Below, piece after piece: positions 1 through 64,000 of a stretch of DNA of 64,000 nucleotides. The notes beneath the pieces are model-generated. The model saw nothing but the letters and a program-made list of their open reading frames with translations. It had not been told where the DNA came from and did no database searches. Every line of letters starts with the position of its first letter. The first letter of the stretch is position 1. This stretch comes from Candidatus Thorarchaeota archaeon (lineage in GTDB: Archaea; Asgardarchaeota; Thorarchaeia; Thorarchaeales; Thorarchaeaceae). The position numbers and the translations under genes were made by a program. The DNA lies in the NCBI GenBank assembly GCA_029855935.1, contig JAGSHN010000004.1, forward strand, positions 1-64,000. Direction: 5' to 3'.

Positions 1-167
1 GCCCCTATGGGGAATTAGCGCCAGTTTCCCGGCGTTATGCCCCTCCGCAGGGTAGGTTAGCGACACTACTGAGCCGTTCGCGACGGACTCGGATGCGAGC
101 CCGTTCCACTTGCATGTCTTAACCCCAAGCCGATAGCAGTGTCCTCTAGCAGGATCAACTAGAGTTG
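1..167 (-). rRNA. 16S rRNA, 5' end only (gene runs off the left edge)
   Basis: Reverse complement reads ACTCTAGTTGATCCTGCTAGAGGACACTGCTATCGGCTTGGGGTTAAGACATGCAAGT...CGGCTCAGTAGTG..., the archaeal SSU rRNA 5' domain. Confidence 0.95.
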
Positions 168-170
168 ATC

Positions 171-230
171 GGACTGTACAGGTTCGGCAAGGTGAACGAC
201 CGGGGGTTGAACCGGTGCGCTGCACAGTCC
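171..230 (-). other. 16S leader hairpin
   Basis: ggactgtaca (171-180) pairs with tgcacagtcc (221-230); the single mismatch becomes G.U on the minus (rRNA) strand. Confidence 0.5.
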
Positions 231-481
231 AATGCACACTTGAGCTTTGGTGAAGTACAGGCCAGACGGGATGGCAGGGAAGCTCACCCCGCACTGTCTG
301 CACACTGTTGAGCATATCTTAGACATGAGGGCATTCTGACACGAGAATCTACGTGCCAGTCTATCTCACGTCCGCATGGATGTCCTCGCATCTGGAAAGC
401 ACGGACCGTCATCCACCGGAGTATCCGGCGTCAGGCCTGACACCGTTGGATGCGAGTCGCATACTCTATCGCGAGTGATGT

Positions 482-497
482 GAATAAAAACCTTTCC
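482..497 (-). promoter_or_regulatory. candidate rRNA promoter (BRE/TATA)
   Basis: Minus strand reads GGAAAGGTTTTTATTC, an A-rich BRE plus T/A-rich box about 320 nt upstream of the 16S 5' end. Confidence 0.5.
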
Positions 498-810
498 AAG
501 CAGACTCTGCAGAGAGGGCCTCTACAGCCGGAGAGGGGCAATCGCTGTCACAAGAACGGAGTGGTGTGATGGAAGGGCGGGGCAGCCCCGCCATCCGGTC
601 GCAACGGAGGGACAGCCCCCAGTTGCAGTGTGCAGTCGTCGGTCTCTTCCATCGGTCACCCTCATGATAGCAGTACATAATATAAAGCGACAATGAACGA
701 AGAAGCTAGAGGAATCATACATACAGAACTACATCACAACATGAGTCAAAAAGGAGAGCCACACATCATACTGTGAGCCTGACAAGACACTTCTCGGACG
801 GCGAGTGTGA

Positions 811-1431
811 ATGCAGGAGACACTACTACAACTCATCCGGCTTGACCTGCTCTTGGAGGCTCTGGCGGGCGCGATGGCGTGGACAATTAGTCACCATGCC
901 AACAAGGCGTTCAGGCTCACAGGCCAGAAGAGGCTCTCAGACCTGTCAAGCGGATTTCTCGTACTTTCTGCAGCGATGTTCGGGCGCGTCATTGGCACGC
1001 TGTACTTTGCGGCACTGGGCGGGTCGGGGCATCTCCTTGCTGTTGTGGCCATAGCCTACGGTAGCCTGAAGATCATGGCCTACCTGCTGTTCTTGATATC
1101 GACGAGGCCCTCACGTGAGGTCCAGACATCAACAGTCAACGGTCAGACGGGTCTGCTCCTCGCGCTACCCATCCTGATAGACCCCAACCTCGACCTTGTT
1201 GCCATAATCGTCCTCCTGTTGGTCGTACTCCAGTCCCTGATGAACTATCTCGCTCACCGTTCTAGGTACGCACTATTCGCACTGGCCGGGTTCCTGCTTC
1301 TGCTTCTCAGCCACCTCGCGAGTGCGCTGGCGCAGATGGAGTTCCGAGGATACCTTGTCAGCCAATTCCTGCAGTTCCTAGGACTGACTGCATTTCTGAC
1401 AATGCTCATCAGGACGGGCAAAGAAGAATGA
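811..1431 (+). CDS. multi-pass membrane protein (DUF2127-like)
   Basis: 206 aa ORF with several hydrophobic segments; overlaps the next ORF by 4 nt. Confidence 0.6.
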   Translation: MQETLLQLIRLDLLLEALAGAMAWTISHHANKAFRLTGQKRLSDLSSGFLVLSAAMFGRVIGTLYFAALGGSGHLLAVVAIAYGSLKIMAYLLFLISTRPSREVQTSTVNGQTGLLLALPILIDPNLDLVAIIVLLLVVLQSLMNYLAHRSRYALFALAGFLLLLLSHLASALAQMEFRGYLVSQFLQFLGLTAFLTMLIRTGKEE

Positions 1432-1721
1432 GGTCCAAGAAACCCTATCGCTCGAAGATGCGCATCTTAGTGGACATGATGCGCGCCATTCGTGATGAGG
1501 GTGACGATGGGGCCGGCCCGACAAGGATACTGTATGCTGCGAACCTGTCCCACGACCGTCTGAAGCAATATCTTGAGGAACTCCTTGATAAGGGGCTGAT
1601 CGAGGAGGTACTGGGGAGCAACGGCAGTCGGACATACACGCTCACCGACAAGGGACGCGAGTTCCTACGCGAGTTCGTCAAGATTGAACGATTCTCGCAA
1701 GCGTTCGGTATTGAGATATAG
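1428..1721 (+). CDS. winged-helix protein, ArnR1/HTH_45-like
   Basis: 97 aa; 'YAANLSHDRLKQYLEELLDKGLIEEV...YTLTDKGREFL' is typical of archaeal wHTH proteins. Confidence 0.75.
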   Translation: MRSKKPYRSKMRILVDMMRAIRDEGDDGAGPTRILYAANLSHDRLKQYLEELLDKGLIEEVLGSNGSRTYTLTDKGREFLREFVKIERFSQAFGIEI

Positions 1722-1880
1722 ACTGCATTGCTGTGCCGACGGACCAGAGAATACCAAGCGAGGCAATGCCCACCGCTTCGGAACGCCCTGCGCAGGCCGT
1801 CTCCGTCCCCAGGTTAGGTCGTTTCGGAATCGACTGCAGGAACAAGGATTTAAGGGGATACAATTCAGAGATGAGAGCGT

Positions 1881-1954
1881 GGGCCGGTAGATCAGCCTGG
1901 CAGATCGTCTGGTTCGCATCCAGAAGGTCGCGAGTTCAAATCTCGCCCGGTCCA
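1881..1954 (+). tRNA. tRNA-Ala (CGC); CCA encoded at 1955-1957
   Basis: Cloverleaf by hand: acceptor GGGCCGG/CCGGTCC with G3:U70, anticodon loop TTCGCAT, T-arm GTTCAAATC. Confidence 0.92.
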
Positions 1955-2048
1955 CCATCACCATCCCTTTCTCATCATCATCGTGCTGCTGTTAACTCCG
2001 TGGACTCCGCATGCAAACTGATTTAACTATAGACAACTATCAGGGGGT

Positions 2049-2441
2049 ATGGTCGACATTCTTAGAAAGAGATCCGACCACGGATTCGAGGAGACCGTGG
2101 AGCGGGTGAAGAGGACTTGCGAGGAGGAGGGATTCACCATCTTGATGTCAAAGGACATGGATGCCGTCTTCAGGGAGAAACTGGGAGCCCATATGGAACG
2201 CTACACGTTGATATTGGCCTGTGCGCCTGACCTCGCCAAGCGTGCTATGGACGTGTCACGAGATGTGGGACTGCTCATGCCGTGCAGCTTCGTCGTCTAC
2301 GAGGAGGACGGAGAGGTGACCGTAGCGCACACGTCGATCATGCGAGCGGCTGTGGAGATTGGACTGGCACCGGAGGACAGGATGGAGGACATCATAGCCG
2401 ACACTGGGAGACGCGTCAGGGCCATATGGGAGCGACTGTGA
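2049..2441 (+). CDS. DUF302-like protein
   Basis: 130 aa; 'FEETVERVKRTCEEEGFTIL' N-terminus and overall DUF302-like pattern. Confidence 0.6.
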   Translation: MVDILRKRSDHGFEETVERVKRTCEEEGFTILMSKDMDAVFREKLGAHMERYTLILACAPDLAKRAMDVSRDVGLLMPCSFVVYEEDGEVTVAHTSIMRAAVEIGLAPEDRMEDIIADTGRRVRAIWERL

Positions 2442-2461
2442 CCCACCGTTGGTGATATGTC

Positions 2462-3250
2462 TTGAGGGATGCGCTTCGGGAGCAATGGGAGAGCAATGCA
2501 GAGGCCTATGCAGAGCTAATAGGCGGTGTCGGAACACCATTCCATCAGCAGATCCTAGTGCCAGCCCTCGACCGTCTGATTGGCGAGGTATCAGGCATCC
2601 GCCTGCTTGACGCGGGATGCGGAGAGGGCTATCTGTCAAGGCGATATGCGAGGCGTGGCGCTAGAGTTGTCGGCATCGACATATCTGAGCGTTTGATACG
2701 TCTTTGCCGGTTGCGCGCCGAGGAGGAGGGTCTGGACATAGAGTATCGTGTTGGCGATGTCTGTGACCTCAGCGACATCGAGGCAGCAAGCTTCGATGTT
2801 GTGCTTAGTAATCTCGTTCTATTGAACGTTCCATGTCTTGAGGTGGCTCTGCGAGAATTCAACCGGGTCCTTGTGGATGGCGGGAGAGTCGTCTTCTCCA
2901 TCGTGCATCCCGCCTTCGACTTCTACGGTCCTGGCAGATGGGAAATGGGAGAGAAGGACAGACAGACGCGGAGGAGAAGAGGGTTACACTTCGTTGTTGA
3001 TCGTTATGCGGACGAGCGGTCCTATGAGAGAGTCTGGAGAACCAAGACTGGCGACCCATTTCCGAGACCCATAACCTTCTACCATCGCATGATATCCACC
3101 TATGCACGGGTGATACGCAGCACCGGGTTCATAGTCGATATCATCGACGAACCAACTCCTGTGGTCGATGACCCGTTCTTTGACAGGGAGAAACGCATAC
3201 CGATGTTCATGGTGTTCAGACTATTGAAGGAGAGAGACATAGTACAATGA
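2462..3250 (+). CDS. class I SAM-dependent methyltransferase
   Basis: Motif I 'LLDAGCGEGYLSRRYARRGARVVGIDIS'; probable TTG start. Confidence 0.85.
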   Translation: MRDALREQWESNAEAYAELIGGVGTPFHQQILVPALDRLIGEVSGIRLLDAGCGEGYLSRRYARRGARVVGIDISERLIRLCRLRAEEEGLDIEYRVGDVCDLSDIEAASFDVVLSNLVLLNVPCLEVALREFNRVLVDGGRVVFSIVHPAFDFYGPGRWEMGEKDRQTRRRRGLHFVVDRYADERSYERVWRTKTGDPFPRPITFYHRMISTYARVIRSTGFIVDIIDEPTPVVDDPFFDREKRIPMFMVFRLLKERDIVQ

Positions 3251-3711
3251 CGCAACATTCGGGTGACAAGTCGGGAGAACACTCTCTTGAGGAGCCAAGA
3301 GAGTTCGATGTCAGTGTGAGATGGAATATTGAACAGAACCACGGAGAGGCCATGGTGAAGGGACAGCCCCCCATCAGAGTGGGACGACCGCCAGAGAACC
3401 TCACACCTGAGCACCTGGTGGTGGCAGCTGTCACGACTTGCTTTGTGAACTCTTTCGTCTATTTCACGAAGAAGATGCACATAGAGTTCAAGTCTATCGT
3501 GGCCGATGGCACTGGTGTCCTTGAGAGAGTGGGACGGAGCTTCGAGATCACGCGGATCACCGTACGGGCAACTGCGGTCATATCAGAGGAGGACTTGCGC
3601 CATCGAATGGAACGCGCCCTAGAGCTGGGAGCCAAGTACTGCTTCGTCGGAAACAGCCTGAAGAGCAAGCCAGAGTACTCGTTCCAAGTGATTGTCGAGG
3701 GGAGCGGATAG
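3247..3711 (+). CDS. OsmC family protein (copy 1)
   Basis: 'GRPPENLTPEHLVVAAVTTCFVNSFVYFTKKM' plus C-terminal 'ALELGAKYCFVGNSLK'. Confidence 0.85.
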   Translation: MTQHSGDKSGEHSLEEPREFDVSVRWNIEQNHGEAMVKGQPPIRVGRPPENLTPEHLVVAAVTTCFVNSFVYFTKKMHIEFKSIVADGTGVLERVGRSFEITRITVRATAVISEEDLRHRMERALELGAKYCFVGNSLKSKPEYSFQVIVEGSG

Positions 3712-3790
3712 CACAGAGATATCACCTCGCCACGACCTAACCCTTTTTGTGTACTGCGAACATCGCGGTGAAACAGCAAGGTGAAACCTA

Positions 3791-4231
3791 ATGAGCGAGG
3801 AATCACATAAGTATGAGGTGAGAGTCGACTGGGACAGGGACAGAATAGGCAGCCTGACCATTGAGGGGAAACCGACCGTCCAAGTGGCCACACCGCCGGA
3901 GTTCGAGGGAGGAGTGCCGGGGATAATCTCGCCGGAGGATCTCTTTGTCGCATCGGCAGCTGCCTGCATGATGACGACCTTTGTCACCTTCTCAAAGAAG
4001 ATGCGATTCGAGTTCAAGGCCTTCTCGTGCAAGGGAACTGGTACTCTGGAGAGAGTCGAGAAGGGGTTCCAGTTCACACATATCCTGCTTGAGTCGACCG
4101 TGGTCGTGGACTCTGAGGATATCAGGCACAAGGCTGAGAGAGCACTCGAGCTGGCGGGGAAGTATTGTCTTGTGTCGAACAGTATGAGATGTACTGTAGA
4201 ACACAGAAACACGGTCGTTGTGCAGGAGTAG
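3791..4231 (+). CDS. OsmC family protein (copy 2)
   Basis: Clear paralogue of the preceding ORF: 'GIISPEDLFVASAAACMMTTFVTFSKKM', 'ALELAGKYCLVSNSMR'. Confidence 0.85.
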   Translation: MSEESHKYEVRVDWDRDRIGSLTIEGKPTVQVATPPEFEGGVPGIISPEDLFVASAAACMMTTFVTFSKKMRFEFKAFSCKGTGTLERVEKGFQFTHILLESTVVVDSEDIRHKAERALELAGKYCLVSNSMRCTVEHRNTVVVQE

Positions 4232-4251
4232 ATGGATCCACTGGAGGGGAT

Positions 4252-4292
4252 GGTGATGCATAGACGGTACAGACCGTCTATGACGCATCACC
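4252..4292. terminator. 16-bp bulged hairpin between convergent genes, candidate bidirectional terminator
   Basis: ggtgatgcatagacgg (4252-4267) - tacaga - ccgtctat (4274-4281) - 3-nt bulge - gcatcacc (4285-4292); overlaps the valS stop codon. Confidence 0.6.
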
Positions 4293-6749
4293 ACTGGAGG
4301 GCGGCCTGATGAAGATGGACTCGCCAGAGTCGGGAATCTGTATCTCGACGAGAGTCTTGTCATCGGGTCGTCCAAAGCCCAGCTTCTCAATCCCGTGCAT
4401 GGCCTTGATGTCCTTCGCCCACGGCCTAAGGCTCTCGGGCACAAACGCCTCAGGCAGTCCGTGACGCAGGGACAGATTGTTCTCTCGCTTGAACTTCCAG
4501 AAGGCGCCATTCGTCTGCATGACCAGCGCTGTGAACTCACAGAGTGGTGACTCCCACTCGTCGTTGATCGTCGGATAGGGCTGCCTGTGAACACCCTTCT
4601 TGTCATAGAGCTCGCGATAGATCTTGTCGGTGATGAAGGGCGTCATTGGGGCCAGTGCGCGGAGAATGACTCGCAGGGTTTCGTGAAGTGTGAACCATGC
4701 AGACCGCTGCTCACGCTCCGTAAAGTCGTTGTTGGTGTTGAAGCAGCGCCCCTTGAGCATCTCCAACACGTGGTCTGCAAAGAAGCCCCACGTGAACCGG
4801 CGGATCTCAATGGCAGGCTTGTGAAAGTCCAGCAACTCGCAACTGGAGGTGATTGTCTTCACCATGTTGTTCGCCTCTGCGAGAATCCACTGGTCCACGG
4901 GCGTCAGTTCGTTGAATCTCATCGGATCGGGCACCGGGAACATCGAGATGAAACGGGCGATATTCCACAGCTTTGTCATGAATCTTGTGACACCTCCGAG
5001 ACGCTCCTCGGAGAAGCGTATGTCGCTGCCCAGTCCTGCCTCGAGAACTCCAAAGAGGCGCATAGCGTCAGCTCCGTACTTGTCTATGAGGGGGCCGGGA
5101 GGAGGCGAGTTGCCACGGGACTTGCTCATCTTCTCACCCTTCTCATCCACCACATGGCCAGAGATCCAGACCTCCTTGAAAGCGGGCTTCCCAAGCAGCT
5201 GGTACGTCCTCAGGAGGGAGTAGTACAACCAGGTCCTCACAATCTCCTTGCCCTGCGGACGAATGACATTGCCAAAGGCGCGTTTGAACAGCTCCTCGTC
5301 TCGCAGGAAGCCGATTATGTAGAGGCCGCTGATGGACGAGTCCATCCAAGTGTCAAACGTACGCTCCTCGCCTCTGAAGCCCTCTGAGGCACCACACTTG
5401 GGGCACTTGTCGAACGGCGGATCTTCGCACCACGGTTGATAGTATCGCAGCTCACCGGACTCGGGAACAATCGCTGCACCACAGGCGTTACAGTACCAGA
5501 CAGGAATCTCCGTGCCGTAGTATCGTCGTCTGCTGATGGGCCAATCCACAGAGACACGGTCAATCCAGTCAAGCAGTATCTGCTTGTGGAACTCCGGATA
5601 GAACTTCATCTGGTCTGCCACTTCACGAATCTTGTCCACAAACTCCGTCTGCTTGAGATAGAACTCATCCATGGCGATGAACTCGATGGGGGTCTTGCTC
5701 CTCCAGCAGAGCGGTACCCTCTGGAGGGTGGGCTCCTGTTTGAATAACAGCCCAGCGGCCTTTAGGTCCTCGATTATGCGCTTCCGTGCCTCCGCCACTG
5801 GTAGTCCTGCATACTTTCCCGCAGCCTCCGTCATAGTCCCATCAGGAGATATTGCTGCTATGGGCTTCAGCGCATAGTCACGGAACGCCATCACGTCTGC
5901 CATGTCACCATAGCTGCACACCATCAACGCGCCAGTCCCGAACTCCATCTGGGCAGTTGGACTGGCGATTATGGGCACCTCAAAGTTGAACAGCGGCACC
6001 TTGGCCTTCTTGCCCACATAGTCACGGTATCGCTCGTCATCAGGATGGACGAACACAGCACCACACGCACAGAGTAACTCCGGCCGTGTCGTCGCAATCT
6101 CGAGAGGCTTCATCCCCTCGACCTCGAAGTAGAGATAGTTGAGCGTGCTCTCACGCTCCGCGTACTCCACCTCAGCATCTGCGATCGTGGTCTTACAGTC
6201 GAAGCACCAGTTGTTGGGCCGATAGTCCGTATAGACCAGTCCTCGGTTCCACAGCTCGATGAATGTTGCCTGCGTGACTGCACGATATTCTGGGCTGTCT
6301 GTACGATAGCTCCCCTCACGCTCATAGGTGTTGAATCCAATCCCGAATCGTCTGAAGGCCTCAATCACCTCTTCTTCATAGACGTCGAGTTGCTCCTTGC
6401 ACTTCGACACGAACTCTGCGCGTGGCGTGGAGTGCATTGACAGCCCGAACTCCTTCTCAACTCGTAGTTCGACTGGCAGGCCATTCCGGTCAATGCCCAG
6501 AGGAAAGTTCACCTCAAGACCCTGCATTCGTCGATAGCGGGCAATCATGTCGATCTGGGTATAGTGGAGCATCTGCCCCAGGTGAACGTGCCCTGAGAGA
6601 TATGGTGGGGGCGTGTCAACACTGTAGATGGGCCGCTCAGAGGCGGGGTTGAATTCGTAGGTCTTCTCCTCCTCCCAGCGGCCGATTAGCTCCTCCTCTG
6701 CAGAGGGTTTCCAGCGTTTCGTGGTAAGTGCAGGCTTGAACTTTGACAC
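4278..6749 (-). CDS. valS: valyl-tRNA synthetase
   Basis: 823 aa class I aaRS: 'DTPPPYLSGHVHLGQ' (HIGH), 'KMSKSRGN' (KMSKS), archaeal ValRS layout. Confidence 0.9.
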   Translation of the reverse strand: MSKFKPALTTKRWKPSAEEELIGRWEEEKTYEFNPASERPIYSVDTPPPYLSGHVHLGQMLHYTQIDMIARYRRMQGLEVNFPLGIDRNGLPVELRVEKEFGLSMHSTPRAEFVSKCKEQLDVYEEEVIEAFRRFGIGFNTYEREGSYRTDSPEYRAVTQATFIELWNRGLVYTDYRPNNWCFDCKTTIADAEVEYAERESTLNYLYFEVEGMKPLEIATTRPELLCACGAVFVHPDDERYRDYVGKKAKVPLFNFEVPIIASPTAQMEFGTGALMVCSYGDMADVMAFRDYALKPIAAISPDGTMTEAAGKYAGLPVAEARKRIIEDLKAAGLLFKQEPTLQRVPLCWRSKTPIEFIAMDEFYLKQTEFVDKIREVADQMKFYPEFHKQILLDWIDRVSVDWPISRRRYYGTEIPVWYCNACGAAIVPESGELRYYQPWCEDPPFDKCPKCGASEGFRGEERTFDTWMDSSISGLYIIGFLRDEELFKRAFGNVIRPQGKEIVRTWLYYSLLRTYQLLGKPAFKEVWISGHVVDEKGEKMSKSRGNSPPPGPLIDKYGADAMRLFGVLEAGLGSDIRFSEERLGGVTRFMTKLWNIARFISMFPVPDPMRFNELTPVDQWILAEANNMVKTITSSCELLDFHKPAIEIRRFTWGFFADHVLEMLKGRCFNTNNDFTEREQRSAWFTLHETLRVILRALAPMTPFITDKIYRELYDKKGVHRQPYPTINDEWESPLCEFTALVMQTNGAFWKFKRENNLSLRHGLPEAFVPESLRPWAKDIKAMHGIEKLGFGRPDDKTLVEIQIPDSGESIFIRPPSSGDAS

Positions 6750-6959
6750 CGCGCCTCGACTCCTTGTTGATGTCGACTGTGATTTTCAGCCACACAACTC
6801 AAGCGGTTCACAAGCTGTACTACTAAAAGAGTTTCTGGCCAATTGGGGTTAACCAGCACCTGAAAGTATATTGCGAAAATTCGAGGAGTTGGTCTATTCG
6901 AGAAACCTTCTTTAACAAAGGCCCCCAGTCTGAGTGGAGAGAACGGAGAGGCAGCAACG

Positions 6960-7649
6960 GTGCAGCTAGTCGTGAAGATAGGCGGTTCTCTGCTCTATGA
7001 CGAGAACGGACATGCCCATCTCGACAAGATCAGAGGACTGGCAGGCGCGCTTCGCGCAGTTATGGACGACGGCCATCAGCTGGTGGTCGTCGTGGGTGGA
7101 GGAAGACCTGCCCGTACATTCATATCGGCTGCACGTGCACTTGGTGCCAACGAAACCCAATGCGACTGGATTGGGATCAAGGTCGCCAGACTCAATGCCG
7201 AACTGCTCTGCGCCGCACTAGGAGAGTACGCCTATCCAAAGATAGTGGAGGACCTCGACGAACTTGAGGTGGCCAGGCACACCGGGAGGGCGGTCCTGAT
7301 GGGAGGACTGATCCCCGGCCAGTCGACTAATGCGGTGGCAGCGGTAGCCGCTGAGATTGTGGGCGCAGACCTGCTTCTGAACGCGACGAACGTCGACGGC
7401 GTCTACGACCGTGACCCGAAGGAGAGTGGGGCGCGAAAACTCGAGAGAGTGACCGTGAGCGAACTGGACCGGATACTCTCCGGGGGCGGCACCCGTGCGG
7501 GGGAGTACCGGCTCTTCGACCCAGTCGCGATACGTGTGGTTGGTCGTTCCCACATATCAACAGTAATATTCAATGGGAGTGACCCCACGAACATACTGAG
7601 GATTGTGCGCGGCGAGGACATCGGAACAAGGGTGATGCCGGACGGGTAG
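6960..7649 (+). CDS. pyrH: UMP kinase, archaeal type
   Basis: 'VVKIGGSLLYDENG', 'VVVVGGGRPARTFI', 'NATNVDGVYDRDPKE'; GTG start. Confidence 0.85.
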   Translation: MQLVVKIGGSLLYDENGHAHLDKIRGLAGALRAVMDDGHQLVVVVGGGRPARTFISAARALGANETQCDWIGIKVARLNAELLCAALGEYAYPKIVEDLDELEVARHTGRAVLMGGLIPGQSTNAVAAVAAEIVGADLLLNATNVDGVYDRDPKESGARKLERVTVSELDRILSGGGTRAGEYRLFDPVAIRVVGRSHISTVIFNGSDPTNILRIVRGEDIGTRVMPDG

Positions 7650-7662
7650 ATAGACGCATGAG

Positions 7663-7995
7663 ATGGGAGGGACGCAATCATTGAGACGGCTGCTGGAGAA
7701 GATATTCACCTCGCGAGCGCAGACTCGGGTCGTACAGCACTTTCTTGACCGACCGAAAGAGTTCTTCAATCTGAGCAGGATAGCCAGAGAAACGGGACTG
7801 GCACACTCCACAATCCACAGAGTTGTCAAGCCTCTCGTCAAGATGGGCATCGTGAAGGAGATCAGAGTGGGCCGCCAGATCAGACTCTTTGTCCTGGAGT
7901 CCGAGAGCCCCGTCGTAAAGGTTCTTGCACAGTTCTATGATGAGGTACGTCCACTGCTGGAATCCCTGCCCGAACCGTCAGAGACCGTGGAATAG
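7663..7995 (+). CDS. winged-helix transcriptional regulator
   Basis: 'FFNLSRIARETGLAHSTIHRVVKPLVKMGIVKEI' HTH. Confidence 0.75.
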   Translation: MGGTQSLRRLLEKIFTSRAQTRVVQHFLDRPKEFFNLSRIARETGLAHSTIHRVVKPLVKMGIVKEIRVGRQIRLFVLESESPVVKVLAQFYDEVRPLLESLPEPSETVE

Positions 7996-8052
7996 ATTCT
8001 ATCACTACGGAAATGGCTATAAATCAAGACTCGAGAAATAAGGGATAGGAGT

Positions 8053-8158
8053 GCCGAGGTAGCCAAGTGGTCAACGGCGGTGGACTCAAGATCTTACGAC
8101 CACACGATGAGAGATCCACTCTCGTAGGAGTTCACGAGTTCGAATCTCGTCCTCGGCA
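8053..8158 (+). tRNA. tRNA-Leu (CAA) with a 23-nt intron (8091-8113); CCA encoded
   Basis: Acceptor GCCGAGG/CCTCGGC, A73; anticodon loop CTCAAG|A; BHB: CTCA/TGAG central helix with two AGA bulges at the splice sites. Confidence 0.92.
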
Positions 8159-8202
8159 CCATCAACTCTCATCCTCTCTCGTCCACATCCCAACAATCTT
8201 TC

Positions 8203-9912
8203 TCAACTCATCATTCTCAGCAGGTCGTCGACAGACCGGGTGTTGATAACGTCCTCTGCAGTGAGCCAGCCACGCCGGGCCTGCGCAACACCAAACCGGA
8301 GGTTCTCCAGCTCCTGAGTCCGATGCGAGTCTGTGTTGATGGCGATGAGCAGGCCCATCTCCTTGGCAAGACGAAGATTTGCATCGTTCAGGTCGAGACG
8401 AACGGGATGAGAGTTCAACTCCATTATCACCTGATTCTCACGGGCCGCCTCGAAGACTCTCTCAAGGTCAATCTCGATTCTAGGTCGACGTAGAAGCATC
8501 CGTCCGGTCGGATGACCAAGAATGTCGACGTGCCTGTTCCCAAGAGCTGTGACCACCCGTTCGGTCATCGTTGCGCGGTCGTCCTTCAGGTGGGAGTGCA
8601 CGGACGCCACCACAACATCCAGCTGAGAGAGGACGCTGTCATCAAGATCGAGCTCCCCACTGGGAAGAATGTCCACCTCGATTCCCTTCAGTATCCGGAC
8701 CCTCCAGCGTCCCGAGGCGTTCAGCTCATCTATCCGGTCCATCTGGCGGAGAAGTCCCCCCTCGTCAAGCCCGCCAGCAATAGTCAGGCTCTTGGAGTGG
8801 TCGGAGATGCAGAGATACTCGTGCCCCAGAACCTCTGCCGCTGTGACCATCTCCTCAAGCGTGTTGGCACCATCTGACTGATTGGTATGAACGTGAAGGT
8901 CACCCTTGATGTCGTTGGGGGAGATGAGAATAGGAAGCTCGTTCTTTTGAGCCGCCTCAATCTCACCACGATCCTCCCTGAGCTCCGGGGGGATGAACTG
9001 CAGGCCCAGCGTAGAATAGATGTCCTGCTCCTCTCGCCCGGCGACCATTCGGTCCTTGTCAAAGAGGCCATACTCATTTAGCCGTAGACCCTTCCGCATT
9101 GCAATTGACCTGAGGTGAACATTGTGGTCCTTGCTGCCAGTGAAGTACTGCAGTCCAGCACCATAGCTCTCTTCAGCCAGCAGTCTGAGGTCTACCTGAG
9201 TCCCTCCACGAAGCCGGACTGACGTCTTTGTATCGCCGTGGACAAGCACATCAGCGGTCTCTGGACTGTTCATCAAAGCTCCTGCCACAGCCTCGCCATC
9301 ATCAGCACACACCAGTATGTCGATGTCACCAATTGTCTCCTTCCGGCGCCTGACTGATCCCGCGATGTCGATTCGTTTCACTGGGACCTGCGACCTTATG
9401 TGTTCCACAAGGCTCTCAGCGAGGGCCAGAGCGTCAGAGAGGAGCACACGTGACATTCCTGCACGGACCAGCGCTATTCCCTCAGATATCTGTTCAATCG
9501 TCTTGGTCCCAATTCCGCGTAGACCCTTGAGGCGACCCTCACGGATGGCGGCCTCGAGAGAGTCTAGGTCGGTCACCCCCAGCGACTCGTAGAGCGTCTT
9601 GATTGTCTTGGGCCCCACACCGGGAATCGCCTCCAACTCGGCCACTTTGACTGGAATCTTCTCACGTAGTGCCTCCAGTTTCTCGATGCGGCCCGTGCGG
9701 AGGTATTCCTCAATCTTCTTGGCAATCGACTTTCCAACGCCCGGAATGTCTGTGAGCTCACCCCGTGCGGCTATGGACTCAATGTCCTCTCCAAGTGACG
9801 ACACCGCCCGCGCGGCCCGGGCATATGCCCGCGGCTTGAATCTGTCCTTGCCCTCGACCTCTAGGAGTATGCTCATCTCGTGGAGCAGCTGGGCAAGTTC
9901 TCTGTTCTTCAT
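8203..9912 (-). CDS. polX: PolX family DNA polymerase / PHP domain
   Basis: N-terminal HhH 'LEAIPGVGPKTIKTLYE', 'IGDIDILV', C-terminal PHP 'GDLHVHTNQSDGANTLEEM'. Start set at MKNRELAQ. Confidence 0.9.
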   Translation of the reverse strand: MKNRELAQLLHEMSILLEVEGKDRFKPRAYARAARAVSSLGEDIESIAARGELTDIPGVGKSIAKKIEEYLRTGRIEKLEALREKIPVKVAELEAIPGVGPKTIKTLYESLGVTDLDSLEAAIREGRLKGLRGIGTKTIEQISEGIALVRAGMSRVLLSDALALAESLVEHIRSQVPVKRIDIAGSVRRRKETIGDIDILVCADDGEAVAGALMNSPETADVLVHGDTKTSVRLRGGTQVDLRLLAEESYGAGLQYFTGSKDHNVHLRSIAMRKGLRLNEYGLFDKDRMVAGREEQDIYSTLGLQFIPPELREDRGEIEAAQKNELPILISPNDIKGDLHVHTNQSDGANTLEEMVTAAEVLGHEYLCISDHSKSLTIAGGLDEGGLLRQMDRIDELNASGRWRVRILKGIEVDILPSGELDLDDSVLSQLDVVVASVHSHLKDDRATMTERVVTALGNRHVDILGHPTGRMLLRRPRIEIDLERVFEAARENQVIMELNSHPVRLDLNDANLRLAKEMGLLIAINTDSHRTQELENLRFGVAQARRGWLTAEDVINTRSVDDLLRMMS

Positions 9913-10940
9913 CTGTCGTATGCCTCCCAGTCCTCTGACCACGGGTCGATGGACCTGACTGTGTCCACAACGGTGCGGATGTTGTCCTCGGGCGTGTCTT
10001 GGAAGATGACACAACCGGGCGCCACAATGAGTCTGCGCAGACCTGTTTCGCGCAACACTGAGAGGAGCTGTTCCTCTATCTCCTCCTTGGAGCCATTGCG
10101 CAGAATGCCAGTGTGATCAATTCCGCCAAGGACGGCCAGGTGCATCTGCTGCTTCGCCTCACGGAGACTGGGCGTCGCGCGCTGGTCCTCCCAGTTGATT
10201 GCGCTCACACCTGGGACTCGAGATATCTTGTCCAATCGTACACGTTCACCAGGCTCATGGGCGTGGAGATGGACCACAATGAAGTCAGAGCGATGACGGA
10301 CTCTTGAGATTAGTTTCAGCTGACTTGGCAGGACGAAGCGCTCGTAGAGTTCGGAGGAGATTGACCTGTCCGTTGAGTGTTGTGATGCAATGAACAGTCC
10401 GTCGGCACCAGCGTCGAGCGTGGCCAGCGCAAACTCCGTCATCACCGTCGTTATGACCTCCAGTGCACGCTCCATGAGATCGGGATGCGACTTGAGATAA
10501 TCAACTAGTGGCCCCTGGCATAACTTGTCAGCGACCATCGTGGGATCGAAGATTGTGGCCATTGTGGGAACCGTGTCCTGTGCGTACCGGTGTATCATCT
10601 CGACAGCGCGGACCTGCTCTCCAAACTCGCCAGCGTTCACATCCACTGGCTCTATGGTCTCCCAGTCACTGACATCTCTTACCCTGCACGACTTGCAGAC
10701 TGTAGAGCCGCTGACTGCACCCTCATAGACGGCCTCACAGCCCCAGTCCACGACAGGATAGCGACCGTGAAATGATATCTTGAGCAGGTCGTGTTGAAAC
10801 CTCCTATGAAGGTCTATCTCGGCGGTTGCAAGGCCCTCTGCAGTGCGGTCCCTCTCGGGATGGTGCTGCCACAAGGAGAGAGGTATGTGCTCGGGTAGCT
10901 CTCCCAGCAGCGCCTCTCTGACAAGCTCAAATCGCGTCAT
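9909..10940 (-). CDS. uroporphyrinogen decarboxylase (URO-D) family protein
   Basis: 'MTRFELVREALLGELPEHIPLSLWQHH', 'LDAGADGLFIASQHS', 'VHLHAHEPG'. Confidence 0.75.
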   Translation of the reverse strand: MTRFELVREALLGELPEHIPLSLWQHHPERDRTAEGLATAEIDLHRRFQHDLLKISFHGRYPVVDWGCEAVYEGAVSGSTVCKSCRVRDVSDWETIEPVDVNAGEFGEQVRAVEMIHRYAQDTVPTMATIFDPTMVADKLCQGPLVDYLKSHPDLMERALEVITTVMTEFALATLDAGADGLFIASQHSTDRSISSELYERFVLPSQLKLISRVRHRSDFIVVHLHAHEPGERVRLDKISRVPGVSAINWEDQRATPSLREAKQQMHLAVLGGIDHTGILRNGSKEEIEEQLLSVLRETGLRRLIVAPGCVIFQDTPEDNIRTVVDTVRSIDPWSEDWEAYDR

Positions 10941-11027
10941 GACATCTAGTCGAGAGCACCTGCGGGATAAAGAGAGTTGCGGAGCAGTCGCCAGCAGGCT
11001 CCCTGATGGAGAAACTCGACAAGAGCG

Positions 11028-12275
11028 TCACTCAAGAATGTCATCAATGATACGACCGAGGCGAGGATCGTCTCTGAACACCTCACCAATCTGTTTCTTG
11101 CCCACGGCAAGACGTATCTTCTTGGTGCGGCCGTACCGACCCTTCGAGATGACCGTCGTATTGATCAGACCCAGCATGTCGAGCTCTGAGATCAGGTCAG
11201 AGACTCGTCGCTGCGTGAGTGTGTCAAGTGATAGTGCCCGGGCCACCTCGGTGTAGACATTGAAGCACTCACCAGTGAAGATGTCCCGCTTGCCCCTCTT
11301 GGTGAGGGCATACACGGCGAAGAGCACGGCCTTGGACTGCATCGGCAGCGTCTTTATCGCCTCTGTCACACTGTCACGTTCGAGTATCTTCTGTGCCTCT
11401 CGGACGTGCTCTTGGGTGACCTTGTCATCACCCCTTCTCTCAGCGAGTTCGCCCGCCGTACGCAGGAGGTCGAGGGCACGACGAGCGTCCCCGTGTTCCT
11501 GTGCTGCCAGTGCCCCCACGAGATTGATGACACCCTCGTCGGCAATCACCCCATCATTGAACGCGAGCGATACACGCTGCTCGAGAATTCCTCGCAGCTC
11601 GACTGCATTATACGGTGGGAAGACCACCTCCTCCTCACCAAGGCTGCTCAGAACACGCGGGTCGAGCATCTCCTTGAACTTAAGGTCGTTACTAATACCG
11701 ATTATCGAGATGCGACTGCGTGTCAACTCCCCATTCATCCGTGTCAGACCATACAGGATGTCGTTGCCCTGACTCACGTCGCGTTTCAGCAGGCTGTCGA
11801 CCTCGTCCAGCACCACGACAAGGATGTTCTCCTCAGAGTCGAGCTTCGTCTTGAGCACCTTGCGGATCTCGTCAGTCGGCAGACCTGTGAACGGCACCTC
11901 CGAGCCGTCCGGCATTCGGGCCCCTATCTGTTCACATAGACTCCGCAGCACCCGGTAGTTCGTACCCACGATCCTGCAATTGACGAAGGCGCTCAATGGC
12001 GGGCGGACACCACTCTCGTTCGCCTTGGACACCAATGCCTTCAGCACGTATTTGGCGACCACCGTCTTTCCCGTCCCAGTCTTTCCGTAGCACAGAATGT
12101 TAGATGGCGGCGCACCACGGAGCGCTGGCCCGAGTATTGATGCGATCCTGCTCATCTGCTCATCACGATACGGGAGCTCGTCTGGGACAAACGTCGGCCT
12201 GAGAGCGTGCCGATTGCGGAATATTGACTGACCCTGAAGGAACTTGTCAAAGAGCTTGTCAAGGGGCTTCTCCAA
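11028..12275 (-). CDS. cdc6: Orc1/Cdc6-type replication initiator
   Basis: 'LPYRDEQMSRIASIL', Walker A 'CYGKTGTGKTVVAKYV', Walker B 'VVVLDEVDSLL', C-terminal wHTH. Confidence 0.93.
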   Translation of the reverse strand: MEKPLDKLFDKFLQGQSIFRNRHALRPTFVPDELPYRDEQMSRIASILGPALRGAPPSNILCYGKTGTGKTVVAKYVLKALVSKANESGVRPPLSAFVNCRIVGTNYRVLRSLCEQIGARMPDGSEVPFTGLPTDEIRKVLKTKLDSEENILVVVLDEVDSLLKRDVSQGNDILYGLTRMNGELTRSRISIIGISNDLKFKEMLDPRVLSSLGEEEVVFPPYNAVELRGILEQRVSLAFNDGVIADEGVINLVGALAAQEHGDARRALDLLRTAGELAERRGDDKVTQEHVREAQKILERDSVTEAIKTLPMQSKAVLFAVYALTKRGKRDIFTGECFNVYTEVARALSLDTLTQRRVSDLISELDMLGLINTTVISKGRYGRTKKIRLAVGKKQIGEVFRDDPRLGRIIDDILE

Positions 12276-12416
12276 CTTGAACTCTCAACTCCATCGGAAG
12301 AGAGGGTTGCTTCCAGTGTTTCCTATGGAGCTTGTGGAGCCGGCTCCCGAAATAAAGTCAAGTATTACGAACACCGCGAGGGGAGCTATGATTATTACCG
12401 AGAGGCGGGGGAGGAC

Positions 12417-13091
12417 ATGGCAGGCACAGTACGGGGAACTGCCAATCCAACGGAGATGAACTGCCTCTTGCGACTGCGAGAACTCGAGATGGCCCTTGAG
12501 AGAATCGAACGGAGGGAGCAGAGAGAGATCTCGCTTGAGGACTACCCGACACCAGCCCCCATAGCAGCTGCAATCCTCTACGCTGCAGAGATGGAACATG
12601 GTGACATCCGTGACAAGGTCGTGGTCGACCTCGGATGTGGCGATGGAATATTTGCGATAGGGGCAGCGATGCTGGGGGCCCGAGGGGTGATTGGGATCGA
12701 TGTGCAAAGCAAAGCCTTAAAGGTCTGCCAACGGAATTCAAGACTGCTAGGAACAGATGGCGTGACAGACTGGGTCCTTGGGGAGGTAACTTCTCTCGGA
12801 CTTAGAGATGTAGACACTGTGGTGAGCAATCCTCCCTTCGGGGTCAAGAAACGTGGAGCCGATGTCGCCTTCTTGACCAAGGCCCTGTCCATAGCCAAAG
12901 TGACATATAGCATTCACCTGGCAGGTGAGAAGAATAGAGAGTTCCTCAGGAGGAAGATTGAGGGTCTCGGAGGAAGAGTGACTCAGATCGAGACGTTCGA
13001 GTTTCCAATACCGAGGCTGTTCGAGTTCCACAGGAGAGAGCGACACAGGACGCAAGTGGACCTGTATAGAATAGAGAGTGTCAAGAGGTGA
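12417..13091 (+). CDS. METTL5-like rRNA (adenine-N6) methyltransferase
   Basis: 'VVDLGCGDGIFAIGAAMLGARGVIGIDV' and 'VVSNPPFGVKKRGADVAFL' with METTL5-type C-terminus. Confidence 0.8.
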   Translation: MAGTVRGTANPTEMNCLLRLRELEMALERIERREQREISLEDYPTPAPIAAAILYAAEMEHGDIRDKVVVDLGCGDGIFAIGAAMLGARGVIGIDVQSKALKVCQRNSRLLGTDGVTDWVLGEVTSLGLRDVDTVVSNPPFGVKKRGADVAFLTKALSIAKVTYSIHLAGEKNREFLRRKIEGLGGRVTQIETFEFPIPRLFEFHRRERHRTQVDLYRIESVKR

Positions 13092-13101
13092 GATTCCCAA
13101 G

Positions 13102-13860
13102 ATGGCAAACGTGAAGAGCGGTGACATTGTGGTACCGGGAGATCCTCTGTGTGTGATTGAAGAGTTCACCCCCAGCTTCGGGACCTATGAGGAGAATGGA
13201 GTGGTCTATGCGGCCACCTCCGGTGCCGTCGCTGTGGATGTCAAGAAGCGTGAGATACGGGTGGTGAATCCGGACGGCTCAATCCGACTATCACTCCCGG
13301 TGAAGGGGGATGTCCTGCTCGGAGAGGTCATCAATGTGTATGACCAAAGGGCCGAGGTGACGGTTGTCAAGCGCAATGACACGGACATTCACAATGCGCT
13401 GATAGGAGAGGTGCACATAAGCAATGTCACTCGGCGTTATGTCAAATCGATGTACGATGTGCTGCGCCCCAGTGACATAGTCAGAGCAAGAGCTCTGAAT
13501 ACCCATCAGATTCCCGTGCAGCTGAGTCTTGTCGGCCCCGAGTTCGGGGTCATCTATGCCAAGTGCAGCAAGTGTGGTTACCCGTTGACATACACTGCAC
13601 CAAACAATCTCATCTGTCTGCGATGCGAGAACAGAGAAACTCGCGAGACCGCAAATGACTATGGCCAGAGATTCGGTCTCGAGCCGCGGCCAGACCTTGC
13701 GCCTCGACGGAGAGCCCCTCGTGGACCTCCTAGAGGAAACCGCAGAACCAGGCCAATGGGACGACGAAGACTGCCACCGAGACAACAGCACGATGGACGA
13801 CGTCCACCACGAGGCAGATCAGCAGGACAGAGGACGGGCAGAGGTAGTAGGAGAAGATAA
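13102..13860 (+). CDS. csl4: exosome subunit Csl4 with Arg/Gly/Pro-rich C-terminal tail
   Basis: 'GDIVVPGDPLCVIEEFTPSFGTYEENGVVYA', S1 domain, zinc ribbon 'CSKCGYPL...NLICLRCENRE', then a basic tail from about 13684. Confidence 0.88.
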   Translation: MANVKSGDIVVPGDPLCVIEEFTPSFGTYEENGVVYAATSGAVAVDVKKREIRVVNPDGSIRLSLPVKGDVLLGEVINVYDQRAEVTVVKRNDTDIHNALIGEVHISNVTRRYVKSMYDVLRPSDIVRARALNTHQIPVQLSLVGPEFGVIYAKCSKCGYPLTYTAPNNLICLRCENRETRETANDYGQRFGLEPRPDLAPRRRAPRGPPRGNRRTRPMGRRRLPPRQQHDGRRPPRGRSAGQRTGRGSRRR

Positions 13861-13862
13861 AG

Positions 13863-14150
13863 ATGGAACCCAAGATCATCGAGAACAGCAGATACGAGAT
13901 CAAGTTTGAGGTAGTAGGGGAGGGTCACTCCTTCTGTAATCTGCTCCGCAAGACGCTCCTTGAGGAGCCAGCGGTGGAGTTCGCCGGATACAGCATTGAC
14001 CATCCACTCCTCTCCAACCCAGTATTCACCCTCAGGACGAAGCGTCGGCAGGCGAATGTCGTTCTGAGAGAGGCACTGGAGAAGATGCTCGCAAGGACCG
14101 AGGAGTTCAGAAAGAAGTTCAAACAGGCAGTCGCTGATAATGAGGTCTGA
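13863..14150 (+). CDS. rpoL: RNA polymerase subunit L (Rpb11-like)
   Basis: 'EGHSFCNLLRKTLLEEPAVEFAGYSIDHPLLSNPVFTLRT'. Confidence 0.9.
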   Translation: MEPKIIENSRYEIKFEVVGEGHSFCNLLRKTLLEEPAVEFAGYSIDHPLLSNPVFTLRTKRRQANVVLREALEKMLARTEEFRKKFKQAVADNEV

Positions 14151-14589
14151 GAGTCAGGGTGAGGATGACCCAGTCCCGGCGGACTGGTCAACACTTGTGA
14201 AGTCCAGCTCTGTTCGAGACATCATGGCCGACACCGGCTTGGCACAGATAGGCGACAATCTTGTCAACCTATGCTTCTCGGTGGCCAAGTCGCTTGTCAC
14301 CGGGAGAATGGTGGGCGAAAAGGTCAGCGACAAGGTCTTGGCAAGAGCAATAAGGGCCACACCACTGTATCAGCACGTTGGGCATCGTACTGATGCGGGC
14401 ACGGCGGGCGATGCCTACGAGGCCATAGTCGGTTACCTCTGGCTGACTGGTCGGACGACCGTTGGGGAGATTGTCGAGATTATTGCAAGACATCTCCATA
14501 TCGATGAGAAGATGAACAGAAGACAGCAGGCTGGAGCCGCGGCCGAGGCGCTGCGAAGGCTTGTCGAGACTCTATCGGAGAGGTTGTAG
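14140..14589 (+). CDS. RNase III-like domain protein
   Basis: 'QIGDNLVNLCFSVAKS' and 'GDAYEAIVGYLWLTG' resemble the two RNase III acidic motifs; no dsRBD. Confidence 0.6.
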   Translation: MRSESQGEDDPVPADWSTLVKSSSVRDIMADTGLAQIGDNLVNLCFSVAKSLVTGRMVGEKVSDKVLARAIRATPLYQHVGHRTDAGTAGDAYEAIVGYLWLTGRTTVGEIVEIIARHLHIDEKMNRRQQAGAAAEALRRLVETLSERL

Positions 14590-14683
14590 GACATCTGTGC
14601 GGCTCCAAGGCTGTTAGTGCCCTGTCAGAATCCTTAAGTTGGTTGACATTCCGCGGAGAGTCCAACAGATGAGGTACTGAGAG

Positions 14684-15013
14684 ATGGAGTTCTGCGACAA
14701 GTGTGGTGCGATGATGGTCCCCGTCACTCTTGAAGATGGGTCGAGGGTACTCAAGTGTCGTAGCTGTGGCACCATAAAGAAGATCAGTGGTGCAATGAGA
14801 GTTTCGCAGAAGCTGAGAAAGACACCCCGGGACAAGATAGTAGTAGTTGAGGATGAGAGTATCCCCATGCCCGTGACGAAGGCCACCTGTCCAAAGTGTG
14901 GGAATAACGAGGCATATTACTGGACACTGCAGACGCGCCGTGGCGATGAGGGCGCTACAGAGTTCTATAGATGTACAAAGTGCAAGTATACTTGGCGGAA
15001 CTATGGCGGCTAG
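14684..15013 (+). CDS. tfs: transcription factor S (TFIIS-like)
   Basis: Two zinc ribbons: 'CDKCGAMMVPV...CRSCG' and 'CPKCGNNEAYYWTLQTRRGDEGATEFYRCTKC'. Confidence 0.92.
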   Translation: MEFCDKCGAMMVPVTLEDGSRVLKCRSCGTIKKISGAMRVSQKLRKTPRDKIVVVEDESIPMPVTKATCPKCGNNEAYYWTLQTRRGDEGATEFYRCTKCKYTWRNYGG

Positions 15014-15070
15014 AGCGCCAAGGACGTACAGACTTATTACCAGAGCGCCAGTAACACCTGAGGAGAAGAG

Positions 15071-15448
15071 GTGCCCACCGTGAGCGATGACAGGAAGTAC
15101 AGGCCCCGTCCAGCAGCACCCTTTGTGACCGTCCGCTCTCTGTCAGATGACACATCCGGCCCGGTCCGCATCCTTGGCATAGTAATAGAGTCCAAGCCGG
15201 GAGTGGCAATAGTTCAGGACCTGCTTGATGATGTGGACAGGGCACAGTCGATTCGCGTGATAGTCGAGGGAGAACTTCAAGTCGAACACAAGTACATTGT
15301 GATGGGGGAGGTCACGAGGAAGAAGGGAGAGGATGGAGGCCTCCTGATCAGTGCAATCCTCGCTCACGATGTGAGCGACCTTGACGTGCGGGAGTTCAAA
15401 CGCGCACTGGAGCTCGAGAGAGAAGTGCATGCGTATCTCGTGCGGTGA
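15071..15448 (+). CDS. OB-fold-like protein of unknown function
   Basis: 125 aa; beta-rich 'GPVRILGIVIESKPGVAIVQD...IRVIVEGELQVEHKYIVMGEVTRK'; between tfs and pcn. Confidence 0.5.
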   Translation: MPTVSDDRKYRPRPAAPFVTVRSLSDDTSGPVRILGIVIESKPGVAIVQDLLDDVDRAQSIRVIVEGELQVEHKYIVMGEVTRKKGEDGGLLISAILAHDVSDLDVREFKRALELEREVHAYLVR

Positions 15449-15660
15449 GTCCGCTGATGCGAAAAGGGGCATGAGCAGATTAAAATGTGTGTTGGGCCGA
15501 AGGTGGGAGCGTTAGACAGTTGGGTTGTTCAAATACATCAGGCCCGACTATCACTTGAACGATACGGATAATGTGATGGAGAATTGCTGTCCAAAACGAC
15601 GGCCCGACGAACAGATGAAAGAACAGAAAAGGAAATGGAGTGCTGACTGGAGGAGCAGAA

Positions 15661-16413
15661 ATGTTTCACGCGACTCTCGATAGTACCAAGACGTGGAAGC
15701 AGATTGTGGATGCGCTGGCAACATTGCTCACGGAGGTTGTCTTCATCATCGATGATAAGGGGATATCGCTGTGCCAGCTTGACTCGTCAAAGGCTGCGAT
15801 GATCGACCTCAGCCTCCCCGCCGGAGTCTTTCAGGAGTATCAGTGTTCCCAGGAGCACGTGGTATGTCTCGACACGGACGAGCTCGTGAAGGTGAGCAAG
15901 AGGATGGCCGGGGACGATCACATAGAGTTCAGCCTTGACGACGATGCACAGAGATTCGAGATAAAGCTGATTGGACAGGCCGAGAGACGGTTCAGTTTTA
16001 TGCTTCTCACGCCTCCAGAGGAACGGCGGTCAAGCAAGCCCATGCCATACGATGTACGTGCAGAGATGTTTACCGATGCGTTCAAGCAGGCCATCAAGGA
16101 CATCAGTGTCATATCTAACCACGTGAGGATTCGCGCCGAGGAGGGCACCCTTGAGTTCAGAGGCGAGGGAAACCTTGGAGAGGCGCATGTCACTCTCAGG
16201 GTTGGAGAAGAGTCGCCACTGTACAGTCTTGAGATTGGCAGACCAGCCACGGCGATGTACTCTATGAGCTATCTTGCAAATATCTCGAAGGCGATGTCAA
16301 GCGACAGCCTCGTGTTACAGTTTGCGACCGACAAGCCGATTCAGATGGAGTTCGGAGTGGCCGAGGGAGGAACTATCAAGTTCATCCTTGCGCCGCGTAT
16401 TGAGAGAAGATAG
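15661..16413 (+). CDS. pcn: PCNA sliding clamp
   Basis: 'MFHATLDSTKTWKQIVDALATLLTEVVFIIDDKGISLCQLDSSKAAMIDL', C-terminal 'KPIQMEFGVAEGGTIKFILAPRIE'. Confidence 0.95.
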   Translation: MFHATLDSTKTWKQIVDALATLLTEVVFIIDDKGISLCQLDSSKAAMIDLSLPAGVFQEYQCSQEHVVCLDTDELVKVSKRMAGDDHIEFSLDDDAQRFEIKLIGQAERRFSFMLLTPPEERRSSKPMPYDVRAEMFTDAFKQAIKDISVISNHVRIRAEEGTLEFRGEGNLGEAHVTLRVGEESPLYSLEIGRPATAMYSMSYLANISKAMSSDSLVLQFATDKPIQMEFGVAEGGTIKFILAPRIERR

Positions 16414-16549
16414 ACGAATGGCAGGACGCACAACAAGACACATTGAAGGCGAGCCATCAGACTGACGTTTCTGCCAGCGCCATCCATACTCTGACCATCT
16501 GTCCGCAGAGGTAGACAAAGACCGCCCGCAGTAGCAGGAGCCCAAGGCG

Positions 16550-17932
16550 ATGCCCAACCGAGATGTCACAAAGAGGCAGAAGTTCCTACAACTGATGTTC
16601 CACCAGTACTACAAAGAGAACGCGAACACGGTGGACGCTCCCGATCGACTGAACATGCGAGAGTTCGCCTTTGAAACCTGGGAGTACACATGGAGATGTA
16701 CTCAGCGTACCGAAACCGATGAGAATGGACACTCCAGACGGGTGGGCTGCGGCTCAAGGGGGACATCGTTGCAGCGGGTGAGCACCTGCCCCAAGTGCGG
16801 GGCCCGTGGTGTCACCTCTACGAACTGGTTGCGCCATCTCGGATTCCGTACGGCCGATGCCCTCCGGAGAGAACTTGCATCACGTGCCCCCCACAGTGTG
16901 TATCACTCAGCGGCGTTCTACAGAGTGCCCGTCGCACGAAGTATGTACGAGAAGCAGTGGACAGGAGCTGAACTCGTCTTTGACATCGACGCCGACCATC
17001 TAGATTCGCCCTGCACTCACGACCACGACGGCTGGATCTGCGCGAATCCCGAGTGTCAGAGAACGGGTAGAGGAGATCCCCCGGAGATGGGCTGTCCGTC
17101 CTGCGGGCGAATGGACTTCATCACACGAAAATGGCTCTGTGACAGATGCATGGACGATGCAAAACGGCACACTCTAAAGGTCTTTGATGAGTTTCTCGTC
17201 AACGACTTTGGCATTGATAGCGACAGTCTGCAGCTGAACTACAGTGGTCATAGAGGGTATCATATACGCGTACGTGACCCCAGAGCCTTTGCAATCGACT
17301 CCACGGGCCGGGTTGAGATTGCGCAGGCTATTGTCGGAGCAGGTCTGGACGGTGCGCGGGTGATAGGAACCCTTGCGGGCATCCCAAGGGTGCCTCCAAG
17401 GAACGCGGCAGGATGGGGAGGCAGGCTTGCAGATGCGATTCTGGACTTTGTCAGGGATATCGACTCATATGAGGGCAGTCAGAGGTGGATGGCAAGGCTC
17501 AAGCAGCACAGGGAGAGGATTGTGAGAGAGTTGCTCAAAGAACCCCCAAACCTCTGGCGGGGGGCGGGAATTGGCGTGAAGTCCTGGCGGGAGATTGCGG
17601 AGATTGCAGCTACACGATATGGTGGGAAGATTGACATACCGGTCACACATGATGTGCATAGAGTGATAAGGTTGATAGGCAGCATCCACGGCAAGACCGG
17701 ATTCGTGGTCGCAGAACTCAACAGAGAGTCGATTGAGGCGTTCGATCCCTTCGGAAATGCCCTTGCCTTTGACGACAGTGTCCTACGCGTCCACACTCTG
17801 GGTGGTCTACTCGAGGTGCCCAGGTTTAGGATTGGTGACGAGATATATGGGCCGTTTGGCGATGAGGTGGTCGACCTGCCAATGAATGCTGCAATGTTCC
17901 TATTGTGCAAGGGGGCGGCCGTCCTTGAGTGA
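16550..17932 (+). CDS. priS: DNA primase small subunit
   Basis: 'FDIDADH', 'LQLNYSGHRGYHIRV', 'DVHRVIRLIGSIHGKTGF'. Confidence 0.93.
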   Translation: MPNRDVTKRQKFLQLMFHQYYKENANTVDAPDRLNMREFAFETWEYTWRCTQRTETDENGHSRRVGCGSRGTSLQRVSTCPKCGARGVTSTNWLRHLGFRTADALRRELASRAPHSVYHSAAFYRVPVARSMYEKQWTGAELVFDIDADHLDSPCTHDHDGWICANPECQRTGRGDPPEMGCPSCGRMDFITRKWLCDRCMDDAKRHTLKVFDEFLVNDFGIDSDSLQLNYSGHRGYHIRVRDPRAFAIDSTGRVEIAQAIVGAGLDGARVIGTLAGIPRVPPRNAAGWGGRLADAILDFVRDIDSYEGSQRWMARLKQHRERIVRELLKEPPNLWRGAGIGVKSWREIAEIAATRYGGKIDIPVTHDVHRVIRLIGSIHGKTGFVVAELNRESIEAFDPFGNALAFDDSVLRVHTLGGLLEVPRFRIGDEIYGPFGDEVVDLPMNAAMFLLCKGAAVLE

Positions 17933-17936
17933 TGAG

Positions 17937-18542
17937 ATGCGCTACGATAGTATTGCGGAGATCTGGGATAAGGAGGTACACTCCGAGGAGCTGCTCGACC
18001 TCGATGACCTCACTGTGGGCAGAATGGCAGAATACCTCCGACAGGTACGCATTGCACTGACCGAGGTGCCCGCGGAGGACACCATTCAGGAGGACCTGTA
18101 CAGACAGGAGATTGAGAACCTAGAGTTCATGATTCGGGACCTATTGACGCTGCGTAGGGACAAGATACTGATGGCGGTGATGGAGGGCAGAGACGTCAAC
18201 GCCGGGATGCTCTTGACGGAGGAGGAGTTCTATGGCAGACTGAAACGTGCCTTTCAGAGCCATACTAAGCTTGTTGAGGACATTCTGATCGGCAGCCACA
18301 TAGCGCAGCCAGAGACGACCGTTGTGGTGGGAGGTGACACGAGCGAGGAAACAGTGGAGCATATTCTGGTCAGGTTCACCAAGACCATTGACACACCGTT
18401 CGTCGGGATTGATGAGAGAGTATATGGCCCGTTCGAGAGAGAGGATGTTGCAGTGATTCCCGCCTTGAATGCACAGCCTTGGTTACGCGATGGCACCGTC
18501 ATCAGGATAGTGCCAGAACGCAGTGAGTCTGGGACGGAGTGA
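17937..18542 (+). CDS. GINS complex subunit (Gins51/15 type)
   Basis: Helical A domain then C-terminal 'YGPFEREDVAVIPALNAQPWLRDGTVIRI'. Confidence 0.8.
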   Translation: MRYDSIAEIWDKEVHSEELLDLDDLTVGRMAEYLRQVRIALTEVPAEDTIQEDLYRQEIENLEFMIRDLLTLRRDKILMAVMEGRDVNAGMLLTEEEFYGRLKRAFQSHTKLVEDILIGSHIAQPETTVVVGGDTSEETVEHILVRFTKTIDTPFVGIDERVYGPFEREDVAVIPALNAQPWLRDGTVIRIVPERSESGTE

Positions 18543-18865
18543 GCATGATGAAAGATGAACAGGTAGTGGAGGAGCTTGTGAAACTGTTGCGGGAGATCAA
18601 CGAGGCTCAGAAGAGCCTCAATAGCGAGTATCAGCGGCTTGAAGTGGCCATCTCTGGAGTGCTCCGTCTCATCGGCGACCAGGCACAAGTGATAAGGGGG
18701 CTTGGCGGGGACAAAGACCAGCTGAGCAGATACGTCATACGAGAGCTGGCGCGTCTTCGCGATGAGACCGAGAAACGGATGACATCACTGGCCAAGAGTG
18801 TCGTGGCCATCAGAGAGAGTGTTACAAAAACGATAAGTGACGGGCGGGACGAGGAGGGAGTATGA
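18539..18865 (+). CDS. coiled-coil protein, unknown
   Basis: 108 aa, overlaps the GINS stop by 4 nt; heptad-like sequence. Confidence 0.55.
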   Translation: MSMMKDEQVVEELVKLLREINEAQKSLNSEYQRLEVAISGVLRLIGDQAQVIRGLGGDKDQLSRYVIRELARLRDETEKRMTSLAKSVVAIRESVTKTISDGRDEEGV

Positions 18866-19044
18866 GCATTCAGAGGGAGCACCTGATATGGGTGGCGTGG
18901 GCAGTCGCAGTTGTGCTTGCGCTCCTTGGCACCACGGCCCCGCCCCTCAAGACGTGGCCGTTGGTCAATGTCGTCCTTATGGAGATCGTCACGATTCTGG
19001 GTCTTACACTGTTGGTGCTGCTGATATACAAGAAGGGGCTCTAG
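18862..19044 (+). CDS. small two-helix membrane protein, unknown
   Basis: 60 aa with two hydrophobic helices; ATGA overlap with the preceding ORF. Confidence 0.5.
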   Translation: MSIQREHLIWVAWAVAVVLALLGTTAPPLKTWPLVNVVLMEIVTILGLTLLVLLIYKKGL

Positions 19045-19182
19045 GTAATCAAGTTCGGCCGTGACACAGCCCATCTCTGTCGTCGTCGCGGCTGTGGTAG
19101 AGCCGACTTTTTCTGAAGCTTTTAATATCGGCGCGATTGTTGCAGTTCCACTTGTCGCCCATGAGAAGGCGTCCACAGGGAA

Positions 19183-19731
19183 GTGAAACAGATGACCGAA
19201 ACGGACGGCTCTGAGAGGCCACCGGCCACACTGATTGAGCCCATCGACATGTCGACACTGGATGCCAGTTTTCGGAGAGAGATTCAGAGCATGCCGGATG
19301 GCGATGAACTCTCTGCGTGCTTCGCATGCACGACGTGCACCGCAGCGTGTCCAATAGCGAACCAGTGGGAGTACAAACCTCATCAGCTGATCAGAATGAT
19401 CATCCTGGGCATGCGGGACGAGGTGCTCTCATCCAAGGAGATCTGGGAGTGTCTGACCTGTTTTCAGTGTCAGGAGCGTTGCCCTCAGAAAGTCCGGGTC
19501 ACCGACATCATCTTCGACTGTAAGAATCTCGCTGCCGAGGAGGGGAAGATTCCAGATGCCATCAGAAATCTTGCAAGAGAGCTGCTTGAGAAGGGCCAGC
19601 TATACGTGATAACAGCCGACTGGGAACGCGAGGATCTAGATCTCGAGCCGGAGTTGCCGGGGCTCTCCACTGAGGAGTTCAAGACCATCCTCAGAAACAC
19701 TCGAACAGGTAGAATTGTGGGCGGTGAGTGA
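19183..19731 (+). CDS. hdrC: heterodisulfide reductase subunit C-like
   Basis: 'CFACTTCTAACPIA' and 'CLTCFQCQERCPQKV'. Confidence 0.88.
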   Translation: MKQMTETDGSERPPATLIEPIDMSTLDASFRREIQSMPDGDELSACFACTTCTAACPIANQWEYKPHQLIRMIILGMRDEVLSSKEIWECLTCFQCQERCPQKVRVTDIIFDCKNLAAEEGKIPDAIRNLARELLEKGQLYVITADWEREDLDLEPELPGLSTEEFKTILRNTRTGRIVGGE

Positions 19732-19734
19732 CCA

Positions 19735-20601
19735 ATGCCAACATACAATCTGTATATGGGCTGCAGTGTTCCTGCAAACTATCCGAACTACGAAGCGGCG
19801 CTGCTCAAAGTGGCAAAGGCCCTCGATGTCGAATTGAACTACATGGAAGGTGTGGGCTGCTGTGGTAGTCCGAACCTCAGAGCCTTCGACTACTACGGAT
19901 GGCTCGTCGTCAATGCCAGAACTCTTGCAATAGGCGAACAGAATGGGCATGACATAGTCACACCCTGCAACGGGTGCTTTGCCAGTCTCAAGGACGCTCT
20001 CTACCATCTCAGGCATGACAAGAAGGATATGAAGCGTGTGAATGAGGAGCTGAAGAAATTCGATCTGGAACTCAGGGGGACCGTGAGAGTCAGGCACGTG
20101 GTGGAGGCACTGTATACCGACGTTGGTGTCGATGCCATAAGAGAGAAGGTCACAAGGCCTCTGGATGGCGTTGGGATTGCGATTCACGCAGGGTGCCATC
20201 TGATGAGGCCTGCGGATGTCACCGAGATGAGTATCGAGATATTGGAAGAGATGCTTCGAGCAACAGGCGCCACTGTCGTGCAGTATCCGCTGTGGAAGCA
20301 GTGCTGTGGTGCAACCGTCCTGCCAGTCAACGAGGCGCTGGCCGTCCGTCTGGCCAGGGACAAACTCCGGTCGATAAAGGACGCTGGTGCCGAGTTCATC
20401 ATGGTGGTCTGTCCAGCCTGCGGCAACCAGCTCGACCTTCAGCAGTTCGGGATAAAGGACACGTATGGCGAGGGGTATGACCTGCCAGTGCTGTTCTATC
20501 CTCAGATTCTTGCGCTGGCAATGGGCATGGATGAGGAGGAAGTTGGCCTCAGTATGAACAGAGTGCCAGCAGACCCGATTCTCGACCATCTGACTGAGTG
20601 A
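19735..20601 (+). CDS. hdrB: heterodisulfide reductase subunit B-like
   Basis: Two CCG-type modules: 'MGCS..GCCGS..PCNGC' and 'HAGC..QCCGA..CPACG'. Confidence 0.88.
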   Translation: MPTYNLYMGCSVPANYPNYEAALLKVAKALDVELNYMEGVGCCGSPNLRAFDYYGWLVVNARTLAIGEQNGHDIVTPCNGCFASLKDALYHLRHDKKDMKRVNEELKKFDLELRGTVRVRHVVEALYTDVGVDAIREKVTRPLDGVGIAIHAGCHLMRPADVTEMSIEILEEMLRATGATVVQYPLWKQCCGATVLPVNEALAVRLARDKLRSIKDAGAEFIMVVCPACGNQLDLQQFGIKDTYGEGYDLPVLFYPQILALAMGMDEEEVGLSMNRVPADPILDHLTE

Positions 20602-21869
20602 ATGAGGTGACGGTGATATTGTCCGACAAGGTCCTCATCATTGGCGGTGGCGTGGCTGGCCTTACTGCTGCCATTGAGCTGGCCGACTCGGGAGTGAAGA
20701 CTGTGCTGGTGGAGCGCCAACACACTGTAGGGGGTAACGCACTTGACCTGTACAAGGCGTTTCCGACCGATGACTGCTTCTACTGCTTTGAGGCCAGTCG
20801 CTTTCGGCCGGGGATTCGAAAGTGCTTCTATCGAAGTGCACTCCTGGACCACCCGAATCTTGAGCTGCGGACAAACACGACCGTAGAGGCAGTTGCAGGC
20901 AGTCCAGGCAACTTCGAGGTGACGCTGATGGTGGGACCGCAGTATGTCGATCCGATGAGATGCATCATGTGTGGCCTCTGTCAGAAGCTGTCCAGTGCCT
21001 TTGTTCTCATCTCGCCACAATGTCAGCCTCAGGCGGTAGTCTACGTCCCAGACCAAGCGGATGACAATGTGAAGGAGGCTGTCGAGAAGTGCCCCACGAA
21101 GGCCATCAACCTCGAGGCCCAGCCAACAGAGGAGGTCATCAGGGCATCCGACATTGTGGTGGCCACAGGCTACCACGAGATGAAGCCTGTCGGCATGGAG
21201 GAGTATCACTACGAGGAGCTTCCCGATGTGGTGACGCAGCTCGAACTTGCACGGATGCTAGACCCGAATGGCGAGACCAGCGGCCAACTGGTACGTCCAT
21301 CCGATGGTGGTCCTGTGAAACACGTGATGATGGTGCAGTGCGTTGGCAGCCGTGATGAGAACTACTATCCCTACTGTTCCAAGATCTGTTGCGTCTTTGC
21401 GTTGAAACATGCGGACATCATAGCACAAGAGCGAGAGGGCGTCCAAGTTTCTGTCGTCTATATGGACATCCGAACCTATGACAGGCATGAGCGATACTAC
21501 CGCAAGTCGAGAAGGGCGGGTGTCAACTTCATCCGAGGCCGTGTTCAGACGGTCTCCAAGGCCAAGGACGGGGGACTGGAGGTCATTGTCTACGACTCGC
21601 TCCTCGACAGATATCTCAAGTTCAGAGTAGATCTCTTCGTGCTCTCCACGGCCCTTGAGCCGTCAGCAGAGAGCAACGAAATGGCACAGATGCTGGGAAT
21701 CAGGACCTCGAATGGATTCGTTGCCTCACTCGACCCGACTTCGGGCGACGAAGTTATCGTCGGTGACCACGTGTACGCATGCGGCACCGCCCTCGGCCCC
21801 GCGGAGGTACCAGAGTCTGTGACCCAAGCAAGGGCAGTGGCCTTGAAGATACTGCAGGGCAGGAAGTGA
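20598..21869 (+). CDS. HdrA-like FAD protein (short form)
   Basis: 'VLIIGGGVAGLTAAIELADSG', 'CIMCGLCQ', 'VMMVQCVGSRDENYYPYCSKICCVFALKHA'; lacks the HdrA N-terminal domain. Confidence 0.82.
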   Translation: MNEVTVILSDKVLIIGGGVAGLTAAIELADSGVKTVLVERQHTVGGNALDLYKAFPTDDCFYCFEASRFRPGIRKCFYRSALLDHPNLELRTNTTVEAVAGSPGNFEVTLMVGPQYVDPMRCIMCGLCQKLSSAFVLISPQCQPQAVVYVPDQADDNVKEAVEKCPTKAINLEAQPTEEVIRASDIVVATGYHEMKPVGMEEYHYEELPDVVTQLELARMLDPNGETSGQLVRPSDGGPVKHVMMVQCVGSRDENYYPYCSKICCVFALKHADIIAQEREGVQVSVVYMDIRTYDRHERYYRKSRRAGVNFIRGRVQTVSKAKDGGLEVIVYDSLLDRYLKFRVDLFVLSTALEPSAESNEMAQMLGIRTSNGFVASLDPTSGDEVIVGDHVYACGTALGPAEVPESVTQARAVALKILQGRK

Positions 21870-21875
21870 TCACAG

Positions 21876-24047
21876 ATGGACAGCAAGGTTGCCGTGGTAC
21901 TATGCACCTGCGGAGGAACACTACAACTGGACTACGAGTCCCTGCGTCAGGAGATTGCGAAGGAGGAGGGTGTGACGGGTGTCACTGTGATGGACACCCT
22001 CTGCCAGAGCGAGGGTCTAGAAGCACTCTCTCAGATTCTCAGTGATGTAGATGGAAGAGTAGTCATTGCCGCCTGTACCAGTCAGAAGCTCCAACCCCGG
22101 GTGGACAACTCACTCGGGCAGGGCAGAGGGCTCAACACCTCGCTGACCCACTACGTCAACATACGCGAACACTGTGCGTGGGTACATCCAGACATCGAGG
22201 AGGCCACGAAGAAGGCCCTTGATATGATCAGAGGGGCGGTGGCTGCAACCCGTCTTGCTCAGCCCCTGCAGGTCGCATCTAAAGCGGTGGATGCCCATGT
22301 GACTGTCATAGGGGGAGGCATTGCCGGAATTGAGGCTGCACTGAGCCTCTCAAGTCTTGGCTACAAGGTCACCATCTTTGAGGTCACGGACAGGCTAGGC
22401 GGACACATCATCAGTCTGCCTGTGATTGCACCCACTGGAAAGTCTGGAGCAGAACTGCTCAGCGGGCGCTTGGAGGCGATAGAGAAGGATGACAACATCA
22501 CTGTGATGACGAACACAAGGGTCAAATTTGTGGAGGGCGAGATGGGGAATTTCGAGGTGCACTATCTACAGGGAGAGAGCGAGGAGGAGAACGTACTCAA
22601 GACCTCTGCCGTGGTCGTCGCGACCGGGTTTAGAGAGTTCAAGCCCACAGAGATGGAGGAGTATCAGTATGGACGCAATCCCGATGTCATCACGCAGTTC
22701 GAACTGTCCACTATGCTGACTGAGGGGCGCCTGCAGCGTCCATCAGATGGAGGGCCTGTGAAAGAGGTCGTCATGGTGCAGTGCGTCGGGAGCAGATCTG
22801 AGGACTACAAGCGGGACTGTAGTAAGCTTTGTTGCACATTCGCAATAGACAATGCGCTTGAACTCATCAAGAACGACCCCGACATTCATGTCCGTATCAT
22901 CTATATGGACATCCGTGTCCCCTTTGAGAATGAGCTGATATACAAAGAGTCGAGAGAGAAGGGTGTGGACTACATCAGGGGGCGGGTCAGCATGGTGTGG
23001 AGAGAGAACGACAAGACCCGCGTCCGGATATACGACTCCCTTCTTAACCAGTATTTTGAGACATCTCCTGACCTCGTGGTCCTCTCCTCGGCCGTGTTAC
23101 CTCCCGATGGACTGTACGAGCTCTCCGAGAGCCTTGGATTTGCCATAGAGTACGACGGCCACATCAAGGAGCTCTATGGAAAGCTCCGTCGCAATGAAAC
23201 AAGAAGACGTGGGGTCGTCGCCGTGGGGGCAGTCACAAGGCCTCAGTTTGTGAGTGAGGCCATAGTGGAGGCACAGGCCGGAGCCCTGATGATTCACAAC
23301 GAGTTGCAGGGTGGCTCTGTGGAGAAGATCGCAAGAGGAGCACTGCTTGATGTCGACGAGTGTGTTGGCTGCAGTCTATGCGCCCAGCAGTGTCCTCGTG
23401 GAGTGCCGCTCATGATCGAACAGACTGAGGCGGAGGAGAGCCAGACCGACTCTGACAAGTTTCTATTCAAGGCATCAATCGACATACTGAACTGCCATGC
23501 CTGCGGCGTCTGCCAGAGCCTCTGTCCGACTGGCGCCACGCAACTAAACTTCCTGACGAACGAGCAGCTCTGGGACCAGATAGCGGCCACACTTCGAGAT
23601 GCAGGACCAGAGTATCCGATCACGCTGTGCTTCCACTGTGAGGAATGCTCTGTTTCCACCATAGACATCGTGGGGACACGAAGACTACAATACCCAGCCA
23701 ATGTCCGACTGATCCCTGTTCCCTGCGCCGGGCGAGTCAGTATGGTGGACATACTAAAGGCGTTTGAACACGGGGCGAGCACAGTGATGATTGCCGCCTG
23801 CGAAACCGACCGTTGTCACATTGGAGGAACAGGCAATGAGATTGCCCAGATTCACGTCGATGTCGCAAGAGAGATTCTCAATGCGATTGGGTGGGACGGC
23901 CGTCGGGTCGACATGTTTAGGATGTTCAGCGCCGAGCCGGAGAGGTTCATCGTGGCCGTGAAGGAGATGACCGAGCGGGCTGAGAGCCTCGGACCAACAC
24001 CCGTACACAAGGGTACTGCGGGTAGGTGGATGGAGGTGAGTGAGTGA
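21876..24047 (+). CDS. hdrA: HdrA with C-terminal MvhD-like domain
   Basis: 'VVLCTCGGTL' N-domain, 'VIGGGIAGIEAALSLSSLGYKV', two ferredoxin motifs 'CVGCSLCAQQCP' and 'CHACGVCQSLCP', then MvhD-like 'CFHCEECSVSTIDIVG...CAGRVSMVDILKAFEHGASTVMIAACETDRCHIGGTGN'. Confidence 0.87.
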   Translation: MDSKVAVVLCTCGGTLQLDYESLRQEIAKEEGVTGVTVMDTLCQSEGLEALSQILSDVDGRVVIAACTSQKLQPRVDNSLGQGRGLNTSLTHYVNIREHCAWVHPDIEEATKKALDMIRGAVAATRLAQPLQVASKAVDAHVTVIGGGIAGIEAALSLSSLGYKVTIFEVTDRLGGHIISLPVIAPTGKSGAELLSGRLEAIEKDDNITVMTNTRVKFVEGEMGNFEVHYLQGESEEENVLKTSAVVVATGFREFKPTEMEEYQYGRNPDVITQFELSTMLTEGRLQRPSDGGPVKEVVMVQCVGSRSEDYKRDCSKLCCTFAIDNALELIKNDPDIHVRIIYMDIRVPFENELIYKESREKGVDYIRGRVSMVWRENDKTRVRIYDSLLNQYFETSPDLVVLSSAVLPPDGLYELSESLGFAIEYDGHIKELYGKLRRNETRRRGVVAVGAVTRPQFVSEAIVEAQAGALMIHNELQGGSVEKIARGALLDVDECVGCSLCAQQCPRGVPLMIEQTEAEESQTDSDKFLFKASIDILNCHACGVCQSLCPTGATQLNFLTNEQLWDQIAATLRDAGPEYPITLCFHCEECSVSTIDIVGTRRLQYPANVRLIPVPCAGRVSMVDILKAFEHGASTVMIAACETDRCHIGGTGNEIAQIHVDVAREILNAIGWDGRRVDMFRMFSAEPERFIVAVKEMTERAESLGPTPVHKGTAGRWMEVSE

Positions 24048-26320
24048 GCGGCACTGTCGAACAGGAGCGGGAGATCCCACCGAAGAGGCAACGAATGCTC
24101 GATATGTTGATGGTGCTTGGCGGCCTCAAGGAGGAGCAGGCAATCCCTCTGAGCAGGGTGAAGGAGGAGATAGAGGCACTCAAAGCGGGCCTGACCCCGC
24201 TGATCTCGGAGATTCTCAGCTTTCCGGACAAGTACAACAAGGCATTTCTCGAGACCGCAGAGAGAATAAGGCTGGCCGAGCAGCTGACAGACCACGGCAT
24301 TGTCACCGAGGCCATCACCAGACTCGAGGAGGCCCTGTCCATAAGGAGGACAGATGCACTGGAGGGGCTGCTCAATCTCCTCCGGTCCACGCAACAGAAG
24401 GACGAGACCACAGCGGAGGAACGACCCGAGAGACCGAGGATGGACATCGGGCAGGTGATAGAGCCTTTATCAGGATTCATCGAGACGGTTGAGGACGCCA
24501 TCGCAGGATACGAAACAGAGAGAAACAAGCAGGCGCAGGAGGCGCTGGACCGGCTGCACGGTCTGACTGAGGAATTCAGAAACTTGGTCAGACTAGCCAG
24601 CGAGAACCCAGAAGAGGCACTCGATGGCCTCCGGAAGATGGGGACCATCACACGGTATGGTCCATTCCTCCGCAATGCTGGACAGATTAGACGAGCCCTG
24701 AAGGAGGGTAGAGTGACCCCGGCGCGGTTTGCTGAACTTGTGCAGACCAACATGCTGGTTGAGATGATCCGTGGCCTCATCATGTTCGTCCTGAACAACG
24801 TGGGCTCGAAGACCGTGATGCAGCTTGCTGAGATTCTTGACCTCGAGCCAGAGAGAGTCCAGAATGCCATCATCACGATGATTCAGAGGGGGGAGATCAA
24901 GATGGTCGGTGTCGAGGAGGGCGCGCCTGTGTACGCTCGCGTGCTCGGCACAGTGCCAAACACTCTTCTCGTTCTCAAGAGGATCTCGCAACAGATGAGG
25001 AGCCTCCTCAGGAATGCAGAGGGGTCCGTCAGAGACACTCTCGAAGACGCCGTCGGGAGACTCACCTCGTGTCTGGAGAAACTTCAGCGGCTGGGTCAGT
25101 ACGACGAGGCGGCCATAGCCGAGGCAGTCAATGAGATGAGAGAGATTGCCGACAGGGCGACCGAGGCTGCCCTGAGCACGGAGAGTTCGGCCGACACGGA
25201 GGAACTGCGCCACCTGATATCAGCAGGACTCGAGGCATTCGCCCGGTTCAGACTGAGAATCACACTGGAGAAGGGACCCAACCTCGTTGAGGGGAAGAAT
25301 GTCTATGGCGAGAGCCTGGACCCCGAGGTCTATCGCAGAATGATGGACACCTATCTTGAGAACGAGATAGAACGTGGATTCATACTTGTCCTAATCCGCG
25401 AGCTCGGTGCCATGAGCGTGAAGGACATCTCAGAGAGGACAAAGATACCCCCGGACAGGGTGCTTCAGCACGTTCTCAGAATGAAGCGGGATGAACTGCT
25501 GACGATTGCAGGTGAAGAGCACGGCTATGTTCTCTACGATGTCCCACGTACACCCAACGAGGCGGAGGTGGCCATCCAGACCATCACGGCACTCATTCAG
25601 GATCTTGCCCCTGCAATGCGCGATCTTGAGCAACTCGTGGCCGAGCTGACCGCCAAGGACATCGGCCGCCTAGTCAACACCCTTGAGGCCTTCTCCAAGG
25701 CCCGGGACAAGATGGCGAAAATAACGTTGGGCGGCAGTGCTATTGCCTCAGACACCATCGAGGCAGTCAGGGAGAGTATTAGGTCCGCGCTGGCAATGGC
25801 CTACCGCACGAGAGCAAGAATCCCGAGCACGCGGCCAAAGGTCACCATTGATGACCTGATAGATGTCGACGTCCCAACGGTGATGGACGAGTATCGCGAC
25901 ATGATGGGCTATGCGCCTCTGCTGGGATTCGGGACCATCGACTGGGACCAGTCAAAGTGTCTCGGCTGCAGGTCCTGTGAACTGTCTTGTCCCGAGGACG
26001 CGATATTCCTGAGGCCAGTGATTGATCTCCCAGAGTTCTTCGAGTTCTCAGAGGAGGTAATTGACAGGTTCCCATCCGTGAGAGCTATGTTCTACAGGAC
26101 GCTGAGGGGTCTGGCGGTCAAGCGGCCGACCAGCAACATCGTCCTTGAGCACGACGCTCCTGGGTTTGGACACGTGGAGGTGGACCTCTGGCTCTGCGTT
26201 GCCTGTCGAACATGCGTCCGGAGATGTCCGGGGCCTGAGGGTGGTGCATTGGAACTCGACCTCAAGTGGAGCCTGCCCGAGGTCATTCGCCACCTTGTGA
26301 CTGAGCAGACATCTGAATGA
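24044..26320 (+). CDS. 758-aa helical protein with two winged-helix-like segments and a C-terminal dicluster ferredoxin domain
   Basis: Overlaps hdrA by 4 nt. Similar segments 'MIRGLIMFVLNNVGSKTVMQLAEILDLEPERVQNAIITMIQRGEIKMVG' and 'IERGFILVLIRELGAMSVKDISERTKIPPDRVLQHVLRMKRDELLTIAG'; then 'CLGCRSCELSCP' and 'CVACRTCVRRCP'. Confidence 0.85.
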   Translation: MSGTVEQEREIPPKRQRMLDMLMVLGGLKEEQAIPLSRVKEEIEALKAGLTPLISEILSFPDKYNKAFLETAERIRLAEQLTDHGIVTEAITRLEEALSIRRTDALEGLLNLLRSTQQKDETTAEERPERPRMDIGQVIEPLSGFIETVEDAIAGYETERNKQAQEALDRLHGLTEEFRNLVRLASENPEEALDGLRKMGTITRYGPFLRNAGQIRRALKEGRVTPARFAELVQTNMLVEMIRGLIMFVLNNVGSKTVMQLAEILDLEPERVQNAIITMIQRGEIKMVGVEEGAPVYARVLGTVPNTLLVLKRISQQMRSLLRNAEGSVRDTLEDAVGRLTSCLEKLQRLGQYDEAAIAEAVNEMREIADRATEAALSTESSADTEELRHLISAGLEAFARFRLRITLEKGPNLVEGKNVYGESLDPEVYRRMMDTYLENEIERGFILVLIRELGAMSVKDISERTKIPPDRVLQHVLRMKRDELLTIAGEEHGYVLYDVPRTPNEAEVAIQTITALIQDLAPAMRDLEQLVAELTAKDIGRLVNTLEAFSKARDKMAKITLGGSAIASDTIEAVRESIRSALAMAYRTRARIPSTRPKVTIDDLIDVDVPTVMDEYRDMMGYAPLLGFGTIDWDQSKCLGCRSCELSCPEDAIFLRPVIDLPEFFEFSEEVIDRFPSVRAMFYRTLRGLAVKRPTSNIVLEHDAPGFGHVEVDLWLCVACRTCVRRCPGPEGGALELDLKWSLPEVIRHLVTEQTSE

Positions 26321-26454
26321 GAGCTTGCGTGTCCAATGTCAGACAGGGGAGCCAGTTGACCAGTCTACCGTCAGACAAGAATCTCTCCAAGGGGAGCTGT
26401 AGGAGCATAGTCATTCGAGTATGTTATTAAGCCCAGTCGCCATTGGGAGAATCT

Positions 26455-27657
26455 ATGATAGACTTCTCGCTCACTGAGGCACAGCTGGAACTCCAGCAGA
26501 GAGCACGGAGGTTCGCGCAGGAGTATATGATACCCTACGCGCACTACTACGATAGGACCGGTGAGTTCCCACGACCTATAATTCGCAAGGCGTGGGAGAT
26601 GGGTCTGATGAATCTCTCGATTCCCAGGGAGCACGGAGGACCCGGCCTTGGCGTCCTTGAGCAGTGTATCGTCGTGGAGGAGATGGCTGCAGGCTGCGCT
26701 GGGATGACGACAAGCATATACGTGAACAGCCTTGGAGCCGAACCAATCCTGATAGCGGGTAACACTGAGCAGAAAGAGAAGTATCTCAGACCACTGACAG
26801 AGGATCTGAAGTTCATCTCGTTTGCCTGTTCCGAGCCGGGGATGGGCAGTGATGTTGCAGGAATCCAGACTCGTGTGAAGAAGGAGGGGTCACACTATGT
26901 CATCAACGGCAGCAAGTTCTGGATCACTAACGCTCCGCACGCAGACTATTTCGCGGTCTTCGCCACCCTCGACCCCAGTCTCAGACATAAGGGGCTGTGC
27001 GCGTTCATCGTGGAGGCGGATTGGCCAGGTGTGAAGGTTGGCAGACCCGTTGAGAAGATGGGCCATCGCGCATCAACAACATCGTCAGTGATGTTCAGGG
27101 ATGTTAAGGTCCCCATAGATAACCTCCTTGGCCAAGAGGGTGAGGGATTCAGGATTGCAATGCAGACATTCGCCCTGACAAGACCCGCGATTGCAGCGTT
27201 TGCCACAGGGCTGGCACGTGCAGCAATGGAGTACGCACGGGAGTATGTCAACAAACGCAAGGCGTTCGGACAGAAACTGAGGGATTTTCAGGCCATTCAG
27301 TTCAAGCTTGCTGAGATGTATGTCAAGATAGAGGCATCACGACTGCTGTATATGAAGGCCTCTTGGGAGGCGGATCGCAGCGGAAGGTCGACAGTGCTAG
27401 CCAGTATCGCGAAGGCGTTTGCAACAGATGCGGCAATGTGGGTCGCAAGCGAGGCAGTCCAGATTCACGGTGGCTACGGATACATCGACCAGTACCCAAT
27501 CGAGAAGTTGTTCCGTGATGCCAAGCTGTATCAGATATATGAGGGGACCAGCGAGATCCAGCGCCTCATTCTCGGAAGGCACGTGCTGGATGCGTACGAA
27601 CCAGCGATGAAGAAGCCACCAAGATGGTACAACGAGAAACCACCGGACTTTGACTGA
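26455..27657 (+). CDS. acyl-CoA dehydrogenase
   Basis: 'MIDFSLTEAQLELQQRARRFAQEYM', 'CSEPGMGSDVAGIQT', 'YEGTSEIQRLILGR'. Confidence 0.93.
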   Translation: MIDFSLTEAQLELQQRARRFAQEYMIPYAHYYDRTGEFPRPIIRKAWEMGLMNLSIPREHGGPGLGVLEQCIVVEEMAAGCAGMTTSIYVNSLGAEPILIAGNTEQKEKYLRPLTEDLKFISFACSEPGMGSDVAGIQTRVKKEGSHYVINGSKFWITNAPHADYFAVFATLDPSLRHKGLCAFIVEADWPGVKVGRPVEKMGHRASTTSSVMFRDVKVPIDNLLGQEGEGFRIAMQTFALTRPAIAAFATGLARAAMEYAREYVNKRKAFGQKLRDFQAIQFKLAEMYVKIEASRLLYMKASWEADRSGRSTVLASIAKAFATDAAMWVASEAVQIHGGYGYIDQYPIEKLFRDAKLYQIYEGTSEIQRLILGRHVLDAYEPAMKKPPRWYNEKPPDFD

Positions 27658-27749
27658 AGACATCTCTCAGATGCCACCCGGGGCGCAACGAATGACTTAT
27701 ACGACTTGCACGGGAGCGCCTCCTCTGTGAGGTATGGCCACTGGCCTCA

Positions 27750-29453
27750 GTGGTGACCGTGGACGAGGCGTGCGACTTGGTCGGAACGAGAGATGACGTC
27801 AGATTCGTCTTTGTGACTGGTGGTGTTCTTTCAGGCATAGGAAAGGGGGCAACAACAGCATCAATCGCCCGGCTGTTCCAGTTCAGGGGCTATACCATCC
27901 GAATTGTCAAGATAGACCCCTATCTGAACATCGACCCAGGAACGCTGAATCCGATTGAACACGGAGAGGTCTTTGTCACCGAGGAAACTTGGGTCTTCAG
28001 GCCAGTCGAGGACTTCGAGTTCCCGATATCTGAGATTGACCTCGACTTTGGTACATACGAGCGCTTCACCGGTATGGACGTTCATCCCTCGCAGAACATC
28101 ACCTCGGGACAGATATACACCTCTGTCATTCTGGGAGAGCGGAGGGGCAGCTTTCTGGGGCGCACGGTACAGATAATCCCCCACGTCACCGACGAGATAA
28201 AGAGACGAATCTGGGAGAACGCAGAGAAGGAGCCTGTGCCCGATGTGCTGCTTGTGGAGATAGGGGGAACTGTGGGTGACATCGAGGCAATGCCCTTTCT
28301 GGAGGCTGTGAGACAGCTTGCACGCGAAGTGGGAAGACGGCGAGTTGCACTTGTCCACGTGACCCTAGTCCCGTATATGAAATCGGTTGGAGAGTTCAAG
28401 ACGAAGCCCACGCAACACAGTGTCCGCACTCTGCAGGGCCTCGGCCTTCAACCTGATTTTGTCATCTGCAGAGCAGAGCACGAACTCACTCAGCCTGCGA
28501 AGGAGAAGATTGCCCTGTTCTGCAACGTCCCAGAGCAGAATGTCATCTCAAACCCGGACATTGACATCATATACAGATTGCCCCTCTCATTTGAAGAGCA
28601 GGGGTTGGGCACTGCCCTCATCAATCATTTTGGTATGGAGCAGCGCGAACCGCAACTCGACGAGTGGCGCCAGATGGTGGCAAAGTACGAGAATGCCTCT
28701 GAAGAGATCACGATTGCGATGCCTGGAAAATACACTATGCTCAGCGACTCGTACAAGAGCATCAACGAGGCGCTCGCACACGCGGGAGCCGCCTGCGGTG
28801 CCAGGGTGAAGATTCGTTGGATTGAAACCGAAACTCACTGCGATGACAACTGTCTAAGGGAGGACCTAGAGGATGTCGATGGCGTGCTTCTCACACCGGG
28901 ATTTGGTGCCAGAGGTGTTGAGGGGATGATCAGTGCTGCGGCCGTCGCCCGAGAGAAACAGATACCGTTCTTGGGTATATGCTACGGTGCCCAGCTTGGT
29001 GCTGTCGCCTTTGCAAGGAGAGTGATGGGATGGGAGGGTGCCCACACTACGGAGGTGGACCCGGACAGCCTCTATCCGGTGGTTGACCTGATGGACGAAC
29101 AGAAACAGGCAAAGAACAAGGGCGGCACAATGCGCCTGGGGGCCCACGTGGTCAGGATACTCCCCGACACGAAACTACATAGCCTCTACGGCGTGACCGA
29201 AACCAAGGAGAGGTTCAGGCATCGCTATCATCTGATTGGTAGATACATAAACAAGATGAAAGACAAGGGGCTTGTCGTGTCTGCGGTCGACGAGACGGGC
29301 AGGATAATCAATGCGATAGAGCTTGTCAACCACCCGTTCTGGATTGGAGTACAGTTTCATCCTGAGTTCAAGTCCCGTCCGGACAGGCCACACCCCCTAT
29401 ACTTGGGACTAATAAGGGCGGCAATCGAACATAAGACGGGGAAAGCTCGGTGA
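27750..29453 (+). CDS. pyrG: CTP synthase
   Basis: '[26 protein letters not shown]' and glutaminase '[11 protein letters not shown]', '[12 protein letters not shown]'. Confidence 0.95.
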
Positions 29454-30607
29454 GTCACGACCTTGACGAGAAGCTCGCGCGTGTCGTACAGGAGATAGAA
29501 CGCATAGAGAAGACACGCACACGCTTCGGAGCAGTGATGCGACAGGTCAAACAGGACATCGACATCTCAAGATTCCCCGCAGCCGCCGAGGGCATTGCAA
29601 CTCCCGAGTTTGTCAAGAGAATCGACCCCGTCCCGCTCAAGGGTCTGACCATCGCAGGCATAGATGGAGGTCTTGTCAGAAGAGAGTTCCACTCTGTGGA
29701 TCTTGTCATCACAAGAGGGGTTGCGGTAATATTCCGTTTTGGATTCAAGGATGGCCCGGTGGTGGACTTCTTTCCCGACCCGTTCCCCGTACCGAACGTC
29801 GGCTATGACACGAAGCCGTTGAGCGCAATAGAGTCTGAGCAGATGGCTACCCTTGAGCGGGTCTCCACAGAGCTGAGAGTGGCACTGTCTGTTCTCGAGA
29901 AGTTTCACACGAACATCATCCTGATGGACGGGAGCCTGTTCTTCCATCCCCGGGACCGACCGTCCAGCAGCTCCGAGGCATACGAGAAGTTCCAAGAGGT
30001 GCTTGCTCTGTATCGACAGCTGTACACCAAGGCGTCAAAGTCAGAGTGCACACTCGTTGGAGTTGTCAAGGATAGTAGGTCCACCCGTGTGGTCAACCTA
30101 CTAGGTGATATTCTACCTCACCTGCTTCGAGACCCTGAGATGTTTGAGCTGATGCGCGACATTGACTATCGGGGCCTGCTGAGGCACTCAAGAGACTGTG
30201 ACATCCTCGATACATTCTTGGATGAGGGGGAGAGAACTATCGTATTCAGATACGCCACGGAGCTCACACAGAGCCACAATGCGTTAGATGATCTCCTCAC
30301 GTGGGCATCATCGATATGGGTGACATACATAAAGACCGCCCGGGATGATTTGCCACTCAGGGTGGAGGTCCTCGCAAGAGATGACCCCTCAAGCATCGAG
30401 GTCGTCGATAGGACACTTGCGGCACTGCTGCCACTGTCATCGCACCATCCCGAGTACGGAGTCCCCGCACCCATCGTAGAGGCCGACACACGGGCCCGCA
30501 TTACGAATAGGGAGGCTCAGTTTGTCCTAGACAGGCTTGTGGTGCTCGCAGGGCCGCACTATAGACCGCTGGAGAAGAGAAGGTCGAGAAATCCCTTCGG
30601 AGGATAG
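29450..30607 (+). CDS. nurA: NurA nuclease
   Basis: 'IAGIDGGLVRREFHSVDLVITRGVAVIF', 'ILMDGSLFFHPRDRP', upstream of herA. Confidence 0.82.
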   Translation: MSHDLDEKLARVVQEIERIEKTRTRFGAVMRQVKQDIDISRFPAAAEGIATPEFVKRIDPVPLKGLTIAGIDGGLVRREFHSVDLVITRGVAVIFRFGFKDGPVVDFFPDPFPVPNVGYDTKPLSAIESEQMATLERVSTELRVALSVLEKFHTNIILMDGSLFFHPRDRPSSSSEAYEKFQEVLALYRQLYTKASKSECTLVGVVKDSRSTRVVNLLGDILPHLLRDPEMFELMRDIDYRGLLRHSRDCDILDTFLDEGERTIVFRYATELTQSHNALDDLLTWASSIWVTYIKTARDDLPLRVEVLARDDPSSIEVVDRTLAALLPLSSHHPEYGVPAPIVEADTRARITNREAQFVLDRLVVLAGPHYRPLEKRRSRNPFGG

Positions 30608-30611
30608 TAGA

Positions 30612-32132
30612 TTGAATACTGAGAACGCTGGTTCGCAGCGGCTGGGAACTGTGATCTGTGAGGACAATAGTCCGAACGTGATGGAGTTCTCCTTTGTCGT
30701 GGAGGGAGGACCAGATGATATTGTGGCCAGAAGAGGCCAGTTCGTCGGTGTGTCAACCGATGCTGGAGTCGTCATAGCGCGTGTTCAGGACCTCGTCCGT
30801 CGGAACCGTTACTACCAGCAGGTGGAGGCTGTCAGAGAATACCAGTCAAAGGGAGAGCCTCTGAGGGCCATCTTTCCGACTGATCGATGGCAGATCACGG
30901 TCGCGCAGGCCCGTGTTGTCGGACTCTGGGCCAATGGTCAGAGACTCAAGCCATACTTCGCAGTCTCGCCAGGGGCCGTTGTCAGGAGCGTCGATGAGGA
31001 TGTGCTTGCCGCTTTTCTGCACCTAGATATGGAGAATGGTCTTGCACTGGGCACCCTCGACCATAATCAGGTGGTATTCAAGCCCAGCCTGTCACGCCTG
31101 CTCTCCAAACATATGGCAATACTGGCGATGAGTGGGGCAGGCAAGTCATACTTTGTTTCGGTGCTTCTTGAGGAGTTGCTCTCAAGGACGAGAGAGCAGG
31201 GACGCATCGGCGTCGTCCTCATTGATGTCCATGGGGAATACTCGTATCTCAAGAGTGTGACACCTGCTGATCTCGGCCTGAAGGGCGACTGCTTCGAGGT
31301 TGAGCATGTGCGGGGCTCACACTTTCAGATTCCTGTTCAGTCGCTCTCTGCAGACGCGATTGGGGCTTTCGTCGCTGATATGAGTAGCGTCCAAGTGCGC
31401 GACCTACGAAGAGTCGTCTCTGAGATACGCAAAACCAGTCCCGAAGGCTACACTCTCAAGAGCCTTGTCGACCGCATCGAGAGCGACGATCATATCAGAG
31501 GCAACACAAGAGAGGCCCTCGCCAGCTGGCTCGTCAGCCTTGATGAAACGGGACTCTTTGGGATAGAGGCAGCGCCCGACCTGAGATCGATGGTACGTCC
31601 TGGCAAGCTCACAATTGTGGATCTGAGCGACTTCATATCGCTAAAGAAGAAGCAGATTATCGTGGCCTATCTTGCACGCGAACTGCTCTATCTGCGACGG
31701 CAGGGCAAGGTGCCTCCATTTCTGATGATACTGGAGGAGGCACATCAGTTCTGTCCCGAGAGTAGATACGAGCTGGCTCTGCCAAGACCGCAGATTGAAA
31801 CCATTGCGAGAGAGGGGCGCAAGTTCTTTGCCCTTCTCTGCCTGATCTCACAACGGCCAGTGAAGCTCTCAACCACCGTCCTGAGCCAGTGCAGCAATCA
31901 GGTGATACTGAGGACAACGAACCCCTACGACCTCGACCATATAGGCAGGAGTAGCGAGGGGATAGACCGGGGTGCACTCGATGCCATAACGACACTTGAG
32001 GTGGGAGAGGCGCTGTTTGTGGGAGAGGTCGTGTCTGTACCCACTTTCGTAAAGATAAGGCGCCGCAAGATAGAGCCACAGGGAGTGGGTAGTGACCTCC
32101 TTGAGGCCCTCAAGGCAGCCGACCGGGCCTGA
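30612..32132 (+). CDS. herA: HerA helicase/ATPase
   Basis: 'MAILAMSGAGKSYFVSVLLEELL', 'VVLIDVHGEYSYL', 'PPFLMILEEAHQFCPE'; TTG start likely. Confidence 0.9.
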   Translation: MNTENAGSQRLGTVICEDNSPNVMEFSFVVEGGPDDIVARRGQFVGVSTDAGVVIARVQDLVRRNRYYQQVEAVREYQSKGEPLRAIFPTDRWQITVAQARVVGLWANGQRLKPYFAVSPGAVVRSVDEDVLAAFLHLDMENGLALGTLDHNQVVFKPSLSRLLSKHMAILAMSGAGKSYFVSVLLEELLSRTREQGRIGVVLIDVHGEYSYLKSVTPADLGLKGDCFEVEHVRGSHFQIPVQSLSADAIGAFVADMSSVQVRDLRRVVSEIRKTSPEGYTLKSLVDRIESDDHIRGNTREALASWLVSLDETGLFGIEAAPDLRSMVRPGKLTIVDLSDFISLKKKQIIVAYLARELLYLRRQGKVPPFLMILEEAHQFCPESRYELALPRPQIETIAREGRKFFALLCLISQRPVKLSTTVLSQCSNQVILRTTNPYDLDHIGRSSEGIDRGALDAITTLEVGEALFVGEVVSVPTFVKIRRRKIEPQGVGSDLLEALKAADRA

Positions 32133-32772
32133 TACCACAACAACACTCAAGAGCAATTGGAGTGACCTGGAGGACGGTAAACAGCGGTGGGTACCAGCCG
32201 TGGCTGAACGCAGACTTGAGGACATAGACGGACTCATCGATCGGATTCAGACGGGACTCGTCGAACTCTTTGATCTCTTCCGCGAGCTGAGAAGACAGCT
32301 CCACATAGCCAGCGCCGCTGCAGGAAGGGGTGCGCGGTCGGTGGCGACAGGACAGAGAGAGACAGCCGCACGGCAACCGGGTGTTGCTGGAACGGCATCA
32401 CAGAGTCGAGGCAACAACACAGGATCGCACCCAGAAACCACACGGTATTCGACTCAAGGAACAAGAGGCGTAGCGACACCACCAATCTCGCGTAAGACGC
32501 TGATCAACAAGGTACTTGACATGTTTGCACGGCATGTCGAGGCGGCTGATGCCGTCGCTAGTGTTCTGGCGCGGGAGCTGGAACGTGCCAGAGCCACACT
32601 GATAACGCCCGAGTATCCCAACGAGAGTGTGGCAGGAGATATGGCCATAGTGCTCCGATTCCTCCGGGCCCGTGGAGAGAGAGGAATCAGACCTCAAGAG
32701 AGGGACAACATACTTCAGAGGATACACCGGTGGAAGATGCACCTCATTGCTGATGCGACTCGTGGCCAGTGA
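32092..32772 (+). CDS. uncharacterised protein downstream of herA
   Basis: 226 aa; helical N- and C-terminal parts separated by a Thr/Gly/Arg-rich linker; overlaps herA by 41 nt. Confidence 0.55.
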   Translation: MTSLRPSRQPTGPDTTTTLKSNWSDLEDGKQRWVPAVAERRLEDIDGLIDRIQTGLVELFDLFRELRRQLHIASAAAGRGARSVATGQRETAARQPGVAGTASQSRGNNTGSHPETTRYSTQGTRGVATPPISRKTLINKVLDMFARHVEAADAVASVLARELERARATLITPEYPNESVAGDMAIVLRFLRARGERGIRPQERDNILQRIHRWKMHLIADATRGQ

Positions 32773-32798
32773 CAGAGATATATGCTGGCCACAAAACA

Positions 32799-33116
32799 CT
32801 ACTCAAGGTCGATAATTATTCGCTTCACCTTGGTACGGGAGAGTTTCTTCAATCCGTGCTGACCGGGCTCGTATCGACAGTCCAGAAGACCAGCCTCGGC
32901 CAATATCTTGATCTGGGCACTTGCATTGGCCTCAGTGCCCCCGAGGTGCCGTGCAACACGGGTGACATCATTCTCACTGTGGAGCAGTAGTTTGAGAATC
33001 TTCAGACGGGTGCCTGATGACAGGGCTCGTCCAATGCGCAGAATTGCCTCATCGCTATTCACGTGCAGTGTTTCTGACAGTGGTAACACCTCGCTTTGAC
33101 TATTGGGATTGCTCAA
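32799..33116 (-). CDS. ArsR-like winged-helix regulator
   Basis: 'ALSSGTRLKILKLLLHSENDVTRVARHLGGTEANASAQIKILAEAGLL'. Confidence 0.75.
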   Translation of the reverse strand: MSNPNSQSEVLPLSETLHVNSDEAILRIGRALSSGTRLKILKLLLHSENDVTRVARHLGGTEANASAQIKILAEAGLLDCRYEPGQHGLKKLSRTKVKRIIIDLE

Positions 33117-33242
33117 GTATCCCTTTATTATAGTTGCCGTTTAGTATAGCATAAAAATGGTCGTCTTTGCCAATGGCGCCAATAGCCTCATATCAAATCT
33201 TATAGGTGTACTGATGCACATCTCACGTGAGAGCTGAGGCTA

Positions 33243-35285
33243 ATGCCAGATGACGCTGGCCATGAATTTATCATCGGCTTCGATATCCTTCCTTCTCACA
33301 GTCCTCGCTCCAAGAGCACGCCGAAGTTCGCCTGCGCCGTGATGCGTGACGGTATACTACTGACCGACTACGATGAGATCTCCCGGAGGCAGTTGCTCGG
33401 CCTCGTGAGGGAGATTGAGCCGGTGTATCTTGCGACCGACAATATATTCGAAATCGTCCCGGACACCAAGACAGTGTTCAGATTCATAGACCGACTGCCA
33501 CCAGTAACAAGGCTTGTTCAAGTGACAGGAATACCTCCGCATCAGACATCTCTCAAGAGCCTGGCCCGGCGATACCGGATACCCTTTCGTGGCAAGCCTA
33601 CACCGCTGGAGAGTGCAAGAGCCGCCGCCAAGCTTGCCTCTATGGGTGTTGGGTACTCACTGGAGTGCTTTGGAGAACAGACCGAGATAAAGGTCACACG
33701 TGGTCGAAAGATGGGACGTGGCGGCCAGAGCGCCAACCGCTATCGTAGAAAGCTGCACTCTGAGATCCAGCAGATGACGAGGTACATCGAGCAACAGCTC
33801 AGGGGGGCAGAGATAGACTATGATGTTGATGTCAGGGCCTCGGACTATGGATATGCCAGTTCGAGGATAGTCGCGTATGCACCACTACCAGTCATCAGCG
33901 GGCTCGTCGAGAGCAAGAGGGGTGGCGACTTCAATGTGATAGTGTCGCCAGTACGAAAACGGGTCGAGTTCTTGCCACTTGAGCCCAAGGCGGTGCCCGC
34001 AGATGTGCATCCACGGTACTTCATAATGGGCATCGACCCGGGGACGACCGCCGCGGTCTGCCTCCTGACCTTCGAGGGGAAGGTGCATCTGCTTCAGAGC
34101 AAGAAGGGTCTGACTAGAGCAGACATAATTCGAACGGTCTACGAGGAGGGGGTACCCGTGCTAGTTGCCACGGACACAACACCTGTTCCACACTTCGTGA
34201 AGAAGATTGCGGGGACACTCAATGCTGAACTGTTCGTGCCAAACAAGCCCATTCCCGTGGTCGAGAAGCAGGAACTTGCAAGAAGTTTCTCAAGCTCGGT
34301 AAGAATCTCGAACTCCCATGAGAGGGACGCGCTCACGGCTGCCGTCTATGCATATCGGAGCGTCTTACCGAAGCTGCAACAGATAGACCATAGAGTCCGC
34401 GAGGAACGATTGCCAATTGACCGAAACCATCTGAAGGCCCTAGTACTGAAGGGTATGCCGATGAACGAGGCGATCGCGCGACTCACTCAGGAGGAGGCGG
34501 AGGTCGTGGAGGTGGCTCCGGCACAGGAGACCGACCACGAAACAGAGGAGGTCCTCTCGGTTGAGAGGATGGATGCCCTGAAACAGAGGATTGCTCAGCT
34601 GGAGACGGAAAACGCAGTACTGACCGAGAAGATAGAGGACCTGAAGAGACTGGTTGAATATCACAAGTTTCGTGAGAGTGAGCTGGCGTACAGCCTTGAG
34701 ATTGTCAATAGAGAGAACTATTGGCGCATCAAGAGGGATCGCGAGGTCGCCAAGAAGAACGCAGAGCTGCAGAAGGCACGACGAGAGATAAGGTCACTGC
34801 AGAAAAGGATACGGGGTCTGTACGAACGTCTGGAGCGTCTGCGGGGCGTGAAACGCCTTGAGATACGGGGCGACAAGATTGCCATCAAGACAATCCCACA
34901 CTTTACGAAGGAGAGCATCGAGGAGTATGCTCAGAAGGTGGGAATACGACGGGGCGACATCGTGCTGTTCGAGGATGCAAGTGGTGGAGGACCGCAGACT
35001 GCAGGACTGATAATTGATCGTGGAGTGAGAGCCATCATAGTGGACACGCCCCTGTCGCATCTGGCTGAGGAGGAGCTCGTACGGGCGACCATCCCGGTCA
35101 TCAATGCCAGTGAGGTCGAGCTTCAGAGAGTGGACGAGTTCGCCTTTATCGACAGGAAAAAGTTCGAACGGCAGTTGCGAGGATTCATGAGGGAGGCAAG
35201 GGAACGCGCTCGACAGAGGGGAGAGGAGCATCTCATCGAGCTCATCGAGCAGTATAGACTCAGGTCACAGGAGGACCCGTACTGA
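33243..35285 (+). CDS. DUF460 (RNase H-like fold) protein with coiled coil
   Basis: 'IIGFDILPSHSPRSKSTPKFACAVMRDG', 'FIMGIDPGTTAAVCLLTFEG', long central coiled coil. Confidence 0.8.
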   Translation: MPDDAGHEFIIGFDILPSHSPRSKSTPKFACAVMRDGILLTDYDEISRRQLLGLVREIEPVYLATDNIFEIVPDTKTVFRFIDRLPPVTRLVQVTGIPPHQTSLKSLARRYRIPFRGKPTPLESARAAAKLASMGVGYSLECFGEQTEIKVTRGRKMGRGGQSANRYRRKLHSEIQQMTRYIEQQLRGAEIDYDVDVRASDYGYASSRIVAYAPLPVISGLVESKRGGDFNVIVSPVRKRVEFLPLEPKAVPADVHPRYFIMGIDPGTTAAVCLLTFEGKVHLLQSKKGLTRADIIRTVYEEGVPVLVATDTTPVPHFVKKIAGTLNAELFVPNKPIPVVEKQELARSFSSSVRISNSHERDALTAAVYAYRSVLPKLQQIDHRVREERLPIDRNHLKALVLKGMPMNEAIARLTQEEAEVVEVAPAQETDHETEEVLSVERMDALKQRIAQLETENAVLTEKIEDLKRLVEYHKFRESELAYSLEIVNRENYWRIKRDREVAKKNAELQKARREIRSLQKRIRGLYERLERLRGVKRLEIRGDKIAIKTIPHFTKESIEEYAQKVGIRRGDIVLFEDASGGGPQTAGLIIDRGVRAIIVDTPLSHLAEEELVRATIPVINASEVELQRVDEFAFIDRKKFERQLRGFMREARERARQRGEEHLIELIEQYRLRSQEDPY

Positions 35286-35315
35286 CCTGCTGATACTCTA
35301 CCGCGGCCGGAGTTG

Positions 35316-35531
35316 TCATTCCGGAATCTGGATCCAGAGAATGTTGTTTCCACGAATCAATACGGAACCGTACTTTGCACGAGTCTCCTCGCCCTCAAGC
35401 TCTTCAGCGTCGCTCAGAGTGAGGTTCATGTACACGTCACATCGCGTGAGACGACCGCGAAAGACCCGCTGATCCTTCAGCTTGATGGACACAATCTCGT
35501 CAATCATCGACTCAAGAGCCTTGATGGGCAT
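35316..35531 (-). CDS. Sm-like archaeal protein
   Basis: 'MPIKALESMIDEIVSIKLKDQRVFRGRLTRCDVYMNLTLSDAEEL...KYGSVLIRGNNILWIQIPE': Sm1 and Sm2 motifs. Confidence 0.87.
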   Translation of the reverse strand: MPIKALESMIDEIVSIKLKDQRVFRGRLTRCDVYMNLTLSDAEELEGEETRAKYGSVLIRGNNILWIQIPE

Positions 35532-35779
35532 CTGCTCACTCGACACAGGTCTTTCCTCACAGGCAAGCCCCGTTGGGGGGATTATAAACTCTTTGTTACG
35601 CGGAGCGGGGTGGACCTGATTCGAGGTATCATAGACATCGTGATAGGTGTCAATGCAATCACAAGACCATCTCGTTGAGGTGCCAGAGGCGTTGGTGCGT
35701 GGATCGTCCACCCAGGATGGCCGTGTTCAGTCAATATTAAGAGGGGAGCCCGGCTAGAGATGGACGGGTCTGTGTTGAG

Positions 35780-36772
35780 ATGACGCTGATGTGTCTAGGC
35801 CTTGAGGGGACCGCCCATTCATTCGGCGCCGGTGTAGTCACGGATGACGGCAAGGTTCTATCTAACGTATGGGACATGCTGTCACCTAGGGAGGGCGGGA
35901 TTCATCCACGCGAGGCCAGTAGACATCACGCTGAACTTGGTCCCTCAATCGTGAAACAGGCTATTGAGAAGGCAGGAGTCCAGCCGCAGGACGTAGACTT
36001 GATTGCCTTCTCGCGTGGACCAGGTCTCGGCCCCTGTCTTCGTGTGACTGCCACAATCGCCCGAACCCTCTCGCTACATCTGGGCGTCCCGCTGGTGGGA
36101 GTGAATCACTGTGTGGCGCATGTGGAGATAGGGTGTCTCGAGTCGGGATTCCAAGACCCTGTGACGGTATACGTGTCAGGAGGAAACACTCAGATCATCG
36201 CCTTTGCCGGACAGCGGTTCCGAACCTTTGGCGAAACACTCGACATCGCAATCGGCAACATGCTAGACACGCTCGGCCGTGAGATCGGGATGCGCTTTCC
36301 CGCAGGACCAACCATTGAGCGCGAGGCGAGAAGAGGGGAGAGATATTATCAGCTTCCATACTCGGTGAAAGGAATGGACCTGAGCTATTCGGGGATGCTC
36401 ACTGCAGCCAAGCGACTATATCAAGAGGGAATCCCTATACCGGACATCTGTCACAGCGTCCAAGAAACTGCCTTTGGCATGCTCGCGGAGATAGCAGAGC
36501 GTGCGATAGCACACACAAAGAAGAGAGAACTCCTTCTCACGGGTGGTGTGGCTCGCAACAACAGACTCACCGAGATACTCAAGGGAGTGGCACAACGACA
36601 CAGTGCGAGATTTCACAGGGTATCGCCACCGCTTGCAGGCGACCAAGGAGCTATGATAGCGTGGACTGGCATCCTGCAGTTCAAAGCGGGGGATCATCTT
36701 CAAGTGCCCGAGTCGCACGTCCTACCGAAATGGAGGACTGACGAGCAGGACATCATATGGAGGAGGGGGTAG
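35780..36772 (+). CDS. kae1: tRNA N6-threonylcarbamoyladenosine synthase Kae1
   Basis: 'CLGLEGTAHSFGAGVV', 'HHAELGPSIV', 'GVNHCVAHVEIG', 'LLLTGGVARNNRL'. Confidence 0.93.
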   Translation: MTLMCLGLEGTAHSFGAGVVTDDGKVLSNVWDMLSPREGGIHPREASRHHAELGPSIVKQAIEKAGVQPQDVDLIAFSRGPGLGPCLRVTATIARTLSLHLGVPLVGVNHCVAHVEIGCLESGFQDPVTVYVSGGNTQIIAFAGQRFRTFGETLDIAIGNMLDTLGREIGMRFPAGPTIEREARRGERYYQLPYSVKGMDLSYSGMLTAAKRLYQEGIPIPDICHSVQETAFGMLAEIAERAIAHTKKRELLLTGGVARNNRLTEILKGVAQRHSARFHRVSPPLAGDQGAMIAWTGILQFKAGDHLQVPESHVLPKWRTDEQDIIWRRG

Positions 36773-37407
36773 GCGTGGTGAACGAGGAGATCTGGGCACT
36801 CGGGGCAGAGTCGGTGATTCTCAGAGTCAGAAGATGGGGGCGAACACTCATCGAGAAGAGAAGGAGGGCAAAGCCGTACCTGCTGCCAGAGATAGACTCC
36901 CTACTGAGGCGCCAGAGAACAAACAGAGAGTGCAGGATGCTCAACCGTGTGAGGAGGCTCGGTGTGCGCGCCCCAACCGTATACGCTGTTGACTGGTCAA
37001 GCTACTCGATTCTTATGGACTTTGTACAGGGAGAGCAGCTCAAGGTCATTGCTCAGACGTGTTCAGATGACGACTTGATGGACCTATGCAAGGAGTTTGG
37101 ACGGATGCTGGGGCTCCTTCACACAGGCGGTGTTGTCCACGGTGACCCCACAACAAGCAACATCATTGTCGACCCGCAACGGAGGCTCTGGCTCGTGGAC
37201 TTTGGCCTCGCGGAATGGAACGCAACAGTGGAGATGATGGCCGTCGACTTGCACCTTGTGCGTCGAACACTGGAAACCACACATTGGGATCGACAGGAGA
37301 TTATGCTCGACGCGGTACTGCAGGGATACTGGGATCAGATGGCCAGCTCGGCAGACGAGATACTCAGCAGGATGGAGGAGATAAGGGAACGCGGGAGATA
37401 CCACTAG
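36757..37407 (+). CDS. bud32: Bud32 kinase (KEOPS)
   Basis: 'KRRRAKPYLLPEIDSLLRRQRTNRECRML', 'GVVHGDPTTSNIIVD', 'LVDFGLAE'. Confidence 0.92.
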   Translation: MEEGVGVVNEEIWALGAESVILRVRRWGRTLIEKRRRAKPYLLPEIDSLLRRQRTNRECRMLNRVRRLGVRAPTVYAVDWSSYSILMDFVQGEQLKVIAQTCSDDDLMDLCKEFGRMLGLLHTGGVVHGDPTTSNIIVDPQRRLWLVDFGLAEWNATVEMMAVDLHLVRRTLETTHWDRQEIMLDAVLQGYWDQMASSADEILSRMEEIRERGRYH

Positions 37408-37480
37408 TCTGGCAGTGCGGCTCAGCCATCGGGAGTGATTCGGCCCTCGATTTGCCTGTTGACGGGGCCACACGATAACG

Positions 37481-37488
37481 TTTATATC
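37481..37488 (+). promoter_or_regulatory. TATA box upstream of rps15
   Basis: tttatatc about 60 nt upstream of the S15 start in a short intergenic region. Confidence 0.5.
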
Positions 37489-37549
37489 AGCACGCTAAGG
37501 CGGAGGGGAAGACTCGCTCCTCCACAAACCCTGTGAGAGAGGAACGCCT

Positions 37550-38005
37550 ATGGCAAGAATGCATACAAGACGCAAGGGTCAGTCTGGGAGTAGAAGGCCG
37601 TCCGCCCTACGTGTCCCTGAGTGGTTGGATAAGGACGCGGAATGGGTGGAGAAGAAGGTCATAGAACTTGCAAAGGCAGGTAACTCCCCCTCTATGATAG
37701 GTCTCATAATGAGGGATCAGTATGGAGTCCCGCTGGTGAAGGTTGTCACAGGTAAGTCGATTCTGACAATTCTAAAGGAGAACAATCTGGAGTACCGGGT
37801 CCCAGAAGATCTGCGCAATCTCATCAGAAAGGCAACAGTGATTCGCAGGCATATGGAGGAACACAGAAAGGACTTCGTCTCAAAGAGAGCCCTTCAGTTG
37901 ATTGAGAGCAAGATTCACAGACTGTCTAAGTACTATAGACGAAAGGGCGTTCTGCCAGCTGACTGGAAGTACTCACCCGACCAGGCAGCAGTCCTACTGC
38001 GGTAG
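37550..38005 (+). CDS. rps15: ribosomal protein S15 (uS15)
   Basis: 'MARMHTRRKGQSGSRRPS...KDFVSKRALQLIESKIHRLSKYYRRKGVLPADWKY'. Confidence 0.95.
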   Translation: MARMHTRRKGQSGSRRPSALRVPEWLDKDAEWVEKKVIELAKAGNSPSMIGLIMRDQYGVPLVKVVTGKSILTILKENNLEYRVPEDLRNLIRKATVIRRHMEEHRKDFVSKRALQLIESKIHRLSKYYRRKGVLPADWKYSPDQAAVLLR

Positions 38006-38014
38006 TCATTTCGA

Positions 38015-39373
38015 TTGGTATCCCCCACTTGGGACGCCATCTTTATCTATATGACAACTCAACGGGCAGGAGAGATGGAAGACCTGCTCAGATTCCCAGG
38101 GTTGTCATCGCTCAGAGACGCCTGTAGGGATATCTCGTTCAGTGCGGATGAGGGCGCACTGCTCATCGTGTCGAGGGATTGCGAGGCCGTTCTTGGAGGG
38201 GCCATTCTCACGAGCGCCCTGTATCGCAGTAACAAGATGGTTCAGGTGACTTTTGTCGAGCCGGTGGTGACCGCGGATGCCCTGCAGAAAATAATAGAGA
38301 GGCGTCATTTCAAAGATGTACTTGTAGTCGGGCTAGATGTGACTGGCACGCTTGAGTCGAAGGACGGTCACACATGCATTGGTGTAGGAACAAGTGCAGA
38401 GGAACTTGATGTAGCCCTTGGAGATACCAGCACTGTGATACCAGCATCGACCGTCTTCTCGATTGAGAAACTGGGGGCTGATCGATACGAGGGGCGAATT
38501 GCTGCCATGAGTGCCGCCGCTGTGGCAATGATAAGGAGTCCCGATGATGTATTGAGGGAGATTATGGACGGCGCTATCAGCGAGGGGATTCTCAATGAGA
38601 GCCGTGCATTCAGGCTGTACGGGACGAACTTTATGCCTCCTCGTGAATGCCTCCAGTACTCGGTCTGGCCGTATCTGAGAGGGATAACTGGGAACCGGGA
38701 GGAGTGCGAGAGGATACTTGAGGAGGCTGACGTCCCGCTGGCCCAACGTGGTTCGCCTCTTGAGAAACTCAGCAAGGAGGTCAAACAACGTATTGTATCG
38801 ACACTGGTACCACGCGTGAATGTGGACCTCCTTCCGCTAGTCGTCGGACCGAACTTCGAGGTCACTGGAGAGCGGCCCACCTCTCCTCTACGATGGGCCT
38901 CTAATATCGCGGTTCTGATGAGAACGGTGTGGATGGAACGGAGAGAGGGCCTTGGTCTTGCCGTGTGGATAGGGGATCGCGCGAGGTCGCTACGTATGCT
39001 GATGGATCTACAGGCAGAACACTCAGCATCCGTCGTCGATGCCATTGCACAGATTGAGCAGACTGTGAACGAGGGCGAAGTGGCAGTTGAGGGGCGAGTG
39101 GCAGTTGTCAGGTCACATGAAGTGAGCCCCGCAGTCCTCAGTGAGTGCGCTGTGATTCTGGCTCGAGATACTATGAGTGAATACGACTACACCATTCTGA
39201 CCTCTGACCAAGCGATTGCTGTGGCCTGGAGGCCAGGGGCCGTGGCATTGATTGACCTAGTGAAACGGATGCAGTCAGCTGGACTCGACCCCATCACAAC
39301 TGCAGAGTCGGCTGTGGTGCTGATGGGGGCGGCGGATAGGTCACTGCTGTTGGAGATGCTCAAGTCGGAATAG
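38015..39373 (+). CDS. degenerate DHH/RecJ-family (Cdc45/GAN-like) protein
   Basis: rps15-linked; RecJ-like layout but no DHH, with 'SRDCEAVLGGAILTSALYRS' where a DADG motif is expected. Confidence 0.65.
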   Translation: MVSPTWDAIFIYMTTQRAGEMEDLLRFPGLSSLRDACRDISFSADEGALLIVSRDCEAVLGGAILTSALYRSNKMVQVTFVEPVVTADALQKIIERRHFKDVLVVGLDVTGTLESKDGHTCIGVGTSAEELDVALGDTSTVIPASTVFSIEKLGADRYEGRIAAMSAAAVAMIRSPDDVLREIMDGAISEGILNESRAFRLYGTNFMPPRECLQYSVWPYLRGITGNREECERILEEADVPLAQRGSPLEKLSKEVKQRIVSTLVPRVNVDLLPLVVGPNFEVTGERPTSPLRWASNIAVLMRTVWMERREGLGLAVWIGDRARSLRMLMDLQAEHSASVVDAIAQIEQTVNEGEVAVEGRVAVVRSHEVSPAVLSECAVILARDTMSEYDYTILTSDQAIAVAWRPGAVALIDLVKRMQSAGLDPITTAESAVVLMGAADRSLLLEMLKSE

Positions 39374-39389
39374 AGGAGGGGAGCAGGGG

Positions 39390-39659
39390 GTGATGAGAGG
39401 GACAGTCCGGCTGGAGTTTGGAAATCGCAGAGTGGCCGAACAGGTGCATACTGCGATTAGTCCTGATAACAGACCACTGCCATCAGACCTTGTGATTGAG
39501 TCGAAACTCATGGGGGACGTGATAGAGATAACAGTCTCCACTGCGGCGGGCACGCCACGCCTCATGGCAACTCTGGAGGACCTCCTCAGCTCCGTTGACC
39601 TTGCACTGCGGACAATCTCTGAGGTGGCAACAGAGAGCGACTCAGACCAGGGGTCGTGA
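39390..39659 (+). CDS. pcc1: KEOPS subunit Pcc1
   Basis: 89 aa; 'AVHTAISPDNRPLPSDLVIESKLMGDVIEITV...LMATLEDLLSSVDLALRTI'-type Pcc1 pattern. Confidence 0.75.
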   Translation: MMRGTVRLEFGNRRVAEQVHTAISPDNRPLPSDLVIESKLMGDVIEITVSTAAGTPRLMATLEDLLSSVDLALRTISEVATESDSDQGS

Positions 39660-39675
39660 GAGACACAACGAAGAC

Positions 39676-41145
39676 CTAGAGAGACTCGGACCCCTCGATG
39701 TCGTTGACAAACCGAGCGTATATCTCCTCGGCCTTCGTAATCGCCTGAGCCGCCATCTTCTCTGTGATGAAGCCCCTGTCCACAGCACGTTGAAGTAGAT
39801 GCTGGTCAATGATTCGCACATCGCCGCGATCTGGGACCCTGATCACGTCGATCTCAAGGTCGACATAACGAATCCGGCTTGGTCCACTACCATTAGGCGG
39901 GTAGATCTCGACACCAGTATTGATGTTCACGTACGTGCCTCTCATCTTTCCGGTTCGGGAGTAGTAGTCAGTAACAAGGATGGGTGAGCCAGCAATGGCA
40001 TGAGTTATGGCATAGTCACCCTCACCACGAAAGACGCGGACCTTGCCAAGATCATCATGATTCAACTTCAGCTTCCGGTCAGTATGGCGAAATTGCCTGC
40101 GAATCACTACCATATTTGGCTTAGACTCCACAACGCGCCCGCGAACCAGTATTATGTTCCGACCATCCAGTTTGACATGTTCTATGTTGATTGGGTCGTT
40201 CTCTCGGGGCATATCCCTCTGGATGACACGCTCAAGCCTCGACGTAATGTAGTTGCGCTGATCAGGACGCTCCTCGATGAGCATCTCGGCAAAATCGACA
40301 AGGGCGGAATAGCCGGCACTCTTGTAGAAGTGATGATGCCTGATTGTGGGCTCGATTCTTGAGCGGGCACGGTCCAAGGCCTCCTTGACCTCTGACGGAA
40401 ACTCGATGTCGGCATTGCTTGTCCCCTCAAGAAGGAGAAGAGGACCCTCCGCATCCTGGAAGCGGCTGTACACGTTCTGAGCGATGTCCAGCAGATCGTC
40501 CACCTCATTCCTCAGCTCCTCATCGGTCAGGCGCTCCGCAGCAGTGCGCCACAGTATCCCCCAGTTGTCGGTATACTCACGAATCTTCCGACCAAGAAGA
40601 ATCAGACGCCTACGGGCGCTGGTCCCCTTGATCTTCGTACTAATCTTCACAACGGGCTCGTCAGGAAGAAGAACCGCCGAACGCCCGGGAATTGTGATTG
40701 TTGTGGATAGCAGAGGCGACTTGCGACCATAGTCGTGTGCCTTGACTTGAACCATGACAGGAGCCCCCTTGTCGAGGCCCTTCTCTGGCAGAAGTCCTGT
40801 GATGTCGCCGAGGTCCACCTGGGTATGGCCTGTCTTCTCATCGACACCCATCACGATGCCTCGATAGATCGAGCTCTTTGCGACACGAGGTCGCCGTACT
40901 ATCACGCCACCGAGACGCTTTCTTAACGCATCTGTGAGTTCGGAGAGGACCGAATCGTACGCGATTGCCACTATGCCCTGCAGATCACTACGGTCCCAGA
41001 TGTCGACATCCGGAACGCCATCACGATACGGGAGGCCAAACCGCATCGCGATGTCAGATGTCGGCTGGATTATCTCGAAGTGGCTCTGGAGCATTATCTG
41101 AGTGAGCGACTGCGAATAGATTCCTCTTATCCTCGCCTTTATCAT
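39676..41145 (-). CDS. FAU-1-like RNA-binding protein (RNase E/G-like with DUF402)
   Basis: 'YRGIVMGVDEKTGHTQVDLGDITGLLPEKG', 'AEGPLLLLEGTSNADIEFP', C-terminal DUF402-like region. Confidence 0.75.
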   Translation of the reverse strand: MIKARIRGIYSQSLTQIMLQSHFEIIQPTSDIAMRFGLPYRDGVPDVDIWDRSDLQGIVAIAYDSVLSELTDALRKRLGGVIVRRPRVAKSSIYRGIVMGVDEKTGHTQVDLGDITGLLPEKGLDKGAPVMVQVKAHDYGRKSPLLSTTITIPGRSAVLLPDEPVVKISTKIKGTSARRRLILLGRKIREYTDNWGILWRTAAERLTDEELRNEVDDLLDIAQNVYSRFQDAEGPLLLLEGTSNADIEFPSEVKEALDRARSRIEPTIRHHHFYKSAGYSALVDFAEMLIEERPDQRNYITSRLERVIQRDMPRENDPINIEHVKLDGRNIILVRGRVVESKPNMVVIRRQFRHTDRKLKLNHDDLGKVRVFRGEGDYAITHAIAGSPILVTDYYSRTGKMRGTYVNINTGVEIYPPNGSGPSRIRYVDLEIDVIRVPDRGDVRIIDQHLLQRAVDRGFITEKMAAQAITKAEEIYARFVNDIEGSESL

Positions 41146-41237
41146 GGATACTCACTGGCCCAGAATATCACCTCCCCACCGGATGGTGGGGGCGGTGGAG
41201 TCTATCGTTTTCTGGACTGTGGCCGCAGATGCCCGCC

Positions 41238-41501
41238 TCAGTCCCGAATTGGCTCCAAGAGACTCGAAACCTGCCAGATTCGTGTTCTTGCGAAGTTTGG
41301 GCAGTTCGGGTCTTGGCTCGGTTCGTCCAGTATTGCAATCACGTTTTGGGCCCGCACCGCGGGGGACTCGGACTCGTTCTCAAGGACCGCAATGGCCTCA
41401 TTAGCCGCACGCCGGATGTTTCGGGGAACGGATGTGTTCTCAGAGATCTCCTTGAGAAGATGCTTGGAATGTTCAATACTTCTTTGTGTTTCGGCGTCCA
41501 T
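41238..41501 (-). CDS. UPF0147 family protein
   Basis: 'LKEISENTSVPRNIRRAANEAIAVLENESESPAVRAQNVIAILDEPSQDPNCPNFARTRIWQ'. Confidence 0.9.
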   Translation of the reverse strand: MDAETQRSIEHSKHLLKEISENTSVPRNIRRAANEAIAVLENESESPAVRAQNVIAILDEPSQDPNCPNFARTRIWQVSSLLEPIRD

Positions 41502-41686
41502 AGGGACTCACCTCAGAGAATTGTCTTGGCGCACCCGGACCTGGTGCTTGTAACGTGAAGACTCACCTGCTGATAACATATAGACGTTTTGATAGGAGGA
41601 ACCGCAGTAGACAGGGCGAGTGGCACCTCCAGTGAGGCTTATAGGGAGAGCCGGCCATATCACATCATTGTACGGGTGCAACAGAG

Positions 41687-42031
41687 ATGGACGAACGCGA
41701 CGACGCAGGGATTCGCAGGATGGCCGATCTCCTCAGGAGGGGGGCCACCATGCTAGCCCAGTCTTGCCCGGAGTGCGGTTCTCCCCTCATGAAGGTCGGC
41801 GATGATATCTATTGTGCGACTTGTAACCGCAGAGTCGTGTATGCGAAAGAGGGGACAGCCAGTGTCGCTGAGGATAGTACCGAACTTGCAGAACTACGAA
41901 GAACGCTCACGGACAAGCTCCGGACTGTCAATAGCCAGCTGGAGCAGGAGACCGACATCGAAGTTCTCACCAAACTGACCAACCTGATGGTCCTCCTGCT
42001 GCGCGCCCTGCGAGAACTGAGCAAGATATGA
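41687..42031 (+). CDS. Sjogren's/scleroderma autoantigen 1 (p27)-like zinc protein
   Basis: 'MADLLRRGATMLAQSCPECGSPLMKVGDDIYCATCNRRVVYAKE'. Confidence 0.8.
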   Translation: MDERDDAGIRRMADLLRRGATMLAQSCPECGSPLMKVGDDIYCATCNRRVVYAKEGTASVAEDSTELAELRRTLTDKLRTVNSQLEQETDIEVLTKLTNLMVLLLRALRELSKI

Positions 42032-42073
42032 CTGGACTCGTCACAACAGACACGGACAAAAGAAGAGAGGAGT

Positions 42074-42092
42074 GTGGGCCACGGGGCCCAAC
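42074..42092 (-). terminator. candidate terminator downstream of acsA
   Basis: tgggcc-acgg-ggccca stem; minus-strand tail CTCCTCTCTTCTTTTG. Confidence 0.5.
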
Positions 42093-42112
42093 TCTCATAC
42101 AGATCTATGCAC

Positions 42113-44101
42113 CTACTCGCGCTCTGCGACCAGCTTGTCGACAACAGACGGGTCGGCAAGGGTCGTGGTATCACCCAGGTCCTCCACATGACCCGCGGCA
42201 ATCTTCTTGAGGATACGCCTCATGATCTTGCCTGAGCGGGTCTTCGGTAGCGCGTCCGCGAACTGAATCTTCGCGGGAGTGGCAATTGGACCGACCTCTT
42301 TCCTGACGTGCTGGCGCAGCTCCTGCTTGAGCTCCTCAGAGCGCTGGACACCAGCCTTTAGCGTCACAAAGGCGTAGATGTCCTCCCCCTTGATCTCGTG
42401 CGGAAAGCCGACGACCGCAGCCTCCGCCACAGCAGGATGTGACACGAGCGCGCTCTCAATCTCAGCCGTGCCAAGCCTGTGGCCTGACACCTTCAGCACG
42501 TCGTCAATCCGACCCATGATGAAGTAGTAGCCATCCTCGTTGAACCGTGCGCCGTCGCCAGTCATGTACATTGGCCGGCCAGTCTCTGGATCCTTGTACT
42601 GGACCCAGTAGGTCTTGATGAAACGCTCATGGTCGCCGTACACAGTCCTCATGAGGCCAGGCCAAGGCTTCTTGATACAGAGATAGCCACCCTCATCGGG
42701 CCCGACAGGGTTGCCCGACTCGTCCACAATGAGTGGGTCGATGCCGAAGTATGGGAATGTGGCACTGCCTGGTATGAGATCGTCAGCACCCGGCAGCGGA
42801 GTAATGATGACACCACCCGTTTCGGTCTGCCAGTAGGTGTCGACAATCGGACATCGCTTCTTGCCCACGACCTCGTAGTACCAGATCCATGCCTCGGGGT
42901 TGATGGGCTCGCCGACCGTGCCCAACAGGTTGAGTGTCGACAGGTCGTGCTTCTTGACAGGCTCCTCACCGTAGCGCATCAGGGAGCGGATGGCAGTAGG
43001 TGCGGTGTAGAACTGGTTGACCTTCCAGCGCTCGACCTCCAGCCAGAAGCGGTCGACATCCGGATAGGTCGGCACGCCCTCGAACATCATTGTCGTGGCC
43101 CCAGCAGAGAGTGGACCGTAGACGATGTAGGAGTGGCCAGTGATCCAGCCGATGTCAGCAGTGCACCAGTAGACATCACCCGGATGCCAGTCGAATATGT
43201 GCAGGAAGGTGTGTGTCGTGTACACCATGTAGCCACCGAGCGTGTGAAGAACACCCTTTGGCTTGCCAGTCGAACCAGAGGTGTAGAGAATGAACAGTGG
43301 GTCCTCAGCATTCATCCACTCAGGATCGCACTTGTCGTCGACCTTCGCGTACTCCTCATGGTACCAGACATCACGTCCCTCGGTCCACGGGAGGTCGTCG
43401 CGGCCGACTCTCTTCACGACAAGGACCTTCTCGACAGGGGTGCCGTCGAGTGCCCTGTCAGCAGTTTCCTTCTGCTTGATGACCTTGCCGCTGCGGTAGT
43501 ATCCGTCAGCGGTCACGAGAAGCTTGCCCTTACAGTCGAGAATACGGTCGCGCAGTGAGTCGGAACTGAACCCGCCGAACACAATACTGTGAATGGCGCC
43601 AATTCGCACGCACGCAAGCATGATGATGGCAAGCTCGGGAATCATTGGTAGGTATATTGTGACACGGTCGCCCTTCTTGACGCCCAAGTTCTTCAGAACA
43701 TTCGCGGCCTTGTTGACCTCGCTCAGTAGCTGCTTGTATGTGTATGTCTTTGACTCGTCAAGAGGCTCGCCCTGCCAGATGAGAGCAATCTGGTCGCCCC
43801 TGCCAGCCTCGACATGCTTGTCAAGGCAGTTGTAGGCCAAGTTGGTGATACCGTCCTCGAACCATGTGAAGCGGGCGTTCTCGGGGTCCTTCCAGTCTAG
43901 GCCCTTCGTTGGCTCCTTCTTCCAGTAACAGTACTTCTTGGCAATCTCAAGCCAGAACTTGTCGGGGTTCTCTATCGATTCCTTCCAGAGCTTCATCCGT
44001 TCCTCGTGGCTCTTGATATAGGCCTTCTCGACGAAGCTCTTGGGAGGCGGGAACCTCCGCTCTTCGGTCGTAGTCACCGTGATCTTCTTCTCTTCACTCA
44101 A
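42113..44101 (-). CDS. acsA: acetyl-CoA synthetase (AMP-forming)
   Basis: '[25 protein letters not shown]', '[23 protein letters not shown]', '[20 protein letters not shown]'. Confidence 0.96.
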
Positions 44102-44242
44102 CGTTGGTCACCCTAAACCAAGCATATGCTCTGCGCTCGCACGTCTATCACCGCATAATAAAGCTTGTCCAAACAGTTAGTGGAGAGAATGAAGAGATGC
44201 CTAGCAATGGGCGTAGTGCGGCGAGATCATAAGAAAGAGGCA

Positions 44243-44267
44243 GCGAGCCTCGTCCATTGAGGCTCGC
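44243..44267 (-). terminator. candidate terminator downstream of the acetate permease gene
   Basis: Perfect 9-bp stem gcgagcctc/gaggctcgc, 7-nt loop; minus-strand tail TGCCTCTTTCTTATG. Confidence 0.65.
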
Positions 44268-44289
44268 CATCCAGACTCGGCCGATGAGC

Positions 44290-44868
44290 CTATTCGACAG
44301 GAAATGTTGGCCAACCATTCACCTCGGCCATAGCGAGATAGAACGCACTGGCACCACAGACTATTCCCTCGTATCCGGCAATTGTCCCAATGATGGGCGC
44401 TGCAGGATTGCCGATGAAGGTCAGGCCATCGGCGATAGCCAGAAGGAAGAAGAGAATCGCCAACGACAGAAACACGAACTGAAGGACACGATTGGTCTTC
44501 AGTGTGCCGAAGAACATGAGGAATGTGAAGATTCCCCAGCACACGAGATAGGCAGACATAGAGGCCTTGTCAGCAGCAGCAGTCCATGCTGGGTCGAAGG
44601 ACGAGAACAGATTCAGGAAGACGAAGGTCATCCAGAATAGGCCGTAAGACAGAAACGCAACCATCCCGAACGTGTTTCCCTTCTTGAACTCCATCACTCC
44701 CGCAAAGATCTGCGCCATGCCTCCATAGAATATGCCCATGGCGAAGATCACGGCCAGACTGGTCTCAGCAGGGATTATGCCTGCTGTCCGAAGATTCAGC
44801 AGCACCGTGGTCATGCCGAAGCCAATCAGACCTAGCGGAGCCGGATTCGCTAGTTCGTTTTCGCTCAT
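44290..44868 (-). CDS. GPR1/FUN34/YaaH (SatP) family transporter, probably acetate
   Basis: '[19 protein letters not shown]' signature; six hydrophobic segments. Confidence 0.88.
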
Positions 44869-45029
44869 TCGGTGTAGCCTCCTTTTGGTGGAGAGGAAAT
44901 CTCGCGGTGGGTGAATCTACCCCCCTTATATCGATTCCCGTTTCTTGGCGTCCAAGGACACAACGTCCCCTCAATGTCCATCGCAACTTTTTTATCGCTT
45001 ACAAAACCCAACGTGCCAAGAGGCTGACT

Positions 45030-45104
45030 GGGCCCGTGGCTTAGACTGGTCATAGCACCGCTCTGATAAGGCGGGGGTCGCCGGTTCAAATCCGGCCGGG
45101 CCCA
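45030..45104 (+). tRNA. tRNA-Ile (GAT); CCA encoded
   Basis: GGGCCCG/CGGGCCC acceptor, anticodon loop CTGATAA, T-arm GGTTCAAATCC. Confidence 0.93.
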
Positions 45105-45140
45105 CCACTACTTCTGCATACTTCTATACTGCAATCGTAG

Positions 45141-46034
45141 TCAGTGGCGAGAGAACACCTCAGGTGCCTCTCTTGCAATCTTGGCAAGAGACTGCTCCGC
45201 CTCGGCAGTCGTCAGCTCGAATACCAGAGGGCCAGCAAAGGAGTCCCGGAACAATTCCATCATGAAGTCTCTGACGGGCATCTCGCCCTCTCCAAGTGCA
45301 ATATGATCTCGGTGAACGGTCACACCGTCATACTCAGCATAGCTCCCATCGTGAAGATGTATCTCAGCGATGCGGTCCTTATGGCGCCGATAGAACTCAG
45401 TCACCGATTCGGTACCAGAGTAGTGTGTCAGGAGGTGACCCGTGTCAAAACAGATGCTGGTATCATACTCATCGACGAGTTCGCGTGTGAGGGCAAAGGG
45501 GAACTCGACGTTCTCAAGGGCCAGTCTTCGAGAACTGACCTCACTGCGCGTGATAATCTCCTCAAGACTCTGAGCAGCGATTCCATTCATCAGGGCACAT
45601 ATCACATTCACAATATTCTGTGGAAAGTCTAGTCGAGAGAACTCGGCAGCCAGAGCACCCGTTATGTGAAGTACCATGACCTCTGGCTCCAGCGGCTCCG
45701 CTAGGCGTATCGCGTCGACGATGGACTTCACGCTCGCACTCCGGACCGGCTCGTTGAAGCTCGCGGGCTCCAATGACCACAGGGGTAGATGGGCGGTATA
45801 TGATATTTCGAGCTCATCCTTCATGTCAGCCAGCTGGGAAACGACAGAGGGCGTCAATGCCTGCGGGATGATATGAGATATGTCCATCGAGATCTCGATG
45901 ACGGAGATATTCTCCATACTTGCTGCCTCACACACTATCTCAATCAGGTTGAAACGCGAGAAGTCGGGTACACCGTTCACAAGTATTCGCTCGGCTGCAG
46001 GACCAAACTCTAGAGGGACTATTCCAAACCTCAA
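45141..46034 (-). CDS. sugar phosphate isomerase/epimerase-like TIM barrel
   Basis: 'ALENVEFPFALTRELVDEYDTSICFDTGHLL', 'IAEIHLHDGS'. Confidence 0.75.
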   Translation of the reverse strand: MRFGIVPLEFGPAAERILVNGVPDFSRFNLIEIVCEAASMENISVIEISMDISHIIPQALTPSVVSQLADMKDELEISYTAHLPLWSLEPASFNEPVRSASVKSIVDAIRLAEPLEPEVMVLHITGALAAEFSRLDFPQNIVNVICALMNGIAAQSLEEIITRSEVSSRRLALENVEFPFALTRELVDEYDTSICFDTGHLLTHYSGTESVTEFYRRHKDRIAEIHLHDGSYAEYDGVTVHRDHIALGEGEMPVRDFMMELFRDSFAGPLVFELTTAEAEQSLAKIAREAPEVFSRH

Positions 46035-46130
46035 CTCTTACTGAGCCCCCGGTATAGTGCGTGGGCTATTGAGGTCACACTCTAACGATTATCTCTTCCT
46101 GTTTCGGACTGGAAGAGCGAACCACAGAAC

Positions 46131-46619
46131 TCAGCGAGGGGATGGAAGTTTCACAAGCTCGTGCCGCTCAACGACGGGGTCGACCTCAAGGACCTCCACT
46201 TTGATCATCCTGTCACCCTGTCGGATGCTCTTAACGATATCAAAGCCCTCGACTACACGGCCAAACACAGTATGACGACCATCGAGATGACGACAGTTCT
46301 TCTCGTTCAGAACAATAAAGAACTGGCTACCACCAGTGTCACGCCCCGCGTGGGCCATTGAGAGGGCGCCATTGACGTGTTTCTGGCGGGGACCGTCTGT
46401 TTCGCAGGGAATTGCATAGCCAGGGCCACCAGTGCCATTGCCCAGCGGATCGCCGCCCTGTACGACGAAGTCGGGGACGACACGGTGGAAAGTCAGCCCG
46501 TCATAGAAGCCACTCCGAGCAAGCTCGACAAAGTTCTTGACGGTATTCACGGCGTCATCTGACCAGAGCTCAAGAAGGATTGTACCCCGCTCGGTCTCCA
46601 TTCGTACTCTAGTTGGCAA
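46131..46619 (-). CDS. cyclophilin-type peptidyl-prolyl isomerase
   Basis: '[36 protein letters not shown]', '[13 protein letters not shown]'. Confidence 0.95.
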
Positions 46620-46739
46620 GGTCTCAACTCCAATTGACCGAGAGGCCTGTTGCCCCTATCGCTGGCGACTGGGAACCGGTCCTCTCGCTGGAGCACTACT
46701 TCCTCACCACTTATTAACAGACCGCTGCGGAGCAAATGA

Positions 46740-47942
46740 TTGATGACCGTTCTGAGAGAGTACACTGAGGGACTTGTTCGATTCCTCAGCGCGGACCTTG
46801 AGTACTACTGCGGAGGGAAACAGCAGGCCACAACAGATCTCCCAGTGTTCTACAATCCTAGAATGCAAGTCAACCGCGACCTCTCAGTGATCTTTCTCGC
46901 AGCATATATGGTCACACACAGAGTGGATAGAGTCTGTGAGCCTCTCGCGGGATCGGGTATCAGAACACTGAGGTATCTTACAGAGAGTCCGGGGGACTTC
47001 AAGGCCATCATGTTCGACAACAATCCCGAGGCGGTGAGGGTGGCAAGGGAGAACATCGAGATGAATGGCCTGCAGGACCGCGCCTCGGTCAGACGTGGAG
47101 ATGCAAGAGTCTTGTTGCTGACGGAGTCCAGATCGCTGCGATTCGACTTTGTTGATGTAGACCCATTTGGCTCGCCCGCCCCATTTGTCAACGCGGCAGT
47201 ACAGTCAATACTGCCTAGAGAGGGGCTGCTCGCCCTGACAGCAACCGATATGCCTGCTCTGTGTGGCATCTTCCCAGAAGTGGCGCAGCGCAAATACGGG
47301 GGCCTCTCAGTCCGCGCACCGTTCTCGCACGAGGCGGCGGCGAGGCTTCTGATAGGACTCGCAACATCGGTCGCAGGAATGAATGATGCCTCAATCGAGC
47401 CGTTGGCCAGCCTCAGTACAGATCACTACGTGAGGGTCTGGTTGCATCTCAGAGCAAGCAAGTCAACGGCCAATGTTCATGCGAGAGAGAGGGGGATCAT
47501 AAGATACTGCCAGCAGTGTTCAAGTTTTGATGTGCAGCCATTGGCCGAGGCCACGACCGATTCGCCTCTCCAGCATGTGCCCGGATGCAGGGGAGAGGTC
47601 AGGGCGGCTGGCCCGCTGTGGATTGGCAGTCTATACAACACCGAGTTCCTGGAGCATGCTCAGACATGCGACGTCAACAGGGATGTTCTGCACAAGAGGA
47701 GCGGAAAGATACTTGAGCTGATGCGGCAAGAGGCGGCAATGACAAGATGGCCCTATATTGACCTTCATGCCCTGTGCGACATATACGGACTCTCACCGCC
47801 TAAGATGGCGCACGTGATGGAGACTCTGATAGAGCAGGGCTACAAGACGGTGAGAACACACTTCAGACCAACGGCCATCCGGACGACCGCATCGGTGGCC
47901 GACGTACTGACCGTACTGAGGAGCCTCAGAGGAGGCGGATGA
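46740..47942 (+). CDS. trm1: tRNA (guanine26-N2)-dimethyltransferase Trm1
   Basis: 'VFYNPRMQVNRDLSV', 'LAGSGIRTLRYL', 'DFVDVDPFGSPAPFV', 'ATDMPALCG'. Confidence 0.93.
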   Translation: MMTVLREYTEGLVRFLSADLEYYCGGKQQATTDLPVFYNPRMQVNRDLSVIFLAAYMVTHRVDRVCEPLAGSGIRTLRYLTESPGDFKAIMFDNNPEAVRVARENIEMNGLQDRASVRRGDARVLLLTESRSLRFDFVDVDPFGSPAPFVNAAVQSILPREGLLALTATDMPALCGIFPEVAQRKYGGLSVRAPFSHEAAARLLIGLATSVAGMNDASIEPLASLSTDHYVRVWLHLRASKSTANVHARERGIIRYCQQCSSFDVQPLAEATTDSPLQHVPGCRGEVRAAGPLWIGSLYNTEFLEHAQTCDVNRDVLHKRSGKILELMRQEAAMTRWPYIDLHALCDIYGLSPPKMAHVMETLIEQGYKTVRTHFRPTAIRTTASVADVLTVLRSLRGGG

Positions 47943-47943
47943 T

Positions 47944-48561
47944 ATGGGTCGGCCAAAGAAGGACAGACGAGAGGAGCACTACTACAGGCAGGCGAAACGG
48001 CACGGCTATAGAGCACGGTCCGCGTACAAGCTCAAGCAGATCATCCGCAGGTTCAACCTCTTAAGGGGCGTTGACAAGGTCGTCGAGTTGTGTTCCAGTC
48101 CCGGAGGATGGACACAAGTCCTCATGGAGATGGGGCAGAACCTTGAGATCGTAGCAGTCGACCTCACACCGATGATGCCAATCGCTGGAATACATTTCAT
48201 TCAGGGCGATATCACAGAGGAGGCCACACTAGAACAGATAGTCAATGTGATGCGCGGGAGTGCTGACCTCGTTGTGGCCGACTGCTCACCCAAAGTCAGC
48301 GGCCACTGGGAACTCGATGTGGCCAGACAGCTGGAACTCGCAAGACGTACCCTAGAGATAGGACAGAGATTGCTGGGGCCACAGGGAAAAGTCGTCACAA
48401 AGGTATTTCAGGGGCCGGGATTCCAAGAGCTCATGAGAGAGGTACGGCAGACCTTCTCCACTGTACGTCTTGTCAAGCCAGATGCATCGCGACGAACAAG
48501 TGCCGAGATCTATCTCGTGGCCATCGGTCCGAGGCGACAGTACAGCGACGACGAGCTATGA
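47944..48561 (+). CDS. rlmE: FtsJ/RlmE-type 2'-O-methyltransferase
   Basis: 'YRARSAYKLKQI', 'VVELCSSPGGWTQVL', 'SADLVVADCSPKVSG'. Confidence 0.93.
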   Translation: MGRPKKDRREEHYYRQAKRHGYRARSAYKLKQIIRRFNLLRGVDKVVELCSSPGGWTQVLMEMGQNLEIVAVDLTPMMPIAGIHFIQGDITEEATLEQIVNVMRGSADLVVADCSPKVSGHWELDVARQLELARRTLEIGQRLLGPQGKVVTKVFQGPGFQELMREVRQTFSTVRLVKPDASRRTSAEIYLVAIGPRRQYSDDEL

Positions 48562-48927
48562 CGACGTGTTGGCGCCCAATATCCACTCCTCAAGACTCTT
48601 GCATGACAGCGGAGAGTCAGGCTGACGTGCACCGCATCTTGAGATCTTCAGGCAGTGGAAGCATGGGCAGCCATTCAGGTCCGATAGACGAGTGTGCTCC
48701 TCTGATGTCACCTGCCCCCGAAGTATGTATCTTGTCTGTTCCAAATCCTGTTTCTGCATTACTTGTCCCTCTGATATGAGCTGTTCCATGGTCGTCTGTA
48801 TTTCGCTGGTGTCAATTGCAAGAGTATCGGTCAATTCCTCGAACAGTAGCCCCCTGCTTCCTGCGGCTCTGAGAGCATCCAGGATACGGTCGGCTACTTT
48901 CATTTCAATGACCTTGTGAATAGACAC
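48556..48927 (-). CDS. winged-helix protein with C-terminal Cys motif, RPC34-like
   Basis: wHTH 'LLFEELTDTLAIDTSEIQTTMEQLISEGQV' followed by 'CPCFHCLKISRCGARQPDSPLSCKSLEEWI'. Confidence 0.6.
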   Translation of the reverse strand: MSIHKVIEMKVADRILDALRAAGSRGLLFEELTDTLAIDTSEIQTTMEQLISEGQVMQKQDLEQTRYILRGQVTSEEHTRLSDLNGCPCFHCLKISRCGARQPDSPLSCKSLEEWILGANTSS

Positions 48928-49059
48928 ACGACAAGAGTAGACGAATTACGCGGCCCCATATTTAATGTTCGGAAGCTGCCAGTCCACTAGCGTATCACAT
49001 GGTACTAACTTGTGCATAGATGAACATTTCGAACAGGGAATGCGTGTACAAGCGACTAA

Positions 49060-49410
49060 TCATGGCCGACGCTCCCGTCGGCGTTTCTGCTCCACGGTAT
49101 AGAGTGCCGCGCCAATGAGACTATGAGGCCAGTCCTCCGGCAGTGCCTTGGCCAGCGGCGTGCGGGAAGAACGGGATGCCGAGCCGATCTTTCGTGATGA
49201 GCGGGCTTTGCGCTCGGCAATCTCCTGCGGCGAGTAGGGACGTACTGCAACATAGGGATGTTTCACGGGACCAAAGACATCAACAATCATCCCCACCGGT
49301 TCGACGCGCTTGTCAACCACCTCGACGCCCAGAGGGGGCGGCCGATCGCATCGCAGAATGATGGTGCCACGCTTCGATATGTGGCTGACAGTTCCGACAC
49401 GACGGGGCAT
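49060..49410 (-). CDS. gar1: H/ACA RNP protein Gar1
   Basis: 'GTVSHISKRGTIILRCD...VVDKRVEPVGMIVDVFGPVKHPYVAVRP'. Confidence 0.88.
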   Translation of the reverse strand: MPRRVGTVSHISKRGTIILRCDRPPPLGVEVVDKRVEPVGMIVDVFGPVKHPYVAVRPYSPQEIAERKARSSRKIGSASRSSRTPLAKALPEDWPHSLIGAALYTVEQKRRRERRP

Positions 49411-49417
49411 TCACTAT

Positions 49418-49777
49418 TCACCTGCGTTTGCGGCCCTTCTTCTTCTTGCTGCGCTTCTCTGCTGCGGCCCTTGCAGCCTCACGCTGCGCCACCAGCCTAC
49501 GTACGCCCTTCGCGAGCACTAACAGGAGCCTCTTCTTCTTGTGCCCTGCCGGGTTGCTCACAACAATGTAGCCAGTTTCTCGCGTCCAGTCACGAGGATA
49601 CCTCTTCTCAGGATGTGGTTCGACCTCAAGCCCAGCAGAGCGTGCAGCGGCGGCAAGGATGTCGAGAGTGACATTTGGAGCAGCCAAGTTCGAGGGGATT
49701 CTTCGGCCCTGCGACCTTGACAGTGTTGAGTCTAGGTAGACGGGCCAGACTATGACCTTTCCCTCGTGCGGACGCAT
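49418..49777 (-). CDS. srp19: SRP19
   Basis: 'VIVWPVYLDSTLSRSQGRRIPSNLAAPNVTLDILAAAARSAGL...YPRDWTRETGYIVV', Lys/Arg-rich tail. Confidence 0.92.
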   Translation of the reverse strand: MRPHEGKVIVWPVYLDSTLSRSQGRRIPSNLAAPNVTLDILAAAARSAGLEVEPHPEKRYPRDWTRETGYIVVSNPAGHKKKRLLLVLAKGVRRLVAQREAARAAAEKRSKKKKGRKRR

Positions 49778-49900
49778 TTCTGCTCAGCCTCATTGTTGAG
49801 AGCAAAACGCGGTCTTTTTATCTTTGCCATAGAGTATTGAGGACCTGACCCGCCTTTGTGGCGAAATGAGCACATTGAGAGTCTCGTGGAGTCGTAGACC

Positions 49901-50383
49901 GTGGTACGAAAGAGCAAGGATGTCTACTTTGCAGAAATAGCTGATCTCGTTTCCTCACGGAGCACGTGCCTCAGAAACCAAGTGGGAGCAGTGTTGGTCA
50001 AGGATGGACAGATACTCTCCACCGGGTACAATGGCGCGCCTCGCGGGCTGCCACACTGTAGCGAGGTGGGCTGCCTTCGCGAGCGGTTGGGAGTGCCTCC
50101 GGGGGAACGACACGAGTTGTGCAGAGGACTCCATGCCGAGCAGAACGCCATAATACAGGCTGCATACCACGGGGTAAGCGTGAGAGGGGCGATACTCTAC
50201 TGCACCACACGGCCGTGCAGCATATGTACAAAGATGCTGATTAACGCGGGGATTGAAGAGATAATCTACATTGAGGAGTATGACGATAAGCTTGCAGCTG
50301 AGCTCGTCAAGGAGGCCGGGCTAAAGATTCGTAGAGTAGATGTCCCGCGTCGCTACGGCAGGACGGCCAGACAGGCAGACTAG
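49901..50383 (+). CDS. dCMP/CMP deaminase family protein
   Basis: '[29 protein letters not shown]', 'LHAEQNAI', '[17 protein letters not shown]'. Confidence 0.9.
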
Positions 50384-50460
50384 TGACCGCAAGACTGTCT
50401 GAAAACGCTTAAAGCAATGTACATCATCAACAGGTCAAACATCGTGAAGAGTGAGCCTGA

Positions 50461-51375
50461 ATGGGTGTTCTGCACAATCTCATTAGCATTCAGGACCTCA
50501 CACGGGATACCATAGACATGATTCTTGACCACGCGCGGGACATGGAGCCTCTCGCCGTCAAGAGGAGCAAGGTGCTCGACGGAAAGATCATGGCCTGCCT
50601 GTTCTTCGAGCCATCCACGCGCACTAGACTCTCCTTCGAGAGTGCTATGCTGCGCCTTGGAGGGAGTGTGTTGGGGTTTGCCGAGGCGGGCGTGTCCAGT
50701 GCAGGAGGCAAGGGCGAGACCCTTGCTGATACGATAAGAACAGTGGAACGCTACGCTGATGTGATTGTCATTAGGCATCCCCTTGATGGGTCCGCGAGAG
50801 TCGCTGCGGAGTTCGCCACCTGTCCGGTCGTCAATGCTGGCAGCGGCGCAGAGGAGCATCCGACACAGGCGCTCTTGGACCTATACTCGATTCGTAGGAT
50901 GAAGGGATGCATTGACGGACTCACTATCTCGTTGTGTGGGGATTTGAAGTTTGGCAGGACTGTGCACTCGCTTGCGATGGCGCTGACAATGTATGATGTG
51001 GATATGATACTCGCGGCGCCGAAACAACTGCGAATGAAGCCCTCCATCATTGCCGAGATGGAGAAGGCGGGGGTCAGGGTTCGACAGGTGAATCATATAG
51101 AGGATGCATTACAGGACGCCGACGTTGTGTATATGACCCGTATTCAGAAGGAGAGATTTCCAGACATCCGTGAGTACAATGCTGTAAGGGGCCACTTCAG
51201 GTTGAGGAGAGAGGACCTCGAACTGCTCAAGAAGGATGCCATCATCCTTCATCCCCTACCACGCGTCGACGAGCTGGATCCGGACATTGATGACTCACCT
51301 CACGCAAAGTACTTCGAGCAAGTTGAGGCAGGTGTTGTCACAAGAATGGCAATCCTTGACCTCATCCTCGGTTGA
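50461..51375 (+). CDS. pyrB: aspartate carbamoyltransferase catalytic subunit
   Basis: 'FFEPSTRTRLSFESAMLRLGG', 'HPTQALLDLYSI', 'ILHPLPRVDEL'. Confidence 0.96.
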   Translation: MGVLHNLISIQDLTRDTIDMILDHARDMEPLAVKRSKVLDGKIMACLFFEPSTRTRLSFESAMLRLGGSVLGFAEAGVSSAGGKGETLADTIRTVERYADVIVIRHPLDGSARVAAEFATCPVVNAGSGAEEHPTQALLDLYSIRRMKGCIDGLTISLCGDLKFGRTVHSLAMALTMYDVDMILAAPKQLRMKPSIIAEMEKAGVRVRQVNHIEDALQDADVVYMTRIQKERFPDIREYNAVRGHFRLRREDLELLKKDAIILHPLPRVDELDPDIDDSPHAKYFEQVEAGVVTRMAILDLILG

Positions 51376-52096
51376 ACTGGCTGTCATCGCGAAGGTGCCT
51401 GACCAAGGTTTCCGTTGAGGCAATCCTGCACACACCGAGCGGGATACGCATCTGTTCAGCGAGGTCTATCGCGAGCCGGTCCACAGAGCTCGCTCCGTGA
51501 AGGACCACAAGTGAGGGCTTGAACTCCTGCGACCGTATCGCAATCATTGCGGCACGTCCGGTACTGACCCGGGTGAAGATGATACATCGTTCGGTAGTCG
51601 CGCCAAAGAGCTTGAGAAAAGCATCGCTATTCAGCTCCTTCACCGCGCGCTCGATGTCAACGAGAGTAAAGCCGTAGATGTCGCGATCAAGATACTGTGA
51701 GCCCGCTATCACATCGCAGTCGAGTATCTCACAGAACCTACGCGCCGTAATAGGCGAACTGAACTCCCTCATTGCGAGAACGATGTTCAGGTCGACAAGG
51801 TCGACATCCATCATACGACCATACGCGGAGATCACCTGACCGCCATTCTGTTCATCGAGTTCAAGAAGTGCCTGTACAAAGCGGCGAATTGTGGTAGTTC
51901 CTGGCGATTTCCTCCGACCAGACTCGTAGTCGCTGATGACACTGGGACTGATGTTGAGGTGGTCAGCAAGCGCCGCCTGAGGAATTCGAAATCGCTCTCG
52001 CCAGACACGCATCATGTGTCCCGGATGGTCGGAGAGAGCAATCTCACCAGCAATCCTTCGAGCAAGCTGTTCCCGGACAGTAGTATGTAGCGACAT
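51362..52096 (-). CDS. XRE-family HTH regulator with conserved C-terminal domain
   Basis: 'FRIPQAALADHLNISPSVISDYESGRRKSPGTTTIRRFVQALLEL'. Start set at MSLHTTVR. Confidence 0.82.
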   Translation of the reverse strand: MSLHTTVREQLARRIAGEIALSDHPGHMMRVWRERFRIPQAALADHLNISPSVISDYESGRRKSPGTTTIRRFVQALLELDEQNGGQVISAYGRMMDVDLVDLNIVLAMREFSSPITARRFCEILDCDVIAGSQYLDRDIYGFTLVDIERAVKELNSDAFLKLFGATTERCIIFTRVSTGRAAMIAIRSQEFKPSLVVLHGASSVDRLAIDLAEQMRIPLGVCRIASTETLVRHLRDDSQFNRG

Positions 52097-52238
52097 AGTG
52101 ACCACAAGTTCACCCGAGGCGCAGAGGCGAGATAGCACGCCAGCCCCGACTATAGCAGAGTAGTGGAGTGAGAGATAACGATTTCGGCAACGAAGAGCTG
52201 CACGGGCAGAGTTTCGCGGAGAAGTAGAGAGATGTTGG

Positions 52239-52341
52239 TGGGCCGGACGAGATTTGAACTCGCGACCTCTTGGATGCTTGCTCTGGGACAACAGTCACAG
52301 AGTCCCAAACCAAGCGTCATACCAAGCTAGACCACCGACCC
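52239..52341 (-). tRNA. tRNA-Pro (TGG) with a 29-nt intron (52275-52303); CCA encoded
   Basis: Acceptor GGGTCGG/CCGGCCC; anticodon loop TTTGGG|T. BHB: TTTG/CAAG central helix, GGA and CAT bulges, intron hairpin CTCTG/CAGAG. Confidence 0.92.
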
Positions 52342-52411
52342 ACGGTCTATCGTCTTCTCTTCACGATTTCGATATAAGAATAGCGGAGTCGACAGACCTT
52401 CATTAGTGGCC

Positions 52412-54820
52412 TCAACGAGGCGTCAGCTCTATCACGTGGGGCAGGCCATCATCGGACAGTGGTACCTCGGTGTATCGCTCCTTGATCACGCTGTCTGTGG
52501 GCCGACCGTCGACATATGCGATGAATTGTTCTCCAGAGACCGCACGGAACTGGACCCGAATCCTGCGAGAGGGCGGAACCCAAGCACCCAATCGCTGTCC
52601 GAGCGAGAGGCGATAGCCGCCAGAGGAGGTTGTCTCGAACCTCATGGGAGTGACCGAGTGATTGCCCACATTGGATATTCCATCATCCTCGAAGAACACG
52701 AATTCAGAACTGCCTCCGGGAAATGCCCACAATATCAGGTCGCCCTGATCCTCGCCTGTGTGCTGCACAACTCGTCCAGTAGGAATGATATGACCACCAC
52801 GAACAAACACCGGGACCACGCGCAAAGGCGCCTCGACAGTCAAATGTGTCGGGCCTATGATGTGCTCATCGGTCCAGAGTGAGTACCAGATGCCTCGTGG
52901 GAAGTACACCTCTCTAGACTCCATGCCGGGCCTGACAATGGGGGCGACCATGAGCGCAGGGCCCACCATAAACTGATCATCGAGAGCATATGTCGTGACA
53001 TCATCCTGAAACTCAAGCACGAGGGGGCGCATTATTGGGCAGCCAGTCGTGTGGGCCTCCCACGCCAACGAATAGAGATATCGCAGTAGACTATACCTGA
53101 GATCGATAGCTTGCCGAATGATGTCCTCTACCTCTGGTCCAAACAGCCACGGCTCCTGACGCGCAGATGAGATGTTAGAATGGTTTCTGAAGAATGGGTA
53201 GAAGCAGCCCACCTGATACCAGCGGGCCAACAGATCTCCCGTCACGTCGTCCCAGAACCCACCAACATCCGCACCACATATGGGTACACCGGAGAGCCCA
53301 AGATTGAGAAGCATTGGAATGGAGAGACGAAGATGTTCCCAAGATGACCTGTTGTCACCAGTCCACGTGGCCGCATATCGCTGGTAGCCTGCAAAGCCCG
53401 AGCGGGTGAGTATAAATGGCCTCTGAGAGGGACGAAGCCGTTTGAGCCCATCAAATGTAGATATCGTCATATGAAGGCCATAGAGATTCCTAAGACGCGG
53501 CTCCCAGGGTCGCCCCTCAGAGTCGACCACGTTGCGCATAGAATACTCCTCTCGAAGACCGACATAGATGCAGTTGCTGGGTTCATTCATGTCAAGCCAG
53601 CTGCTCAGCGATGTCATTGAGAGACGCTCGTATTTTGAGGCGAACCACTCTCTCACCTCGCTGCGGGAGAAATCCGGAAAGACTGTTTCACCGGGCCAGA
53701 CGAGCCCCACATAGACGGATCCGTCACGATTCCTCAAGAAGTAGTCACTTGCCAAGCCCTCGTCGTAGAGGTCAAAGCCCTCCTCCTTCTTGACGCCGGG
53801 ATCGATGATTGTCATGACTTGAAATCCCATCTGGCCGAGGCGAGCAACAAAGTCGGAGGGGTCGGGGAACACTTGTCTGTCCCAAGTGAATATGCGGTAC
53901 CCGTCCATATAGGCGATGTCCAGCACCAGTGTATCACAGGGAATCGCCCGACGACGGTACTCTCTGGCGAGACTCAAGATGTCGTCCTCACTCTCGTACT
54001 CCATCCAGCGTGAGTGCTGATGCCCCATCGCCCACCGAGGCACGAGGTGCGGCCTCCCAGTCAGACTGGTATATGCATCAATCACGTCTCTCATCCGCGG
54101 GCCGACGAAGACATAGTAGTCCAGTGGACCATCGGGCGCCCCGAATGCGTAGTGTCCGGCAGATGTCGATGCTAGGTCAAAGAAGGTACGATACGAGTTG
54201 TCAAGGAATACCCCATGCGCCCTACCGTCCCGAAGAACAATGAAGAATGGAATGGACTGATAGAGAGGATCGGAGTCAGGGCCGTATTCGGGGTCGTCTG
54301 TATTCCACATCTCATAGTAGAGACCACGCTTGTCGAGACCGTGCGCCTTCTCACCAAGACCATAGAATCTCTCCTCACCAAGCATTGTCCTTCTGCAGAC
54401 GAATCCGCTCTCAGTCCACTCTATCCCGCCCGTGGTGTCATCCTCGGCAATCACGGTCCCCGTGGAGTCTCTCAACACAATCCGGAGCGGTGCGAACTCC
54501 AACGTGAGGGACAGGTCCGGGGTTCTGAGATGCCACGCAGTATCACCCTTGGACACCTCGCATGTGGTCTCTGTACCAAGTCCGACCACTGACCAAGACG
54601 GCTCTCCACGCAACACATCGCTCCGCGATGCCTGAACACGTATTGTGCGCGATGACACTACCGTGATGCGAAGACGACCCGCATCCAGCTCGAAATCGAA
54701 GGCGCGGCCCATCGCATCTGATGCCTCACCGCGGTATCGGACCACTATCACAGTAGACCACTCAATCACGGTTTGGAGTGCTCTCTTTTTTCGCTTTTGA
54801 CTGGCAATCATCTTGGTCAT
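52412..54820 (-). CDS. GH31 family glycosidase (alpha-glucosidase-like)
   Basis: 'SSWLDMNEPSNC' nucleophile motif, 'PFILTRSGFAGYQRYAATWTGDN', 'ICGADVGGFWDD'. Start placed at an internal Met. Confidence 0.9.
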   Translation of the reverse strand: MTKMIASQKRKKRALQTVIEWSTVIVVRYRGEASDAMGRAFDFELDAGRLRITVVSSRTIRVQASRSDVLRGEPSWSVVGLGTETTCEVSKGDTAWHLRTPDLSLTLEFAPLRIVLRDSTGTVIAEDDTTGGIEWTESGFVCRRTMLGEERFYGLGEKAHGLDKRGLYYEMWNTDDPEYGPDSDPLYQSIPFFIVLRDGRAHGVFLDNSYRTFFDLASTSAGHYAFGAPDGPLDYYVFVGPRMRDVIDAYTSLTGRPHLVPRWAMGHQHSRWMEYESEDDILSLAREYRRRAIPCDTLVLDIAYMDGYRIFTWDRQVFPDPSDFVARLGQMGFQVMTIIDPGVKKEEGFDLYDEGLASDYFLRNRDGSVYVGLVWPGETVFPDFSRSEVREWFASKYERLSMTSLSSWLDMNEPSNCIYVGLREEYSMRNVVDSEGRPWEPRLRNLYGLHMTISTFDGLKRLRPSQRPFILTRSGFAGYQRYAATWTGDNRSSWEHLRLSIPMLLNLGLSGVPICGADVGGFWDDVTGDLLARWYQVGCFYPFFRNHSNISSARQEPWLFGPEVEDIIRQAIDLRYSLLRYLYSLAWEAHTTGCPIMRPLVLEFQDDVTTYALDDQFMVGPALMVAPIVRPGMESREVYFPRGIWYSLWTDEHIIGPTHLTVEAPLRVVPVFVRGGHIIPTGRVVQHTGEDQGDLILWAFPGGSSEFVFFEDDGISNVGNHSVTPMRFETTSSGGYRLSLGQRLGAWVPPSRRIRVQFRAVSGEQFIAYVDGRPTDSVIKERYTEVPLSDDGLPHVIELTPR

Positions 54821-54904
54821 CAAGCGTAATGCCCCATCTGAAATGGCATCCCTCAGCGTGCCATGAGAACTGAGAAAAGGCGCTGCCGCACACAGTTTCA
54901 CCTG

Positions 54905-55807
54905 GTGATCTCAATTCGACGTAACAATGTGATCATCGATGACACCTTTGCCGAGGCCTTCTCAATGCACATGAACAGGACGATAATCACTGCATATAGT
55001 GCAGAGTGGGCACGAGTGACCGCCCTTGAAGCTACTGGCTTTGGAACCTCTGTCATAATGGCGCCTGCAGAGGCAGGCGTTGAGCGTGTCCTCGGTCCAG
55101 AGGAAACCCCCGATGGAAGGCCTGGTATTGGAGTGATCTTTGCGACAGCGAAGAAGGGCGACTTGGAACAACAGCTGGTTGCACGACTCAGTCAGTGCGT
55201 CCTCACGAGTCCAACGGCCTGCGCCTATGATGACACTCCTGATCCACGAGAAACATATCCTGTGGGACGCAAGATTGCACTATTCGGCGACGGATATCAG
55301 ACAAAGAAAGGACCGATTGGTGGTCGCGTTCTGTGGCTCGTGCCAAGAATGAGTGGGACCTTTGTCATCCAAGAGGGATTTGGACGCACAAAGGGTGTTG
55401 CTGGGGGAAACATCATCTACTTTTGCAAGGACGTAGAAACGGGAATGACAAGTGGTAGGGCTGCTGTACAGGCAATCGAACGGATCGAGGGCGCATACAC
55501 CCCATTTCCGGGAGGGCTTGTCGGCTCTGGCTCAAAGATTGGTTCAAAGTATGGTCTTCCTGCGTCAACGAACGAACGGTTCTGTCCCACAATCAGGACA
55601 CTCGTTGAGGAATCGGAGGTGCCGCCGGAATGCAACTTTGTCGTCGAGATAGTCATCAATGGTCTGAGTGAAACGGTCGTGCGGCGGGCTATGCGTGTCG
55701 CCATTGAAACCGTCTGCGAGTATCCCGGCGTCATCCGGGTCACAGCAGGCAACTTTGGAGGAAAACTAGGCAAGTATATGATTCCCTTGCACGAGTTGCT
55801 CAGGTAA
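54905..55807 (+). CDS. ftr: formylmethanofuran:tetrahydromethanopterin formyltransferase
   Basis: 'NNVIIDDTFAEAFSMHMNRTIITA', 'SKYGLPASTNERFCPTIR'; GTG start at 54905 gives the expected N-terminus. Confidence 0.92.
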   Translation: MISIRRNNVIIDDTFAEAFSMHMNRTIITAYSAEWARVTALEATGFGTSVIMAPAEAGVERVLGPEETPDGRPGIGVIFATAKKGDLEQQLVARLSQCVLTSPTACAYDDTPDPRETYPVGRKIALFGDGYQTKKGPIGGRVLWLVPRMSGTFVIQEGFGRTKGVAGGNIIYFCKDVETGMTSGRAAVQAIERIEGAYTPFPGGLVGSGSKIGSKYGLPASTNERFCPTIRTLVEESEVPPECNFVVEIVINGLSETVVRRAMRVAIETVCEYPGVIRVTAGNFGGKLGKYMIPLHELLR

Positions 55808-55916
55808 GCCGCATATCAGCCAACACAGCGGAATCGGGGAAGGACCATTATACGTCAAGAGCACCTCAACAATGTCAGAAAGCTTTATCTCAGATTCGCA
55901 GACAGCCTCTTGCGGT

Positions 55917-55991
55917 GCCCCAGTAGCTTAGCCCGGTTAGATCGCCTCCTTGGTAAGGAGGAGGCCGCGGGTTCAAATCCCGCCTGGGGCT
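55917..55991 (+). tRNA. tRNA-Thr (GGT); CCA encoded
   Basis: Acceptor GCCCCAG/CTGGGGC, anticodon stem CCTCC/GGAGG with loop TTGGTAA. Confidence 0.93.
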
Positions 55992-56030
55992 CCACCATCT
56001 AGTTTTGTATCTCATCTGCTGTAGGACGTT

Positions 56031-56255
56031 CTAGTGAAGCCGGCGCCTCTTACCGCGAAGGAGCATCAGACGCTGTGCCTCTTCCGCGCCAACAAGCCTC
56101 GTAAGCTCTCTGCGCGCACGATCTTCGTCAGGCTCAGCCAACCATCTCTCCACCTCTTTCCTCAATGCGGGAGAGAGGTCTTGGGCCAGCTTCTTCGCCC
56201 TACCCTTCTTATCAAGGTCGAAATCGTCAGGTCCGAGAAGACTCATTCTAATCAC
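56031..56255 (-). CDS. small hypothetical protein
   Basis: 74 aa charged ORF in its own intergenic space; no family recognised. Confidence 0.4.
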   Translation of the reverse strand: MIRMSLLGPDDFDLDKKGRAKKLAQDLSPALRKEVERWLAEPDEDRARRELTRLVGAEEAQRLMLLRGKRRRLH

Positions 56256-56341
56256 TATTCACTCTGCAGTACGAGAATATGACCTTTGGCATCGGGCAGA
56301 GGGGACAAGGGTTTTATCAGAACGACTAATCGGAGTGACTG

Positions 56342-57214
56342 GTGCACTCTCCTGTGACAGTTACACTGCGAATCAGAGAGCCGCCCGATATCCCCATCGA
56401 GGCGGAAACAATCAGACCACGACTGTTCGTCGGAAAGAGTCTCTCAGAGATAGAGCGACTCCCAATACGGCAGGGAAATGCAACGAGGTGCCTGTCGGAT
56501 TTCTTCGATGTTACAGGACAGACAGCATTCACCCCGGAGGAGATGACCATTGTCGTGGAGGGTGACCTGAAACGCGTGAAGATGATAGGCGCGGGGATGG
56601 ATGGTGGCAGAATCAAGGTCAATGGAGATGTCGGGATGTATCTTGGCATGCGGATGCAGGCAGGGCGCATCGTTGTCAGAGGCTCCGTGGGATCTTGGGC
56701 TGCAGCCGAGATGAGTGGGGGGAACATTCAGATTGAGGGCGATGCAGGAGACTATCTGTGCGCGGCACTCAGAGGGAGTACAGAAGGGATGCGTGGAGGC
56801 AGGGTCTACGTTGCAGGGTCTGCCGGACGAGTGATGGCGGCAAACATGCGGAGAGGATTCATTGTCATCCGTGGTGATGTCGGAGAGATGGCTGGTGCTG
56901 GTATGCGTGGAGGTACGATAGTCGTGTGCGGACGGCTCTCTCAGCGTGCGGGTGTCCATGGCACCCGGGGGATGGTCTTCGTAATGGGAGAGGTAACATC
57001 ACTGCCACCCACCTTCAGATATAGTGGGACTGGGCCGAGTGAGTTCATCCCCTATTACCTGAGATATGTTGCCTCCCGAAGACCGGACTTTGTGGAGAAT
57101 GTCGACTACACAGAGGACTGGATAAAGTTTCAAGGGGACTTCGCAGAGGACACGCCACGAATGGAGGTATTTGCAGCGAGCAAGGACAACGAACATCTGA
57201 TATCAGGGGTGTGA
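56342..57214 (+). CDS. fwdC: formylmethanofuran dehydrogenase subunit C-like
   Basis: Repeated beta-helix 'GGRIKVNGDVGMYLGMRMQAGRIVVRGSVGSWAAAEMSGGNIQIEGDAG' plus 'GTIVVCGRLSQRAGVHGTRGMVFVMGEV'. Confidence 0.82.
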   Translation: MHSPVTVTLRIREPPDIPIEAETIRPRLFVGKSLSEIERLPIRQGNATRCLSDFFDVTGQTAFTPEEMTIVVEGDLKRVKMIGAGMDGGRIKVNGDVGMYLGMRMQAGRIVVRGSVGSWAAAEMSGGNIQIEGDAGDYLCAALRGSTEGMRGGRVYVAGSAGRVMAANMRRGFIVIRGDVGEMAGAGMRGGTIVVCGRLSQRAGVHGTRGMVFVMGEVTSLPPTFRYSGTGPSEFIPYYLRYVASRRPDFVENVDYTEDWIKFQGDFAEDTPRMEVFAASKDNEHLISGV

Positions 57215-57218
57215 CACC

Positions 57219-58181
57219 TTGATTAGCGTGAGTGAGGGTGGGCTTCAGAAAATTCAGGAGATTATGGACAGCCATGAGAAACTCAACTGTAGGGTGATAG
57301 AGCAGGACAATGGTGTCACCGTTGTCGACGCGGGTGTGAGCGTCGAGGGCTGCACGGAGTTGGGACGGCTGATAGGCGAACTCTGTCTTGGGGGGCAGGG
57401 GGCTGTGAGACTTTCGCAGGCCCACATAGGAGAGCTGACTTTGCCAGCAGTAGTGGTCGCTGTGGGGGAGGCCCCGATTGCAACACTAGGCTGCCAGTTC
57501 GCGGGGTGGAGAATCAAGGTCGGCGACTTCTTTGCGATGGCCTCAGGACCTGCACGGGCAGTTGCCCGCGTGGAAGCAGAGTTGTTCGAAGAGCTCGACT
57601 ACAGTGACGACGCCGATCGGACGGTTGTCTTCCTTGAGGCATCGCAGCTGCCAAGTCAGGATGTCACCAGCTACATTGCCAGTGAGTGTGAAATCTCACC
57701 GGAGGGCCTCTACTGTGTTGTTGCCCCAACAGCGAGCATTGCAGGTTCTGTCCAGATATCATCACGGATAGTGGAGGTCGCAGTCCACAAGCTCCATATG
57801 CTCGGATTCGATGTGAAACGCATTCGGCGTGGACAGGGCGTCGCGCCAATCGCGCCAGTGGCGAGGACGGATGCAAAAGCAATGGGGCTGACCAATGACT
57901 GTATACTGTACGGAGGAAGAGCGTATCTCTACGTGGTCGGCGAGGAGGGAGAGGACCTTGAGAGGTTGGTGAAACAATGCCCCTCAAGTGCATCGGAACA
58001 GTACGGTCGGCCGTTCTACGAACTGTTCAAGTCGGTGGGCTTTGACTTCTATAAGGTTGACCCGATGCTGTTCAGCCCCGCAGAAATCACGCTCATCGAT
58101 GTGACGACTCGAGAGGGATACGTCGCAGGAGAGGTGAATCCGGAGGTCTTGAAGAGGTCTTTGGAAACATACGGACAGTAG
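57219..58181 (+). CDS. mch: methenyltetrahydromethanopterin cyclohydrolase
   Basis: 'NGVTVVDAGVSVEGCTELGRLIGELCLGG', 'FFAMASGPARAVARVEAELFEEL', 'VAPTASIAGSVQISSRIVEVAVHKL'. Confidence 0.93.
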   Translation: MISVSEGGLQKIQEIMDSHEKLNCRVIEQDNGVTVVDAGVSVEGCTELGRLIGELCLGGQGAVRLSQAHIGELTLPAVVVAVGEAPIATLGCQFAGWRIKVGDFFAMASGPARAVARVEAELFEELDYSDDADRTVVFLEASQLPSQDVTSYIASECEISPEGLYCVVAPTASIAGSVQISSRIVEVAVHKLHMLGFDVKRIRRGQGVAPIAPVARTDAKAMGLTNDCILYGGRAYLYVVGEEGEDLERLVKQCPSSASEQYGRPFYELFKSVGFDFYKVDPMLFSPAEITLIDVTTREGYVAGEVNPEVLKRSLETYGQ

Positions 58182-58255
58182 AGGTGGCCGCAATACATTC
58201 TAGGAGCACAAGTCGCGAGCTGAGGGGCGACGGCGACGAGAGGTGAGAGGGCCAG

Positions 58256-58540
58256 TTGATAGTCACTGTGCGAATGAGAGGACCACTAGCGGAAACTGTC
58301 GGTGGAGATGGGCAGATAGAGATGAAGATAGATGAGGAAAACGCGAAACTGAGAGATCTTCTCACAGAGATCATATCAACCATTGAGGCCATAGGTGCTG
58401 TCTGGCGCTCGGCCGACGAGATTCTGCGTGATGCGCTAGTTCTCAGAAACAACACGGATGTCAGTCTCACCGGAGGACTGGACACAGTTCTCCAAGAGGG
58501 CGACTCGATAGTCATCCTGCCACTGGTACACGGAGGCTAG
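58256..58540 (+). CDS. MoaD/ThiS-type ubiquitin-like protein ending in GG
   Basis: 'MIVTVRMRGPLAETVGG...GGLDTVLQEGDSIVILPLVHGG'. Confidence 0.75.
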   Translation: MIVTVRMRGPLAETVGGDGQIEMKIDEENAKLRDLLTEIISTIEAIGAVWRSADEILRDALVLRNNTDVSLTGGLDTVLQEGDSIVILPLVHGG

Positions 58541-59064
58541 ACGAGCGCGGCCCCTCTATGCAGGCCGAGAGTGTTGATTTCTATTGTCCGTTCGGGGACA
58601 AGGTCACGAAGCGCCGACTCTAGGGCATCTAGGGTCACTACTTTGGAAACCTCTGCCAAGGCACCGAGCATCACCATGTTCGAAACCATCCTTGAGCCGA
58701 GGCCGTCAGCTGTGCGCATGGCTGGCACGGGGACTACTCTGAAGTCATCGCAGTCGTGGCACTGGACCAAGTCAGGATCGACTATCAGGGTACTATGGGG
58801 CTTTGCACCCTCCACATATATGTCAAATGCCTTCTGGGACATAAATATGCTATAGTCAGCTCTGATCACCTTCGGATAACGAATGGGAGTGTCACTGATT
58901 ATTACCTCGCTCTTCGCGGCGGTGCCTCTCGCCTCAGAGCCGTAGCTCTGCGTCTGTACAGCATCGAGGCCGCTGTAAACGACGGCGGCGTGGCCGAGTA
59001 CCACACCAGCCAAGACAACGCCCATCCCACCAGTTCCCGCGATACGAATCTCAGTTCTCATCAA
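58537..59064 (-). CDS. 2-oxoacid:ferredoxin oxidoreductase gamma subunit
   Basis: 'RIAGTGGMGVVLAGVVLGHAAVVYSGLDAVQTQSYGSEARGTAAKSEVIIS'. Confidence 0.88.
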   Translation of the reverse strand: MMRTEIRIAGTGGMGVVLAGVVLGHAAVVYSGLDAVQTQSYGSEARGTAAKSEVIISDTPIRYPKVIRADYSIFMSQKAFDIYVEGAKPHSTLIVDPDLVQCHDCDDFRVVPVPAMRTADGLGSRMVSNMVMLGALAEVSKVVTLDALESALRDLVPERTIEINTLGLHRGAALV

Positions 59065-59079
59065 GGATGCACTCCCATC

Positions 59080-59898
59080 TCACGACGATAGTAGGCCGAG
59101 GGACTCCAGAAGGCTCACATCCTCTCTGTCGGCAAACTCGCCGAGGTCTTGGCCCATCTTGGTCGGAACAGATGGGGTCAGCGGCTGTCCCCGCTTCCTG
59201 ACTGGCAGTTGTTTAAACCACTTTATCATATCGGGGGCCTGCCCCGCGCCAGTCCGCCGACCATATGCGGTGGGACACTGACTGAGAATCTCGATAAAGG
59301 AGAATCCCTTGCGCTCCAGAGCCTTTCGAATTGAACGTGATGCCTGAATTGGGTGAGCTGTGGTCCACCGTGCAACATAGTTGGCGCCTGCAGCAGCAAC
59401 GAGACGTGCGAGGTCAAACGGCCGCTCAGGATTGCCATATGGTGACGTCGTTGTTCTGTCACCAGTGAAAGTTGTTGGAGCAACCTGCCCGCCCGTCATC
59501 CCATAGATGAAGTTCGTGGAGCATATGACGGTGATGTCAAGGTTTCTTCGCGCAGCGTGAATCAGATGATTGCCGCCGATGGCAGCGAGATCACCATCAC
59601 CACTGATGACGACGACAGTCAGCTCAGGTCGAGCAAGCTTCAGTCCTGTTGCGAAGGCAATGGCACGCCCGTGCGTCGTGTGGAGGGTGTCTGCATTAAA
59701 GTGAGGGGACGGTATCCACGCTCCACAGCCGATACCTGACACGAAGGCGAATCCGCTGAGGTCCTCATGGCCGAGATCGTGGACAGCCTTCAGAAAGGCA
59801 TTGGCAATAATTCCGTTGCCACAACCGGGACAAAACGGCGTGGGGAGGGCCTTTTCACGTAGGTACCGACGCGCGAAATGATGATTCGAAACTACCAC
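59080..59898 (-). CDS. 2-oxoacid:ferredoxin oxidoreductase beta subunit
   Basis: 'FCPGCGNGIIANAF', 'HTTHGRAIAFATGLKLA', TPP motif 'GDGDLAAIGGNHLIHAARRNLDITVICSTNFIYGMTGGQ'. Confidence 0.92.
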   Translation of the reverse strand: MVVSNHHFARRYLREKALPTPFCPGCGNGIIANAFLKAVHDLGHEDLSGFAFVSGIGCGAWIPSPHFNADTLHTTHGRAIAFATGLKLARPELTVVVISGDGDLAAIGGNHLIHAARRNLDITVICSTNFIYGMTGGQVAPTTFTGDRTTTSPYGNPERPFDLARLVAAAGANYVARWTTAHPIQASRSIRKALERKGFSFIEILSQCPTAYGRRTGAGQAPDMIKWFKQLPVRKRGQPLTPSVPTKMGQDLGEFADREDVSLLESLGLLSS

Positions 59899-60064
59899 TG
59901 TGATGACCTCGCTTTCGCTCTCTGGCCGCTCAATCCGTGTTAATAACTATTCTCAGGCGGCAATTGATGATTCAAGAAGAGAGATGAGGCCAGCGGTGCA
60001 GGCATTGGCGCGCCTTCCAGAGAGCCGCCCACAGGAGCATCCTTTTAAGAGGACGCATTCGAGA

Positions 60065-60262
60065 ATCCCAGCGGACTGGACATAGCACCGACTGACTCAA
60101 TGTGGTGAATCAGCTCGCAGGCAGTTGCGCCACATTGTAGAAATCTCCTCTCGGAGGACAGGAGGCGTCTGTCCTGAACCATCAAGTCTGATCCTGACTG
60201 AGAGGGCCGTGTCCGAGTCCAGCTTGCATTCGTGAGAGGCGTAGTCGGACAATAGTGGTGAA
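60065..60262 (+). ncRNA. candidate structured RNA or long structured leader of the Lsm gene
   Basis: Stems caatgtgg/ccacattg, aggacag/ctgtcct, tgtccga/tcggaca in about 170 nt; TATA-like ttttaaga at 60043-60050. Confidence 0.4.
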
Positions 60263-60267
60263 TAGAG

Positions 60268-60705
60268 ATGTCAGAGGTCGCAGCTACACGGGCTTTCAAT
60301 AGAGAGATGGCATCGGTCATCGGTGCAACCGTAGAGGTTGTCACAAACACTGGGAAGACATACAAGGGGACCCTAAAGGGCGTGGATCAGAACACTCTGA
60401 GCATTGTACTGGCCGATGTGACGACCGGGGACGATGAGGAGACCAAGATCCCCCGTATATTCATCTACGGGAACAGCATTGTTTCGTTCTCCGTCACCGA
60501 GAAAGAGGTCAGTCTGGAGGGTCTTGCTAGAGAGCTCGAAAAGGTGTTCCCACCAGGTGGCGTGAGGTTCTTCCCGGACACGGGTGTCATCGTGGTGATG
60601 AACAAGATTCGGGTCACTCCAGAGGGTGTAGATGGGTCGGGTCCGTTGTACGAGCGGGTCGCAGCCATCGCCAAGCAGTGGATGGAAGAACACGGGCTCG
60701 AATGA
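60268..60705 (+). CDS. SmAP3-like Lsm protein with extra C-terminal domain
   Basis: Sm1/Sm2-like 'VIGATVEVVTNTGKTYKGTLKGVDQNTLSIVLADV...PRIFIYGNSIVSFSV' plus about 70-aa extension. Confidence 0.82.
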   Translation: MSEVAATRAFNREMASVIGATVEVVTNTGKTYKGTLKGVDQNTLSIVLADVTTGDDEETKIPRIFIYGNSIVSFSVTEKEVSLEGLARELEKVFPPGGVRFFPDTGVIVVMNKIRVTPEGVDGSGPLYERVAAIAKQWMEEHGLE

Positions 60706-60845
60706 TTGACTGGACTGGCAACAGGGTGATGATAGAAGAACGAAACAGTCCATAGTGGGATTACAGCTGCGACTACGACCGTTTCACTCACCAGTCATCT
60801 GCCGAGCGCGGCCCTCTCACGAGTGATTGGGCTGGTCCAGTTCAT

Positions 60846-62141
60846 TCATTCTTCGAACAGTTTCCGCACTCCGAGATCCTTAAGCCCCTTGCGGGCGTGG
60901 GCCACCACAGGTGCCTTGGATGTTTCGCCCGGTGGAGTACGTCGTCTTGGCCGAAGCCGGTCTTCCCAGACGGAGGACGGACTCACTGGAAGCTTACCTA
61001 TCTGGCCAAGGTCAGCCCTGATCTTGCGAGGGTCAATCGTACCTGCAGAGCCTGTGCTGCTGAGAAGACCCAATTGGCTCAGGCGATCCCTCGACTGAGA
61101 GAGGCTTGACCTCCGTTTTGTGTCATCTGTTGCCCTTGGCAGCAACTGGGGACTCTTCACCCCCGTGAGGATGAGCATCACACGTAACACCCCACTCAAT
61201 CGTGGGTCCACCCGAGCACCCCAGATGACCTGGGCGTTGGAACTCATCTTCTCAGACACTATCGCACCCACACGGTTCGCCTCGGCAAGGGACATGTCCG
61301 GGCCCCCAGTTATGTGAATCAGAGCACCCGTCGCTCCCGCCCACTCGACCTCAAGAAGTGGACTCTCAAGAGCATTCTTGATCGCCTGTTCTGCACGATT
61401 CTCGCCAGAGGCCTCACCGACACCCACCAGTGCCACTCCGCCATTACAGATGATGGAGCGAACATCTGCATAGTCTAGGTTGATCAGGCTGGGGAGGGTG
61501 ATGGTTTCGGTGATGCCCTTGACCATTCCTGCAAGAACCTCGTCAGCGATTCCAAATGCCTCCTCAAGAGGGAGGTCTGGCACAAGTTCCATCAGCTTCT
61601 GGTTGTCTATTACCACAACTGTGTCGGCATACTCCTGTAGTTTCGCAAGACCTGCCTTTGCCTTGTCAATCCGTGTGCGCTCCAGACTGAATGGCATTGT
61701 GACAACACCGACAACGATTGCGTCGTTGCGTTTTGCAATCTCGGCCACCACTGGTGCGCTGCCAGTCCCAGTCCCACCGCCCATCCCACAGGCGATAAAA
61801 ACAAGGTCGGCGTCGCGTACTAGTTCTGCAATCTGCGGGGCCGACTCCTCAGCAGCAGCACGACCTACGTGAGGATATCCGCCAGCGCCCAGACCTCTCG
61901 TTATGCGTTCACCGATGAGGAGCTTGCGATGCGCGGGTGTGATGGCGAGATGTTGCTTGTCAGTGTTGATTGCGATGCACTCTGCACCTTGGACCCCAAT
62001 CGTCATCAGCCGGCGAATCGTGTTGTTGCCTCCGCCCCCACATCCAATCACGACAATCCTTGCCTGGCCCACGTCACGGGCGGGTGTCGATCCTCTCTCA
62101 AGCCGACTGTGTTCCCTTGCCGATTCTATGAAGGACCTCAT
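60846..62141 (-). CDS. ftsZ: cell division GTPase FtsZ
   Basis: 'IVVIGCGGGGNNTIRRL', tubulin signature 'GMGGGTGTGSAPVVAEIAK', T7 region 'INLDYADVRSII'. Confidence 0.96.
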   Translation of the reverse strand: MRSFIESAREHSRLERGSTPARDVGQARIVVIGCGGGGNNTIRRLMTIGVQGAECIAINTDKQHLAITPAHRKLLIGERITRGLGAGGYPHVGRAAAEESAPQIAELVRDADLVFIACGMGGGTGTGSAPVVAEIAKRNDAIVVGVVTMPFSLERTRIDKAKAGLAKLQEYADTVVVIDNQKLMELVPDLPLEEAFGIADEVLAGMVKGITETITLPSLINLDYADVRSIICNGGVALVGVGEASGENRAEQAIKNALESPLLEVEWAGATGALIHITGGPDMSLAEANRVGAIVSEKMSSNAQVIWGARVDPRLSGVLRVMLILTGVKSPQLLPRATDDTKRRSSLSQSRDRLSQLGLLSSTGSAGTIDPRKIRADLGQIGKLPVSPSSVWEDRLRPRRRTPPGETSKAPVVAHARKGLKDLGVRKLFEE

Positions 62142-62323
62142 TGTGCATTGCCCTCACTGTGGACTCTTAGTCCCGCATTGCCACGTTCCCAGAGCTCTCT
62201 CTTGAGAAGATCCCGAATGGCAATTCGGATAGTCTCGGATCGGTTCGGATAACGACCGTTCTGTACAAGCCGCTCAATATCCTCGACTATCTTCTCAGGC
62301 AGGTGTACGGCAATCAATCGCAT
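62138..62323 (-). CDS. short ribbon-helix-helix protein (CdrS-like position)
   Basis: 61 aa 'MRLIAVHLPEKIVEDIERLVQNGRYPNRSETIRIAIRDLLKREL'; 4-nt overlap with ftsZ. Confidence 0.82.
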   Translation of the reverse strand: MRLIAVHLPEKIVEDIERLVQNGRYPNRSETIRIAIRDLLKRELWERGNAGLRVHSEGNAQ

Positions 62324-62419
62324 GGACAGTCCTCAGAATCGACTGGGAGCATGTGACATTTGGATATGTGTAATACCCGTGAGGAGATGAGGTCGGGAGA
62401 AAAGAAAGATGGATTGTGT

Positions 62420-62444
62420 GGAGAACGAGATCAGCTCGTTCTCC
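62420..62444 (-). terminator. candidate intrinsic-like terminator after rpl2
   Basis: Perfect 10-bp stem ggagaacgag/ctcgttctcc with 5-nt loop, 3 nt after the rpl2 stop; minus-strand tail contains ATCTTTCTTTTCT. Confidence 0.7.
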
Positions 62445-62447
62445 AGA

Positions 62448-63170
62448 CTACCTCGTCTTGCGTCCTGTGCGTCGTGCCGCAATATTCCCGACCTTGCGGC
62501 CAGGCGGTGCGTGACGGCTCACAGTTGTGGGGCGTCCAGGAGACTGATGAGAACCACCACCGTGCGGATGCGAACACGCATTCATTGCGGCTCCACGTAC
62601 GATGGGCCACTTGCGGGCCTTTGGACGTGTATGGTGATACTTGGCGCCGGCCTTGAGAAATGGCTTCTCTGGACGGCCGCCGCCTGCAACAATGCCGATA
62701 GTTGCTCTGCACCTCGGACTGAAGGCCTTCTGCCGACCGCTGGGCAGCTTCACAATGGCCTTTGACTTGTCAATCGAGACTATCGTTGCGGACAGACCGG
62801 ACGCACGGACAAACTTCCCACCATCACCGGGTGAGCCCTCTATGTTGAAGATGGGCGTTCCCTCAGGAATATGCTCAAGCATGAGGGTGTTGCCGTTGGC
62901 TATTGCAGCGTTCGGTCCACACTCGACCATCTGACCAACATAGACGCCCTCGGGAGCAACCATGTAGTGGAGCTTCTTCTCGCCCTCGTACTTGATCTCG
63001 GCGATAGGAGCACCACGACCCGGCTCATGGTAGAGGCCAACAACCTTGCCCACGTACGTCTTGTCAGGGGACCACTTGGGATGCCGGACAGGAGCAATTC
63101 GGAGGTGGCGGCGGTTGCGCCACTGGGTGGTGCCACGTCCCTTTCGCTGGACTAGAACTCTCTTACCCAT
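62448..63170 (-). CDS. rpl2: ribosomal protein L2 (uL2)
   Basis: 'MGKRVLVQRKGRGTTQWRNRRHLR', 'MNACSHPHGGGSHQSPGRPTTVSRHAPPGRKVGNIAARRTG'. Confidence 0.96.
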   Translation of the reverse strand: MGKRVLVQRKGRGTTQWRNRRHLRIAPVRHPKWSPDKTYVGKVVGLYHEPGRGAPIAEIKYEGEKKLHYMVAPEGVYVGQMVECGPNAAIANGNTLMLEHIPEGTPIFNIEGSPGDGGKFVRASGLSATIVSIDKSKAIVKLPSGRQKAFSPRCRATIGIVAGGGRPEKPFLKAGAKYHHTRPKARKWPIVRGAAMNACSHPHGGGSHQSPGRPTTVSRHAPPGRKVGNIAARRTGRKTR

Positions 63171-63182
63171 TTCTGCACCTCC

Positions 63183-63449
63183 TTAGTATATGCCAAGCTT
63201 GGTCGCCAGGTCGACTGCACTGTACTCCGGTGCAAGCCGGACGAAGGCCTTCTTGCGACCATCGGGAAGAATCAGCGTATTGACCTTCTCAACGACCACG
63301 TCGTACAGTGTTTCAACAGCCCACCTTATCATGCTCTTGTTGGCCGTCCGGGCGACATAGAATATGAGCTTGTTCTCGTTGTCCACAGCGTTCAGGCCGG
63401 CCTCGGTGGTGACAGGACCAAGGATTATCTGGTTCGGATCTACCATCAC
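63183..63449 (-). CDS. rpl23: ribosomal protein L23 (uL23)
   Basis: 'VDNENKLIFYVARTANKSMIRWAVETLYDVVVEKVNTLILPDGRKKAFVRL'. Confidence 0.93.
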   Translation of the reverse strand: MMVDPNQIILGPVTTEAGLNAVDNENKLIFYVARTANKSMIRWAVETLYDVVVEKVNTLILPDGRKKAFVRLAPEYSAVDLATKLGIY

Positions 63450-63459
63450 ATATCACCTC

Positions 63460-64000
63460 TCACAGGAACAGTTTCTCCTTTTCCAGACGCTCGATGGCCG
63501 ACTTGGTCCAGACCACGAGTCTGCCGGGATGAGTACCCGGTGCCAGTAGCTCTACATTCAGACCGTGAACCTCGACCACATCAACGCCGGGCAGATTGCG
63601 TGCACCAAGCCCGATTCCACGGTCCTCGCCGACCACAATGAGGAATGACTTTGGCGTCTTCATTCTGCGGCCACGCATCTTCCCCTTACCAGCACGTACC
63701 TTACGGCCTCTCACCGCACGGTCCAGGTCCTCATCGAGTCCAAGCGCCCGGACAAAGTCCATGACCGCCTTGGTCGATGAGAGGGTCTCCAGTTCATCAC
63801 TCACCACAAGGGGGATGCTAGGCACCCCAGAAACGCGATGGCCGCGCTCGGCCACGTGCTGCTTGTTGGCCGTCGCGGCTATGGCAGACCGTATGGCCAG
63901 CCGTCGCTCTTTCTTGTTGATACGTTCCACAAGCACCTTTCGGGCCTCGGGAGGATGAGCCACCCTGCCCCCAACGGTGCCGGGTGCGAATGCACCCTGA
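63460..64000 (-). CDS. rpl4: ribosomal protein L4 (uL4), 5' end beyond the window
   Basis: Frame is open to the window edge: 'QGAFAPGTVGGRVAHPPEARKVLVERINKKERRLAIRSAIAATAN...'. Confidence 0.93.
   Translation of the reverse strand, partial: QGAFAPGTVGGRVAHPPEARKVLVERINKKERRLAIRSAIAATANKQHVAERGHRVSGVPSIPLVVSDELETLSSTKAVMDFVRALGLDEDLDRAVRGRKVRAGKGKMRGRRMKTPKSFLIVVGEDRGIGLGARNLPGVDVVEVHGLNVELLAPGTHPGRLVVWTKSAIERLEKEKLFL

Follow-up and report, generated by a model that had tools for sequence, protein, structure and literature searches.

What does a large protein with two winged helices and a ferredoxin domain do among the genes of an Hdr enzyme? The question is raised by the window, a stretch of 64,000 nucleotides from a Candidatus Thorarchaeota archaeon, in which such a protein of 758 aa is encoded. 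A preliminary description of the locus had offered two readings, a structural or electron-transfer subunit of an Hdr complex, or a redox-sensing regulator physically tied to it.

The genes of the locus follow each other in the order hdrC, hdrB, hdrA1, hdrA2, the 758-aa gene and an acyl-CoA dehydrogenase gene (Table 1), and thus homologues of hdrA, hdrB and hdrC are all present in the operon of the 758-aa gene. The coordinates given earlier for the latter proved correct, including the overlap of its start with the hdrA2 stop by 4 nt. The hdrB-like gene also matches the NCBIfam HdrB model TIGR03288 (3.3e-78, under the curated cut-off). Of the two HdrA homologues, hdrA1 covers HdrA positions 133-556 of its NCBIfam model and matches HdrA chains of the PDB at 3e-72, while hdrA2 matches such chains at 4e-88 and bears a Pfam FlpD match (2.2e-33) at residues 584-706. 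A short HdrA together with a long, FlpD-ended HdrA, accompanied by HdrB and HdrC, is also the make-up of the QmoAB/HdrBC-type complexes of sulfate reducers. The window's hdrA1 may be called QmoA-like and its hdrA2 QmoB-like, this being a likeness of layout only. To our knowledge, no wHTH-ferredoxin subunit occurs in complexes of this type.

The solved Mvh-HdrABC, Fdh-Hdr and Elp-Hdr complexes (PDB 5odc, 7bkb, 8rvu) have HdrA and FlpD/MvhD homologues in common with the window's operon, but their electron input is provided by hydrogenase, formate dehydrogenase or Elp, and no wHTH chain of a solved Hdr complex was among the matches found. In the open-access literature, we found no account joining QmoB, HdrA and Asgard archaea, and a search for MvhD and HdrA with helix-turn-helix yielded only an unrelated regulator.

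The electron-bifurcating HdrA of M. thermolithotrophicus has the residues E356/K409 (PMC12054007). In our alignment, read by eye, position 356 is A in HdrA1 and S in HdrA2, and position 409 is K in HdrA1 and D in HdrA2; the pair of E356 and K409 is complete in neither HdrA of the window operon, and bifurcation by the window's Hdr complex is therefore doubtful.

Genes taken for PCNA and two primase subunits, plus a 108-aa gene, precede the hdr operon (window 15640-18865). The PCNA and primase genes keep this place in almost every Thorarchaeia locus inspected; replication genes next to an Hdr operon are an unusual arrangement, though a conserved one. Elsewhere in the genome, an HdrA match (G000:C8:69110-70825) and a FlpD match (G000:C24:54957-55367) contain in-frame TGA codons, compatible with selenocysteine.

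Table 1. Features of the hdr locus, with positions in the window
Feature	Position	Strand	Basis or remark
hdrC-like gene, 182 aa, two [4Fe-4S] motifs	19183..19731	+	NCBIfam HdrC TIGR03290 1.5e-29, under curated cut-off
hdrB-like gene, 288 aa, two CCG domains	19735..20601	+	Pfam CCG 2.3e-30
hdrA1, short HdrA, 423 aa, FAD domain and inserted ferredoxin region	20598..21869	+	NCBIfam NF040770
hdrA2, 723 aa, C-terminal FlpD/MvhD, without inserted ferredoxin domain	21876..24047	+	
wHTH-wHTH-ferredoxin protein, 758 aa, GTG start	24044..26320	+	
GltD insertion site in orthologues, TRYG^PFL	24659..24664	+	no insert in the window's version
wHTH1, residues ~217-298	24692..24937	+	HMM of small hdr-linked wHTH proteins, i-E 6e-14
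wHTH2, residues ~385-500	25196..25543	+	HMM of small hdr-linked wHTH proteins, i-E 7e-20
Two-cluster ferredoxin domain, residues 626-754	25919..26305	+	Pfam Fer4 families
First [4Fe-4S] motif, C639-C642-C645-C649	25958..25993	+	invariant in 34 sequences
Second [4Fe-4S] motif, C718-C721-C724-C728	26195..26230	+	invariant in 34 sequences
Acyl-CoA dehydrogenase gene	26443..27657	+	Pfam; synteny, conserved 3' neighbour in Thorarchaeia only

Architecture of the 758-aa protein

Two internally similar winged helices had been suspected in this protein, and profile-profile comparison of wHTH1 with wHTH2 bears this out (98% probability, E 2e-13, 21% identity), with control helical stretches matching neither of them. 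Compared in the same way with the small wHTH proteins encoded in hdr clusters elsewhere among Asgard archaea, wHTH1 and wHTH2 reached 98.4% and 99.4%, respectively. In the single-chain AlphaFold2 model (mean pLDDT 77.5, pTM 0.38), helix-helix-hairpin winged helices are seen at residues 226-299 and 427-499, with the long helical stretches expected between them and a C-terminal cluster region. At a pTM of 0.38 the single domains are usable, but their arrangement in the model is not fixed. Residues 1-205 are mostly helical, and helices are found also between the wHTHs and before the ferredoxin domain. Foldseek related the model only weakly (TM about 0.1) to multi-wHTH proteins such as RNA polymerase III RPC62, and this was set aside as a mere resemblance of fold type.

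When the PDB was searched with the entire protein (phmmer and profile), most matches were of the ferredoxin type and fell on its C-terminus. The two CxxCxxCxxxCP motifs noticed there earlier proved to be strictly kept, all eight cluster cysteines being invariant in 34 homologues with identity down to 21%. Two conserved CxxCxxCxxxC(P) motifs together with Fer4 profile matches mark the region as a two-cluster [4Fe-4S] ferredoxin, and profile comparison (99.9%, E 6e-34) shows its homology to a ferredoxin of 160 aa that exists as a protein of its own, linked to hdrA.

The protein has the wHTH fold in common with ArsR/MarR regulators; it differs from them in that it stays under the Pfam cut-offs for these families (MarR_2, 25.5 against 27 bits; HTH_5, 21.2 against 22 bits) and stands in the gene context of enzyme subunits instead of that of a regulator.

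Synteny and a GltD-type insertion

All data are MAGs, and the family searches cover Asgard genomes. Orthologues of the 758-aa protein are present in 46 of 47 Thorarchaeia genomes, the sole genome without a match being 52% complete. Where upstream sequence is available, hdrA2 lies directly 5' of the orthologue in 41 of 42 Thorarchaeia genomes. In the exception, G019, a 523-aa reverse-strand ORF, possibly a mobile element, intervenes between hdrA2 and the 758-aa gene (L036:6587-8158 (-)). In another genome, G024, hdrA2 is represented upstream by its FlpD end alone (L039 around 9262-9684), in a locus containing 400 N and possibly misassembled. Full-length homologues with 21-23% identity occur in four other Asgard genomes, in the order hdrA1-hdrA2-WH-hdrC-hdrB, and the hdr linkage of the full-length protein is conserved across Asgard lineages. 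A search of genome contigs with the 758-aa protein gave matches in Thorarchaeota only. Among the Asgard genomes searched, no full-length homologues away from hdr genes were found, and no named family covers the wHTH-wHTH-ferredoxin architecture; on both points the preliminary description stands.

The acyl-CoA dehydrogenase gene is found 3' in all but one Thorarchaeia genome with a continuing contig. This speaks for a narrower form of the subunit reading, namely that the 758-aa protein links Hdr to the acyl-CoA dehydrogenase encoded next to it, which would open an ETF-independent path from acyl-CoA. We consider such coupling unlikely, as the dehydrogenase gene is missing in G015 and is not downstream in the four distant Asgard genomes, ETF genes are present elsewhere in the genome, and about 120 nt separate the two genes.

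In six Thorarchaeia genomes, the orthologue contains a domain of ~471 aa inserted at TRYG^PFL, which is a GltD-type NAD(P)H dehydrogenase (PRK12771, 3.6e-145). Five of these genomes belong to one genus (G007, G031, G033, G226, G227), and their orthologues have lost wHTH1; the sixth, G025, belongs to another genus and keeps both wHTHs. The inserted domains of the two genera share 59-62% identity and are 51-55% identical to a GltD-type domain in an HdrA of the window's own genome. This 928-aa HdrA with the inserted domain (contig 24, L152:10350-13136 (-)) has a type III HdrA layout and clusters with FlpD, an 81-aa wHTH gene and hydrogenase genes. In type III HdrA, a GltD domain is inserted in HdrA and has been proposed to react with NAD(P)H (PMC12054007). 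The six orthologues likewise have a GltD domain inserted in an Hdr protein, but the host of the insert is the wHTH-ferredoxin protein instead of HdrA.

The wHTH domains in other Asgard hdr clusters

With an HMM built from 14 small wHTH proteins, 145 Asgard genomes of 85% completeness or more were searched, and 95 of them gave matches. Both wHTHs of the 758-aa protein belong to this Asgard family, which is apparently undescribed and recurs in the hdr clusters of many lineages; the 758-aa gene is a large two-copy member of it. The wHTH part of small members and FlpD fusions has no Pfam or NCBIfam family of its own; individual members score above the cut-off of a general HTH model (HTH_5 in L083, HTH_24 in L171). 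The wHTH loci were taken from search hits regardless of their neighbours. Setting aside proteins of the 758-aa type leaves 61 sampled members, of which 57 have an hdr or flpD gene no more than 300 bp away. Without the FlpD fusions, in which adjacency is built in, the figure is 32 of 36; neither is a count of independent cases, because many of the loci come from the same genera.

The make-up of the length classes was checked on examples. There are nine short wHTH proteins, six of them with hydrogenase genes within 300 bp, and 19 proteins of 112-200 aa. The 25 proteins of 200-340 aa are, where examined, FlpD-wHTH fusions (Pfam FlpD 2e-52), and the eight of 400-520 aa are, where examined, wHTH-ferredoxin-FrhB fusions (FrhB_C 3e-49). 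In a FlpD-wHTH model, the FlpD half matches MvhD from solved Hdr complexes with a target TM of 0.84-0.87. The ferredoxin half of the 758-aa protein also occurs in the hdrA-linked form of 160 aa and as a fusion with FlpD. In the window's genome, the 81-aa wHTH gene of contig 24 is situated between flpD and mvhG-mvhA, with overlapping ends.

Proteins of the wHTH-ferredoxin-FrhB type, about 480 aa long, were seen in other Asgard hdr clusters (L168:5995-7428, L171:5998-7416, L174:6206-7648), in L168 and L171 directly after flpD. Two proteins of 377 aa are encoded 3' of an hdr cluster at L059:12645-14986 (-); judged by eye, they combine ferredoxin motifs with what looks like an HTH-type N-terminus.

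Candidate role at the electron-input face

Of the two roles proposed at the outset, that of a structural or electron-transfer subunit is well supported, by conserved synteny, by FlpD/FrhB fusions and by the NAD(P)H-dehydrogenase-type insertion in orthologues, while little beyond the fold speaks for a redox-sensing regulator. We find it probable that the 758-aa protein is an accessory structural and electron-relay subunit of a QmoAB-like HdrAABC complex, with the wHTHs serving as docking modules. This complex would be soluble and would consist of the QmoA/QmoB-like HdrA pair, HdrB and HdrC. The C-terminal two-cluster ferredoxin may serve as an electron relay linking HdrA2/FlpD to a redox partner outside the complex, and the tandem winged helices, presumably a fused pair of the small Asgard Hdr-associated wHTH protein, may act as protein-docking modules at the FlpD/electron-input face. 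Membership in the complex, the direction and partner of electron transfer and the docking role of the wHTHs are what we infer from the observed architecture, homology, synteny and fusions.

Recognisable donor-type genes stand in other Hdr clusters of the genome: contig 24 has FlpD-wHTH-MvhG-MvhA, and another hdrA has an FrhB-type gene nearby. A search of the window's hdr operon for such a gene found none, and the 758-aa protein would therefore be the natural place of electron input. In the six relatives, the orthologue has taken up a candidate donor module, the GltD-type NAD(P)H dehydrogenase domain; for the protein of the window, the redox partner would be another polypeptide.

A winged-helix fold by itself does not tell a regulator from a subunit, and the fusions and synteny are compatible also with a regulator sitting on the Hdr complex. 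We favour the subunit because the wHTHs are acidic (mean net charge -2.3 for wHTH1 and -0.8 for wHTH2, with about -25 for the entire protein), the wHTH family is fused to the enzyme subunits FlpD and FrhB and encoded between enzyme subunits, and wHTH1 is gone in five GltD-bearing orthologues of one genus. It thus seems quite improbable that the protein is a redox-sensing transcription regulator tied to the Hdr complex, whose clusters would report the redox state and whose paired winged helices would bind operator DNA, even though the fold is near to ArsR/MarR/Z-alpha domains and wHTH2 has a mildly basic recognition helix (mean +2.35), which might touch nucleic acid. A purely structural scaffold with the ferredoxin clusters out of turnover, which the large helical content of the protein might suggest, is hardly credible given eight cysteines that are all invariant at 21% identity.

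We would give even chances to a broader form of the subunit reading, in which the dedicated Asgard wHTH family provides interchangeable docking adaptors between FlpD and electron-input modules (hydrogenase, F420H2 or NAD(P)H), a DNA-binding fold having become a connector for electron transfer. The 758-aa protein would then be a large two-copy form of such an adaptor, a platform which received an inserted donor domain in some lineages.

Hdr complexes hold a central place in anaerobic energy metabolism. Asgard archaea carry many hdrA copies (PMC11237513). In these relatives of eukaryotes, the electron donors of the hdrA copies are mostly unknown, and a conserved input-face adaptor domain would help to assign a donor to each Hdr complex, would give a marker for annotation and would put a transcription-factor fold to an unusual new use within an enzyme of electron transfer. 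The GltD-bearing orthologues render the electron-input reading directly testable.
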